From an archaeon (GTDB lineage Archaea; Nanobdellota; Nanobdellia; Woesearchaeales; ARS49), in assembly GCA_020051845.1 (NCBI GenBank), contig JAGVQG010000013.1, positions 1-45,479 on the forward strand: 45,479 nt of DNA. The letters run 5' to 3'. A program made the position numbers and the translations under genes. The notes beneath the pieces were generated by a model. It saw nothing but the letters and a program-made list of their open reading frames with translations. It was not told where the DNA came from and did no database searches. Position 1 is the stretch's first letter. Every line of letters starts with the position of its first letter. This document shows positions 1-45,479 of the stretch, one piece after another.

Positions 1-27
1 CGAAAAAACAAACAAGGAGGGAGAGCT

Positions 28-174
28 ATGTACGACGAATTGGCATGGGAAGAAGTGGATAAGAGATTCAAGCAATGGGATGAGATAGAGATACCGAACA
101 TCGAGAGTCTATTGAGGAAATACGCAAAGACCGACGAAGAGGAGTTCCTGGAGAACTTCGAGGAGGAAGTATGA
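28..174 (+). CDS. small acidic protein, 48 aa
   Basis: A short ORF starts at ATG 28 behind a strong Shine-Dalgarno (AAGGAGGGAG, about 8 bases upstream) and ends at TGA 172-174. The product is very acidic and helical-looking (MYDELAWEEVDKR at the start, EEEFLENFEEEV at the end), with no signal peptide or membrane segment. Its stop overlaps the ATG of the next small ORF (ATGA), suggesting translational coupling. I do not recognise a family. The clear ribosome binding site makes it more than a chance ORF. It may be the last part of an operon that begins left of the window. Confidence 0.5.
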   Translation: MYDELAWEEVDKRFKQWDEIEIPNIESLLRKYAKTDEEEFLENFEEEV

Positions 175-263
175 CCACAGAAGATGCATCTGGATTGGAG
201 AAGGAGTGTGACAGCGTCAGCTCGAACCGTCTCGCTCATCCCGAGTGGTTCAGTGAATTCTAA
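171..263 (+). CDS. possible 30-aa ORF coupled by ATGA overlap
   Basis: ATG 171 overlaps the preceding stop codon and opens a 30-residue ORF that starts MTTEDASGLEKE and ends HPEWFSEF before TAA 261-263. Only the ATGA overlap supports it. It runs over the 5' part of an ORF in another frame, so at most one of the two frames is used there. No family is recognised. Confidence 0.25.
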   Translation: MTTEDASGLEKECDSVSSNRLAHPEWFSEF

Positions 264-291
264 TAGTAATGACGCCGATAAGTACGCGGCC

Positions 292-540
292 ATGATCAGG
301 ATGGATCATAATGATGGCGTGCGTATGAAGCCGGGCGTCTGTGATCTTCAGCGTGACGGCGAGAGATGGACAGGCACCTATATGCTTGGCGAATGCCCGC
401 AGTCAGTCACGTTCAGGATCGAACGTGGCGACATCGTCCTGCTGGATTGTCCGGATTGGCTGCGTAAGACCATCCATGAGGGTTTAACCAAACAGGTCCT
501 TGAAGCTCCTGCAGTGGCCTATACAACTAAAGATAGCTAA
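292..540 (+). CDS. hypothetical protein, about 82 aa
   Basis: The frame is open from 184 to 540, but its first part overlaps the 30-aa ORF and has an unconvincing composition. I place the start at ATG 292 (MIRMDHNDGVRMK); GTG 253 is an alternative. The body looks like a small beta-rich soluble domain (WTGTYMLGECPQSVTFRIERGD) followed by a helix (PDWLRKTIHEGLTKQV). It has three cysteines and no membrane segment. The gene ends 36 bases before the start of the beta-helix protein, which has its own promoter. Function unknown. Confidence 0.4.
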   Translation: MIRMDHNDGVRMKPGVCDLQRDGERWTGTYMLGECPQSVTFRIERGDIVLLDCPDWLRKTIHEGLTKQVLEAPAVAYTTKDS

Positions 541-546
541 GTCACC

Positions 547-554
547 TTTATATA
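547..554 (+). promoter_or_regulatory. TATA box for the 577-3275 operon
   Basis: TTTATATA lies 23-30 bases before ATG 577. This is the archaeal TATA spacing for a transcript that starts at or next to the start codon, so the mRNA is probably leaderless. Confidence 0.65.
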
Positions 555-576
555 CCTCCTGACTATCAAACAGTCA

Positions 577-1746
577 ATGGGAAAAAGGTGGTTGACGCTC
601 ATGCTTTCACTATGCATACTAGCGATAGCTGCATACGCGCAGGACTGCACGACACCCATTGATGGCCAAAGGATAACGCAGGACACGCTGTTTTGCGCAG
701 GCACGCACAATCTCGCCTCAGGCATTATCATAGGCGCTGATGTCGTGCTGGACTGCGGCGGCAGCTCACTGCAAGGAACAGGATCAACCACAGGCATCTC
801 GGTTGTCGGCGATAACACGCAGGTGCGCAATTGCGACATCAGGAACTACGCGACAGGCTTGCGTGTGGATAACGTCAATGGCTTCATAGAGTCAGGGCTG
901 TCGTTCAGCGGCAATGGCCAGGACAGGTCCATCGCCCAAGGCGAGGACATAACCCTTCCGACGACGCCTGCTCCGACACAACCGGCACCTGTGCAACCCG
1001 CTGCACAACCCGACAATCAGCAAGGAGCCCCTACACCTCCGCCCGTGCTTCCACCTTCCTCTCCTGCCCAAAGTGCACCCGTACTTCCTGGAAACGCCGA
1101 GATAACTCCACCGAACACGGGAACCGAGAGAAGCGACCCGAGCATCTGGCTTGTGGCTGACTTGAAATCCGAAGCGCTGCTGGAAAACGCGTTGTCCTTC
1201 GAATACGAGTCAGGCACTGTGCCTGAGAGCGTGCTTGCCGAGCGCGTCGCGCAGTTGCAGCAGACATTGAGTGAGATGACCATCGAGAGGGAATTCGTCT
1301 ACCGCAACGGCCAGACCCAGGTCAGGATCATGATAAAGCCGAAAGACGGCTTCTTCCGGAGGGTTGTCTTCGAGAACGTCACGCTCTATGAATACATCCC
1401 TAAGTGCTTCGCGAAGCTTGTGGATGACATTGTTTTCGAGGGTCAACGACCTGTTGTCCTCGAGAAAGACCCATTGCTCAAGAAGGTTATCAAGAAGAGC
1501 GAACCATTGAGTGTCACGTACCGCGCTCCCGTGGTCATCGACAAGAGATGCCAGGAATTGTTCCGCGTCATCGGCATCGGCCAGGGAGTGAAGGTGCATA
1601 CGTTCAGCAGCGTCCTTGCCGAGAAAGGCATCATACAGGTCGTCCAGGTTTTCCCCTGGGAAAGCGCGACTGTCGCAGGATTTTTCATAGTAGTGGGCAT
1701 AGCCGGCGTCGCGTTCAAGCGCTTCGTCGATAACATAAAGAAATGA
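577..1746 (+). CDS. secreted beta-helix (NosD-like) protein with C-terminal membrane anchor
   Basis: The 389-residue protein begins with a signal peptide (about 1-21, ending AAYAQD). Residues about 22-110 resemble a short right-handed beta-helix of the NosD/pectate-lyase type, with phrases such as GIIIGADVVLDCGG and NTQVRNCDIRNYATG. Residues about 120-185 are a Pro/Thr/Ala-rich linker. Residues about 190-350 form an unrecognised, probably extracellular domain, and about 362-382 are a membrane segment followed by basic residues. The protein is therefore anchored with its bulk outside. Its stop overlaps the next ATG (ATGA), so it is cotranslated with the polytopic membrane protein. Function is inferred only from architecture: a surface protein, possibly carbohydrate-interacting. 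Confidence 0.65.
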   Translation: MGKRWLTLMLSLCILAIAAYAQDCTTPIDGQRITQDTLFCAGTHNLASGIIIGADVVLDCGGSSLQGTGSTTGISVVGDNTQVRNCDIRNYATGLRVDNVNGFIESGLSFSGNGQDRSIAQGEDITLPTTPAPTQPAPVQPAAQPDNQQGAPTPPPVLPPSSPAQSAPVLPGNAEITPPNTGTERSDPSIWLVADLKSEALLENALSFEYESGTVPESVLAERVAQLQQTLSEMTIEREFVYRNGQTQVRIMIKPKDGFFRRVVFENVTLYEYIPKCFAKLVDDIVFEGQRPVVLEKDPLLKKVIKKSEPLSVTYRAPVVIDKRCQELFRVIGIGQGVKVHTFSSVLAEKGIIQVVQVFPWESATVAGFFIVVGIAGVAFKRFVDNIKK

Positions 1747-3275
1747 ACAAAAAAGAGGATGATAAAACAGCGCGGCTGTTCGTGGCCGCCGTTCTTGGCA
1801 CGCTCGTGATACTCAGCATGCTGGCCTTCCTGACCATTCTGCCGCCCAAAGGCGAGTTCCTGCTGCGCACGCTCTCGATAATATTCATGTGCTTTGTCAT
1901 CTACCGCGCAGGGCTCACGCGCGCCATATTCGGCACCGAGTCGCAGCATCTTGACCTGGTGATAATCGGCACCTGTGTTTTCTTGAGCTTGATGCCTGTG
2001 ATCAACTTCCTTGTGGCGCCTGGCGAAGGGGGGATAGTCGCCATTGTCCTGTCCGCGCTTGTTAACAGCCTGGATTATACCACGATCTACGCCATCGGCA
2101 CCGGATTGCTGTTGATTTTGGCTGTCGTGCTCGCCTTGCACCTCCCTGTCAAGTCGCCGAGCGTGATGAGCATGCTCGGTGAGAAAGACCATCCGAAACA
2201 TCCTGATGGGTTCGCCATAAGGACGCTGCTCTCTTTCGTGATACTTGTGGCGTTCTACATCGTGATGTTCGACATAACGCTGCAATGGTGGGGCGTGATA
2301 ACCGACACCGCAAGCATACTTTTCATCGTGACAGGACTCGGCATCGCCATGATGCGCGGCAGCACGTCGCATATCTCTTTCAGCAAGTTCCTCCTTTACC
2401 TCGAGGGCCTCGACAACAAGTATTACAACAAGCTCATCGGCCTGTTCCACGCTCCCACGACCGTGCTTTTCGGGATCGCGGGATTGCTCGTCTTCTACCC
2501 GTTGTCCGACCTGGGCGTATTCCTTGTTCCCTACGTGACCAATATCCCGAACGCGATTTTCCAGGCGCTCTCACCGCAGACCCACATACCTCTATCCGTG
2601 CTCGCCTATGATGTGTTCGCGCAGAACGGGATCACGAGCGGCACATTCGCCACTCTCGCCTACGTGCTCTGCGCAATCGCCGCGATCATGGCACTTTTCC
2701 TTCCCGCGTTCTTCTGGTACAGGGCTTTCATGAAGAGGACGCTGACGCTTTCACCCCTCATCAGTTCGTTGTTCATCGCCGGCGTCACCTGTTTCCTTAT
2801 CGCTCCTGCGTTCGGCATGCAAGCCCTCTCTTCCACAAACGCCCAGTTGGTCGGCGTCGACATAACCAGCAACAGCCTCGTCAACTCACCAGTCATTGCT
2901 GCCGTGCTTCTCGCCATTGTCACAGGGACAATCACCTGGCTGCTTGCGAGGCGCTTCCCGCACCTGTTCTCGTTGATCATAATTCTCGCCGTGATAATAT
3001 TCCTCGGACGCTACATGACTTTGTACTTCGGCGATGTCTGGAGCGACTTGTTGAGCAATGCACTCACATTCCTGCACACGGCGACTGTCAACAGCTTCCT
3101 TTCAGGATTCCTGTTCCTATGCTTCCTGGCGATATCAGCAATATTCTACGCCGGCGCCATCGTGGTCTACTGCTACGAAATCGGCATGAGCGTCTGGGTC
3201 GAGCACCACAAAGAGGTCAAGAAGTGGAAGCGGCCGAGCAACAGGCATTTGTTGACTGTGAAGGGAAACAGATGA
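1743..3275 (+). CDS. polytopic membrane protein, 510 aa, unknown function
   Basis: ATG 1743 overlaps the preceding stop codon. The product has about ten to twelve hydrophobic segments spread over its length (for example ARLFVAAVLGTLVILSML near the N-terminus and FLSGFLFLCFLAISAIFYAG near the C-terminus). It has a cytoplasmic-looking Lys-rich N-terminus and a basic C-terminal tail (VEHHKEVKKWKRPSNRH). I see no transporter, transferase or ATPase motif. The coupling suggests that it works with the anchored beta-helix protein, for example as its membrane partner. No family recognised. Confidence 0.6.
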   Translation: MNKKEDDKTARLFVAAVLGTLVILSMLAFLTILPPKGEFLLRTLSIIFMCFVIYRAGLTRAIFGTESQHLDLVIIGTCVFLSLMPVINFLVAPGEGGIVAIVLSALVNSLDYTTIYAIGTGLLLILAVVLALHLPVKSPSVMSMLGEKDHPKHPDGFAIRTLLSFVILVAFYIVMFDITLQWWGVITDTASILFIVTGLGIAMMRGSTSHISFSKFLLYLEGLDNKYYNKLIGLFHAPTTVLFGIAGLLVFYPLSDLGVFLVPYVTNIPNAIFQALSPQTHIPLSVLAYDVFAQNGITSGTFATLAYVLCAIAAIMALFLPAFFWYRAFMKRTLTLSPLISSLFIAGVTCFLIAPAFGMQALSSTNAQLVGVDITSNSLVNSPVIAAVLLAIVTGTITWLLARRFPHLFSLIIILAVIIFLGRYMTLYFGDVWSDLLSNALTFLHTATVNSFLSGFLFLCFLAISAIFYAGAIVVYCYEIGMSVWVEHHKEVKKWKRPSNRHLLTVKGNR

Positions 3276-3600
3276 AGACAGAGTTCTTCGAGACACAATA
3301 AAACTCTGTGCATCATAACTCATGTAATTTCTCCATCGTACGACAAAATCTTGAATTTAGCCATTGTTATCACAACAATACGACTCCAAACATTAATGTG
3401 TTTTTCGTCGGAAAATGCATTATCTTCGGAGTTTGCAAAAAATATCCGACCTGTGACGCATATTCTCCGTCTATAGTTCACTCCTCACTGGACAACGCTG
3501 CGCAGACAATATTAAGCATCCAGATAATCAACTAGTCATGAGCCACGAACAGTACGAAGGCAGTTATAACGAAAAGTTTATATGTTATGGTGAACTATAA
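3276..3600. other. intergenic region, 325 bp, AT-rich
   Basis: No convincing gene is seen here; the ORF 3308-3535 has no coding character. Within it, TTCGTCGGAAAA followed by TGCAT (about 3404-3420) resembles a motif at 37860-37875 beside another TA module. The right end carries the TATA box of the TA operon. Confidence 0.5.
3577..3583 (+). promoter_or_regulatory. TATA box of the RelBE-like/rlmH operon
   Basis: TTTATAT is centred about 27 bases before ATG 3607. This supports a leaderless start at the second of two in-frame ATGs (3601 and 3607). Confidence 0.6.
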
Positions 3601-3606
3601 ATGGCT

Positions 3607-3825
3607 ATGGCAACAACCATTCAAATAAGTGAAGAGCTTCAGAAGGAGCTCACGAAGCGCAAGCTATACAACCGTGAGACTTACGAAGAAGTAATACGCA
3701 ACCTTCTTGAAGATACAATGGAACTCAACGAAGAGACAAAACGCGAGATCGAACAAGCACGCGCAGAAGTTCGTGCGGGTAAGACCCACAGTCTTGCGAA
3801 AATAAAGAAGGAGCTAGGCCTCTGA
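3607..3825 (+). CDS. RelB/VapB-like antitoxin
   Basis: The predicted product has 72 residues from ATG 3607; starting at 3601 adds two. It opens with a short strand (TTIQISEELQKELTKRK) followed by helices (RETYEEVIRNLLEDT), the pattern of small archaeal antitoxins with a ribbon-helix-helix-like N-terminus. A charged C-terminal helix (REIEQARAEVRAGKTHS) would wrap the toxin. It precedes a RelE/ParE-fold toxin with a one-base TGATG overlap. The N-terminus probably binds its own promoter, as is usual for the family. The call rests on pattern plus context. Confidence 0.75.
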   Translation: MATTIQISEELQKELTKRKLYNRETYEEVIRNLLEDTMELNEETKREIEQARAEVRAGKTHSLAKIKKELGL

Positions 3826-4076
3826 TGTACTCAATTGAGTTCTCGGATACTGCGCGTTCCCAGATAAGGAAACTCGATAAACAAGTACAGGGACGAATCA
3901 CATCAGCCATAGAAAAATTACAGATACGTCCACACGCATACTTGACTAAGATGATCGGGATGCCCGGTTATCGCATGCGAGTAGGTGACTATAGATCAAT
4001 AGTCGACATACAAGAACAAAGATTATTTGTGATAATAATCAAAATAGGACATCGCAGCACTGTTTACGAAAGGTGA
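3825..4076 (+). CDS. RelE/ParE-family toxin
   Basis: The 83-residue basic protein has the RelE/ParE layout: an N-terminal strand (MYSIEFSDTARSQIRKLD), two helices, then a beta sheet with the typical YRMRVGDYRSIVDI and a C-terminal KIGHRSTVYER. Arg50, Arg52, Arg57, His76, Arg77 and Tyr81 are the likely functional residues. RelE members cleave mRNA on the ribosome and ParE members poison gyrase. The C-terminal HR..VYER favours the RelE side, but this cannot be settled from sequence. It is the partner of the antitoxin immediately upstream and lies only three bases before rlmH, so the three genes share one transcript. Confidence 0.85.
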   Translation: MYSIEFSDTARSQIRKLDKQVQGRITSAIEKLQIRPHAYLTKMIGMPGYRMRVGDYRSIVDIQEQRLFVIIIKIGHRSTVYER

Positions 4077-4079
4077 ACC

Positions 4080-4514
4080 ATGAAACTCCGCATCATCTGC
4101 ATCGGCAAATTGAAGGAGCAAGGCACCAAGGACTGGCTTGCCGAGTTCGACAAGCGATTGACGAAGTACGCTGATGTCGAATGGATTGAGTTGAAGGAAT
4201 CCACTCCTTCCGATGAAGCCAAGGAGATCCTGAAGAAGGTCAAGGATTCTGATTTCTGCGTCGTGCTCGACAAAGGTGGTAAGACCCTCGCGTCCGAGAC
4301 ATTCGCCGATTTCATCAGGAAGCAGACCATGCAGAAGGACATCTGCTTCGTCATTGGCGGGCCTTTCGGCATCACTGATGACCTCAAGAAAAGGGCGAAC
4401 CTAGTCCTTTCTTTCGGCCCGATGACATTCTCGCACCAGATAGCGAGGATAGTCCTGGCCGAGCAGATCTACAGGGCCTTCACGATAATCAAGGGCGAGC
4501 CGTATCATAAGTGA
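4080..4514 (+). CDS. rlmH: RlmH, 23S rRNA pseudouridine methyltransferase
   Basis: The 144-residue protein is a SPOUT-class methyltransferase of the RlmH (YbeA/COG1576) family. Members methylate N3 of pseudouridine at position 1915 (E. coli numbering) in helix 69 of 23S rRNA, using SAM. Visible signatures are the N-terminal KLRIICIGKLKE, the knot region CFVIGGPFGI followed by LSFGPMTFSHQIARI, and the C-terminal YRAFTIIKGEPYHK. The length is close to the roughly 155 residues of bacterial members. It begins three bases after the toxin stop, so it is probably cotranscribed with the TA pair, which is an unusual arrangement. Confidence 0.9.
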   Translation: MKLRIICIGKLKEQGTKDWLAEFDKRLTKYADVEWIELKESTPSDEAKEILKKVKDSDFCVVLDKGGKTLASETFADFIRKQTMQKDICFVIGGPFGITDDLKKRANLVLSFGPMTFSHQIARIVLAEQIYRAFTIIKGEPYHK

Positions 4515-4554
4515 TGGATTGGAATGAATGACTGATTGAATATCACTAGAATCG

Positions 4555-5205
4555 TTAAGTGAATATCATCAATCCGCCGATTAACTGCTTCAGGTAGCCA
4601 TCGCAGGGTTCTAGTCCGTAAATCATCGTCTTGACCCAGCGCTCGTCGAACTTGCCTTGTTCATAATCGCAGGTGAGGCTTGCGCCATCGACGATGTTTG
4701 CGAGTTCGCCGGCCTCCTTAAGTCTGACTATCTTCTTGGTGAACACGCATTTGTCCGTGACCGTGTAATTGACATTACCGTAGTCTTCATCGATGACTAT
4801 CGAAGCGCCCGTGCATTTCTGCGCGAGTGATATAAAGCATTGTTTATCCGCGCATACCGGTCTAGCTGGCATCGGCACTAACAATACAGCTAACAACATG
4901 AGCACTGATAACATGATACCAAAAGACGAGAAGAGTATCAGCATTATCTCTAACACGATGCCAGACTTCGTTTTCTGCTTTGCTTTTATGCGGCGTATGC
5001 AATAAATCACGGTCGAAATGCTCACTAGGAAAAGAGGGAGAAAGAACGCCAGGACATATATTGCGCCTGCTTGCGGACCGGTGCGCGTCGTGTATCCATA
5101 AAATGATATCACGATGAATATCACCAGCGATACGATGGAATTCCACAGTATGAAACCAAGCCATCCTGGATTCACATCCAACTTATTGCTTTGTTTTTTC
5201 GCCAT
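4555..5205 (-). CDS. membrane protein with C-terminal extracellular Cys domain, 216 aa
   Basis: Three membrane segments are visible: about residues 16-37, 46-68 and 80-110. The C-terminal region from about 115 contains five or six cysteines (ARPVCADKQCFISLAQKC, TDKCVFTK, LTCDYEQG, EPCDGYLK) and is probably exported. It starts inside the 3' end of the upstream 609-aa gene (23-base overlap), so the two form an operon and may act together at the envelope. I do not recognise a family. Confidence 0.6.
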   Translation of the reverse strand: MAKKQSNKLDVNPGWLGFILWNSIVSLVIFIVISFYGYTTRTGPQAGAIYVLAFFLPLFLVSISTVIYCIRRIKAKQKTKSGIVLEIMLILFSSFGIMLSVLMLLAVLLVPMPARPVCADKQCFISLAQKCTGASIVIDEDYGNVNYTVTDKCVFTKKIVRLKEAGELANIVDGASLTCDYEQGKFDERWVKTMIYGLEPCDGYLKQLIGGLMIFT

Positions 5206-7012
5206 GTCTGAGGTTCTCGTAATCGACCATCATATCTATAGTTGAAGGTCCTGTCGTTAGCTTGCCCATCCACCCGTTGAAATCATTTAATTTCGAGGAG
5301 ACTTTACCTATGGTGCTCCAGGCGATATCATGCGTCTGGTCGTTCAAAGTCACTGCCAGTGCCCATTTTTCGCTGTATGTCGCTCTGGCGCGCGCGTCTG
5401 AATCCAATTGTTGCAGGCTAGACAGAAGATCGTTTTCGAGCGCGAGCAGAAAGCCTTTCTTCTCTCCGCGCAATAACGGTAGTAACGCCTCGCTGTCACG
5501 CGCGTTGATGGGCGTCGCTCCGGACAGCACCCGTTGTATGGTGCCTGTATCGATCGCTTGCGTCATTAGCGTGCTTTCGAACAGTTGCCTGTCCTTTGCG
5601 CTCGTGGCCAAGAATGCGCGTCGGAAGTAGGTATGCGCATTGACGTCATCTCCATCACCATAATAGAGCTTTCCGAGTATTAGATTGGCGACCTCGTTGT
5701 TGGGGTTAGCCGTCAATATCTGCTTGTATTTCTGCTTTAATTCAACGTCCATCGAGCGTATCTTGTCGTCAAGCATCCGGCCCTCTGCAGAATCCCTGCC
5801 GACAGTGTCGCGTCTGTGGATGGAGTCTAGTATCTGCTTGTTGAGTTCTTGCGCCGACGCGAATTGCCCTTTCTCTAGCATATTCGACTGTAGCTCGGGC
5901 GAGCGTAGCAATGGTGATGTCATCTCGTCGATCACATCACGCTGCGCTGACGCCTCTTCATCAAGACGTATTGCGTACGCGATCGCCAAATCAACGGCTG
6001 ACATTGTCGCTTCGTATTCTTTCAACACCGCGTCGACTTGCTTGGAAAGCGCGTTATCGTCGCCTATGACCGCATCCATACGCATGATATCAAGGACGCG
6101 CAGGTCATTAGCCACGACATCGGCGTTGTACTGCCCTGTCCTCGCACGGAGTTGCTCTGCTTTCTGCTTGTACGTTGGAAGTCTGTTGCGTATTTCACTG
6201 ACAGAATAGGGTTTGTCAGATTCAGGCTCGACAGTAACGCCCGCTCCTGGTGCGCTAGGTGTTTTAGGTGTCTTTATAGGCACGGGTCCTATCGGGAACA
6301 CAGTGCCGAAGTAGGTGTATTTATTGCCCAAAAGAGTGGTATCACTGCACCCAGCTGGATTGCCATCATTGTCACGCATGCACCACCGCAAGTAAAACGC
6401 ACCACGAGGATACTTTCCTGCAGGCTGCGAGGTGAAGCTGCAATCATAGAACTCAGGGATACGACCTGAAACAGTGCATTCCTTATGACCCGGACATTGG
6501 GGACTTGTGAATTGACCTGTCTGTTGATCGATGATGAATTGGATATCCCACGTGCCGTGACACAATCCTTTGATAAGCGTGCACACACCGCCCGGACAGT
6601 CCGCGCGTTTCCACATATTAGGCATATCCTTGAAGTGGTCCTGCCAGCAAGGCATCTCGTTCTGGTCTTCATCATAACAGCTGCCGTCTTCATCCGGGAA
6701 CCACCCGACTGAATGTTGTGGAACATAATCATCACCATAATCATCACCAGTCTCACCTGCATCGTTGGTCTCGGCGTACGTCGGTCCTGTATGCGCGCCT
6801 TGTGGTGATGTTTCGATTGGCGCGGCTGGCTTTGGTTGCTCGAGCGTTCCGTCAGGACAGGACGCGAGGCTTCCGTCAGCGCGCTGCACAGCGACGCAAT
6901 GTCCTGAATCCACCTCTGGCACACCAGGCATCGTGACTGTCGCGATCACGACCGAAGTCATGCAAACGCATACAAGCACCAGCAAGAAAACAATCCTTTC
7001 CTCTTTTCGCAT
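5183..7012 (-). CDS. secreted or anchored Cys-rich protein with helical repeat C-terminus, 609 aa
   Basis: Residues 1-26 form a signal or anchor helix (ERIVFLLVLVCVCMTSVVIA). Residues about 110-240 are a cysteine-rich extracellular domain (CYDEDQNEMPC, CPGGVCTLIKGLC, CPGHKECTVSG). A Pro/Thr linker at about 248-270 is followed by a long helical region that includes a TPR-like stretch (NPNNEVANLILGKLYYGDGD). On the minus strand, a T-rich TATA-like box at about 7034-7044 lies 26 bases before the start, suggesting a leaderless mRNA. No family recognised; the layout resembles surface proteins with a protein-binding C-terminus. Confidence 0.6.
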   Translation of the reverse strand: MRKEERIVFLLVLVCVCMTSVVIATVTMPGVPEVDSGHCVAVQRADGSLASCPDGTLEQPKPAAPIETSPQGAHTGPTYAETNDAGETGDDYGDDYVPQHSVGWFPDEDGSCYDEDQNEMPCWQDHFKDMPNMWKRADCPGGVCTLIKGLCHGTWDIQFIIDQQTGQFTSPQCPGHKECTVSGRIPEFYDCSFTSQPAGKYPRGAFYLRWCMRDNDGNPAGCSDTTLLGNKYTYFGTVFPIGPVPIKTPKTPSAPGAGVTVEPESDKPYSVSEIRNRLPTYKQKAEQLRARTGQYNADVVANDLRVLDIMRMDAVIGDDNALSKQVDAVLKEYEATMSAVDLAIAYAIRLDEEASAQRDVIDEMTSPLLRSPELQSNMLEKGQFASAQELNKQILDSIHRRDTVGRDSAEGRMLDDKIRSMDVELKQKYKQILTANPNNEVANLILGKLYYGDGDDVNAHTYFRRAFLATSAKDRQLFESTLMTQAIDTGTIQRVLSGATPINARDSEALLPLLRGEKKGFLLALENDLLSSLQQLDSDARARATYSEKWALAVTLNDQTHDIAWSTIGKVSSKLNDFNGWMGKLTTGPSTIDMMVDYENLRHGEKTKQ

Positions 7013-7117
7013 AACGGAGCAATGATCATAGTGCTTAAAAATCTGTCGTCAGGATTGAGACAGTACTGACTGTTTAGATGGCAACAATGACCAATGTGCA
7101 GAAATCTTCACCCTATT

Positions 7118-7489
7118 TCAATTCTTCAATTGAAGATCAATCATGTCTATTCCCGGTATCCGACTGAAGTCTTTGTCCACGGCGATTATACGCGCCTTCT
7201 GAGCCACGCAAACGCCGGCTATCAGGATATCCATCCTGTTCACCATCCGCCCTTTTCGAGAAAGCCCCCTTTCAATTCTGGCGCTCGCAACAGCAGAATC
7301 ACCATCATATGGCAGCACGCGCGTGTTGCTTATGAATTCCAAGACAACATCATCTTCGCCAAGAAGGAGCTCGTGCACTGTGTGCGCGGTTATGACTATT
7401 TCATCGTCAGATGTCATTTCTTGTATTTTTCTTCCTATTTCAGAGCCGCATAACAATTCAATAGCTGCAGAAGTGTCAAGCACTATCAT
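7118..7489 (-). CDS. vapC: VapC-type PIN-domain toxin
   Basis: The 123-residue PIN domain carries the four acidic residues of the nuclease site: Asp5 (MIVLDTSAAIELL), Glu40 (TVHELLLGE), Asp87 (NRMDILIAG) and Asp105 (IIAVDKDFSRI). VapC toxins are Mg-dependent ribonucleases that cut tRNA or rRNA. The gene overlaps the VapB antitoxin by four bases (ATGA), the usual operon order. All catalytic residues are intact, so it should be active. Confidence 0.93.
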   Translation of the reverse strand: MIVLDTSAAIELLCGSEIGRKIQEMTSDDEIVITAHTVHELLLGEDDVVLEFISNTRVLPYDGDSAVASARIERGLSRKGRMVNRMDILIAGVCVAQKARIIAVDKDFSRIPGIDMIDLQLKN

Positions 7490-7725
7490 TGCGTCCCCGT
7501 GTGTTTCATTCTGGCATCCATATCGTTGTCAAAGCCCTTTCTCCAGATGGAAATCTTCCTGCGCAGCACGTCAGACTTCTTCAGAGTGCCAAACCAGCGC
7601 GCAGCATTACCTACACGGGATGTGCTGATACGGAGAATCGCCTCGCTGAAGCTCTCGTCGCCCTCCTTCATCGATCTCAACGCATCGTATGCGTCTTTGG
7701 TCACAGTGATTGTCTTGACAGCCAT
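7486..7725 (-). CDS. vapB: VapB antitoxin (DUF217-like)
   Basis: A longer reading frame exists, but I choose ATG 7725, giving 79 residues (MAVKTITVTKDAYDALRSMK). This start fits the family, and the TATA box lies 26 bases upstream. The sequence TITVTKDAYDALRSMKEGDE followed by SFSEAILRIS is typical of archaeal VapB antitoxins of the DUF217 group, which bind DNA with the N-terminus and neutralise VapC with the C-terminus. A perfect 14-bp palindrome between TATA box and start codon is the likely autoregulatory operator. Confidence 0.88.
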   Translation of the reverse strand: MAVKTITVTKDAYDALRSMKEGDESFSEAILRISTSRVGNAARWFGTLKKSDVLRRKISIWRKGFDNDMDARMKHTGTQ

Positions 7726-7727
7726 AC

Positions 7728-7741
7728 TATGTTTAAACATA
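7728..7741. promoter_or_regulatory. palindromic operator of vapBC
   Basis: TATGTTTAAACATA is a perfect 14-bp palindrome directly before the vapB start. The TATA element lies just upstream on the minus strand (about 7744-7757). A protein bound here would block transcription initiation. The core TGTTTAAACA recurs at 12848-12857. Confidence 0.6.
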
Positions 7742-7899
7742 AACATATATTTAAATGTTGCGTAAGGCGAATCAATCATCAGTATCTCAAAGAATCATGC
7801 CTTCTTATGGATTACGACGGAAAGAATGGAGGTTTTTCGGACGGAGTGCGTATTCAAAGAAATCAACTTAGTGAATCAATAAAAAACAAAATATGAGTC

Positions 7900-8472
7900 T
7901 TAGAACTCTACCTTGACATCCTTGCGTTCTGCTTCCGTCGCCTTGAACATCTCCTCGGGGTTGACGTAGCCGAGCATCTTGGCGAAGATCATGTCAGGGA
8001 AGCTCTTGATTCTGATGTTGTATGTGTTGACAGAGTCGTTGTAGAACTCGCGTCTGTCAGCCAGTTCGTTCTCGATGCCTGATATCCTGTTCTGGAACTG
8101 GATGAAGTTCTCGTTGGCTTTCAAGTTAGGATAGTTCTCCGAGACGGCGAACAATGTCTTGAGAGCGCCGGAAATGGAGGCGTCTGCTTTTGCCTTCGCT
8201 CCCATGGTCTTTGCTGACAAGAACGCTGTGCGTGCCTTTGTGAGCTCTGTCAGAAGTCCTGCCTCGTGCTTCATGTATCCCTTGACTGAAGCGATGAGTT
8301 TTGGCAGTTCGTCCGATCTCTGCTTGAGCAGGACGTCGATGTTTGCCCAGGATTTCTGGATGTTGCTCTTGAGCCGCACAAGGCCGTTGTAGACCGCGAT
8401 CGCGTATCCTGCGACTGCGAGCACAATGAGTCCGAGCACGACCAAAACAATCAATGCTATTCCCAATATCAT
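7900..8472 (-). CDS. lemA: LemA family protein
   Basis: The 190-residue protein has one N-terminal membrane helix (about 1-28) followed by the LemA helical domain: YNGLVRLKSNIQKSWANIDV, LLKQRSDELPKLI, SENYPNLKANENF and the conserved end RREFYNDSVNTYNIRIKSFP. LemA proteins are single-pass envelope proteins of uncertain function, often encoded beside GIDE or TPM-domain proteins, as here. A TATA-like box (GGTTTAAATATAAAAAC) at about 8521-8537 and a GGGGGGA stretch before the start suggest its own promoter, a short leader and a Shine-Dalgarno. Confidence 0.92.
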   Translation of the reverse strand: MILGIALIVLVVLGLIVLAVAGYAIAVYNGLVRLKSNIQKSWANIDVLLKQRSDELPKLIASVKGYMKHEAGLLTELTKARTAFLSAKTMGAKAKADASISGALKTLFAVSENYPNLKANENFIQFQNRISGIENELADRREFYNDSVNTYNIRIKSFPDMIFAKMLGYVNPEEMFKATEAERKDVKVEF

Positions 8473-8536
8473 TGTTTATCCCCCCTATCTATGAGTATCA
8501 ATTATGAGGCTTATCTGACAGTTTTTATATTTAAAC

Positions 8537-9313
8537 CTAATGGAACAGGGCAGATATCATCACGAATAGGATCATGAGGAAGATGAATCCGAAGATTCCG
8601 CCCACTATTATCATGCCTATTCCCTTGAACTGGAATGACTTGACGACGTCCTTCTCTGACCTGTTCGATATGTAGAATACCCTGCCTTTCTTCAATAGTA
8701 TCCTGTCCGCGTTTTGCTTGGCGCTTCCTGCCTCAACATCATCATTGGACGTTGCTTCTGCCATCACGTACAATTCAGCGCCTGGCTCTATCCTAGTCTC
8801 GGTGTATTTCCATGTCTTGTTCATGCCAAGGAAGTTCTCGAACTTGAGCTTGTTGTCCTTGATGAACTTCATTATGCGTTCAGGTGGGTCGACGCCGATG
8901 TGGGAGCTCGCGCTGAAATCAGAAGGCACCTCTACCTTGGCGCCGGCAGGATCCACAACTACCTGTCCTGTGCTGTCCTTGAGCTTGAATTGCCTGCCTT
9001 CCTCGCCCTTCGTTATCGTCTTCCACCTGTCCTTGTCCATGTCTTTGTCAGGCAGTTTTTCCTCGATCATGTAGCGGTAGTAGACGCACTTCTTGCCAGA
9101 GAAAGGCGCCATAAGCGTTTCGTCACCAGCAACCACCTTGCCCTTGACCTCGACAGGACCTATCGCGATGGACCGTATCGTCGATGTCGGCATGTCCTGG
9201 ATCAGGCGTTTCATCGCCAGGTTCTTGATGCCTGTGTAGACGCTCCAGACGCCCATTCCGAAGCCAAAGACGAAGAATGCAATGACGCCATAGACTCCTT
9301 CAGGCACGGCCAT
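8537..9313 (-). CDS. GIDE-domain membrane protein (first paralogue)
   Basis: The 258-residue protein has an N-terminal membrane helix (about 8-28), a central soluble region and a C-terminal helix (about 233-256). The centre matches the GIDE/MUL1 BAM-type domain: STIRSIAIGPVEVKGKV, LMAPFSGKKCVYYRY, KDSTGQVVVDPAGAKVEVPS. In eukaryotic MUL1 this domain precedes a RING finger; prokaryotic versions lack the RING, so no ubiquitin-ligase activity is implied. Its position beside lemA is a recurrent association. A clear paralogue lies at 13830-14588. Confidence 0.82.
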   Translation of the reverse strand: MAVPEGVYGVIAFFVFGFGMGVWSVYTGIKNLAMKRLIQDMPTSTIRSIAIGPVEVKGKVVAGDETLMAPFSGKKCVYYRYMIEEKLPDKDMDKDRWKTITKGEEGRQFKLKDSTGQVVVDPAGAKVEVPSDFSASSHIGVDPPERIMKFIKDNKLKFENFLGMNKTWKYTETRIEPGAELYVMAEATSNDDVEAGSAKQNADRILLKKGRVFYISNRSEKDVVKSFQFKGIGMIIVGGIFGFIFLMILFVMISALFH

Positions 9314-9371
9314 ATCACGAAGAGAGGAAAAGTGACTATTTCAAGATTATGGCCTCACAGGGGTATCGCAG

Positions 9372-10862
9372 CTAGTTTATGTAGACCTTGCCGTTTGCCA
9401 ATCGCCAACCGATGAACTGTCCATCTGTCGTTGACACCTTCCTGTTCTGCTCGATGACCGTATTGCCCACTATCTCGACCTGGCCTACGAGCGCGACGAG
9501 GACGTGGGTGACCCTCATAGCAGTCTCATTCGTTTCCGCTCCGTTTATGTTATTGCCTACAAATCCCGGGTTCAGCGACTGGACACCTATGAAAGGATCG
9601 CCTGTCTGCCATGCCCTTGCTTTGCCTGTCACGACATCAAGCCCAATCAATCCACCATCTGCTATGATTCCTTCCTTTTCGAACCATTCAGCATAATCCG
9701 CTCCGCCGCCATTCCAGGATCCATCCGCAAAGGCGATGCCATCTCCGCGGAGGTGGAATTCCACATCGCTATCCGCCGAATACGCCGCCAAGAAGCTGAA
9801 TCCGGCACCACTTGCAGGAGTGATCATACGAAGCATCTGGCCGCCATAATCTGTTTTCCTAGAATCGAGAAGAGCCGCATACCCATTTGAACTGGCAGAC
9901 GTTTCCACTTCCAATTGACCGCCAGGGCTCGTCGTCCCGATGCCGACGTTGCCGCTCGCAACCACTAATCCATAATTGTTAGTTGCCCCCGAAGCGGCAA
10001 AGTATCCTCCGACATTAGTTGTTGATCCCGCACCATCGGCTTGGAAAATGCCTGCATAATTTGTTCCAGTTGTCGCTGTCTGTCGGCCATAAATTGCGAT
10101 ATCGTTTGCCGTATTTGTTAAAGTATACAACTTGATTCCGGATGCACTCGCTATACCGATGCCGACGTTGCCGTCCCTGTTTATCATCATCGCCACAGCA
10201 GGGTTTCCCGTCGATCGTGGCTGCGTCCAGAACTTCATCTGGGTTCCGCCACTGACCGCACTGGAAGATCTTTGTGCGACGAAATCGACAGTGGCGAGAT
10301 AGTTGTTCGCGCTGTCTCCGAAGGAATTTATGAGAAGTCCTTCTGCGCCGTTATTCAAATATGTGTGCTCTCCTGCGGGCCAGGATGTGTCTGCGACAAC
10401 CAACTTACCATTTGGCGTCGTCGTCCCTATGCCGACATATCCTGAACCATTTATTATCATCTTTGCCGTAGTAGTTATCGGATTGCCTGCACCCACATCC
10501 GCGCCAGTGTATAACGTCCAGCCGCCATCTTGTACAATGATAGAACTTGATGTTCCATTCGCCATCTGTATCCATTGTCCTGCAGGGTTCAGATAATTGT
10601 TGTACGCCAAGAAACTGCTTCCTCCGTAGGTCGCGGCAACATGATAATTAGTCGCGCCGATCCTGACGGCAGTGTAACCCGGATTCCAATTGTCCATTGC
10701 TGTTGTCCCGATGCTTAGATGCTGCGGGAATGAGTAGTTGCCTGCGGCAAAAGAGCCATACCTGACATCTGTCGCATCGTGGCCGAATGCCGCGAAGACT
10801 GCTGTCGATGATATCAGAAATGCACTCACCAGGAGCGCTGTGAACCAAACCTCTTTACCCAT
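9372..10862 (-). CDS. phage-appendage-like surface protein with Peptidase_G2-like C-terminus
   Basis: The 496-residue protein has a signal peptide (about 1-25, SSTAVFAAF). Its body contains the repeated phrase GxVGIGTTTPxGKLxV (SGYVGIGTTTPNGKLVV, GNVGIGTTSPGGQLEV), which is common in phage tail-fibre and bacterial collar-type proteins. Near the C-terminus, GGGADYAEWFEKEG followed by GLIGLDVVTG and PFIGVQS matches the pattern of Peptidase_G2-type intramolecular autoprocessing domains of phage appendages. I infer a trimeric, exported fibre or adhesin. It has a TATA box at about 10884-10893 and is divergent from the ATPase gene. Confidence 0.7.
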   Translation of the reverse strand: MGKEVWFTALLVSAFLISSTAVFAAFGHDATDVRYGSFAAGNYSFPQHLSIGTTAMDNWNPGYTAVRIGATNYHVAATYGGSSFLAYNNYLNPAGQWIQMANGTSSSIIVQDGGWTLYTGADVGAGNPITTTAKMIINGSGYVGIGTTTPNGKLVVADTSWPAGEHTYLNNGAEGLLINSFGDSANNYLATVDFVAQRSSSAVSGGTQMKFWTQPRSTGNPAVAMMINRDGNVGIGIASASGIKLYTLTNTANDIAIYGRQTATTGTNYAGIFQADGAGSTTNVGGYFAASGATNNYGLVVASGNVGIGTTSPGGQLEVETSASSNGYAALLDSRKTDYGGQMLRMITPASGAGFSFLAAYSADSDVEFHLRGDGIAFADGSWNGGGADYAEWFEKEGIIADGGLIGLDVVTGKARAWQTGDPFIGVQSLNPGFVGNNINGAETNETAMRVTHVLVALVGQVEIVGNTVIEQNRKVSTTDGQFIGWRLANGKVYIN

Positions 10863-10921
10863 GAGGAATCAACTTGCATTTCGGATATTTAAAGCTGACG
10901 GTGGACAGCCGGCCGGGGCGG

Positions 10922-10990
10922 TTCTTTCCATTGACAGTAGAAACTTCTTTCTATCCACAATAGAAACTTCTTTCTATTGACAGTAGAAAC
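10922..10990. repeat. three tandem 23-bp repeats, likely operator array
   Basis: Units at 10922-10944, 10945-10967 and 10968-10990 follow the pattern TTCTTTCyATtgACAgTAGAAAC. Across each junction they create the same 16-bp inverted repeat, TAGAAACTTCTTTCTA (10938-10953 and 10961-10976). The array abuts the TATA box of the ATPase gene (TTTAAATA, 10992-10999), where a regulator could control it and perhaps the divergent surface-protein gene. Confidence 0.8.
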
Positions 10991-11021
10991 CTTTAAATAC
11001 TTAGTAGCCTGACAAGAGGGG

Positions 11022-12230
11022 ATGATCGCGAACGAGACGCTCAAAGACGTGATAGTGTCGCAACGCGCGGCGTTGGAGAGCATGGATCCCGGGACGTCCC
11101 GGGAACAGGAGACGACCATCCACACCTCCTTCGCGCTGGCCATCACCGGCGTGCGGCGGTGCGGGAAAAGCACGTTCCTGCACCAGTTGCTGAAAAGGCA
11201 GAAAAAAGCGTACTACCTGAACCTCGAGGACCCGCGGCTTGACGGGTTCGATCTCTCCGACTTCCACAGGACAGAGGAGATCATGCGAGAACTCCACGGC
11301 CCCGGAGGGACCTATTTCTTCGACGAGATACAAGCCGTCGCCAAATGGGAGATGTTTATACGCTACCTGGTCGACAGGAAAGAGAACGTCGTCGTCACAG
11401 GTTCAAACGCATCGCTCTTGAGCAGGGAATTCGGCACGAAACTGACAGGCAGGCACCTGCAGACCGAGATATTCCCGTTCTCGTACAAGGAATTCCTCGC
11501 GCTGAAAAAGATGACGCCTTCCATCACGACGTTCGAGGAATACCTGAACAACGGGGGCTTCCCGGAATACATCAAGCAGGAGAACCCCGAAATCCTCCAG
11601 GAACTGCTCTCCGACGTCGTCATGAAAGACATCGCGATACGGTTCAGCATAAAGAACACGAGCATCCTGAAGAAGATGGCCATCCATCTCACGAGCAACG
11701 TCGGGAAGGAATTCTCGTACAATTCGGTACGGCACATGCTGGGCATAAAGTCGGTCCAGAGCGTGATAGACTACATGCACTATTTCGAGAACGCCTACCT
11801 GTTGTTCACCGTCCCACGCTTCAGCTACTCCTACAAGCAACAGCAGATAAACCCCAAAAAAGCGTACTCCATAGACAACGGCTTCGCGCGCAACAATTCA
11901 GCCTCATTCTCCAAAGACAAAGGGAAAATGCTGGAGAACGCCGTGTTCCTGGCGCTGCGGCGAAAACACAAGGACATCTTTTACTACCAAGAAAAGACCG
12001 AGTGCGACTTCATCATCAAGGAACACGAGAAGATAACCACTGCGATACAGGTCTGCCACGACCTCAACGACGGCACCAGGGACCGCGAGATAAGCGGACT
12101 CATCGCAGCCCTGGAAGAATTCGACCTTGACGAAGGATTGATACTGACGTACAGCCAGGAAGACGAATTCTTGATCGAAGGCAAGAAAATAATCGTCAAG
12201 CCGGTCTGGAAATGGCTATCTGCAATCTGA
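11022..12230 (+). CDS. AAA-type ATPase with DUF4143 C-terminal domain
   Basis: The 402-residue protein has Walker A GVRRCGKST (43-51) and Walker B YFFDEIQ (98-104), followed by VVVTGSNASLL, which matches the sensor-1 region. The C-terminal half resembles DUF4143: winged-helix-like KEFSYNSVRHMLGIKS, then a restriction-nuclease-like fold (KMLENAVFLALRR, ECDFIIKE, TAIQVCHDL). This is the ATPase_AAA_14/DUF4143 family, widespread in archaea and of unknown function. The TATA box 26 bases upstream supports a leaderless start at ATG 11022. The tandem 23-bp repeats immediately upstream suggest tight control. Confidence 0.88.
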   Translation: MIANETLKDVIVSQRAALESMDPGTSREQETTIHTSFALAITGVRRCGKSTFLHQLLKRQKKAYYLNLEDPRLDGFDLSDFHRTEEIMRELHGPGGTYFFDEIQAVAKWEMFIRYLVDRKENVVVTGSNASLLSREFGTKLTGRHLQTEIFPFSYKEFLALKKMTPSITTFEEYLNNGGFPEYIKQENPEILQELLSDVVMKDIAIRFSIKNTSILKKMAIHLTSNVGKEFSYNSVRHMLGIKSVQSVIDYMHYFENAYLLFTVPRFSYSYKQQQINPKKAYSIDNGFARNNSASFSKDKGKMLENAVFLALRRKHKDIFYYQEKTECDFIIKEHEKITTAIQVCHDLNDGTRDREISGLIAALEEFDLDEGLILTYSQEDEFLIEGKKIIVKPVWKWLSAI

Positions 12231-12274
12231 GCTGGTTGCCTGAAGCGCGAACTTCTTCCTAGAAAGATAATTAT

Positions 12275-12300
12275 ACATCGTTCACTAAAGTAAACGATGT
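12275..12300. promoter_or_regulatory. 26-bp imperfect inverted repeat at promoter and start
   Basis: ACATCGTT and AACGATGT form perfect 8-bp arms around a centre containing ACT-AA-AGT, with only one mismatched pair. It begins at the end of a TATA-like AATTATAC (about 12269-12276) and includes ATG 12297. Its position is that of an autoregulatory operator. Confidence 0.55.
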
Positions 12301-12799
12301 TGTCAGGTTCTTCCTTCAGAACCCGACGACCACTACACACCTGCGTGATATCGCCCGCAGGAGCGGGTTCTCGCCTGCAGGCGCGAGGAAGGCGCTGAAG
12401 GAACTCGTGCGGCAAGGGCTCGTGGTCGAGATGCTTGGCGTCGCGGTGAACAATTACCGCGCGAACCGCGACTCCACTTCTTGGCTGCCGCTCAAGCGGA
12501 CGCAGAACCTTCTCGCGCTCTACGAATCAGGGCTTGTCGAGGCGCTTGTTGATCACTATGAGGAGCCTAGTGCGATCATCTTGTTCGGTTCTTTTTCACG
12601 CGGAAATGATACGGAGAGAAGCGACATTGACATCGCGGTTTTCGTTGATGCCGAAAAGGATCTGGATTTGTCGAAATTCGAACGGAAATTGGGCAGGAAG
12701 GTTCATCTTGTGGAAACGACATACAAGGATGCAAGCAAGGAATTCCTAAACAACCTTGCGAACGGCATCGTAATCCACGGATACTTCAAGCCAATATGA
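12297..12799 (+). CDS. wHTH-nucleotidyltransferase protein; start unclear, possible frameshift
   Basis: The C-terminal part is a MNT-type nucleotidyltransferase domain with IILFGSFSRGNDTERSDIDI (GSxxRG and DxD). The same frame is open leftward to about 12263 and encodes a clear winged helix (VRFFLQNPTTTTHLRDIARR, then GFSPAGARKALKELVRQGLV). However, it has no ATG, GTG or TTG before GTG 12407, which lies at the end of that helix-turn-helix. The TATA box predicts a leaderless start at ATG 12297, which is out of frame; a single missing base just after it would restore one protein of about 167 residues. The conservative annotation is 12407-12799 (130 aa). Such proteins often act as TA-like antitoxins or regulators. 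Confidence 0.65.
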
Positions 12800-12838
12800 T
12801 GCGTGAGAGGTCGCGCCTTGAGTCGATGTACGCAAAGG

Positions 12839-12857
12839 TTTATATATTGTTTAAACA
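12839..12857 (+). promoter_or_regulatory. TATA box and TGTTTAAACA operator
   Basis: TTTATATAT (12839-12847) lies 27 bases before ATG 12870. It is followed at once by the 10-bp palindrome TGTTTAAACA (12848-12857), the same core found between TATA box and start in the vapBC promoter. Confidence 0.55.
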
Positions 12858-12869
12858 TTGTATATACAT

Positions 12870-13634
12870 ATGGAAATCGTGAGGAATGTGGCGAAGTGGG
12901 GCAATGGTGCCGGAGTCCTCTTGCCCAAGGAATGGTTGGGCAATCGGGTGAAAATTGTTTTGATGGACCGGTCGTCCGACATCCGGAAAGAGGTTCTTGA
13001 TATGCTCGCCCCCTATCTTGAGGATATTATTGGTATTTATCTGACCGGCAGCTATGCTCGTGGGGAACAGGAAGCGGATTCTGATGTGGACATTGTAGCC
13101 ATATCAAAACATACGAAAAAGGAGATAATCTCTGGAAAGTATCATGTGTCGATAATCACTCTTGAGGGTGCGAGAAGCACATTAGAGAAGGACCCGATAC
13201 TGATCCTGCCGCGGTTGTATGAAGCCAAACCGATAATGAACGAGGCTCTCCTGAACGAGTTGAAGGCTTTGAAAGTGAGCGTCAAATCATTCAAGGGCTT
13301 CTTGGACGAAAGCGCAAGGATCATCAAGATATGCGAGGAATTCATAAGGCTCGACCGGGAGCAGGGTTTCACCAAGTTGGACTCAGAGAACATTTTGTAT
13401 CCTTTGATCCTTCGTTTGAGAGGGCTTTTCCTCATGCACACCTTGTTGAGGAAAGAGAAATATTCGAAGGACGGGTTTCTGAAGTCACTTGACGTTGACC
13501 GGGTTGAAGCCAGGAAAGCATACTTGAATTACAAGCGCATCAGGGATGGCGATAGTATCACAACTACCGTCAAATTGGAGACGGCCGAGAGATTGCTTTC
13601 GCAGCTCAAGAAAGAAGTCAGGGAATTCGCATGA
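12870..13634 (+). CDS. DUF2080/AbrB-like-nucleotidyltransferase fusion protein
   Basis: I choose ATG 12870 because of TATA spacing, giving 254 residues. Residues 1-33 (VRNVAKWGNGAGVLLPKEWL) match the short AbrB-like module known as DUF2080, normally a stand-alone protein. Residues about 40-100 form a nucleotidyltransferase domain (LTGSYARGEQEADSDVDIVA; Ser61, Arg64, Asp72 and Asp74). Residues about 120-254 are helical. An MNT domain plus a helical domain recalls MNT-HEPN modules, but I do not see the HEPN Rx4-6H motif. It overlaps the coiled-coil gene that follows (ATGA). A self-regulating nucleotidyltransferase is inferred. Confidence 0.75.
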   Translation: MEIVRNVAKWGNGAGVLLPKEWLGNRVKIVLMDRSSDIRKEVLDMLAPYLEDIIGIYLTGSYARGEQEADSDVDIVAISKHTKKEIISGKYHVSIITLEGARSTLEKDPILILPRLYEAKPIMNEALLNELKALKVSVKSFKGFLDESARIIKICEEFIRLDREQGFTKLDSENILYPLILRLRGLFLMHTLLRKEKYSKDGFLKSLDVDRVEARKAYLNYKRIRDGDSITTTVKLETAERLLSQLKKEVREFA

Positions 13635-13813
13635 AGAGGAGCAGGCGATTGGAGACAGGCATTGATTCCTTGCAACAGCAGATAGAGTTTCACAAGCGCA
13701 AAAGAGATAAGGCCAAAGCCGAGGGGAATATGGAACTGGTCAGCTATTACGATAAAGAAGTGGAAGCGCTGGAGCAAGCCAAGGAAAGGAAGGAGAAGCA
13801 GCTAAAGAGATAG
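13631..13813 (+). CDS. small coiled-coil protein, 60 aa
   Basis: ATG 13631 overlaps the stop codon of the nucleotidyltransferase fusion. The product is almost entirely a charged helix with heptad character (LETGIDSLQQQIEFHKRKRD and EVEALEQAKERKEKQLKR). It is likely cotranslated with, and a binding partner of, the nucleotidyltransferase. No family recognised. Confidence 0.6.
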   Translation: MKRSRRLETGIDSLQQQIEFHKRKRDKAKAEGNMELVSYYDKEVEALEQAKERKEKQLKR

Positions 13814-13829
13814 GCTATAGCTCAAACCA

Positions 13830-14588
13830 TCAACCGAACAATCCCATCGCCGCGAGAGTCACTGTCAGGCATATCACGAAGATCAGCCCGCCCACTATCA
13901 TCCCGCCGTATGCCTTGAACGCCATGGAAGATAACACATCTTTCTCTGCTTTGTTGCTTATGTAGTAGAATTTGTTGTCGCCTTTCTGGATCATTATGTT
14001 CTCTTCGTTTTTTGCTGCGGCTTTGATGAATGGATTGTCGCCTGCTGTCCCAATGACATACAATTTGTCCTTTGGAGCTATGGCGCTCTCTGTGTACTTC
14101 ATTTTTTTGTTGATGCCAAGCCACCCCTCAAAGGCTATCCCTTCTGATTTCAGGAATTTCTGTATGACTGCTGGCGGATCCTTGAATGTTCCTGACTCTA
14201 ACTGGAATGTGTTGGGCACGTCGATGTTCGCTCCTTTGAGATCGACAAGCACCTGTCCTGTATCATCCTTCAAGAAGAAATGCAGGCTCTTAGCGCCGCT
14301 CTTGATCGTGACCCATCTCGAGTTCTTTCCTTGCTGTCGGTATTCTTGGACAGTGTAGGAGTAATGCACGCAGTCTTTGCCTGACAAAGGCGCGGTCACT
14401 ACCCCTTCTTTTGATGGCGCCACTCCACCATAAAGCTCCACAAGCCCCATGGCAATGGACCTTACTTTTGACGTCGGAATGTCCTCTATGAGCCGTTTGA
14501 GTTTGTAGGAAGATACTCCTACCCACACTAGAACGACGCTCGCGATGTAGCCGATAACTACATACCCTATCCCATCTCCTGCTGCCAT
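13830..14588 (-). CDS. GIDE-domain membrane protein (second paralogue)
   Basis: I use ATG 14588 (MAAGDGIGYVVIGY), 252 residues, because a TATA-like AATTTTATAATG lies about 26 bases upstream. The N-terminal and C-terminal membrane helices and the central domain (SKVRSIAMGLVELYGGV, VTAPLSGKDCVHYSYTV, KDDTGQVLVDLKGANIDVP) align throughout with the protein at 8537-9313. It is a divergent paralogue without an adjacent lemA. Function unknown, presumably in the envelope. Confidence 0.78.
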   Translation of the reverse strand: MAAGDGIGYVVIGYIASVVLVWVGVSSYKLKRLIEDIPTSKVRSIAMGLVELYGGVAPSKEGVVTAPLSGKDCVHYSYTVQEYRQQGKNSRWVTIKSGAKSLHFFLKDDTGQVLVDLKGANIDVPNTFQLESGTFKDPPAVIQKFLKSEGIAFEGWLGINKKMKYTESAIAPKDKLYVIGTAGDNPFIKAAAKNEENIMIQKGDNKFYYISNKAEKDVLSSMAFKAYGGMIVGGLIFVICLTVTLAAMGLFG

Positions 14589-14639
14589 GGCTTCACGAAA
14601 GATTCTTGGCATTATAAAATTAGCGGATGAAGAATCGAA

Positions 14640-15503
14640 TCAAGCCATCTTTACGGCCAATTGTCCTGCTCTTGACGGAGGAAGACCGTACTGGACTGAT
14701 TGCTTTGTCGTCTGCAGATCAACAGGTGTCAACAAGCGTTCCGACACTCGGACGATTGAGCCGTTGCGTGGTTCATATTGCCTGTGCACTGCAACGATGC
14801 CGTGCTCGTCGTCGAACTTGGGTCCGCGCCGATCGAAATCGCGGGCGAAGAATACGGTGTCGCGAAGGCCGTTTTTGTCGAAGCGCGCCACTTGGCCAAG
14901 TCCGACGCCTTGTAGTCCATCGACAGGTTCAGAAGGGCCATATGCCGTCTGCCTGATGACCATAGTCTGCACATCATAGCGGTTCGCGAGTTCTATGGCT
15001 GACATGGTCCTTGTGCCGAGCTTGCACTCATTGCGTACGTATATCGGTGACTTGCCATCATAGGAGCGGAATTCCTGAGGAACGAACTGTCTGAAGTCGA
15101 GTGGCTTGCGCGTAGCTATGCCTGGCCAGAAGAACTCGGCAAGATGCTGCCAGCGCTTGAGCCTGTCCTTGTTCGTGTTGAATCGAGGGACATGCCACAT
15201 CTGCTGGCTCTGCCCGTCATAGATGAAACCACCGTCATCCTCCTGGGCTGCGTGGAAGCCAAGCACTTCTTCGAGGTCTTCTCCGCAGATGACGACTCTC
15301 CTATCACCGCAAAGATTTTCGATGATCTCGTCCTTCATTAGTTTCTGACCGAGCGTCGGGCCGTTTGCGGCTATATACGCGCCTACACTCTGCTTGTTCT
15401 CTTTTCCTTCCTGGGGATACATGGATCGGAGGGGCAGTCTTCTCTGTAGGTTGGCATTCGCATGGTAGTTCACCAGCGCCTTGTAAAGATCGTCTTGTTG
15501 CAT
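14640..15503 (-). CDS. hypothetical protein, 287 aa
   Basis: The soluble-looking protein has no signal peptide or membrane helix. Regions that stand out are DRRVVICGEDLEEVLGF, SPIYVRNECKLGTRTMSAIE and VARFDKNGLRDTVFFARDFD. The composition is mixed alpha/beta. A GGTGAAGG Shine-Dalgarno and a TATA-like GTAAATAAAAG (about 15523-15534) precede the start. It ends about 50 bases before the second GIDE gene. I do not recognise the family. Confidence 0.6.
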   Translation of the reverse strand: MQQDDLYKALVNYHANANLQRRLPLRSMYPQEGKENKQSVGAYIAANGPTLGQKLMKDEIIENLCGDRRVVICGEDLEEVLGFHAAQEDDGGFIYDGQSQQMWHVPRFNTNKDRLKRWQHLAEFFWPGIATRKPLDFRQFVPQEFRSYDGKSPIYVRNECKLGTRTMSAIELANRYDVQTMVIRQTAYGPSEPVDGLQGVGLGQVARFDKNGLRDTVFFARDFDRRGPKFDDEHGIVAVHRQYEPRNGSIVRVSERLLTPVDLQTTKQSVQYGLPPSRAGQLAVKMA

Positions 15504-15664
15504 TTCGAGCTTCCTTCACCTAATCTTTTATTTACCGTGAACAATTACGCGAGACAACTATCAGTATACCTTTTACCATATTTATATTTTATTGAGCTAA
15601 TTTTTGTATTTTCGTCCACTTTTTACAAAAAGTTTATTAATAATTAAAAGAATTAACCCTTGAC

Positions 15665-16702
15665 ATGGTCACATTCGACGGGGATTTAATATACCTCTAT
15701 TCCGAGAACGCAAGGATACGTCTCAAAGACATTTCCAACCGTCTGAAGAAGACGCCGCAACGTCTGAAATACTCATTAAGCATACTCGAAAAGGAAGGCA
15801 TCGTCCTCTACCCGCATTGCGTCTTCGACTATTCCTACTTAGGTCTCCTCGTCTTCCGTGTCTACTTCAAAGGCGGCTATGTGGGTGAAGCTGACAAGGC
15901 GTCGATAATCAAGCAGTTGAACGACAATCCATATGTCATCGCGATAGCCGAGTTCACAGGAGAGTTCGACATGTCGGTGGAGATAGCTGCGCCTAACCCC
16001 TCTAGGTTCAACAAGGTCCTGAAGCGTCTTGCAAACCTTATCCCGACGCTTAACAACTACAAGATCATCCTGAACGTCGTCACCCACATCCATCCACACC
16101 AATACCTGATCAACAGCCACGAGAAGACTGACGGCGTGGCTCAGGAGATCATCATAGGCGGAGACCGTGCAATCGAGAGCTTCGACTCCAGCGAGATAGA
16201 CGTGATGAAGAGCCTTCTGCTCTACCCGAAGATGCGCCTCAGCTCACTCGCAAAAGCATCGGATCTCAACGTGAAGACTGTCGCGTCTGTCGTCAAGAGA
16301 CTAGAACAGCGCCGCATCATAAAGGGCTTCAAGCACGTGATAGACACCAATCGTCTCGGCGTGCAGAAGTTCCGTCTTTTCCTAAAACTGCACAACCTCA
16401 GCCAGGACAGGGAGTTGGAACTGAGGCACTTCCTGCTCACCACAAAAGAGGTCGTGCAGGTCAACAAGACAGTGGGTGACTGGGACATGGAGATCGACAT
16501 CGAGTCTTTCGACAAGAAAGCGATCCGCGCCCTGATAATGCAGCTGAGGGATGATTTCAAGGACTTGATAGAGAACTTCAACATAACGGAGTTCTACCAA
16601 TACCACAAGAAGGCATACTTGCCATCATATCTCTTCGATGAGAAGTCTACCGAAGAGAAGACCCCTGCAGAGACAAAGGTCGAGAAAGAAAGACAAAAAT
16701 AA
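15665..16702 (+). CDS. tandem Lrp/AsnC-type transcription regulator
   Basis: The 345-residue protein is two Lrp-like units in one chain. Unit 1 has a winged helix-turn-helix (ARIRLKDISNRLKKTPQRLK, YSLSILEKEGIV) and a RAM-like domain (VIAIAEFTGEFDMSVEIAA). Unit 2 repeats this from about 185 (PKMRLSSLAKASDLNVKTVA, SVVKRLEQRRIIKGF) with a second RAM-like part (VVQVNKTVGDWDMEIDIES). A Lys/Glu-rich tail follows. Lrp proteins respond to amino acids and act locally or globally; fused pairs are seen in several archaeal lineages. The TATA-like TTTATTAATAA at about 15632-15642 supports ATG 15665. Confidence 0.88.
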   Translation: MVTFDGDLIYLYSENARIRLKDISNRLKKTPQRLKYSLSILEKEGIVLYPHCVFDYSYLGLLVFRVYFKGGYVGEADKASIIKQLNDNPYVIAIAEFTGEFDMSVEIAAPNPSRFNKVLKRLANLIPTLNNYKIILNVVTHIHPHQYLINSHEKTDGVAQEIIIGGDRAIESFDSSEIDVMKSLLLYPKMRLSSLAKASDLNVKTVASVVKRLEQRRIIKGFKHVIDTNRLGVQKFRLFLKLHNLSQDRELELRHFLLTTKEVVQVNKTVGDWDMEIDIESFDKKAIRALIMQLRDDFKDLIENFNITEFYQYHKKAYLPSYLFDEKSTEEKTPAETKVEKERQK

Positions 16703-16719
16703 AAAATTGATCTTGCTGA

Positions 16720-16908
16720 TCAGAACTTCTTGTGCTTCTGGAAGCAGTCCCTGCAGTAGACAGGTCGTGCGTTGCCTGAAGAATCATTGCTTGGCTTGAA
16801 TGGCACTTCACATTCTTTGCCACAGTCGGCGCATGTCGCCTTGTGCATTTCACGGGGGCCGCCGAAACTGCGTCCGCCACCACTTCCACCGAAATCTCCG
16901 TATCCCAT
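16720..16908 (-). CDS. CxxC-x17-CxxC zinc mini-protein (copy 1)
   Basis: The 62-residue protein starts with a Gly-rich segment (MGYGDFGGSGGGRSFGG), followed by a two-CxxC zinc ribbon: ATCADCGKECEVPFKP, a short loop, then RPVYCRDCFQKHKKF. It matches the small CxxC-x17-CxxC domain of DPANN and candidate-phylum genomes, whose function is unknown; nucleic-acid binding is plausible. It is the last of three tandem copies. The 3' flank shares the AATAAAAA-ATTGATCTT-CTGATCAG block with copy 2. Confidence 0.85.
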   Translation of the reverse strand: MGYGDFGGSGGGRSFGGPREMHKATCADCGKECEVPFKPSNDSSGNARPVYCRDCFQKHKKF

Positions 16909-17029
16909 ATTCTGTTCACCTATTGTGTTTACGTATGTTTTTTGTTCACATATGCTGAATCTGATTCGGCATCCAGAACAAGTATTGGACTGGAAATGAA
17001 TAAAAAAATAAAAAAATTGATCTTACTGA

Positions 17030-17203
17030 TCAGAACTTCTTGTGCTTGCCGAAGCAATCCCTGCAGTAGACCGGTCGGTCTGCCGAAGGCTTGAATGGCA
17101 CTTCGCATTCTTTGCCACAGTCGGCGCATGTCGCCTTGTGCATTTCACGGGGGCCGCCGAAACTGCGTCCGCCACCGCCACCACCGAAATCTCCATATCC
17201 CAT
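17030..17203 (-). CDS. CxxC-x17-CxxC zinc mini-protein (copy 2)
   Basis: The frame is open further upstream, but the start ATG 17203 (MGYGDFGGGGGGRSFGG) aligns with the other copies, giving 57 residues. It has the same ATCADCGKECEVPFKP and RPVYCRDCFGKHKKF, with the loop between the CxxC pairs about five residues shorter. The leader AACACAATAGGTGAAAAGAAT before the start is nearly identical in all three copies and contains a GGTGA Shine-Dalgarno. Confidence 0.83.
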   Translation of the reverse strand: MGYGDFGGGGGGRSFGGPREMHKATCADCGKECEVPFKPSADRPVYCRDCFGKHKKF

Positions 17204-17318
17204 ATTCTTTTCACCTATTGTGTTTACGTATTTTTGTTGTCCTTGGTCCGTATTCTTGACGGTTTCCAAGATCAATTCTTGAATCTAATAAATAAAAAAT
17301 AAAAATGTGAGTCTGTAA

Positions 17319-17519
17319 TCAGAACTTCTTGCGCTTCTGGTAGCAGTCCCTGCAGTAGACAGGTCGTGCGCTGCCCGAGGCGTCATTGCCTGGTTTGAAG
17401 GGCACTTCGCATTCCTTACCACAGTCGGCGCATGTCGCCTTGTGCATTTCGCGCGGACCGAAACCGCCGCCGCCAAATCCACGTCCACCGCCCTTTCCAC
17501 CGAAGTCTCCGTATGCCAT
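17319..17519 (-). CDS. CxxC-x17-CxxC zinc mini-protein (copy 3)
   Basis: The 66-residue protein has the longest Gly-rich N-terminus (MAYGDFGGKGGGRGFGGGG). The zinc ribbon is conserved (CADCGKECEVPFKPG and RPVYCRDCYQKRKKF). It is the first copy in transcription order. A palindromic TATA element, CCTTTATAAAGG, at 17630-17641 would place a transcript start about 90 bases before the ATG, which would make a leader that is long for this genome. Confidence 0.85.
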   Translation of the reverse strand: MAYGDFGGKGGGRGFGGGGFGPREMHKATCADCGKECEVPFKPGNDASGSARPVYCRDCYQKRKKF

Positions 17520-17672
17520 ATTCTGTTCACCTATTGTGTTTACTTATGTTTGTTTGTTCGTATACGCTGAATCCAAAGCAGCATGCCATAGAATCATACT
17601 ATGTATACTGGGTGCTGGAAATCGGCCACCCTTTATAAAGGTGATGGTTAATTAGGCACTAGACTGGCTTGT

Positions 17673-18134
17673 TCATCGCTTAATCCTGGAGACAATCCTG
17701 TTTATGGTCTCAAGTTGCCTGTTTTCCTTGCTACTGACCTTCTCAAGCGATGCTATGTAACCAGAAAGCTCATCAAGAGCGTTCTTTAGTTCAGGATGGC
17801 CCTTTTCACCCACTTTGATATGCCTAGACGCCTTCTTTGCAAGCCTTTGCACAGCAGCCATGCCCTCGTGTTCATCCCTGTTTATCTGCGTGAGAGTGTG
17901 CATCTCCTTCACTATCGTCCTGATAAGAGCGAGCTGCTGGTCCTCCTCCTGTTTCGCGATGTCGAGTTCCTGCTTGAACTCCTTCTCCTCACCCATTATC
18001 TTGTCGAGCTTCTTGTTGATCTGCTTGGAACGGTGCAGCGACACAAGAAGCAGTATTAGCGTCAATATGCTGAACAGAGTGACTCCGAATATCACCTCTA
18101 CAATCGGCACGTCGTAGCCGAACAGGAATACCAT
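17673..18134 (-). CDS. membrane-anchored coiled-coil protein, 153 aa
   Basis: There is one N-terminal membrane helix (about 8-30, VEVIFGVTLFSILTLILLLV), then a long charged coiled coil to the end (KQINKKLDKIMGEEKEFKQE, KENRQLETINRIVSRIKR). The start overlaps the stop of the 1400-residue MopE-repeat protein by one base, so it is the third gene of the pilin operon. It may be a cytoplasmic or membrane tether for the surface structure. No family recognised. Confidence 0.65.
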   Translation of the reverse strand: MVFLFGYDVPIVEVIFGVTLFSILTLILLLVSLHRSKQINKKLDKIMGEEKEFKQELDIAKQEEDQQLALIRTIVKEMHTLTQINRDEHEGMAAVQRLAKKASRHIKVGEKGHPELKNALDELSGYIASLEKVSSKENRQLETINRIVSRIKR

Positions 18135-21100
18135 TAGCTGAACACCTTCACGAATGATTGGAGATAGTCCCAGACAGACAGTCGCTGCGGGATGGCTATG
18201 TGCGACAGGTCCACGCTACCTCTGCTCTCTGCGACGTGGTATCCTTTGCCGAAAATGCTTCCGTTCTCGTACATGTTTGCCCTTACCCGGTATACCTTGG
18301 ATGTTTCCAGGTTACGTAATGAATAATCAGATGCTGTTAATAACGTTTTGTCGGCACCCACGCGTAGTGGCGATAGCAGGTCGATGATCAAGTCCTTGTT
18401 CTGATCATACACCTCAAGCTCGACCTCTATCTTATCACGTGCAGGCTTGCCCTTGTTGTCGACGACGACGCATGCGCGCAGGTTCTGTCCTGATATCACC
18501 GTGAGCACGCCAAGCTCTGGAGCGCGCACTCCCCTGGTTATGCTTTCCTTGTCCACGATATCGCCGCTGTTCGCACGCAGAGTCAGCTCGACATCCTTCG
18601 GCAGTTCCTTTGGTACGCTGCCTTGGGGCGGGCAGAGCGAGTTCTTGAAAGTCAATGTCACCGGCTTCTCCTGGTCAGGCACAAGGGTTCCTATAGGTAT
18701 GCTCTCGCCTTTCCAGCCGGTGTTTGCCTTCGACACTACATCGACATCGGGCAGCGTCATTGTTCCGTTGTTGCGGACTATGGCTTCGACTCCGAACGCC
18801 CCGTCGACCGCGTCTATCATCCTTGGAGCGGATATGATCCTTATGTCAAGTTGGGCTGATCCACGCGGGCAGTCAGCGTCAGAAGGCACGCAGCCTTCGA
18901 CGCAACCATCGCCTGCCGCGCATGTCGCTATCCAATGTGTCTTTGGTTGCTCTTTGGTGAATGACGCGACTATCGCAAAGGGCGCGAACGCCTTTATCTG
19001 GCAGTCATCGTCGACTTTTCCATTGCAGTTATTATCAAGGCTGTCGCACACTTCAGGCATCGGTGCTTTGGCTCCGACGCAGGATGTCCATTGGCCGTTG
19101 TCGCAGACCTGTTCGCCTGGCACACAGGCGCCGATGTCGCTGCCGCATGCCTGTATGAGCGACTCGTCGACCTGTCCATTGCAGTTGTTGTCCTTGCCGT
19201 CGCAGCTCTCCTGGCCAGGATCGACATTGCCCTGGCACCCGCTCCAGGCTCCGTTCTGGCATGCCTGTGTGCCTAGCTCACACTCACCGACATCGCTCAT
19301 GCCGCAGGTACGCGATGCGACATTGTCGACTACTCCATCACAGTCGTTGTCATTGCCATCGCAAATCTCGGGGGAGGGTTGTGTCGCAGGGCATTCGCCC
19401 CATTTGCCGCCAACGCAGGATTGCGTGGCGACAGTGCAGGCGCCGATGTCCTTTCCACAGCTCTGCGTCGCTCCCTCTGTGCACTCGCAGTCGATGCCGT
19501 TGTCGATCTGGCCGTCGCAATTGTCATCCATGCCATTGCATATCTCAGCAGCGGGTTGCGAGCCGCCATTGCACTGGCTCCATTGGCCATTGGAACATGT
19601 CTGAGTGCCTGCTGTGCAGGCTCCGACGCTCGATCCGCATGATTGGGTGAGTCCGTTGTCGATCAGTCCATCGCAGTCGTCGTCGACGCCATTGCATACT
19701 TCAGGAGATGGTGTCGCGCCGCCGCTGCACGCGCTCCAGCGGCCTTTGTCACAGCGCTGGATGCCTCCTGTGCAGGTTCCGACGCCAGGACACGCACGCG
19801 TCTCGCTGTCACGGCATTCGCATACGCCGCCGTCATCGACAAGGCCATTACAATCGTTGTCTATGCTGTCGCAAGTCTCAGGAACAGGATCTATGCTACC
19901 TTGGCATTCGGTCAGCTTGCCATTGATACAGAGCTGCACACCAAGCTGGCATGGCACTCTCATGCTCGAGCCGCACGCGAGGACTATTCCATTGTCGACC
20001 TGGCCGTCGCAATCGTCATCAAGGCCATTGCAGACCTCTTTGGACGACTGCACAGCGCCGAAGCATACTCCCCATTCTCCGCCGGAGCAGGTCCGTGTTC
20101 CTTGCTCGCACTGACCCACGTCGCTGCCGCAGCTTTCGGTCTTTCCGTCGATGCAGTCGCATTGTATGCCATCGTCGATCTGGCCGTTGCAATCATCATC
20201 TATGCCGTTGCAGACCTCACGTATAGGCGCCACTCCGCCGCAGGCGCTCCATTCTCCGCCAGAACAAACCTGTGTGCTGGACTGGCAAGCGCCCACGTCG
20301 CTGCCGCAGACGCACTTGCCTGCCTTGTTGAGCAGCCAGCTTATTGACGCTCCAACCAGGGCCTCTGCGTGCCATTGCGGCTCTATTTCGCTTATAGTGA
20401 GGAGTGTGACCAGCAATATTCCTCGTCCATTGGCCGTGCCATCGCGGACCACGATCGTCGGCCCACCATAGCTCTTGTCCTTTATGGCGTACGCTATCGC
20501 AAGGACAGTGACCTGATCAGCAGGATCGTCGCTCGCAAGCACTGTCGTGTCGATGTCATCCTCCTTGTAGGTGAAGGTCGAACCTTTGAGATATGTGAGA
20601 AGCGGATGGTCTGAATCCGAGAAAGTGACTTTGTAATCTGTGTCAAGCCCGTTGTTTGTGTTCTTGAGTTCAGTCAAATCCTCAAGCGAGCCCTGGTTGA
20701 GCTCTCCCATTCCCCACGACATGTCATCGCCCTGCATGACCAACGCGTTGCCGTCGTCATACCATCGAGTCAAAGTGTCGAGCGTGGTCTTGCTGTCCAT
20801 GGGCCAGCCAGGGTTGATGTACCAGACGAGGTCGTAGCCCTTGATGTTGGCGTCGGTCAATCCTGTCGCCGGTTCATCGATGACTGCGAAGTCGACTTTC
20901 TGCTGCCTCAACCTATCCTGCAGGAATGTGAAATCGTTGATATCCTCGCCGTGGTTGTTCTTTGCCTTGACAACCAACACCTTGGCGCTGGCGCAGTCGC
21001 AACCGCAGGACGTGACAAGCGCCTCGTCGACTCGGCCGTCGCAGTTGTCGTCGACAGCGTTGCACACCTCGGGCACCGGCCCTGTCTCGTCGCTGCACGA

Positions 21101-22336
21101 TCCCCACTGGCCGTTGTCGCATAGCTGCACTCCTCGCGTGCAACCGCCAGAACCGCAAGCCCTTGATACTGATTCGTCGACCTGGCCGTCGCAGTCATTG
21201 TCAAGACCATCACAGGCCTCAGGATAAGGATACACTGCGCTCATGCACTGGCCCCATAGTCCATCTGTGCACGCACGGGTTCCCATCTTGCACTGGCCGA
21301 CATTCGAAGCACCGCATGAGTCTGTCAGGTCCTCGTCGATTTTGCCGTCGCAATTGTTGTCCTTGCCGTCGCATACTTCTACTGAAGAACTGACGGCGCC
21401 TTCGCATCTACCCCAGACATACATTTCGTTGCAGGTCTGTGTTCCCATCTTGCACTCGCCGACGCCTGTGCCGCATGCCTGCGTCTCGCCCGGCCTGCAG
21501 ATGCATTGCGTGCCTTCGTCGACGCGGCCGTCGCAGTTGTTGTCTATTCCGTCGCAGACCTCGGACGTGGGCGCGACATATCCACCATCGCAACCAGACC
21601 ATTGTCCATCGGCGCACGTCTGAGTGCCTTTCTTGCATTGGCCGACGTCGCTGCCGCATGCCTGCGTGAGTCCTTCATCCACAAGGCCGTTGCAGTTGTT
21701 GTCGACGCCGTCGCATACCTCCACATCCGGCTCGACAGATCCTGCGCAGACCGTCCAATGGCCGTCCGTGCATTCCTGGATTCCGCGCTTGCAGACACCG
21801 GTGGAACTCGTGCCGCACTGGCGCGGACCTAGGTCATCGACGAAACCGTCGCAATCGTCATCGAGTCCGTTGCATTCCTCGGATTTCGCGACGCAGCCGA
21901 ATCCCTGCACCTTGAATTCGTTCTCTGCGCTTACCTTCGTTCCTGTCATCTCGACATCGACATGATAGTTGCCGCTCCAAAGCGCAGGAATCTCGAAAAG
22001 GACAAGGCCCGAACCATCGGTGATGGTACCGCTGAGCGTGACCATCCTTTCATTGCCTTGACGGATGATGATCTCGACAGTGCCCTGCGTCATGGAATCG
22101 CCGCCCAAACGCGCGTCCGAGAACTGTATGCGCAGCGTCTCGCCCGCCAGCGTGGCGCGTTCTTTGCCGTGGGAATCCCTGTTCGCCGTGCCGACCGGCT
22201 CGTTGCCCACGAAAAGGTCGACGCTCACATGATCCGGCGCTGCGACTACGGATCCCGTGAGCCAGCCCCAGAAATATCCGCTGGCGCACACAGGTGTGGA
22301 AAGAATCAATATTGCGAGGATTAGATGTAACCGCAT
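18134..22336 (-). CDS. giant secreted MopE-repeat protein with a class I GATase-like domain
   Basis: The 1400-residue protein has a signal peptide (about 1-19, STPVCASG). A beta-sandwich-like N-terminal part precedes fourteen MopE-type (PF11617-like) repeats, each with a CDGxDNNCDGxxDE core spaced about 40-50 residues. There are six before and eight after an inserted alpha/beta domain (about 445-660; KVLVVKAKNNHGED, GYDLVWYINPGWP, DDGNALVMQGDDMSWGMG), which resembles class I glutamine-amidotransferase-like folds. The Asp/Asn-rich cores look like calcium- or metal-binding loops, and the flanking cysteines should form disulfides. The last 260 residues are beta-rich, CARDB-like. It lies one base after the pilin gene, so a surface or pilus-associated role is inferred. 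Confidence 0.82.
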   Translation of the reverse strand: MRLHLILAILILSTPVCASGYFWGWLTGSVVAAPDHVSVDLFVGNEPVGTANRDSHGKERATLAGETLRIQFSDARLGGDSMTQGTVEIIIRQGNERMVTLSGTITDGSGLVLFEIPALWSGNYHVDVEMTGTKVSAENEFKVQGFGCVAKSEECNGLDDDCDGFVDDLGPRQCGTSSTGVCKRGIQECTDGHWTVCAGSVEPDVEVCDGVDNNCNGLVDEGLTQACGSDVGQCKKGTQTCADGQWSGCDGGYVAPTSEVCDGIDNNCDGRVDEGTQCICRPGETQACGTGVGECKMGTQTCNEMYVWGRCEGAVSSSVEVCDGKDNNCDGKIDEDLTDSCGASNVGQCKMGTRACTDGLWGQCMSAVYPYPEACDGLDNDCDGQVDESVSRACGSGGCTRGVQLCDNGQWGSCSDETGPVPEVCNAVDDNCDGRVDEALVTSCGCDCASAKVLVVKAKNNHGEDINDFTFLQDRLRQQKVDFAVIDEPATGLTDANIKGYDLVWYINPGWPMDSKTTLDTLTRWYDDGNALVMQGDDMSWGMGELNQGSLEDLTELKNTNNGLDTDYKVTFSDSDHPLLTYLKGSTFTYKEDDIDTTVLASDDPADQVTVLAIAYAIKDKSYGGPTIVVRDGTANGRGILLVTLLTISEIEPQWHAEALVGASISWLLNKAGKCVCGSDVGACQSSTQVCSGGEWSACGGVAPIREVCNGIDDDCNGQIDDGIQCDCIDGKTESCGSDVGQCEQGTRTCSGGEWGVCFGAVQSSKEVCNGLDDDCDGQVDNGIVLACGSSMRVPCQLGVQLCINGKLTECQGSIDPVPETCDSIDNDCNGLVDDGGVCECRDSETRACPGVGTCTGGIQRCDKGRWSACSGGATPSPEVCNGVDDDCDGLIDNGLTQSCGSSVGACTAGTQTCSNGQWSQCNGGSQPAAEICNGMDDNCDGQIDNGIDCECTEGATQSCGKDIGACTVATQSCVGGKWGECPATQPSPEICDGNDNDCDGVVDNVASRTCGMSDVGECELGTQACQNGAWSGCQGNVDPGQESCDGKDNNCNGQVDESLIQACGSDIGACVPGEQVCDNGQWTSCVGAKAPMPEVCDSLDNNCNGKVDDDCQIKAFAPFAIVASFTKEQPKTHWIATCAAGDGCVEGCVPSDADCPRGSAQLDIRIISAPRMIDAVDGAFGVEAIVRNNGTMTLPDVDVVSKANTGWKGESIPIGTLVPDQEKPVTLTFKNSLCPPQGSVPKELPKDVELTLRANSGDIVDKESITRGVRAPELGVLTVISGQNLRACVVVDNKGKPARDKIEVELEVYDQNKDLIIDLLSPLRVGADKTLLTASDYSLRNLETSKVYRVRANMYENGSIFGKGYHVAESRGSVDLSHIAIPQRLSVWDYLQSFVKVFS

Positions 22337-22337
22337 G

Positions 22338-22832
22338 CTAACATAACCTGAACGGCTCCTCGATCAATGTCTCGGATTGAGTGCAGAACTGTTTCTGCTC
22401 GCCCGATTGTATCACTGGCGTGAGCTTGATCTGCTTCATCTGGCCGATGTTGGACGGTGTGATCACCGCCTTGACAGACCCGAGCGGATCGAGTTTCTGG
22501 GTGAGGATGTTCTCGGCGATGAAGACATTGTCCGAGCCAAGCACGCGCGCCTTGATGCCGTCGATCTTCTGCGAACCCGCTTCGACGAATATCTCGATGT
22601 TGTTGCCGCGCAGGCATACCTGGGGCACGTTGCCGTCCTTGATGACTGTGACGACCGCGCTGTCGCACGGTCCTCCGACTTCGCTCCTTCCTGAGACGAA
22701 CTCGGCCTTTTGTTCGATATAGGTCTCGCCCCAGGACATGACCACTGCACCAAGGGCGACGGAGAATGCTATCAGGAGAACGGTAGCCACAAGCGGAGAT
22801 ATGCCTCTTCTTCCCTCGAACAACCTGATCAC
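22338..22832 (-). CDS. archaeal type IV pilin-like protein
   Basis: The 164-residue protein starts with GTG (MIRLFEGRRGISPLVATVLL). The basic leader ending RRG followed by ISPLVATVLLIAFSVALGAV is the archaeal pilin N-terminus (PF07790 type): class III signal, cleaved by an aspartyl prepilin peptidase before the hydrophobic assembly helix. The rest is a small beta-rich domain with four cysteines (GGPCDSAVV, VPQVCLRG, KQFCTQS, FRLC). A prepilin peptidase is encoded at 29799-30662. It heads an operon with the MopE-repeat giant. Confidence 0.88.
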   Translation of the reverse strand: MIRLFEGRRGISPLVATVLLIAFSVALGAVVMSWGETYIEQKAEFVSGRSEVGGPCDSAVVTVIKDGNVPQVCLRGNNIEIFVEAGSQKIDGIKARVLGSDNVFIAENILTQKLDPLGSVKAVITPSNIGQMKQIKLTPVIQSGEQKQFCTQSETLIEEPFRLC

Positions 22833-23019
22833 CTACTTTTTTACTGACAACAACTACGATTGACTAACAAACAGTATCTAACAACCACTATCCATTTACT
22901 TGTTTTACACTATGATTTCTACTATATAAAGGTTGGCGTGGTTGACCTCGCTTGGACCGTGCGAGTAGGCGTTCCTGCCCAAAGAAGCTTATATATAGCA
23001 GTCCGCCCTTAATAACGCC
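22833..23019. promoter_or_regulatory. divergent promoter region of pilin and HIT genes
   Basis: On the minus strand CCTTTATATAG (22922-22932) would drive the pilin operon with a leader of about 70 bases. On the plus strand CTTATATATAG (22988-22998) lies about 27 bases before ATG 23020, giving a leaderless HIT mRNA. Confidence 0.6.
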
Positions 23020-23784
23020 ATGGAATTGACAGAAGAGGACATCAAGAAGATGTCGCCAGAGCAGCTGCGGCAGTTGCAGAAACAGCAGTGCATCTTCTGT
23101 CACATAATCGCCAAGCGCGTGCAATCCAAGATCGTCTACGAGGACGACAAGGTCACCGCTGTCCTTGACATCAATCCCGCGAATCCCGGCCACATACTTC
23201 TATTACCTAAGGAGCATTACAGCGTCTCGCCGCAGATCCCCGATGACCTGATGGCGTACATGGGGATGATCGCGAAGCAGCTCAGTAATGCCGTTGTCCG
23301 CGCGATAGGTGCAGAAGGCACGACGATAATCGCGGCCAATGGGTTGGCTGCTGGTCAGCGCGCGTCTCATTTCATGCTGCACGTCATTCCTAGAAAAGAA
23401 GGCGACAAGATAGGCATAATGCTGCCTCCTGGAGAGATCGACGACAAGCAGATGCTCGAGTTCCAACGCCTGCTCGCGCCTGTGATCGCCAAGGCGTTCG
23501 GAGCCGTTCCTGTCGAAGTGCCTAAGGAAGTGCCTGTCACGAAGAAGGAGGCGCCACATGAAAAATCGCCTCAGAAAAAGGTAGAAGAGAAAGCCCAAGA
23601 ACCCGAAAAGGGAGAAACCGAAGATCCAGAAGCCAAGACCGAGAAGACCCGACTTCAGGAAAACGAAGAGCCAAAGGAAAATACCGAAACTCCTGAATCA
23701 CCATCACCTAAAGAGACAGAGCCCAAGGGCAAGAGCGCGAATCTCGACGATATAACTTCGCTTCTGCTCGGAGGCGGAAAATGA
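23020..23784 (+). CDS. HIT-fold protein lacking the catalytic His, with charged tail
   Basis: Of 254 residues, about 22-160 are a HIT domain: QCIFCHIIAKRV (CxxC, Cys24 and Cys27), VTAVLDINPANPGHILLLPK, then SHFMLHVIPRKEG. The HIT signature is His-x-His-x-His; here it reads His117-Phe-Met119-Leu-His121. The middle histidine, which is the nucleophile that attacks the alpha-phosphate, is methionine. Residues about 170-254 are a low-complexity Lys/Glu/Pro tail. It is coupled by ATGA to a second HIT-fold gene. I infer a nucleotide-binding or regulatory subunit rather than a normal hydrolase. Confidence 0.85.
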   Translation: MELTEEDIKKMSPEQLRQLQKQQCIFCHIIAKRVQSKIVYEDDKVTAVLDINPANPGHILLLPKEHYSVSPQIPDDLMAYMGMIAKQLSNAVVRAIGAEGTTIIAANGLAAGQRASHFMLHVIPRKEGDKIGIMLPPGEIDDKQMLEFQRLLAPVIAKAFGAVPVEVPKEVPVTKKEAPHEKSPQKKVEEKAQEPEKGETEDPEAKTEKTRLQENEEPKENTETPESPSPKETEPKGKSANLDDITSLLLGGGK

Positions 23785-24293
23785 GCTTGATGACGAAGCT
23801 CATCGAGACGAAGAAGGGCTTGCTCTTTGAAGGCAAGCATGTCGTCGCCATGGTCGCGCCGAGTCCTGCCGCGGCAGGCCACATCTGGATCGTTCCAAAG
23901 GCAGAAACCGCCGTCTTCGGTAACGCTCCTGACTTCGTGGTCGCCGAGATGTTCGTCATCGCCAACCGCATCTCGATGGCGCTTTTCGAGGCCATGCATT
24001 CTGAGGGCACGAATCTCATAATTCAGAACGGCACAGGCGCTGGCCAGGTGTTGCCGCACCTGATCCTTCACATCGTTCCGCGAGTCGAGAACGACAATCT
24101 GCCGCTATTGTGGCAGCCTAAGCAGCTGGACGAGGAGGCGATGTCGACCGTCGAGCTGAAGCTGAAGGCCGAGTGCAAGAACGTCGGCGTCTTCGATAAG
24201 GAGAAGCCGAAGCCCATCGAGCAGCCCAAGGCAGAGGAGATCAAACCCGATGCAGAGAATTACCAGCTGAAGCATATCAGGCGTATACCCTGA
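23781..24293 (+). CDS. second HIT-fold protein lacking the catalytic His
   Basis: The 170-residue protein is a shorter HIT fold: VVAMVAPSPAAAGHIWIVPK, LIIQNGTGAGQVLPHLILHI. The signature reads His93-Leu-Ile95-Leu-His97, so the nucleophilic position is isoleucine. It also lacks the N-terminal CxxC. Both genes of the operon have lost the same residue, which suggests a pseudo-enzyme heterodimer (inference). The acidic-basic tail (EKPKPIEQPKAEEIKPD) recalls that of its neighbour. Confidence 0.8.
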   Translation: MSLMTKLIETKKGLLFEGKHVVAMVAPSPAAAGHIWIVPKAETAVFGNAPDFVVAEMFVIANRISMALFEAMHSEGTNLIIQNGTGAGQVLPHLILHIVPRVENDNLPLLWQPKQLDEEAMSTVELKLKAECKNVGVFDKEKPKPIEQPKAEEIKPDAENYQLKHIRRIP

Positions 24294-24311
24294 TTATTTC
24301 TCACCCGTTAT

Positions 24312-25913
24312 CTACTTCTTGCGCATGCTTACGATGCCGCCTGCGACCAGTCCGAGCGCCAGCAGCAATGCCCATGTGCCGAACTCGGGGACATAACTAG
24401 GTATATCCTGCTCACCAAATCCATCGAAGTGCTGCGCGGTGAATGTCAAGACGCCACCTGAACAGGACAGGGCAGTGCACTTCGTCGCGTCTGCGCAGTT
24501 GCCACCGACATTTGACTGGTCAGCCACCTTCGTGCCTCCGGCAATCAAGCTGGCTGCATCCGAATAGAATCCTGTTGCGTAATAGAGATTGAAACTGGCG
24601 CAGTTGATGCCGCTCATGTTCACCACAGCAGAGCTATTGATGGTCTGGTCAAGCGCGCTGACATTGATGCTGACGAACTTGCTCCCCATCTTGATGTTTG
24701 AGTCATAGTCATTGCCTGATACACTCACCAAACCCGTCCAGCGCACCTTGGTGGCCGCTGTCGCCAGAACCATGTTGTTCACATCGAACAAGTCAGGAAC
24801 AGAAGAAAAATTGGTCGTGCCCGCAGCGAAAGTAGTCACATTTGGAGGGCTTAGTGCGCCGATGTTCAACCTCCTCGTCTCCGTACTGCTGTTGCTGCTT
24901 GAATCGGCCGCCCTCGCATAATATGTGTAACTTCCAGCACCCAATCCTGTTGTCGCATTCTTCGACTGATTGACAAGCAGATACCATTGTGTTTGATTGA
25001 ACTTGTACAGGTTTGACATGTATTGCTGAGCTATCTCGTTGGCACTCAAGGCTCTGTTCCATATTCTTAATTCGTCAATTGTGCCGTTCCAGTAATCACC
25101 TCCTCCCTGATTCCCAATGACTCCAATTTTTAGGGTGTATGCGGAATTTTGATTGGGTGTTCTCATAGAATTTCCAACATCAAAAGCGCCGCTGACCTCT
25201 AAGCCATTGACAAAAATATGGGGAGTATTTCCATTAAGACTGGCAGTAATATGCGACCAATGTCCAAGAGTCAGTAAACTTGTGGAGGTAGTTCTGTAAT
25301 AATCTTTTCCACCATTTGCGCATGAGACTGATACAATCCTGTGGCTATTATCAATAACAAAATCAATGGCACCATTGAAATTACCCCAACCATCATTGCT
25401 TATAACTGTTGCAGAGCTAGGAGGAAAAGAATTGAGTTTGACCCATGCAGAGATCGTGAAATTACTAAGAGGGATATTATTGGAAATAGTTATGTATTGA
25501 CTGCTTCCATTAAACTGCATCGTTGCGCCATATTTTCCACTCGAATTCCAGACAGCGCCGCCATAAACGGTCCCATTGTTGGAATTCTTGCTCACATCAA
25601 CGACTTTCGTCGCATTTTCTCCGATCGCCGAGACATTATCGAAATTCATCATCAGGACAAGGGAATCGTCATACATCGTATAATTCGTTCCATTCCAATT
25701 CCAGGCCGCTTTCCCAAAGGGGTTCGCCATGATAGAAACATTGACAGGAACTGAAGCATTTTGAATAGGAATAACCGCACCATGGGCCGGCGTCGGCGGA
25801 ACAAAGTTCACGACAGGAAGCGCACTTACAGAGAACACTGTCGAAAGAAGTGCCAATAAGACCACCAGTACGATTGTTTTGTTGATGTTAAACGCCTCTT
25901 TGCTTTGCCTCAA
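24312..25913 (-). CDS. LamG-domain surface protein with PEFG-type sorting tail
   Basis: The frame continues upstream, but that part overlaps the neighbouring gene. I choose TTG 25913 because a signal peptide follows (NKTIVLVVLLALLSTVFSVS) and TATA (AGGTTTATAT, 25941-25950) lies about 30 bases upstream, giving 533 residues. The N-terminal half is a LamG/concanavalin-like domain (YGATMQFNGSSQYITISNN, SNFTISAWVKLNS, WNGTIDELRIWNRALSANEI). The C-terminal 160 residues are shared with the next two genes. The end, YVPEFGTWALLLALGL with a short basic tail, is a PEF/PEFG-type archaeosortase signal. N-glycosylation sequons are abundant. Confidence 0.78.
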   Translation of the reverse strand: MRQSKEAFNINKTIVLVVLLALLSTVFSVSALPVVNFVPPTPAHGAVIPIQNASVPVNVSIMANPFGKAAWNWNGTNYTMYDDSLVLMMNFDNVSAIGENATKVVDVSKNSNNGTVYGGAVWNSSGKYGATMQFNGSSQYITISNNIPLSNFTISAWVKLNSFPPSSATVISNDGWGNFNGAIDFVIDNSHRIVSVSCANGGKDYYRTTSTSLLTLGHWSHITASLNGNTPHIFVNGLEVSGAFDVGNSMRTPNQNSAYTLKIGVIGNQGGGDYWNGTIDELRIWNRALSANEIAQQYMSNLYKFNQTQWYLLVNQSKNATTGLGAGSYTYYARAADSSSNSSTETRRLNIGALSPPNVTTFAAGTTNFSSVPDLFDVNNMVLATAATKVRWTGLVSVSGNDYDSNIKMGSKFVSINVSALDQTINSSAVVNMSGINCASFNLYYATGFYSDAASLIAGGTKVADQSNVGGNCADATKCTALSCSGGVLTFTAQHFDGFGEQDIPSYVPEFGTWALLLALGLVAGGIVSMRKK

Positions 25914-26005
25914 ACTAGAGCCAGACTTACCTCGGAGAACATATAAACCTTGCTGGCGCTGAAGCACATAGAGAAGGATACCGTAACTAGTTCTGTATTC
26001 CTTAT

Positions 26006-27877
26006 CTACTTCTTCCGCATACTCACTATTCCGCCAGCGACCAGTCCAAGTGCGAGGAGCAGTGCCCACGTTCCGAATTCTGGGATTGGCGGAGTGGGGC
26101 CGGTATCGCCGCCGAAGCCATCAAAGTGCTGGGCAGTGAAGGTGAGAACACCGTTTGTGCAGGTGATGTCTGTGCAAATTGTCGGGTCTATGCAGTTGCC
26201 GCCGCGATTGACCTTTGTCGCGACTCTCGTGCCTGCGGAGATCAAGCTTGACACATTCGCATGGAACCCCGCGGCATAATACAGGTTGAAGTAGGCGCAA
26301 TTGATCCCGCTCATGTTCACGACGGCGGTGCTGTTGAATCCCTGGCCAAGGGCGCTGACATTGATGCTCAATAGCAGGCTTTCCATCTTGACCTGCGTGT
26401 CGAAATCCTTGCCGGATGCGTTCACCGTTCCTGTCCAGCGCACACTGGTGTTGGTCGTCGCAAGCGTCATGTTCCTCACGTCGAACAAGTCAGGGACGAG
26501 GGTGAAATTGGTCGTGCCTTGTCCGAACGACGACGCGCTCAGCTGTACGCGCAGGGCCGAGCCTTCGAATTTCTTGATCCACCAGTCCTGGCCGCTTCCG
26601 CCGTTCACGATATTGGTCCCAATTCCTACGACATAAACATTGTTGTATTCGTCGACCGCCACAGAATAAGCGACATCGGATCCTGTCGAAGTGCCTGTGT
26701 AGTTCTTGTTCCAGTTAGTGGTGTTCTCGACGCCATTGCTGTCGAATTTCTTGATCCACCAATCCTCAGAACTTGATGGTGAACTGCTCACGAGCTGCGC
26801 GCCATAGCCAACGACAAAGACGTTGTTGTTGGAGTCGACCGCGAACGAATTCGCCATGTCAACCCCTCCAGATATCTGTGATGTGACTGTCTTGTTCCAA
26901 TGAGTGATGTTCTCAACGCCGTTGTTGTCGAACTTCTTGATCCACCAATCATAACCGCTTGTGCTGTTAACGAGGTTCTGACCGAAGCCGACGACATAGA
27001 CATTGTTGTTGGCATCGAACGCCACCGACTGGGCCTGATCGTTCCCTGTCGACGTGCCTGTGAAGTTCTTGTTCCAGTTCGTGGTGTCTTCGACGCCACT
27101 GCTGTCGAACTTCTTGATCCACATATCCGTGTTGCTTGTGCTGCTGGAGAGTTTCTGCGCGTAGCCGACCACATATATATTGTCGTTGCCATCAACCGCC
27201 ACAAACGACGCGACATCTGTGGTGGACGATGTCGGCGCGGTGATTGTCTTGTTCCATGCAGTGGTGTTCTCGACGCCGTTTCTGTCGAACTTCTTGATCC
27301 ACCAATCGAAGCCGCTTGTGCTGTTGACGAGGTTGTTGCCGTAGCCGACGACATATGCGTTGTCGTTGCTGTCGACCGCCACAGACAAGGCGTAGTCGCT
27401 TCCTGTGGGCGTGCCTGTGAATGTCTTGTTCCAGCTGGCGTATTCCACGCCGCTGGCGCTGAACTTCTTGACCCACCAGTCATCGCTGCTTGAACCTGTG
27501 ACGAGAGCTTGGCCATAACCGACAACATAGACATCGTGGTTGCCATCGACCGCCACTGAGCGGGCGAAGTCGCTTCCTCCATCAGGACCGGTGTAGTTCT
27601 TGTTCCAATGAGTGATGTTCTCGACGCCATTGGAATTGAACTTCTTCATCCAGCCGTCCTGGCCGGTCGGGCCCGCGAGGTTGCGGCCGTAGCCTACCAC
27701 ATAGACATTGCCACCGTCAAACGCCGCCGAATATGCATTCTCATTACCTAACACGTGGATTTTCTTGTTCCAGTTCACCGTGTCCTCGGTGCCTTCCGCG
27801 GCAAGGACGCTAGTCGCAAGGACCGCAAGAACTAACACCACGATAATAATCCCACAGGGTTCATTCAGCCGTGACAA
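26006..27877 (-). CDS. seven-bladed beta-propeller surface protein with PEFG-type tail
   Basis: The 623-residue protein starts at TTG 27877, preceded by TATA at 27911-27920 (CTATATAAAG on the plus strand). A signal peptide (about 10-27) is followed by seven repeats of about 60 residues, each with a SVAVDxNNNVYVVGYG strand and a DWWIKKFDSNGVENTT turn. This is the SBBP-like pattern of a seven-bladed propeller. The C-terminal domain (LFDVRNMTLATTNTSVRWTG to AQHFDGFG) and sorting tail (PEFGTWALLLALGLVAGG) are shared with the adjacent genes. It is an exported, anchored, likely glycosylated protein. Confidence 0.82.
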   Translation of the reverse strand: MSRLNEPCGIIIVVLVLAVLATSVLAAEGTEDTVNWNKKIHVLGNENAYSAAFDGGNVYVVGYGRNLAGPTGQDGWMKKFNSNGVENITHWNKNYTGPDGGSDFARSVAVDGNHDVYVVGYGQALVTGSSSDDWWVKKFSASGVEYASWNKTFTGTPTGSDYALSVAVDSNDNAYVVGYGNNLVNSTSGFDWWIKKFDRNGVENTTAWNKTITAPTSSTTDVASFVAVDGNDNIYVVGYAQKLSSSTSNTDMWIKKFDSSGVEDTTNWNKNFTGTSTGNDQAQSVAFDANNNVYVVGFGQNLVNSTSGYDWWIKKFDNNGVENITHWNKTVTSQISGGVDMANSFAVDSNNNVFVVGYGAQLVSSSPSSSEDWWIKKFDSNGVENTTNWNKNYTGTSTGSDVAYSVAVDEYNNVYVVGIGTNIVNGGSGQDWWIKKFEGSALRVQLSASSFGQGTTNFTLVPDLFDVRNMTLATTNTSVRWTGTVNASGKDFDTQVKMESLLLSINVSALGQGFNSTAVVNMSGINCAYFNLYYAAGFHANVSSLISAGTRVATKVNRGGNCIDPTICTDITCTNGVLTFTAQHFDGFGGDTGPTPPIPEFGTWALLLALGLVAGGIVSMRKK

Positions 27878-27945
27878 TGTGCCTCTTTACGATCAGACGT
27901 ACGCACCCGTCTATATAAAGATGACGAAGGGGCTGTTTCCGCTCA

Positions 27946-29748
27946 TCAGCGCTTTCTCAATCGTGTCAGGCCTACTGCGACCATTCCTAACGCCAGGAAG
28001 ATGGCGATGGTGCCGAATTCAGGCACTGCTGCCGGTGGCCCGTCTTGTTCGCCGAATCCGTCGAAGTGTTGCGCTGTGAAGCTCAAAACGCCTCCTGAAC
28101 ATGACAAGGCAGTGCACTTCGTCGCGTCTGCGCAATTGCCACCTAGATTGGATTGCGTGGCCACTTGCGTTCCGCCAGCGATCAATGTCGCAGCGTCTGA
28201 ATAGAATCCAGATGCGTAGTAAAGCTTGAATTTCGCGCAACTGACGCCGCTCATGTTCACCACAGCAGAACTGTTGATGCTTTGTCCGAGAGCACCCACA
28301 TCGATGCTAACGAACTTACTACCCATCTTGATGTTGGTGTCGAAGTTCTCGCCTGACACGTTCACGTCAGTCAGCCATTTGACTGTTGTGTTGGTCACTA
28401 CGAGCGTCATGTTGGAGACATTGACGAAATTGCGCAAGGATGCGAAGTCGGTCGTGCCTGCGACGTAGGTCGCCGCTGTGGGCTGCGTGCCTATCGTGGC
28501 GCCTTCGAACTTCTTGATCCACCAGTCTATACCGCTTGAGCCGCTGGCGAGATTGTCACCTGTGCCGCCGACGTAGACGTTGTTGTCGTTGTCGATCGCG
28601 ACGGCGTTGGCCTCGTCGTTGCCGGTATTGGCGTCGATGGTCTTGTTCCATATCATGGCGTCTTCGACGCCGCTCGGGTCGAACTTCTTGAGCCACCAGT
28701 CCCTGGCGGTCGAGCCGCTGACGAGCTGGGTGCCGTAGCCGACGACGTAGACGTCGTTGTTGCCGTCGATGAAGACCGAATTGGCGATGTCGAGGTCGCT
28801 GCCCATGCCTGCGCCGGGACCGGCGAAGGTCTTGTTCCAGTTGGCGGTGTCTTCGACGCCGTTAGGACTGTATTTCTTGACCCACCAGTCATAACCTGTC
28901 GATCCTACAAGGTCAGTGCCGTATCCCGCGACATAGACATTGCCGCTGCTGTCGATCGCCACCGCGTTCGGGAAGACACCTATGCTAGTGGAGATGGTCT
29001 TGTTCCAGTTGACCGTGTCTTCGACGCCACTCGCGCCGTACTTCTTGATCAAACCATAATTCCCTGCGCTGCCGACGACATAGACATTATTGTCGCTGTC
29101 GATGGCCATAGCACTAGGGCTTGAAGCCGAATATTGAATCACCGTCTTGTTCCAGTTGGCGGTGTCTTCGACGCCGTTGCTGCTGAATTTCCGTATCGAC
29201 CAATTGACATAGATATTGCCCGCGACATAGATGTTGTCGTTGCTGTCGATGGCGACAGCGTACGCGCCGTCCTGGAGGACTCCTGGAGAGGTGTACGTCT
29301 TGTTCCAGTTGACGGTGTCTTCAGTGCCTGCGCTGTCGAACTTCTTGATCCACCAGTCGAGGTAGCTATTGGTATCAGCGATGTTGTTGCCGAATCCCAC
29401 TGCATAGAGGTTGTGGTTGCTGTCGACCGCCATTGATGTCAACCTATCGGTGTTGGTTCCTCCTGAGGTGAACAATTTGTTCCAGTTGACGGTGTCCTCA
29501 TACCCCGTGGCGTTGTACTTGCGGATAGACCAATCATAGCCGTTGGACGCACTGACGATATATCCTCCTACGTAGACAGCATTACCATCTACCACCACTG
29601 CCTCCACGATATCTTCATTGGCCAAAAAGACCGTGTGGTTCTTGTTCCAGTTGGTCGTGTCCTCAGCGCCTTCAGCGGCAAGGACGTTGATCGCCAGGAC
29701 TGCGAAAGTTGTTACTATCAGCAGAAGCTTGAGTGTGTTTTGTTGCAT
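27946..29748 (-). CDS. second seven-bladed propeller surface protein with PEFG-type tail
   Basis: The 600-residue protein starts at ATG 29748 with a signal peptide (NTLKLLLIVTTFAVLAINVL). Seven repeats carry the motif W(I/V/L)KKF...GVEDTVNWNK, as in the previous gene. The C-terminal domain (NMTLVVTNTTVKWLTDVNVS to HFDGFGEQD) is homologous to the other two. The tail (VPEFGTIAIFLALGMVAVGL, then RLRKR) is a more divergent sorting signal. The three genes are one tandem array that probably arose by duplication and domain swapping. Confidence 0.82.
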   Translation of the reverse strand: MQQNTLKLLLIVTTFAVLAINVLAAEGAEDTTNWNKNHTVFLANEDIVEAVVVDGNAVYVGGYIVSASNGYDWSIRKYNATGYEDTVNWNKLFTSGGTNTDRLTSMAVDSNHNLYAVGFGNNIADTNSYLDWWIKKFDSAGTEDTVNWNKTYTSPGVLQDGAYAVAIDSNDNIYVAGNIYVNWSIRKFSSNGVEDTANWNKTVIQYSASSPSAMAIDSDNNVYVVGSAGNYGLIKKYGASGVEDTVNWNKTISTSIGVFPNAVAIDSSGNVYVAGYGTDLVGSTGYDWWVKKYSPNGVEDTANWNKTFAGPGAGMGSDLDIANSVFIDGNNDVYVVGYGTQLVSGSTARDWWLKKFDPSGVEDAMIWNKTIDANTGNDEANAVAIDNDNNVYVGGTGDNLASGSSGIDWWIKKFEGATIGTQPTAATYVAGTTDFASLRNFVNVSNMTLVVTNTTVKWLTDVNVSGENFDTNIKMGSKFVSIDVGALGQSINSSAVVNMSGVSCAKFKLYYASGFYSDAATLIAGGTQVATQSNLGGNCADATKCTALSCSGGVLSFTAQHFDGFGEQDGPPAAVPEFGTIAIFLALGMVAVGLTRLRKR

Positions 29749-29798
29749 GATGCCTCTTTGATGTCCGGACTCAACCTCTCACCGTATAAAAAACCTTC

Positions 29799-30662
29799 TC
29801 ACGGCATCAAGAACAACAAAAGGTTCCCGACCAGCAGCATCACGACGAACGCCAGGAAGAACGACGGCACGAACGGTATCCCTTCCTTGAGCAACACTGT
29901 CTTCAACTTGTGTCGTCTCATCAGGTCGACGAGTTTCTTTATCTGGGGTATCGAAACACCAAGGTCAGAAGGACCCGCGATCCTCTTGCCTCCGACGATG
30001 ACATCTTTCACCACCCAGTCTCCTTCCGTGAGCACCGTCGGTGGGACGCGTCTTATCATGCATCCGTTCTCGACGGATTTTATCATTATTCCGAGCATCA
30101 CTATCAACGGCACGCAAAGCGCCATCACAACAAGCGAGAGTTGGAGCTGGACCTGTAACGTGAATGATATCGCTATCAGTATCAACGCGAGCAAGAACGC
30201 TCCTCTTATGCCCCATCTTGCGTGCGGCATCGATTGGAGTTTGACGAATTCATTGTGGAATTTCCGCCAGTTTGCTATCGCGAGGCCTATCGACCAAAGT
30301 ATGCCGTAGACTGCTCCGACAAAAAGCGTGTTGATGAAGAACGCGACGCCATAGCTGGATAGCGATGGCTGGAATCCGAGCAGCACACCGAGCGCGAGCA
30401 GCATCTTCGAGTCGCCTCCGCCCCATTGTCCAAGGTAGAACATGGCGTAGGCTATCACGAGCGCGATGCCGAATCCGAGCAATCCAGCGATGATTATCGA
30501 CCAGTCGCCTGTGACTGCGGTGAAGATCAAGCGCGTTCCAAGGCCTGCCGCGAGCGCGGCGAAGTTGAGCCAGTCAGGGACCTCACGCCACCGTATATCC
30601 GTGTAGGCGCCCACTGCGAGTAGAACGGCTGCCCACAAAAGCAAGAGCGTGATGAGGTCCAT
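29799..30662 (-). CDS. prepilin peptidase (A24 family)
   Basis: I start at ATG 30662 (MDLITLLLLWAAVLLAVGAY), 287 residues; upstream ATGs in the frame lie inside the divergent promoter. A T-rich TATA box is about 26 bases upstream, so the mRNA is leaderless. This is an integral membrane aspartyl protease with Asp22 in YTDIRWREVPDWLN and Asp84 in GGGDSKML (the GxGD motif). It cleaves class III signal peptides of pilins and archaellins after the basic leader. The C-terminal part has extra helices and a cytoplasmic loop. It likely processes the pilin encoded at 22338-22832. Confidence 0.9.
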   Translation of the reverse strand: MDLITLLLLWAAVLLAVGAYTDIRWREVPDWLNFAALAAGLGTRLIFTAVTGDWSIIIAGLLGFGIALVIAYAMFYLGQWGGGDSKMLLALGVLLGFQPSLSSYGVAFFINTLFVGAVYGILWSIGLAIANWRKFHNEFVKLQSMPHARWGIRGAFLLALILIAISFTLQVQLQLSLVVMALCVPLIVMLGIMIKSVENGCMIRRVPPTVLTEGDWVVKDVIVGGKRIAGPSDLGVSIPQIKKLVDLMRRHKLKTVLLKEGIPFVPSFFLAFVVMLLVGNLLLFLMP

Positions 30663-30753
30663 TATACTATAGTCTTGAAGGTGATTTAAAAACAATTTGC
30701 TACCGCTACAGAAGAGTGAATGTTTAAATACACCGTTGCCAACAGCCAATGGC

Positions 30754-31440
30754 ATGGGGAAGGTCAACCACGTGGGGTTCATAGTCGGCGGCTCGAAGGA
30801 ATACATGCAGGAGAAAGGAGCCACCATAGAAGAGGCATACTCGACGAAATTCGACAACGTGCAGCGCATCGTGACTTCTTGCGTGCGCGGCAACGTTCCG
30901 ATCATGACTTTCCTGCTCTTGCCTCAGGAGATCCGCAGCCACAACCAGTATCCACTGGTCGTCGATTCAATCGTGCGTTTCATCGATGAATTGCGTGCCT
31001 GGCCGCTGTTGTCAGAACGGCAGGTCAAGGTTTCTGTCCTCGGCCATTGGTACAACCTTCCAGGACGTCTTGTCGATTCCATCAAAGCGGTGATGGACCA
31101 GACAAAGGAGTATGACAGCTTCTTCCTGAACCTCTGCCTCAACTACGATGGCAAACAGGAGCTGGTCGACGCGACGAAACTTATCGCGCAACAGGTGAAG
31201 GCAGGCAAGCTGGATCCTGATGTCATCACCACGGAAAACATGAAGGAGCACATCTACACATCTGCTCTCGTGCCGCCCGACATCATCATCAAGACAGGCG
31301 CATCGAGGAAACTGCAGGGATTCCTTCTCTGGGACGGAGCGAACGCCGACATCCACATAACAGGCAGGCCCTGGCAATCTTTCACAGAACAGGAGCTTGA
31401 CTTGATCATCAAGGAATATTCGAGATCGGAGGCGCAATGA
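30754..31440 (+). CDS. degenerate cis-prenyltransferase (UppS-like) homologue
   Basis: ATG 30754 is supported by TTTAAATA 25-33 bases upstream; the product has 228 residues. The whole chain aligns with undecaprenyl/dolichyl diphosphate synthases: NHVGFIVGG, LNLCLNYDGKQELVDA, PPDIIIKTGASRKLQGFLLW. Key residues differ. The catalytic Asp of the IMDGNGRWA motif (Asp26 in E. coli) is Gly12, and RTGGExRxS reads KTGASRKLQ, losing both the Arg and the Glu. It may be a non-catalytic partner, as NgBR/Nus1 is for eukaryotic cis-prenyltransferases, or a divergent enzyme. It overlaps dihydroorotase by four bases. Confidence 0.8.
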   Translation: MGKVNHVGFIVGGSKEYMQEKGATIEEAYSTKFDNVQRIVTSCVRGNVPIMTFLLLPQEIRSHNQYPLVVDSIVRFIDELRAWPLLSERQVKVSVLGHWYNLPGRLVDSIKAVMDQTKEYDSFFLNLCLNYDGKQELVDATKLIAQQVKAGKLDPDVITTENMKEHIYTSALVPPDIIIKTGASRKLQGFLLWDGANADIHITGRPWQSFTEQELDLIIKEYSRSEAQ

Positions 31441-32507
31441 GATACGTCAAGGTTATCGATCCTCACGTACACCTGCGTGGGACTGAATATGACATCGACT
31501 TCAGGCGCATGGCCTTCGAGGACGCTGCCGCGTGCGGCGTCGCGCACATCATCGAGCAACCAAACCCCACACCCAAGCTCATCGACACACGGACAACCAG
31601 TATGTGCTTGGAAATGACGCGTGGGGTCCGCGGCGCTGTCGGCCACTCGATCCACATCGGCATCACAAACGACATCGAACAAGTCAGGAAAGCCTTCGAG
31701 GCAGTGATGCGTAATGAGTGCGGTCTTGTGTCAGACAAGATGTTCTACGTGAATTCGACCGGGAACATGGGCATATTGGACCATGACTATCAACGACGCG
31801 TCTGGAAGATGGCTGCCGAGATGGGCTATCGCGGCGTGCGGCCTGCGCACCTCGAGGACGAGGAGCTGTTCGACAAAACGAACACCTTCAATCCTGACTA
31901 TCCGGTCTCCCATACCTTCTTCCAGAACGAGGAGTCCGAGGTCATCCAGCTCGAGCGCCAGCTTCGCAACGCGCATGACGCGAAATTCAAGGGCACCTTC
32001 TACGCGTGCCACCTTTCGAGCCCAGACAGCGTCGACTTGGTCGGTTCTTTCAAGAAAGAACATTCCGACCTGCCATTCGACATAGTTATCGAAGCCACCT
32101 GGCACCATCTCTTCCTGAACTGGCATGATTATGAGACACACGGCAACCGCGTCAAGATGAATCCTCCACTGCGACCGTCCGACTCCCAGGAACGTTTGCT
32201 CACGTATTTGCTCCAGGGCAAGATCGACATCATCGGATCAGACCACGCGCCGCATCCGCTCGAGCGCAAGGATGATCCGAAAAAGCCAGCGTCAGGTATC
32301 CCGGCGCTACCATTCATCCCGAAGGGCATCGAACTGCTACGACAGAAAGGGATCGACGGGCAGTTGCTTGAGGACATCACCTTCAACAACGCGAACAGGA
32401 TCTTCAGGCTGGGATTGGTTAAAGAATTGGCCGACGTGCGCTACGATCCCTCAATATGGTCCCGCTACGGCTGGAACCCGTTCTCGCGCGTCGATGGTTC
32501 CCGTTAG
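31437..32507 (+). CDS. pyrC: dihydroorotase
   Basis: The 356-residue amidohydrolase cyclises carbamoyl-aspartate to dihydroorotate in pyrimidine synthesis. Metal ligands are visible: DPHVHLR (His10, His12), a Lys at 101 that could be the carbamylated one (DKMFYVNSTGN), His138, His192 (ACHLSS) and Asp269 in SDHAPH. MNPPLRPSDSQ is the family's substrate-site motif. It starts within the stop of the cis-prenyltransferase homologue (ATGA). Its 3' end overlaps the convergent PHP gene by four bases. Confidence 0.9.
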   Translation: MRYVKVIDPHVHLRGTEYDIDFRRMAFEDAAACGVAHIIEQPNPTPKLIDTRTTSMCLEMTRGVRGAVGHSIHIGITNDIEQVRKAFEAVMRNECGLVSDKMFYVNSTGNMGILDHDYQRRVWKMAAEMGYRGVRPAHLEDEELFDKTNTFNPDYPVSHTFFQNEESEVIQLERQLRNAHDAKFKGTFYACHLSSPDSVDLVGSFKKEHSDLPFDIVIEATWHHLFLNWHDYETHGNRVKMNPPLRPSDSQERLLTYLLQGKIDIIGSDHAPHPLERKDDPKKPASGIPALPFIPKGIELLRQKGIDGQLLEDITFNNANRIFRLGLVKELADVRYDPSIWSRYGWNPFSRVDGSR

Positions 32508-33214
32508 AAAGCGTGCCTGTGGCTGAATCCGAGCAACCATCTTACGCGCATGACGACAGCATGCTTCAGGAGATAGATGAACGTGCCCATCTTCACTTTT
32601 GGCAGCACCATCTCGACGCGCTTCTCGCGTATGGCCTCGAGCACGCCTCGTATCGTTTTCGGCGCGTCGACCAGAGTATAAGCCTTGCCGAAGAAGTTCA
32701 AAGAATGCGCATCGCTGCTCGTCACCATCGCCTTTCCGTACTTCTGCGCAAGTCGCCGCGCGGGCTTGTTCATGTTGAGCATCCCTTCACCTAACTGAGA
32801 TAATTCGACCACGTCGATGAGGTCGTGGTACGCGTCCATATTGCGCTTGCCCAACGCATATCTGCTCGGGAAGCATGGATGCGCAGCGATCACCAGCATC
32901 TCCTTTCCACGTTTCGCGCGCAAGGCGCGTAGGTCGTCGAAACTATTGACAGCCGCGCGTTCGGCCTCGGTCACGTTGAGCAGTATGATGTGCTTGTTCT
33001 TGATCTCTGCCTCACATCCAGGTATTAACAGGATTCCGCGGGAATGCGCGTAGGCAGCGAGTTCGGATGTATGGCTCACAGCCTCGTGGTTCGTTATCGC
33101 GAGCACATCGAACTTGAGCTCGGCTGCGCGGTCTATGAGCGCCTTGGCATCATAGTCGAAGCCCGTGTCCTTCGGGTCCTCGCCAGTATGGATATGCAGA
33201 TCTGCCTTTAGCAT
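32504..33214 (-). CDS. PHP-domain phosphoesterase
   Basis: I use ATG 33214 (MLKADLHIHTGEDPKD), 236 residues. PHP motifs: LHIHT (His7, His9), DVLAITNHEAVS, GILLIPGCEAEI, MLVIAAHPCFPS and VTSSDAHSLNFFG. These form the multinuclear metal site of PHP hydrolases, which include histidinol phosphatase and nucleoside-phosphate or polymerase-associated phosphoesterases. The substrate cannot be told from sequence. The C-terminal end is basic and hydrophobic (FIYLLKHAVVMRVRWLLGF) and may contact the membrane. Confidence 0.87.
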   Translation of the reverse strand: MLKADLHIHTGEDPKDTGFDYDAKALIDRAAELKFDVLAITNHEAVSHTSELAAYAHSRGILLIPGCEAEIKNKHIILLNVTEAERAAVNSFDDLRALRAKRGKEMLVIAAHPCFPSRYALGKRNMDAYHDLIDVVELSQLGEGMLNMNKPARRLAQKYGKAMVTSSDAHSLNFFGKAYTLVDAPKTIRGVLEAIREKRVEMVLPKVKMGTFIYLLKHAVVMRVRWLLGFSHRHAF

Positions 33215-33288
33215 AGATGAGTGGCCCACTGATGCCCCATAATAATATTACGCATCGATTGCTCGTTTCCTTCACATTTTGCCGTAAT

Positions 33289-33400
33289 CTTTATAAACCA
33301 CCCCTCTCGGCCCTATGGTATATCCGATGACTCGATGACGGCCACGCTGGCCTGAGTGAGGAGTTGTTTCTCACAATTACGGGATCGGGAGGACTATAGA
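33289..33400 (+). promoter_or_regulatory. promoter and structured leader of the L7Ae operon
   Basis: TTTATAAAC (about 33290-33298) predicts a transcript start near 33318 and a leader of about 80 bases, long for this genome. The leader holds GATGAC-GGCC-ACGCT-GGCC-TGAG (33334-33356), a hairpin flanked by box C-like GATGA and box D-like CTGA. A second hairpin, GTGAG/CTCAC (33356-33374), follows, then a GGGAGG Shine-Dalgarno just before ATG 33401. L7Ae binds kink-turns, so autoregulation is plausible. Confidence 0.5.
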
Positions 33401-33724
33401 ATGGCAGACGAAAACACAGAGAAGGCGTTCGAGGCCATAGAGATGGCCAAGACATCCGGCAAGATCAAGAAGGGCGCTAACGAGGCGACCAAGGCTATCG
33501 AGCGTGGCACTGCCAAGCTCGTCGTCTACGCCAAGGACGTGCAACCTCAGGAAGTCATAATGCACATCCCATTGCTCGCGAAAGAACACAACATTCCCTG
33601 CATCGCAGTCAACAGCAAAGAAGAGCTCGGTGACGCCGCAGGCGTCGGTCGTCCGACAGCCGCCATCGCCATCATCGAGGAAGGCGACGCGAAGAAGTTG
33701 ATCGAGCAGCTCAAGGAGGCATGA
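33401..33724 (+). CDS. rpl7ae: ribosomal protein L7Ae
   Basis: The 107-residue protein ([20 protein letters not shown]) carries the L7Ae/L30e signatures [52 protein letters not shown] and [15 protein letters not shown]. It binds kink-turns in 23S rRNA, box C/D and H/ACA guide RNAs and RNase P. ATG 33401 is fixed by the GGGAGG Shine-Dalgarno. Its stop overlaps the S28e start (ATGATG). Confidence 0.96.
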
Positions 33725-34029
33725 TGGCAGAGCAACCACCTAAGCGCCAGGAACCGCAACGGAAACCGCAGGCCGACTCCCCTAAGCAGGAGACAGCAGG
33801 CGTGCGTTTCACCGTCGCCGTGCCTGGTCGCGTCGAGGAGATCGTCTCCCGCACAGGGATGCGGGGCGAAGCCATTCAGGTGCGCGTACGCGTGCTTGAA
33901 GGAAGGGATGCTGACAAGGTCATCCGTCGCAACGTCATGGGCCCGATCCAGGTCGGCGACATCGTGATGCTGCGCGAGACTGAATTCGAGGCCAGACCGC
34001 TCAGTAAGGGCGGTCGTGGCGCTGCGTGA
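33721..34029 (+). CDS. rps28e: ribosomal protein S28e with N-terminal extension
   Basis: The 102-residue product has a hydrophilic Pro/Gln/Lys-rich extension of about 25 residues before the S28e core ([51 protein letters not shown]). The core is the conserved OB-fold protein of the small subunit. The end, LSKGGRGAA, is longer and less canonical than the usual REAR(R/K)L terminus. The start overlaps the L7Ae stop. Confidence 0.93.
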
Positions 34030-34036
34030 GGTAGAC

Positions 34037-34258
34037 ATGGTACGTTGCTCTTTTACGAGGAAGAACATCGAGCCCGGAACAGGCAAGATGTATGTGAAGA
34101 AGGATGGGACTATCTTGTGGTTCATCAGCCACAAGGCACAGATGAACTATCTCAAGCTTGAGCGCGAGGCCCGTTTCCTGAAGTGGACAGGCGCCTACAA
34201 GAAGGGCGCTGCCCCTAATACAAAGGAGGCTTTGCCTACGCGGGCTGGTGACAAATGA
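34037..34258 (+). CDS. rpl24e: ribosomal protein L24e, zinc-less variant
   Basis: I choose ATG 34037 (MVRCSFTRKNIEPGTGKMYV), 73 residues. The signature IEPGTGKMYVKKDGTILWFI is intact. Of the four zinc-binding cysteines of archaeal L24e (CSFCG and FCSxKC), only the first remains; the others are Thr, Ser and Ala-like positions, so the zinc finger is lost. A C-terminal extension (GAYKKGAAPNTKEALPTRAG) follows. Its stop overlaps the ndk start (ATGA). Confidence 0.92.
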   Translation: MVRCSFTRKNIEPGTGKMYVKKDGTILWFISHKAQMNYLKLEREARFLKWTGAYKKGAAPNTKEALPTRAGDK

Positions 34259-34842
34259 ACGCGAACATGGAAAGGACGCTCGTCCTCATCAAGCCGGACG
34301 GAGTGCAACGCGCTCTTGTCGGAGAGATCGTCGGCCGCTTTGAAAGGCCCGGTTTCAAGATCATCGGCTTGAAGCTCGTGCACCCTAGCCAGGAGATCGC
34401 CGGATGCCATTACGCGGACGACGAGGCCTGGCTGCGCAGCGTCGGCGAGAAGACCAAGGCGTCCTACGAGAAGAAGGGCGTCAAGGTCAAGGACGACGCC
34501 ATGACCATCGGCAAGCGCGTGAGGCAGCAGTTGATGGATTTCATCAGCATGAGCCCTGTCGTCGCCATGGTCCTCGAGGGCCACGGCGTGATAGACAAGG
34601 TGCGCACCATCGTCGGAGCGACCGCCCCTTCGGCAGCAGCTCCCGGGACGATCCGCGGAGACCTGTCGTTGGATTCCTATGGTCTCGCTGATGAAGGCGG
34701 CCGTCCGATCCAGAACCTGATCCACGCCTCCGACTCTGTCGAGAACGCGAAGAAGGAGATATCAATCTGGTTCAAGGATGGCGAACTGCACCCTTACCAG
34801 CGTGTCGATGAACAACTGATCTACAGAAAAGCGAAGAAGTGA
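34255..34842 (+). CDS. ndk: nucleoside diphosphate kinase with insertion
   Basis: The 195-residue enzyme transfers the gamma phosphate between nucleotides through His157 (NLIHASDSVENAKKEI). Family signatures are ERTLVLIKPDGVQRALVGEI, SPVVAMVLEGHGVI and RTIVGATAP. Compared with the usual length of about 150 residues, there is a charged helical insertion of about 30 residues (about 55-90, AWLRSVGEKTKASYEKKGVK). Placement after L7Ae, S28e and L24e is a conserved archaeal gene order. Confidence 0.95.
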   Translation: MNANMERTLVLIKPDGVQRALVGEIVGRFERPGFKIIGLKLVHPSQEIAGCHYADDEAWLRSVGEKTKASYEKKGVKVKDDAMTIGKRVRQQLMDFISMSPVVAMVLEGHGVIDKVRTIVGATAPSAAAPGTIRGDLSLDSYGLADEGGRPIQNLIHASDSVENAKKEISIWFKDGELHPYQRVDEQLIYRKAKK

Positions 34843-34855
34843 AGGTGAATATCAA

Positions 34856-37054
34856 ATGGCTATTGAAGAAACTAGAGTCCAGCGGATGAAGCGCCTGGCG
34901 AGTAACCAGAAGAACATCCGCAATATCGCGACGAGCGCGCACATCCACCACGGAAAGACCGCGCTCACCGACAACCTGCTCGCCTCGTCCGGCTTCATGT
35001 CGGAAGCGGCCGCAGGAGACCTCGACAAGGGTATGGCGACTTGGCAGCACGCGGACGAGCAGGAGAGACTGCTCACCGTCGACTCGGCCAACGTCTCCAT
35101 GCCGCACAGTTTCGACGGCCAGGAATACCTGGTGAACCTCATCGACACGCCCGGTCACGTGGACTTCGGCGGAAACGTCACGCGGGCCATGAGGGCCGTC
35201 GACGGGACCGTCGTGCTTGTCTGCGCGTCCGAGGGCATAATGCCACAGACCGAGACCGTCCTCAAGCAAGCCTTGCGCGAGCGGGTCAAACCGGTGTTGT
35301 TCATCAACAAGGTAGACCGCCTCATCAAGGAGATGCAATACACTCCCGAGCAGATGCAGAAGCGTTTCCTCGAAGTGATCATGGAGTTCAACCGCCTCGT
35401 CATGCAGATCGCGGAGAAGGAGTTCGGTCCGAAGTGGCAGGTCGACATCAAGAACGGCTCGGTGTGTTTCGGCAGCGCCCGTGACAACTGGGCTCTCTCC
35501 GTGCCATACATGACAAAGAAGGGCGTGAGCTTCAAGGATATATTCAAGATCTACGAACTAGACGGCGCGGAGCGCGAGAAGTTCGTCTGGGAGAAATGCC
35601 CCTGTTCTGAAGTGTTGCTGGACATGGTAGTCAAGCACCTGCCGAACCCGGTCGACGCACAGGCGTACAGGATCCCGAAGATCTGGCACGGCGACATCGA
35701 CTCGCAGCTCGGCAAGGACCTAATAACCTGCAATCCGGACGGCAAGCCCGCATTCATCATCACGCGCATCCTCATCGACCAGAAATCCGGTCGTGAGATC
35801 AGCGCAGGAAGGTTGTACAGCGGTACTTTGCGCGACGGCATGCAGGTCTACCTCAACGGCGCGAAGCAGACGCAGCGCATCGCCCAGGTGCTGATCTACG
35901 CAGGCATCAAGACAGAGATCGTCAGCGAGTTGCCGGCAGGCAACATCCTGGCGCTCTCAGGAATCTCCGGCAGCGCCGGTGAGACCATAACGCTCGAGCC
36001 AGAGCATCCTTTCGAGGAGCTCAAATACATATTCGAGCCGGTAATCTCCAAGGCCATCGAACCGGCGAAGCCGCAGGACCTCTCCAAGCTGGTCGAAGTG
36101 CTGCGCAAGGTCGGCAAGGAGGATCCATCGATCAAGATCGAGATCAACCAGGAGACAGGCGAGAACATCATGCACGGCATGGGTGAGCTGCACCTCGAGA
36201 TCATCGAGAACCGCATCATCACCGAGAAGGGCGTGCAGATCAAGACCTCTCCGCCGATAGTCGTCTTCCGCGAGACCGTAAGCAAAGAGAGTCCGGAAGG
36301 CGAGGGCAAGTCTCCGAACAAGCACAACAGGTTCTACTTCAAGGTGGAGCCGCTTGAGCCCGAGGTCCGCCAACTCATCAAGAACAGCGATATTCCCAGT
36401 GGCAGGACGAAGAAGAAGGATCTCGAGACGCGTGACAAGCTGCGCGCGCTCGGTTGGGACACCGACGTCGCCTCTTCCATCAAGGATATCTACAACGGCA
36501 ACATGTTCATCGACGGAACGCGTGGTATCGTCCAGCTGCCCGAATGTATCGAGCTGGTGCTCGATGGTTTCGAGCAGGTCATGGACGGCGGTCCTCTCGC
36601 GAGGGAACCATGCTTCGGCATAAAGGTGACTTTGACCGACGCCAAGCTGCACGAGGACGCTATCCACCGCGGTCCTGCGCAGGTCTATCCTGCCGTCCGT
36701 GAGGGCGTCAAGGTGGCGATGATGGGCGCTGGTCCAGTGCTCTTCGAGCCGGTCCAGACCCACGTCATCGAGGGTCCTGTCGAGAGCACAGGAGACATGA
36801 CCAAGCTTGTGATGAACAAGCGTGGCCAGGTGCTCGAGATGAACCAGGAAGGTAGCCTGTCGGTCATCAAGGCCAGGCTTCCTGTCGCAGAGATGATCGG
36901 ATGGTCGTCTGACTTGCGTTCGGCCACGGGCGGACGCGGAACATCCTCTCTCGCCGATCAGACTTTCGAGAGATGTCCTGCTGAACTGCAGATAAAATAC
37001 ATCCAGCAGATCATCAAGCGAAAGGGACTCACTGCGGGTATGCTTGGAGCATAG
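34856..37054 (+). CDS. fusA: translation elongation factor EF-2
   Basis: This is the 732-residue archaeal EF-2, the GTPase that drives ribosomal translocation. It has the G1 loop SAHIHHGKT (27-35), DTPGHVDFGG (G3), NKVDR (G4), and the diphthamide site His604 in DAIHRGPAQVYPAVREG. Two features differ from the common form: the G1 loop has His31 where AH(V/I)DHGKT has Asp, and switch I reads ERLLTVD rather than RGITI. An AGGTGAATATCAA leader separates it from ndk by 13 bases, so it belongs to the same cluster. Confidence 0.96.
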   Translation: MAIEETRVQRMKRLASNQKNIRNIATSAHIHHGKTALTDNLLASSGFMSEAAAGDLDKGMATWQHADEQERLLTVDSANVSMPHSFDGQEYLVNLIDTPGHVDFGGNVTRAMRAVDGTVVLVCASEGIMPQTETVLKQALRERVKPVLFINKVDRLIKEMQYTPEQMQKRFLEVIMEFNRLVMQIAEKEFGPKWQVDIKNGSVCFGSARDNWALSVPYMTKKGVSFKDIFKIYELDGAEREKFVWEKCPCSEVLLDMVVKHLPNPVDAQAYRIPKIWHGDIDSQLGKDLITCNPDGKPAFIITRILIDQKSGREISAGRLYSGTLRDGMQVYLNGAKQTQRIAQVLIYAGIKTEIVSELPAGNILALSGISGSAGETITLEPEHPFEELKYIFEPVISKAIEPAKPQDLSKLVEVLRKVGKEDPSIKIEINQETGENIMHGMGELHLEIIENRIITEKGVQIKTSPPIVVFRETVSKESPEGEGKSPNKHNRFYFKVEPLEPEVRQLIKNSDIPSGRTKKKDLETRDKLRALGWDTDVASSIKDIYNGNMFIDGTRGIVQLPECIELVLDGFEQVMDGGPLAREPCFGIKVTLTDAKLHEDAIHRGPAQVYPAVREGVKVAMMGAGPVLFEPVQTHVIEGPVESTGDMTKLVMNKRGQVLEMNQEGSLSVIKARLPVAEMIGWSSDLRSATGGRGTSSLADQTFERCPAELQIKYIQQIIKRKGLTAGMLGA

Positions 37055-37057
37055 TTA

Positions 37058-37083
37058 GCTCTGTTTTTTCTTTTTTATTTTCA
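37058..37083 (+). terminator. poly-T terminator after EF-2
   Basis: CTCTG is followed by runs of T (TTTTTTCTTTTTTATTTTC) starting a few bases after the EF-2 stop. This is the usual archaeal intrinsic termination signal, without a hairpin. Confidence 0.6.
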
Positions 37084-37116
37084 TTCATTTCTTAATTGAT
37101 ATAATCCCCGCTTCCT

Positions 37117-37177
37117 CCGCAATCTCTCCGTTCCCGTCGGAGATGGTCCGGAATTGTCTCGTGAGTCCATATGAAGA
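37117..37177 (+). repeat. flanking repeat, left copy
   Basis: This 61-bp segment (CCGCAATCTCTCCGT, then CGTCGGAGAT, ending CATATGAAGA) aligns without gaps to 37822-37882, with about 40 of 61 bases identical. The two copies bracket the TA module at 37261-37796. Confidence 0.45.
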
Positions 37178-37260
37178 GTGGATGCTTTACGTTATGAATG
37201 TCGAAACGACAGCAAATATTAAATAGTCTAATTGACTACATAAGTGTAAACATATTTGGC

Positions 37261-37470
37261 ATGGTGTTCCTACGTGACATCATGCCGACAGAACATTACC
37301 TGGAAAACCACGCCAAGGAAGTTCCCTGGAATGAAGTACTCCTGCTTATCACGATGACTAAGAATCCACGCAGGAAAGGGGATATCTTCGAGATAGAGAC
37401 AGAAGAACATTACGTGGTGTTTGCGGTTAGGAACAAGGTGGCATTTGTGATCAATGCCAAGAGGAAATGA
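37261..37470 (+). CDS. putative toxin (DUF4258-like)
   Basis: I place the start at ATG 37261 (MVFLRDIMPTEHYLENHAKE), 69 residues; the frame is open further upstream without a good start. The pattern HYLENHAKEVPWNEVLLLI, then GDIFEIETEEHYVVFAVRN and a basic end (KVAFVINAKRK), resembles DUF4258/RelE-superfamily small toxins. It overlaps the following zinc-ribbon/AbrB-like gene by four bases (ATGA), a toxin-first TA arrangement. Family assignment is tentative. Confidence 0.6.
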   Translation: MVFLRDIMPTEHYLENHAKEVPWNEVLLLITMTKNPRRKGDIFEIETEEHYVVFAVRNKVAFVINAKRK

Positions 37471-37796
37471 AAATGGAGAATCCGAATAAATGCCCTCAAT
37501 GTGGCGCTAGGTTACGAAAGGTCGCGGTTTCGGTCTGGGGTGCCAAAGGCAAAGCCATCAGCTTCCAGTGCCCAAAGTGCGACTATTTCGAGTTCGATCC
37601 TGAATCTTCAATAAAGGTTGTCGAAGAATTGAAGCACAATCCACTTCAAATCAAACAAACCGTCGTGAAGCTTTCCGCCGACCGGCTGGGCATCTATCTG
37701 AACTCCCACATCGTTCGAAGCCTCAACATCAAGAAAGGCGCGGAAGTCTATCTCTCAGTGCCTGACAAGAAGCACATATTGATAGAGTTGCAATAA
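37467..37796 (+). CDS. zinc-ribbon plus AbrB-like antitoxin
   Basis: The 109-residue protein has an N-terminal zinc ribbon (Cys9, Cys12, Cys35, Cys38: NKCPQCGARL and QCPKCDYFEF) and a C-terminal AbrB/SpoVT-like segment (KLSADRLGIYLNSHIVRSLN, IKKGAEVYLSVPDKKH). This recalls MqsA-type antitoxins, in which a zinc domain holds the toxin and another domain binds DNA. It is coupled by ATGA to the upstream putative toxin. The architecture is clear; the partner role is inferred from context. Confidence 0.7.
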   Translation: MKMENPNKCPQCGARLRKVAVSVWGAKGKAISFQCPKCDYFEFDPESSIKVVEELKHNPLQIKQTVVKLSADRLGIYLNSHIVRSLNIKKGAEVYLSVPDKKHILIELQ

Positions 37797-37821
37797 ATAT
37801 TTGAGATGACATCCAGAAAAG

Positions 37822-37882
37822 CCGCAACATCTCCGTCCTCGTCGGAAATCCTCCACGTATTCGTCGGAAAAGCATATGAATA
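37822..37882 (+). repeat. flanking repeat, right copy
   Basis: CCGCAACATCTCCGTCCTCG begins this copy of the 37117-37177 element; CATATGAATA ends it. It contains GTCGGAAA twice. It separates the zinc-ribbon TA module from the HicBA module. Confidence 0.45.
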
Positions 37883-37912
37883 TTGACGACTTTGATTTCT
37901 CAGCGAGGAGTG

Positions 37913-37934
37913 TCAAGAACCACGTGGTTCTTGA
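37913..37934. promoter_or_regulatory. 22-bp perfect palindrome upstream of hicBA
   Basis: A perfect palindrome centred on CACGTG: left arm TCAAGAACCAC, right arm GTGGTTCTTGA. It lies about 25 bases before the hicBA TATA box and is a candidate operator; as RNA it could also form a strong hairpin. Confidence 0.6.
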
Positions 37935-37940
37935 GCATGC

Positions 37941-37968
37941 TCAGCATTTCAATGCTGACATTTATATA
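37941..37968 (+). promoter_or_regulatory. inverted repeat and TATA box of hicBA
   Basis: TCAGCATT-TC-AATGCTGA (37941-37958) is an 18-bp inverted repeat directly before TTTATATA (37961-37968). The TATA box predicts transcription start at about 37990, on the hicB start codons. Confidence 0.65.
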
Positions 37969-37984
37969 ACTCGGGTGCTTGACG

Positions 37985-38203
37985 ATGGATATGAAAACAT
38001 TGACGGCTGTGGTGCGTAAGGAAGACCGGATGTTCGTGGCGCAATGCCCGGAGATCGGTACCACAAGCCAGGGTCATACGCTTGATGAGGCTCTCGCGAA
38101 CCTCAAGGAAGCGACCGAACTGTACCTCGAGGAGTTCCCGCAAAAAGGATCGCATCGTCCTATCGTGACGACCTTCGAGGTTGATGATGACGCCAAGGCA
38201 TAG
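37985..38203 (+). CDS. hicB: HicB-family antitoxin
   Basis: Start codons TTG 37979, ATG 37985 and ATG 37991 are all in frame; TATA spacing favours 37985 or 37991. The product of about 72 residues has the HicB partial RNase H-like fold: KTLTAVVRKEDRMFVAQCPE, IGTTSQGHTLDEALANLKEA, TELYLEEFP. HicB neutralises HicA. There is no C-terminal DNA-binding domain, so repression of the palindromic promoter may need the complex or another protein. It overlaps hicA. Confidence 0.88.
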   Translation: MDMKTLTAVVRKEDRMFVAQCPEIGTTSQGHTLDEALANLKEATELYLEEFPQKGSHRPIVTTFEVDDDAKA

Positions 38204-38420
38204 CCCCATATCTGGCCGCGAATGCATAAAGGTTCTTTGCAACAAGTTCGGTTTCCATGCAGTGAGACAGAAAGGCAGCCATGTCGTGCTGCGTAAGGAA
38301 ACCACAAATAGCGTGATCGGAACTGTCGTACCGGATCATCATGAGCTCAAACAAGGAACGCTCAAAGGGATACTTCAACTCGCGCTTGTCGACGAAGAGG
38401 AATTCTACACCCATGTCTGA
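38184..38420 (+). CDS. hicA: HicA-family toxin
   Basis: The product has about 78 residues from ATG 38184; 38187 is equally possible. It has the double-stranded-RNA-binding-like fold of HicA mRNA interferases: SGRECIKVLCNKFGFHAVRQ, KGSHVVLRKE with the catalytic His in GSH, and VPDHHELKQGTLKGILQLAL. It overlaps the hicB 3' end by 20 bases. The order antitoxin-toxin is the reverse of the most common hicAB order but is known. All expected motifs are present. Confidence 0.9.
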   Translation: MMTPRHSPISGRECIKVLCNKFGFHAVRQKGSHVVLRKETTNSVIGTVVPDHHELKQGTLKGILQLALVDEEEFYTHV

Positions 38421-38540
38421 ACCCCATTTTCGTCCTTTTACAGTAATTCTCCGATAGCTTTATAAAGGAGTGGCTTGCGCAAATAGATTGTCCTGTGCAT
38501 TTGTGCACGGACCAAAGACTTAGTGAGGAAAGAAGACAAA

Positions 38541-38762
38541 ATGACATATCAAACACAAGAAGCAGATTCAACAGCAAGGGAGAGTCTCATCAACGACTAT
38601 TTCCTTGGAAAGTATGACACGAGCGCTAGGCGCACTCCTGTCGAGATACTCAACGAAACGCCACGTGCGCGCGTCGTCGTCTCCAACGAGCTGGGTCTCA
38701 AGGAGCTACTTGAGAAATTATTGCCGAAAACGCAAGCTGTTCCAGTCGTCGCTGAACAATAA
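38541..38762 (+). CDS. small protein, 73 aa, unknown
   Basis: ATG 38541 ([20 protein letters not shown]) is preceded by a TTAGTGAGGA Shine-Dalgarno-like stretch and a TATA box GCTTTATAAAGG (about 38457-38467), giving a leader of about 50 bases with a GTGCA-TTTG-TGCAC hairpin. The protein is soluble and partly helical ([13 protein letters not shown]), with [20 protein letters not shown] in the middle. It lies just before the hairpin array and EF-1alpha. No family recognised. Confidence 0.5.
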
Positions 38763-38786
38763 ACGTTTCGACGGGATGTCCGCCAT

Positions 38787-38889
38787 CTTCAAAAAGAAGA
38801 AACCGAAGACGATGTCTTCGGTCCTCAAAACTTTCAGTTTTGAGAAATGCAAAACTTTGTTTTGCGTCCTCAAAACTTTCAGTTTTGAG
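38787..38889 (+). repeat. array of tandem hairpins before EF-1alpha
   Basis: Perfect stem-loops follow one another: CCGAAGAC/GTCTTCGG (38803-38821), CTCAAAACT/AGTTTTGAG (38824-38844), GCAAAAC/GTTTTGC (38849-38865) and again CTCAAAACT/AGTTTTGAG (38869-38889). Each loop has three bases. A weak CTTC/GAAG (38787-38799) precedes them. The second and fourth lie in an identical 27-base unit. The array ends six bases before the EF-1alpha TATA box (TTTATAAAC, 38895-38903). Confidence 0.8.
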
Positions 38890-38959
38890 AAACCTTTATA
38901 AACAGGCGACTTTCCCTCTCGAGCATACCAAATTACTGATAGAGGAGGGGTATATCAAA

Positions 38960-40237
38960 ATGGCAAGAACCAAACCACACCTGAATGTTGTATTCATCGG
39001 TCACGTCGACCACGGTAAATCGACGACTGTCGGTCGTCTTCTGTTCGACTCCGGCGCCGTCTCTGAGACAGAGATGCGTAAGCTCAAGGAAAAGGCCGAG
39101 GAGCTCGGTAAGGGCGGATTCGAGTTCGCCTTCGTCATGGACAATCTCAAGGAGGAGCGCGAGCGTGGTGTCACGATCGACCTCTCCCACAAGAAGTTCA
39201 GCACTGCGAAGTACGACTTCACGATCATCGACGCACCAGGCCACCGTGACTTCATCAAGAACATGATCACTGGCGCTGCCCAGGCTGATGCCGCTGTCTT
39301 GCTCTTGGGTTCCGAGGGAGTCCAGGCGCAGACGAGGGAACACGCTTTCCTCTCCAGGACTTTCGGCATCAAGCAGTTGATCGTCGCCGTCAACAAGATG
39401 GACACGATCGGCTACGACAAGGCCAAGTTCGAGAAGCTCAAGGCTGACGGCGAGGCTTTGCTCAAGAGCGTCGGTTTCAAGATCGACAAGATCAAGTTCG
39501 TCCCAGTGGCATCCTTCCTTGGCGAGAACATCGTGAAGAAGAGCGACAAGATGGCCTGGTACACTGGTCCCACGCTGCTCGAGGCGCTCGACGCTCTCGA
39601 AGTGCCTGAGAAGCCGACCAACCTGCCCCTCAGATTGCCTATCCAGGACGTCTACAGCATCACCGGTATCGGTGTCGTGCCTGTCGGTCGTATCGAGACC
39701 GGCATCATGAAGGTGGGCGACAAGGTCATAGTCATGCCTGGCCGTGAAGGCAAGGGAGTGACTGGCGAAGTCAAGTCCATCGAGATGCACCACGAGGCAT
39801 ACCAGCAGGCCGAACCCGGCGACAACGTCGGTTTCAACGTGCGTGGCATAGAGAAGAAGGACATCGCTCGCGGAGACGTGCTTTCGCACACCGACAAGCC
39901 CGCGTCTGTGGCTGTCGAGTTCACGGCGCAGATCATCGTGCTCAACCACCCGACTGTCGTCACTGTTGGCTACACACCAGTGTTCCACGTGCACACAGCG
40001 CAGGTGGCGTGCCAGATCACCGAGATCATCAAGAAGATCAACCCGGCGACTGGAGAGACCATGCAGGAGAAGCCTGACTTCATCAAGAACGGCGATGCCG
40101 CGATCGTGAAGTTCAAGCCGGTGCAGCCTCTGGTCATCGAGAAGCAGAGCGAGATCCCGCAGCTTGCGCGTTTCGCCGTCCGTGATTCGGGCGCGACCGT
40201 CGCCGCAGGCATGTGCATCGACCTCGTGAAGAAATGA
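38960..40237 (+). CDS. tuf: translation elongation factor EF-1alpha
   Basis: The 425-residue archaeal EF-1alpha delivers aminoacyl-tRNA to the ribosome. The start ATG 38960 follows a GAGGAGGGG Shine-Dalgarno, so the longer upstream frame is not used. Motifs: [16 protein letters not shown] (G1), [12 protein letters not shown] (G3), VNKMDT (G4), and domains 2 and 3 with [38 protein letters not shown] and [14 protein letters not shown]. The TATA box is at 38895-38903, giving a leader of about 36 bases. A T-rich stretch follows the stop. Confidence 0.97.
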
Positions 40238-40290
40238 TTTCATTTTTTTGATTTTGTTTCACGGCGAACCATCGCCGTGGGCCACACACC

Positions 40291-40602
40291 ATGCAAAAAG
40301 CGAGAATCAAACTGGCGTCGATTGATATCGACAAACTGAACCAGACCTGTTCTTACATCAAGGATATCGCTGAGAAGACCGGTGTGGATATGCGCGGTCC
40401 TATCCCATTGCCCACGAAGAACATGCGTCTGGCAACCAGGCGCAGTCCTTGCGGCAGCGGTTCGGCCACTTGGGAGCGCTTCGAGATGCGTGTCCACAAG
40501 CGACTCATCGATCTCGGCCTGGACGAGCGCGCTTTGCGTCTTGTCATGAAGGTCCCGATCCCTGAAGGATTGAACATTGAGATTGAAATGATCGACGTCT
40601 GA
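40291..40602 (+). CDS. rps10: ribosomal protein S10
   Basis: The 103-residue S10p/S20e protein: [55 protein letters not shown], and the end [16 protein letters not shown]. It follows EF-1alpha by 53 bases, the conserved archaeal tuf-rps10 order, and is probably cotranscribed in part despite the T-rich spacer. Confidence 0.96.
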
Positions 40603-40619
40603 GTTCTGGGTGTTTTCTC

Positions 40620-40796
40620 ATGAAATTGATTGAAAGGATGCGGACAGCTGCACAATGTCTGCCTCCAAGCCTGGTTCAAAAGAAGCCGTATGAAGTGCCT
40701 CTGTTGAGGGACGAGCAGGTCGTGATGCCTGAGCCCGCTCTCAACTACAAGGGCCACGTCCAAAAGCCCGCGTACAACAGGCAGACGAACAAATAG
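40620..40796 (+). CDS. small ORF downstream of S10, 58 aa
   Basis: ATG 40620 opens a 58-residue frame ending at TAG 40794-40796. It begins MKLIERMRTAAQCLPPSLVQ, ends KGHVQKPAYNRQTNK, and is basic and rich in Pro, Gln and Lys. It lies 17 bases after the S10 stop in the same direction, so it would ride on the tuf-rps10 transcript. No clear Shine-Dalgarno and no recognised family, but the composition looks coding. Confidence 0.4.
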   Translation: MKLIERMRTAAQCLPPSLVQKKPYEVPLLRDEQVVMPEPALNYKGHVQKPAYNRQTNK

Positions 40797-40820
40797 CCGC
40801 GGTTTATTTATCCCAATAAA

Positions 40821-41381
40821 CTATCTTTTCTTCGAGACTACGTCCTTGACCTTCTTGACGCCTATCCATATGACAAGCGTCAGCTCAAGGCCTAGCAATA
40901 TGACTCTCGGCCATCTTCCGAGCGAGCCGAAGACGCGCGCCGTTATCTGGAGCATTGTCAGGATTCCGCCGAAGAGTATTCCGCTTGAGATCGCGTCGAT
41001 GCTGGTCGGCAGATACAATCCGAGAAGTATCATCACAAGCCCGATCGGAGCTGTCACATAGAACAGCACGCGGTTGTATCTCTCGTCCGCGGCCTGGTAA
41101 TCCTTCTGGCAATAGTCGCAGCTCTCTTTCATCACGCAGCCTTTCGAGTCGAATTCTTGGATGATATTGCCCCTGTTCTGGGTGCAAGTTGTCCGCATCG
41201 TCGTGTCATAGGTATAATCACAGACGGCTTGTTTGGAAACCTGCGTCGGCGGCACGTCGAAGCTGTTCTTGCAGAAGTCTTCGTAGGCAGGACTCGGATA
41301 TATCGCTTCTATCAGGAATCCGATGAAAAGCGCGGATAGTATGCCGACCCCTATACTCAACATCACCTTTTTCAGTTTCAT
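40821..41381 (-). CDS. membrane protein with Cys-rich external loop, 186 aa
   Basis: Four membrane segments: about 7-28, 107-127, 131-151 and 158-176. Between the first two is an external loop with six cysteines (DFCKNSF, KQAVCDYT, RTTCTQN, SKGCVMKESCDYCQKDY), probably disulfide-linked. A basic C-terminal tail is cytoplasmic. No known family is recognised. It is followed, after a short gap upstream, by the lipoprotein gene on the same strand, so they may form an operon. Confidence 0.6.
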   Translation of the reverse strand: MKLKKVMLSIGVGILSALFIGFLIEAIYPSPAYEDFCKNSFDVPPTQVSKQAVCDYTYDTTMRTTCTQNRGNIIQEFDSKGCVMKESCDYCQKDYQAADERYNRVLFYVTAPIGLVMILLGLYLPTSIDAISSGILFGGILTMLQITARVFGSLGRWPRVILLGLELTLVIWIGVKKVKDVVSKKR

Positions 41382-41425
41382 GATTCCCTCACAACTCGCC
41401 CGGATTCATCGACTTTCTCGCCGTC

Positions 41426-42436
41426 TCACTTCGAGCAGCCCTGGCCGTTCATCTGCTTGTAGCCCAGGTATTCTCCTGTGGCTGCGTCGACATAATACTC
41501 ACGGTCCTTGCTCGATGCGGTTCCGTCGTACATGCTCCTGGTCTTGCCGAAGTATGCCGCGAACACCGCGTGCTGTTCCGACAGGCTGCCCAGGAATGAG
41601 CATCCGCTGAACATGGCCGCTTTCTTGACGGCGATCCTGTTCACGGTGTCGTCCGACTGCTTCTTCGATATCAACGATCCCATCATGGTGTCGCTGTCCA
41701 CGCTCCAATCCGACATCGGCATCGAGAGCTTGGTGACTGTCTCGTTCGAGCCCATTATATCGCACAGATAGCCTGGTTGCTCGCCCTTGCCGAACGCATT
41801 TGTCGTGTCGACAAAACCTTTCTGCTCGTATTCAAGGGCGACGCCTGCCTTGTAGCATTTGCCCGGCACCGATGGCGATGTGAAACTGATGAGTATCTCA
41901 TCTTTCGCGTCGGCCGAGTTCGTCTTGATCATTCCCCTGTTGAGCTCATCGGCAGGGATCCTGCTGTCGAGAGGGATGGCCATGCGTATCTCAATCAGCA
42001 CTGCATCGTCCTTCCATGCCTTTGCCTTTTGTGATGCTAGAGTATAAGCCCAAATCAAGCTGCCTTTCGATCCCGCGGTTGTGGTCGGTGTTGTGCTCGT
42101 CGGCGTCGTCCCGCAAGGCTCTTCCCATTGACGCAGGCATTTCTGCTTTGTATCGCACCAGGAATATCCTGCTGATCCGATGCAGCCGTGTTCATCCTTG
42201 TCTCCGCCCACAAGCTGTTGTGAAGGCTGAGTCTCTACTGCAGGCTTCGCAGGCTCTGTCCTGTTCATTTGTGCAGGAGGTTCTCGTAATGGCGCTGTCG
42301 GTTGTACCGCTACAGGCTGTTCTTTCTGCTGCACTGTCGGATCGATGTTCTGCGGTCCGTTGATCGTGATCTTTCCAGGAGCGCATCCGATAAGGAGCGC
42401 GCAGCACACCAATGCAAGAATGATTGTCAGTCTCAT
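41426..42436 (-). CDS. putative lipoprotein, 336 aa
   Basis: The signal peptide ends in a lipobox-like LLIGCAPG (Cys18). A Pro/Gln/Thr-rich linker is followed by a small motif HGCIGSAGYSWCDTKQKCLR, QWEEPC, a second Thr-rich linker, and a domain of about 210 residues (SLIWAYTLASQKAKAWKDDA to the C-terminus) with four cysteines. A minus-strand TATA-like TTTTTATACTATATA lies at about 42460-42476. Exported and membrane-tethered; function unknown. Confidence 0.65.
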   Translation of the reverse strand: MRLTIILALVCCALLIGCAPGKITINGPQNIDPTVQQKEQPVAVQPTAPLREPPAQMNRTEPAKPAVETQPSQQLVGGDKDEHGCIGSAGYSWCDTKQKCLRQWEEPCGTTPTSTTPTTTAGSKGSLIWAYTLASQKAKAWKDDAVLIEIRMAIPLDSRIPADELNRGMIKTNSADAKDEILISFTSPSVPGKCYKAGVALEYEQKGFVDTTNAFGKGEQPGYLCDIMGSNETVTKLSMPMSDWSVDSDTMMGSLISKKQSDDTVNRIAVKKAAMFSGCSFLGSLSEQHAVFAAYFGKTRSMYDGTASSKDREYYVDAATGEYLGYKQMNGQGCSK

Positions 42437-42558
42437 TTTATCGCCTCTTGGGCACGGTGTATGATATATAGTATAAAAATGCTGTTCGGCCGGATAGGCC
42501 CATGTCGGAATTATTCCATAACGTTTAAATACCTGATTTACATGTACCGTATACCAGT

Positions 42559-43218
42559 GTGGGTGAAATAGCTAAAAAAGAGGCTGCTGCAGAACAGCAA
42601 AGCCGGATTCTAACAGTCACACCGCGTGACAAGGAACTGATCCTCACCTACCCCAAGGCCTGGGAGGAGTTAGGGATACCCGAGGACCGTTTCGACAGCG
42701 ACAAACTCACCAGCATCGTTGGCAACCCGACAGGATTCTACACAGCCGTCAACTGGAAGGGCATCAAATGGCAGGATTTCGGCTACACTGTCTTCGAGGA
42801 CAGGCAGCGCGTCTTCGCAGGAAAGATGCTGAATTTCGCAGCATCCTCTGACGGGAACCTTTGCGCTGAAGCTCTCGACAACCGCATTCTCAAGCAGGTG
42901 ACAAACAACAGATATAATCTCGCTGCGCTCGCGCAGATTCCGGATGACGCCAGAAGAAACGTCGATTTCGCCGTACGCAACACGCTCAATATCTATCTGA
43001 AGCAATGGTTCGACCAGCTAAGGCCTGCGTTCGACGCTTCGCGACAGCATAGTGATGAACAAACCGCGATGGCGGTCTTCTATGAACAGATGAACTCGAC
43101 GGTCGCGAAGGGGACGCACAAGCAAATAGCTGTCCCAAAATATTCTGCCCCCGCGGTTCAAAGAAGCCCGCCTGTTTACCAGACAGTCTCACAACAACCA
43201 CAGCTCCAGTTAGCCTAG
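42559..43218 (+). CDS. hypothetical soluble protein, 219 aa
   Basis: GTG 42559 is used as start because TTTAAATA (about 42525-42532) lies about 30 bases upstream. The protein is alpha-helical and soluble (ALDNRILKQVTNNRYNLAAL, IPDDARRNVDFAVRNTLNIY), with an N-terminal region LTYPKAWEELGIPEDRFDSD and a Pro/Gln-rich C-terminus. No family recognised. It is convergent with pepA, the two stops being only two bases apart. Confidence 0.55.
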   Translation: MGEIAKKEAAAEQQSRILTVTPRDKELILTYPKAWEELGIPEDRFDSDKLTSIVGNPTGFYTAVNWKGIKWQDFGYTVFEDRQRVFAGKMLNFAASSDGNLCAEALDNRILKQVTNNRYNLAALAQIPDDARRNVDFAVRNTLNIYLKQWFDQLRPAFDASRQHSDEQTAMAVFYEQMNSTVAKGTHKQIAVPKYSAPAVQRSPPVYQTVSQQPQLQLA

Positions 43219-43220
43219 GA

Positions 43221-44714
43221 CTATCCCTTGGTCTCTTCTGCAGTCAAGCCGTTTTCCCAATGAGACAGCAGGTCTATGAGAAGCCTCACCCCACTTCCTG
43301 TCGCGCCCTGCGGTGTGTAGCCACGGCCTTTCTCCAGGAACGCGACTCCTGCGATGTCAAGATGCGCCCATGGCGTCGTGCCGACGAATGCGTTGATGAA
43401 AGCCGCGCCGGCGATCGTGCCTGCGTTGCGCTGATCACCCAGGTTCTTCATGTCGGCGACGTCGCTCTTGATCTCGTCCTTGTATTCGTCATACAATGGC
43501 ATGAGCCAGATGCGCTCGTAGGTGCGCTGTCCTGCGTCGAACAGCTTGCTTGAAAGGATGGTGTTGTTTCCGATCACAGGTATGACATGGGTGCCGAGCG
43601 CCACAAGCGCCGCGCCGGTCAGCGTCGCGACGTCGACCAGCGCAGTCGGAGCGTGATGCTTGATGGTGTACGCGATCGCGTCCGCGAGCACTAGCCTGCC
43701 TTCGGCGTCCGTGCTCTTCACCTCGACGGTCTTGCCTGCGTAGCTCGTGAATATCTCGCCTGGCTTGTAAGCGCCAGGACCGAGGCCGTTCTCGGCCGCG
43801 GCTACGACGGCGATTATGTTGACCGGGATCTTGAGCGTGCACGCGACATCAAGGACTCCGAGGACAGTCGCGCCTCCTGCCATGTCCTGGTGCATGGTCT
43901 CGACATGTCCTGTGGGTTTGAGGTTGACTCCGCCGGTGTCGAACGTGATGGTCTTGCCGACAAGCGCGACCCGTTCGCCAGAGCCAGGGTTGCCCTTGTA
44001 TTCAAGGATGATCAGGCGTGGCGGCGTGCTTCCTGACCTGCCGACGGCGTGGAGCAGGTTGAGCCCTTCCTCGACTACGTCCTTCTCGTCGAGCACTGTG
44101 ATCGCCAGGCCGTGCTTTGCCGCGATCTCACCGCAGATTTTCTCGATATGAAGAGTGTTCACGAGGTCGCTGCCCTCGTTGACAAGGTCTCGCACAAGGC
44201 GCACGCCCTCGCAGATGCTTGTGGTCCGGCTGACGAGAGTCTGTAGCTGCTTGGCGTCGCGTTCACCCACTGCGATGTGGACGGTCTGCACGTGCTGCTG
44301 TTTCTCGTGTTGCTGATCCGTGTGCTTGCTGTAGGCGTAGTCGGAGAGTATGGCGCCTTCTGCCATGGCAGTCACGAGCGGAAGGTCGTCGAGCGACACG
44401 TCCGGCATGACAAGGGTCAATGCCTTGAGTTTGAGTTCCTTTGCCTTCACGATGACGGTAGCTGCCGCTTTCCTCACTCTTTCTATAGTGAGTTCCTGCG
44501 GCTTGCCCAGGCCGACGATCAACAGGCGTTTTGCTGCGAAGCTGCGATAGGCAGGCATGAGCAATGATGTGCCGAAGCTGCCTGTCATGTCCTTGCTCTC
44601 TACCGCCTGTTGCACCAGAGGATGCATGTCAGCAGGCCCTCCTTCCAATAGGAAGACTGCGCATAGGTCGCCCTGTGCGTCATTGACAGTGAATGGCTTG
44701 ACTGTTATGTCCAT
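43221..44714 (-). CDS. pepA: leucyl aminopeptidase (M17)
   Basis: I choose ATG 44714 (MDITVKPFTVNDAQG) rather than 44729, because the TATA box CTATAAAA (44737-44744 on the minus strand) lies 26 bases upstream. The protein has 497 residues. The M17 metallopeptidase signatures are GKTITFDTGGVNLKPTGHVE, MHQDMAGGATVLG and VKSTDAEGRLVLADAIAYT (the NTDAEGR motif with Ser for Asn). The N-terminal domain is the variable M17 type. It is cytosolic and removes N-terminal residues from peptides with two metal ions. Confidence 0.93.
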   Translation of the reverse strand: MDITVKPFTVNDAQGDLCAVFLLEGGPADMHPLVQQAVESKDMTGSFGTSLLMPAYRSFAAKRLLIVGLGKPQELTIERVRKAAATVIVKAKELKLKALTLVMPDVSLDDLPLVTAMAEGAILSDYAYSKHTDQQHEKQQHVQTVHIAVGERDAKQLQTLVSRTTSICEGVRLVRDLVNEGSDLVNTLHIEKICGEIAAKHGLAITVLDEKDVVEEGLNLLHAVGRSGSTPPRLIILEYKGNPGSGERVALVGKTITFDTGGVNLKPTGHVETMHQDMAGGATVLGVLDVACTLKIPVNIIAVVAAAENGLGPGAYKPGEIFTSYAGKTVEVKSTDAEGRLVLADAIAYTIKHHAPTALVDVATLTGAALVALGTHVIPVIGNNTILSSKLFDAGQRTYERIWLMPLYDEYKDEIKSDVADMKNLGDQRNAGTIAGAAFINAFVGTTPWAHLDIAGVAFLEKGRGYTPQGATGSGVRLLIDLLSHWENGLTAEETKG

Positions 44715-44822
44715 TGTACCACCTGCCATTGGTCGCTTTTTATAGCTTACGGACGTGTCGTCAGTCCATAGTCACGACAGCGCATCATAACGTTTAAATC
44801 CAGCCTCTTTGTCCCTTCGGCC

Positions 44823-45374
44823 ATGAAGGCCGTTTTTTTGGACCGTGACGGGACGATAAACCTTGACAAGGATTACGTCCACAGGATCGAGGATTTCGAG
44901 CTATTGCCTGGCGCGTTGGAATCACTGAAAAGAATACAGGTTGCTGGTTTCGCTCTGATCATAGTCACGAACCAGAGCGGTGTGGGTCGCGGCTATTACA
45001 CCGAGGATGACTATCACTCAGTCACAGCGCACATGAAGTCGGAATTGGCCAAGAATGGCGTTCGCCTGGGCGGCATCTATGCCTGTTTCCATCACGCCGA
45101 TGGCCACCAACCCTATCGTCTTGCCTGCGGTTGCCGCAAGCCCCAACCAGGGATGGTGATGCAGGCGCAGAAGGAGCTCGGCATCGATCTTCCAACCAGT
45201 TTTGTGGTTGGCGATAAGTGGACCGACATAAAGATGGGGATGAACGCAGGTATTCCCAAGCAGCACTGCATTCTTGTGCGTACTGGAAAAGCCAGTGGTG
45301 AAGGCGAGCCTGTGTCTGGCGCGGTCATAGTGGATGACTTGAGGGCTGCCGCTGACTACATTCTTAGACAATAG
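44823..45374 (+). CDS. gmhB: GmhB-like HAD phosphatase
   Basis: The 183-residue HAD enzyme resembles D-glycero-D-manno-heptose-1,7-bisphosphate 7-phosphatase. Catalytic Asp7 and Asp9 are in FLDRDGTIN; TNQSGVGRGYYTEDDY is motif II; CRKPQPGM holds the motif III lysine; VVGDKWTDIKMG is motif IV. The GmhB zinc site is recognisable as Cys88, His90/91, Cys102 and Cys104 (ACFHHADGHQ, ACGCRKP). It would serve heptose or a related sugar for surface glycans. TTTAAATC at 44793-44800 fits a leaderless start. Confidence 0.88.
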   Translation: MKAVFLDRDGTINLDKDYVHRIEDFELLPGALESLKRIQVAGFALIIVTNQSGVGRGYYTEDDYHSVTAHMKSELAKNGVRLGGIYACFHHADGHQPYRLACGCRKPQPGMVMQAQKELGIDLPTSFVVGDKWTDIKMGMNAGIPKQHCILVRTGKASGEGEPVSGAVIVDDLRAAADYILRQ

Positions 45375-45409
45375 CCACCAGGCTTAGTAGAAAGTCATTA
45401 AAGTAAACG

Positions 45410-45467
45410 CCGCCCAATAGCGTCTGAGAAGACGCAATGGGCGGGTGGCGGAGGTACTAGCTCCACC
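45410..45467 (+). ncRNA. structured leader with hairpin over a Shine-Dalgarno
   Basis: The first stem-loop is CCGCCCA-ATA-GCGTCT-GAGA-AGACGC-AA-TGGGCGG (45410-45444), with a GAGA tetraloop of the GNRA type. The second stem-loop pairs GGTGG/CCACC and GGAG/CTCC (45444-45467). Its 5' strand is the Shine-Dalgarno GGAGGT of an ATG at 45468. No T-run follows, so it is not a simple terminator. Confidence 0.5.
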
Positions 45468-45479
45468 ATGCAAAATAAA
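45468..45479 (+). CDS. start of a gene that runs off the window
   Basis: ATGCAAAATAAA (Met-Gln-Asn-Lys) follows GGAGGT by 12 bases. Only four codons are visible, so the product is unknown. Confidence 0.3.

What the first reader, a model, noticed from the sequence alone, without database searches (positions are those of the whole stretch)
38787..38903. Tandem array of triloop hairpins at the EF-1alpha promoter
Four perfect stem-loops, two of them in an identical 27-base unit, end six bases before the EF-1alpha TATA box. They could be a multi-hairpin terminator for the upstream gene, a DNA-level element (cruciform or operator) for one of the most expressed genes, or a processed small RNA. The alternation A-B-A of CTCAAAACT and GCAAAAC stems is unusual.
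Basis: seen in the sequence. Interest (0 to 1): 0.6.

Follow-up and report, generated by a model that had tools for sequence, protein, structure and literature searches.

The report
Dispersed twin-hairpin DNA element in Woesearchaeota
The four small hairpins beside this archaeon's EF-1alpha promoter are most likely a worn copy of a jumping-DNA-like repeat, present in about 35-40 places in the genome, whose letters vary freely while its double-hairpin shape is kept, and which has even inserted in frame inside the genes for RNA polymerase and ribosomal proteins.

Summary
The array is real. H1 38802-38822, H2 38824-38844, H3 38847-38867 and H4 38869-38889 have 3-base loops; H2 and H4 lie in an identical 27-base unit; H4 ends five bases before the conserved EF-1alpha BRE/TATA. 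It is not an EF-1alpha regulator: 85 other EF-1alpha upstream regions keep the TATA but lack the array. The 21-bp palindrome has no copy elsewhere, but its shape does. A covariance model built from seven other loci finds about 35-40 twin-hairpin elements in this 1.33-Mb Woesearchaeota genome, and copies in a patchy minority of Woesearchaeales. Architecture: NN-C-A-hp1-G-n'n'-C-hp2-T-G-NN. Stems are 7-10 bp, perfectly paired, with freely changing sequence; the linker is complementary to both flanks. Copies lie in tandem, convergent and divergent gaps, abut tRNAs, and sit in frame in Rpo3, uS3, deoxyhypusine synthase and perhaps uL10. One relative shows a filled and an empty site. The window array is a degenerate two-unit member (22.4 bits, E 7e-5; background at most 15.8). 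Best explanation: a small palindromic insertion element resembling mitochondrial double-hairpin elements or Rickettsia RPEs, not a terminator, operator or small RNA. Mobilising enzyme unknown.

The parts
38796..38893 (-). Two-unit twin-hairpin array. Read on - : TCTC[AAAACTgaaAGTTTT]GAGG[ACGCAAAACaaaGTTTTGCAT]T-TCTC[AAAACTgaaAGTTTT]GAGG[ACCGAAGACatcGTCTTCGGT]T-TCTTC (X-hp-X'-hp-T-X-hp-X'-hp-T-X)
   Evidence: model R1 matches 38846-38796 (-) at 22.4 bits, E 6.8e-5, and 38893-38848 (-) at 8.4 bits
38802..38822 (.). H1 ACCGAAGAC-GAT-GTCTTCGGT (hpB of unit 1)
38824..38844 (.). H2 CTCAAAACT-TTC-AGTTTTGAG (hpA of unit 1)
38847..38867 (.). H3 ATGCAAAAC-TTT-GTTTTGCGT (hpB of unit 2; one T.G; three compensatory changes against H1)
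38869..38889 (.). H4, identical to H2 (hpA of unit 2)
38821..38847 (.). first copy of the identical 27-mer (second copy 38866-38892)
38890..38902 (+). EF-1alpha core promoter, BRE + TATA (AAACC TTTATAAA); conserved at this position in relatives that lack the array
   Evidence: TSS near 38925 inferred, not measured
38960..40237 (+). EF-1alpha gene
   Evidence: Pfam GTP_EFTU 4e-55
38541..38762 (+). upstream small ORF (73 aa, no Pfam family) whose stop lies 34 bp before the array

Best explanation
The array is a degenerate, tandemly doubled copy of a dispersed palindromic insertion element, a 'twin-hairpin element'. One unit is about 50 bp: NN-C-A-[hp1]-G-n'n'-C-[hp2]-T-G-NN. Both hairpins have 7-10-bp perfectly paired stems with purine-rich 5' arms and usually 3-base loops; one A and one T stay unpaired; the linker GNNC is complementary to both flanks. 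Only the shape is conserved. Mechanism: the unit inserts as a structured, probably single-stranded or cruciform, DNA into permissive sites, chiefly intergenic gaps and tRNA edges and occasionally in frame in genes, and it can stack in tandem. Afterwards the two arms of each stem change together, so pairing persists while sequence drifts. At EF-1alpha it landed just upstream of the BRE/TATA without breaking it and is most likely a passenger. Shown: family, architecture, covariation, patchy distribution, in-frame insertion in Rpo3, one filled/empty site pair. Inferred: DNA-level mobility, 2-bp target duplication, membership of the worn window copy, neutrality for EF-1alpha. Unknown: the enzyme.
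For: Tandem hairpin clusters: 16 in 596 kb against 1-4 in shuffles. Strict composites X-n-hp1-X'-hp2-n-X: 14 against 0 in five shuffles. The palindrome pattern ACRRARC-NNN-GYTYYGT occurs 10 times genome-wide, its reversed control 0 times. Covariation in seven elements: 14 of 18 pairs change on both sides, 98% of cells paired, 0/500 shuffles reach the score; in 62 genome matches 251 double-changed cells against 55 in shuffles. Model R1 finds about 35-40 places in the genome. In the 31 copies not used to build it, the right flank, which the model does not pair, is complementary to the linker in 24, where chance gives 1 in 64; over all 38 copies the unpaired A and T are kept in 36 and 34. Insertion: L039 holds GCCCCGATG[46 bp]TGGTGTAGTCC beside an empty copy GCCCCGATGGTGTAGTCC. 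Rpo3 has 15-18 extra residues exactly at the element against 11 relatives. uS3 and deoxyhypusine synthase carry one in the same reading frame, and uL10 a partial match. Patchy in relatives: present in 15 of 57 genomes (own included), absent from the closest. Window: R1 22.4 bits, E 6.8e-5; highest background 15.8 bits in about 0.9 Mb scanned, 187 kb of it with filters off; both units keep NN/n'n'/NN = CT/AG/CT and the unpaired T.
Against: The window copy departs from the rule: linker GAGG instead of GNNC, no unpaired A, CTCAAAACT stems without a bulge. It was found only with filters off, and its second unit scores 8.4 bits. No empty EF-1alpha site from a same-genus genome is available. No enzyme is linked: the one Y1 transposase (G000:C46:5911-6255) lies near four elements, but G005, G031, G055 and G056, which have many elements, have none. 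In G108 the amplified unit is a larger MITE that carries twin hairpins, so part of the spread is by hitch-hiking. Only one clean filled/empty pair supports the 2-bp target duplication. Perfect stems could also be kept by a mutational process without any mobility.
Confidence: 0.72

Rival explanations
1. Multi-hairpin terminator / mRNA 3'-end stabiliser of the upstream small ORF or hicBA: hairpins in the 3' UTR halt RNA polymerase or block exonucleases and insulate EF-1alpha.
For: The array lies between a stop codon (34 bp away) and the next promoter. Hairpins are enriched in convergent and tandem gaps. 8 of 37 elements are convergent and 13 tandem.
Against: 10 of 37 elements lie in divergent gaps and 4 inside called genes, Rpo3 and uS3 among them. 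No U-tract follows the array on the + strand. No G.U pairing bias. No strand polarity.
Confidence: 0.12
2. A local hairpin array, unrelated to the dispersed family, made by tandem duplication and template switching at quasi-palindromes.
For: 45-bp tandem duplication. The 21-bp palindrome is unique in the genome at up to 3 mismatches. Weak score of the second unit and imperfect linkers.
Against: 22.4-bit match where background reaches 15.8. Same X/X'/X alternation, unpaired T and triloops as family arrays such as L122:8685-8774 and G000:C46:12138-12238. The hicBA twin hairpin in the same window scores only 6.7 bits.
Confidence: 0.1
3. Structured small RNA processed from the EF-1alpha upstream region.
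For: Strong folding, z = -6.7; compensatory changes between H1 and H3 and one T.G that pairs only in + strand RNA.
Against: No Rfam family near its gathering score. Family stems show as few G.T as A.C. Elements are dyad-symmetric and placed in all orientations.
Confidence: 0.05
4. Operator or cruciform element regulating EF-1alpha.
For: Ends five bases before the TATA box; palindromic.
Against: Absent upstream of EF-1alpha in 85 other upstream regions that keep the TATA. Same kind of element at dozens of unrelated places.
Confidence: 0.05

Closest known systems
Double-hairpin elements (DHEs) of chytrid and fission-yeast mitochondrial DNA (Paquin et al. 2000, cited in PMC4478555; PMC10085805)
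   Same: Short non-coding units able to form two adjacent hairpins; scattered copies, mostly intergenic with some inside genes; presumed mobile; sporadic between relatives
   Different: Here in the chromosome of an archaeon, arms not especially GC-rich, sequence freely variable under a fixed shape, unpaired A and T at fixed places, linker complementary to both flanks, in-frame copies in protein genes
Rickettsia palindromic elements (RPEs) (described in PMC10969869)
   Same: Palindromic repeats inserted in frame in unrelated protein-coding genes as well as between genes
   Different: RPEs are ~150 bp with a conserved sequence and peptide; these are ~50 bp with only a loosely similar peptide and conserved structure
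REP/BIME/REPIN elements with RAYT transposases (PMC3733652, PMC2817692, PMC3116915)
   Same: Small extragenic palindromes, inverted doublets with an unpaired base, many per genome
   Different: No GTAG/CGTC tag, no conserved sequence, no consistent Y1/RAYT transposase, occur inside genes
MITEs
   Same: Dispersed non-autonomous palindromic DNA
   Different: No terminal inverted repeats and no common TSD of a known transposase; in G108 twin hairpins sit inside a true MITE (15-bp TIR, ~9-bp TSD) as passengers
Bidirectional intrinsic terminators
   Same: Hairpins with A-rich 5' arm and T-rich 3' arm
   Different: No unpaired U-tract; present in divergent gaps and inside genes

Membership tests
Twin-hairpin element family described here | two adjacent perfect hairpins, loop 3-6, separated by a short linker | tested here: met
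Twin-hairpin element family described here | linker complementary to both flanks (NN / n'n' / NN) | tested here: met
   CT / AG / CT in both window units, with one G.T and a GAGG in place of GNNC
Twin-hairpin element family described here | unpaired A before hp1 and unpaired T after hp2 | tested here: inconclusive
   T kept in both units; the A is paired by an extra T
Twin-hairpin element family described here | score of the covariance model above background | tested here: met
   22.4 bits against at most 15.8 in background, but only with filters off
Mitochondrial double-hairpin elements | sequence homology or common descent with mitochondrial DHEs | not tested
   analogy only; no DHE sequence was compared
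Mitochondrial double-hairpin elements | presence/absence differences between relatives, insertion into genes | tested here: met
   for the family; for the window copy itself no empty site available
REP elements | conserved palindrome with GTAG or CGTC tag | tested here: not met
   stems differ from copy to copy; flanks are complementary to the linker, not a fixed tag
REP elements | associated RAYT/Y1 transposase | tested here: not met
   Y1_Tnp absent from G005, G031, G055, G056, which carry several to many copies
Intrinsic terminator | hairpin followed by a U-tract, at gene 3' ends | tested here: not met
   no U-tract on +; family in divergent gaps and genes
EF-1alpha cis-regulatory element | conservation at the same place in relatives | tested here: not met
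Known structured RNA | match to an Rfam family at gathering score | tested here: not met

The most novel reading that the evidence does not exclude
A previously undescribed class of mobile DNA in which nothing but shape is inherited: a ~46-bp twin hairpin that inserts with a 2-bp target duplication whose complement sits in its own central linker (guide-like base pairing with the target), with both arms of each stem rewritten together so that sequence drifts while structure stays perfect. The mobilising enzyme would be new or a known one used in a new way.
Probability: 0.3. Interest if true: 0.85.

Novelty: new variant of a known kind. Interest (0 to 1): 0.66.

Why it matters
Double-hairpin elements are known from fungal mitochondria, and related hairpin elements from sponge mitochondria, where their mobility has long been suspected without a mechanism. 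A family of the same shape in small archaeal genomes, with dozens of copies, linkers matched to their flanks, in-frame copies in RNA polymerase and ribosomal genes and a filled/empty site pair, gives a second and better-sampled system in which the way such elements move, and how their stems stay perfect while their letters change, can be worked out. It also warns against reading hairpin arrays next to archaeal promoters as terminators or operators.

Tried and rejected
Exact or near copies of the unit: none beyond the window. Conservation upstream of EF-1alpha: none; median folding z-score -0.2 over 86 upstream regions, the window's own included. Rfam: only sub-threshold chance matches; tRNAs only around other copies. 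Y1 transposase as mobiliser: one copy in the genome near four elements, but absent from other element-rich genomes, so not adopted. Terminator hypothesis: tested by location and rejected for the family. RNA hypothesis: tested by G.T against A.C counts; caution, the seeds were chosen for Watson-Crick stems. G108 copies as proof of twin-hairpin mobility: rejected, because the amplified unit there is a MITE with its own TIRs and ~9-bp TSD. The rRNA spacer (L130:3054-3116) has the same architecture with GAAA loops; its membership is uncertain.

Full report
1. Observation. The window belongs to a 1.33-Mb genome (G000) whose relatives are Candidatus Woesearchaeota. Between a 73-aa ORF (38541-38762) and EF-1alpha (38960-40237) lie four triloop hairpins, H1 38802-38822, H2 38824-38844, H3 38847-38867 and H4 38869-38889; H2 and H4 are identical within a 27-base repeat 45 bp apart. 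They include the window's only triloop stems of 9 bp or more (three observed, 0.5 expected by chance), and the region folds far better than its shuffles (z -6.7).

2. Not an EF-1alpha element. In the relatives examined the BRE/TATA, mostly about 55-90 bp before the EF-1alpha start, is kept, but upstream of it there is no comparable array: of 86 distinct upstream regions, the window's own included, it alone has z near -6.9 and the next lowest is -3.0. A pattern search of the whole genome for the 21-bp palindrome with up to 3 mismatches finds only H2 and H4.

3. A family defined by shape. In 596 kb of the genome, clusters of hairpins with stems of 7 bp or more occur 16 times against 1-4 in shuffles. 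Reading them shows one architecture: X-A-hp1-X'-hp2-T-X, with X' (usually GNNC) complementary to the flanks on both sides, stems of 7-10 bp with purine-rich 5' arms and mostly 3-base loops. Strict composites: 14 against 0 in five shuffles. The simple pattern ACRRARC-NNN-GYTYYGT occurs ten times, its reversed control never.

4. Covariation. In seven elements aligned by MAFFT from sequence alone, 14 of 18 pairs change on both sides with 98% of cells paired; shuffled and slid controls fail. The model R1 built from them finds about 35-40 distinct places in the genome. On 62 matches, both strands included, 251 cells are double-changed against 55 in shuffles. Among 1080 pair cells 1040 are Watson-Crick, 8 G.T and 10 A.C, so there is no sign of the wobble excess that an RNA-level constraint would leave; the Watson-Crick bias of the seeds limits this argument. 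In the 31 elements not used as seeds, the right flank, which the model does not pair, is fully complementary to the linker in 24.

5. Insertion. (a) In L039 (PCVE01000016.1) the start of a tRNA-like gene occurs twice: an uninterrupted copy GCCCCGATGGTGTAGTCC and a copy interrupted by a 46-bp twin hairpin with the TG of the target on both sides; the linker holds CA, the complement of TG. (b) In this genome an element lies in frame inside Rpo3 (RNA polymerase subunit D), adding 15-18 residues absent from all 11 relatives aligned. Others are in the uS3 tail and the deoxyhypusine synthase N-terminus, with a partial one in the uL10 N-terminus. (c) Of 37 places examined (the window's own included), 13 are in tandem, 10 in divergent and 8 in convergent gaps, 4 inside genes and 2 at contig edges; they are over-represented beside tRNA genes (11 of 31 against 11% of intergenic bases; binomial P about 3e-4, ignoring clustering). 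One abuts tRNA-Val so closely that the tRNA's first bases serve as the element's right flank. (d) Distribution is patchy: 15 of 57 genomes searched (own included), with G005, G031, G055, G056 and G041 holding several and the closest genera G003 and G010 none; 22 of 279 genomes of the phylum at a strict cut-off, all of them in the same order as G000.

6. Nested in larger repeats. In G108 about 17 dispersed copies belong to MITE-like repeats; the commonest subfamily has 15-bp terminal repeats (GGCTCTGTAGAAAGT) and ~9-bp target duplications and carries twin hairpins. At one internal site its copies show three states: empty, one twin hairpin, or another twin hairpin whose flank and linker have both changed (CAC/GTGC to CGC/GCGC). 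So twin hairpins also travel as passengers, and X and X' can change together in place.

7. The window array as a member. On the - strand it reads TCTC-[hp]-GAGG-[hp]-T-TCTC-[hp]-GAGG-[hp]-T-TCTTC: alternating flank and complement (with one G.T), the unpaired T twice, triloops, period 45. R1 scores its first unit 22.4 bits, E 6.8e-5 over the window with filters off; default filters miss it. Background reaches 15.8 bits, and the unrelated twin hairpin upstream of hicBA in the same window scores 6.7. Two canonical features are worn (last linker base, left bulge). I take membership as likely, not proven.

8. How it works, by inference. The element is small, non-coding, dyad-symmetric and conserved only in shape, which points to recognition as folded DNA. 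The linker-flank match would follow if the linker pairs with the target dinucleotide during insertion, or if it is copied from the target. The Y1 transposase of this genome is not a consistent partner. At EF-1alpha the array most likely does nothing essential: it stops short of the core promoter.

9. Known relatives. Closest in form are mitochondrial double-hairpin elements (PMC10085805; Paquin et al. 2000 as cited in PMC4478555) and repetitive hairpin elements of sponges, where double and multiple hairpins, insertion into genes and few complementary substitutions are also described (PMC2800124). In behaviour, Rickettsia palindromic elements also insert in frame (PMC10969869). REP elements and MITEs share size class but not sequence tag, RAYT or TIRs. 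I found no paper describing such elements in Woesearchaeota in the library searched; subscription journals are largely missing there.

Noticed in passing
window 37913-37958: Another twin palindrome (TCAAGAACC-acgt-GGTTCTTGA, linker gcatgc, TCAGCAT-ttca-ATGCTGA) directly before the TATA of a hicB-hicA pair (HicA_toxin 2e-14); scores only 6.7 bits with R1, so more likely a toxin-antitoxin operator.
   Followed up: partly
L276-L287 (G108): MITE family of about 12-17 copies in another Woesearchaeales genome: 15-bp terminal repeats GGCTCTGTAGAAAGT, ~9-bp target duplications, carrying twin hairpins.
   Followed up: partly
L130:3054-3116: The rRNA spacer between a tRNA-Ala-like stretch and 23S holds the same X-A-hp-X'-hp-A-X layout, but with GAAA loops.
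   Followed up: no
G000:C46:5911-6255 (L213): The only Y1 (IS200-type) transposase of the genome, on a contig with four twin-hairpin elements and three tRNA genes.
   Followed up: partly
L034:4740-4830: In a near relative a three-hairpin array with GAGC/GCTC linkers lies behind rps10, one gene downstream of EF-1alpha.
   Followed up: partly
window 40260-40279: Single hairpin CACGGCGAACCATCGCCGTG behind a T-rich stretch right after EF-1alpha; looks like an ordinary 3'-end hairpin.
   Followed up: no
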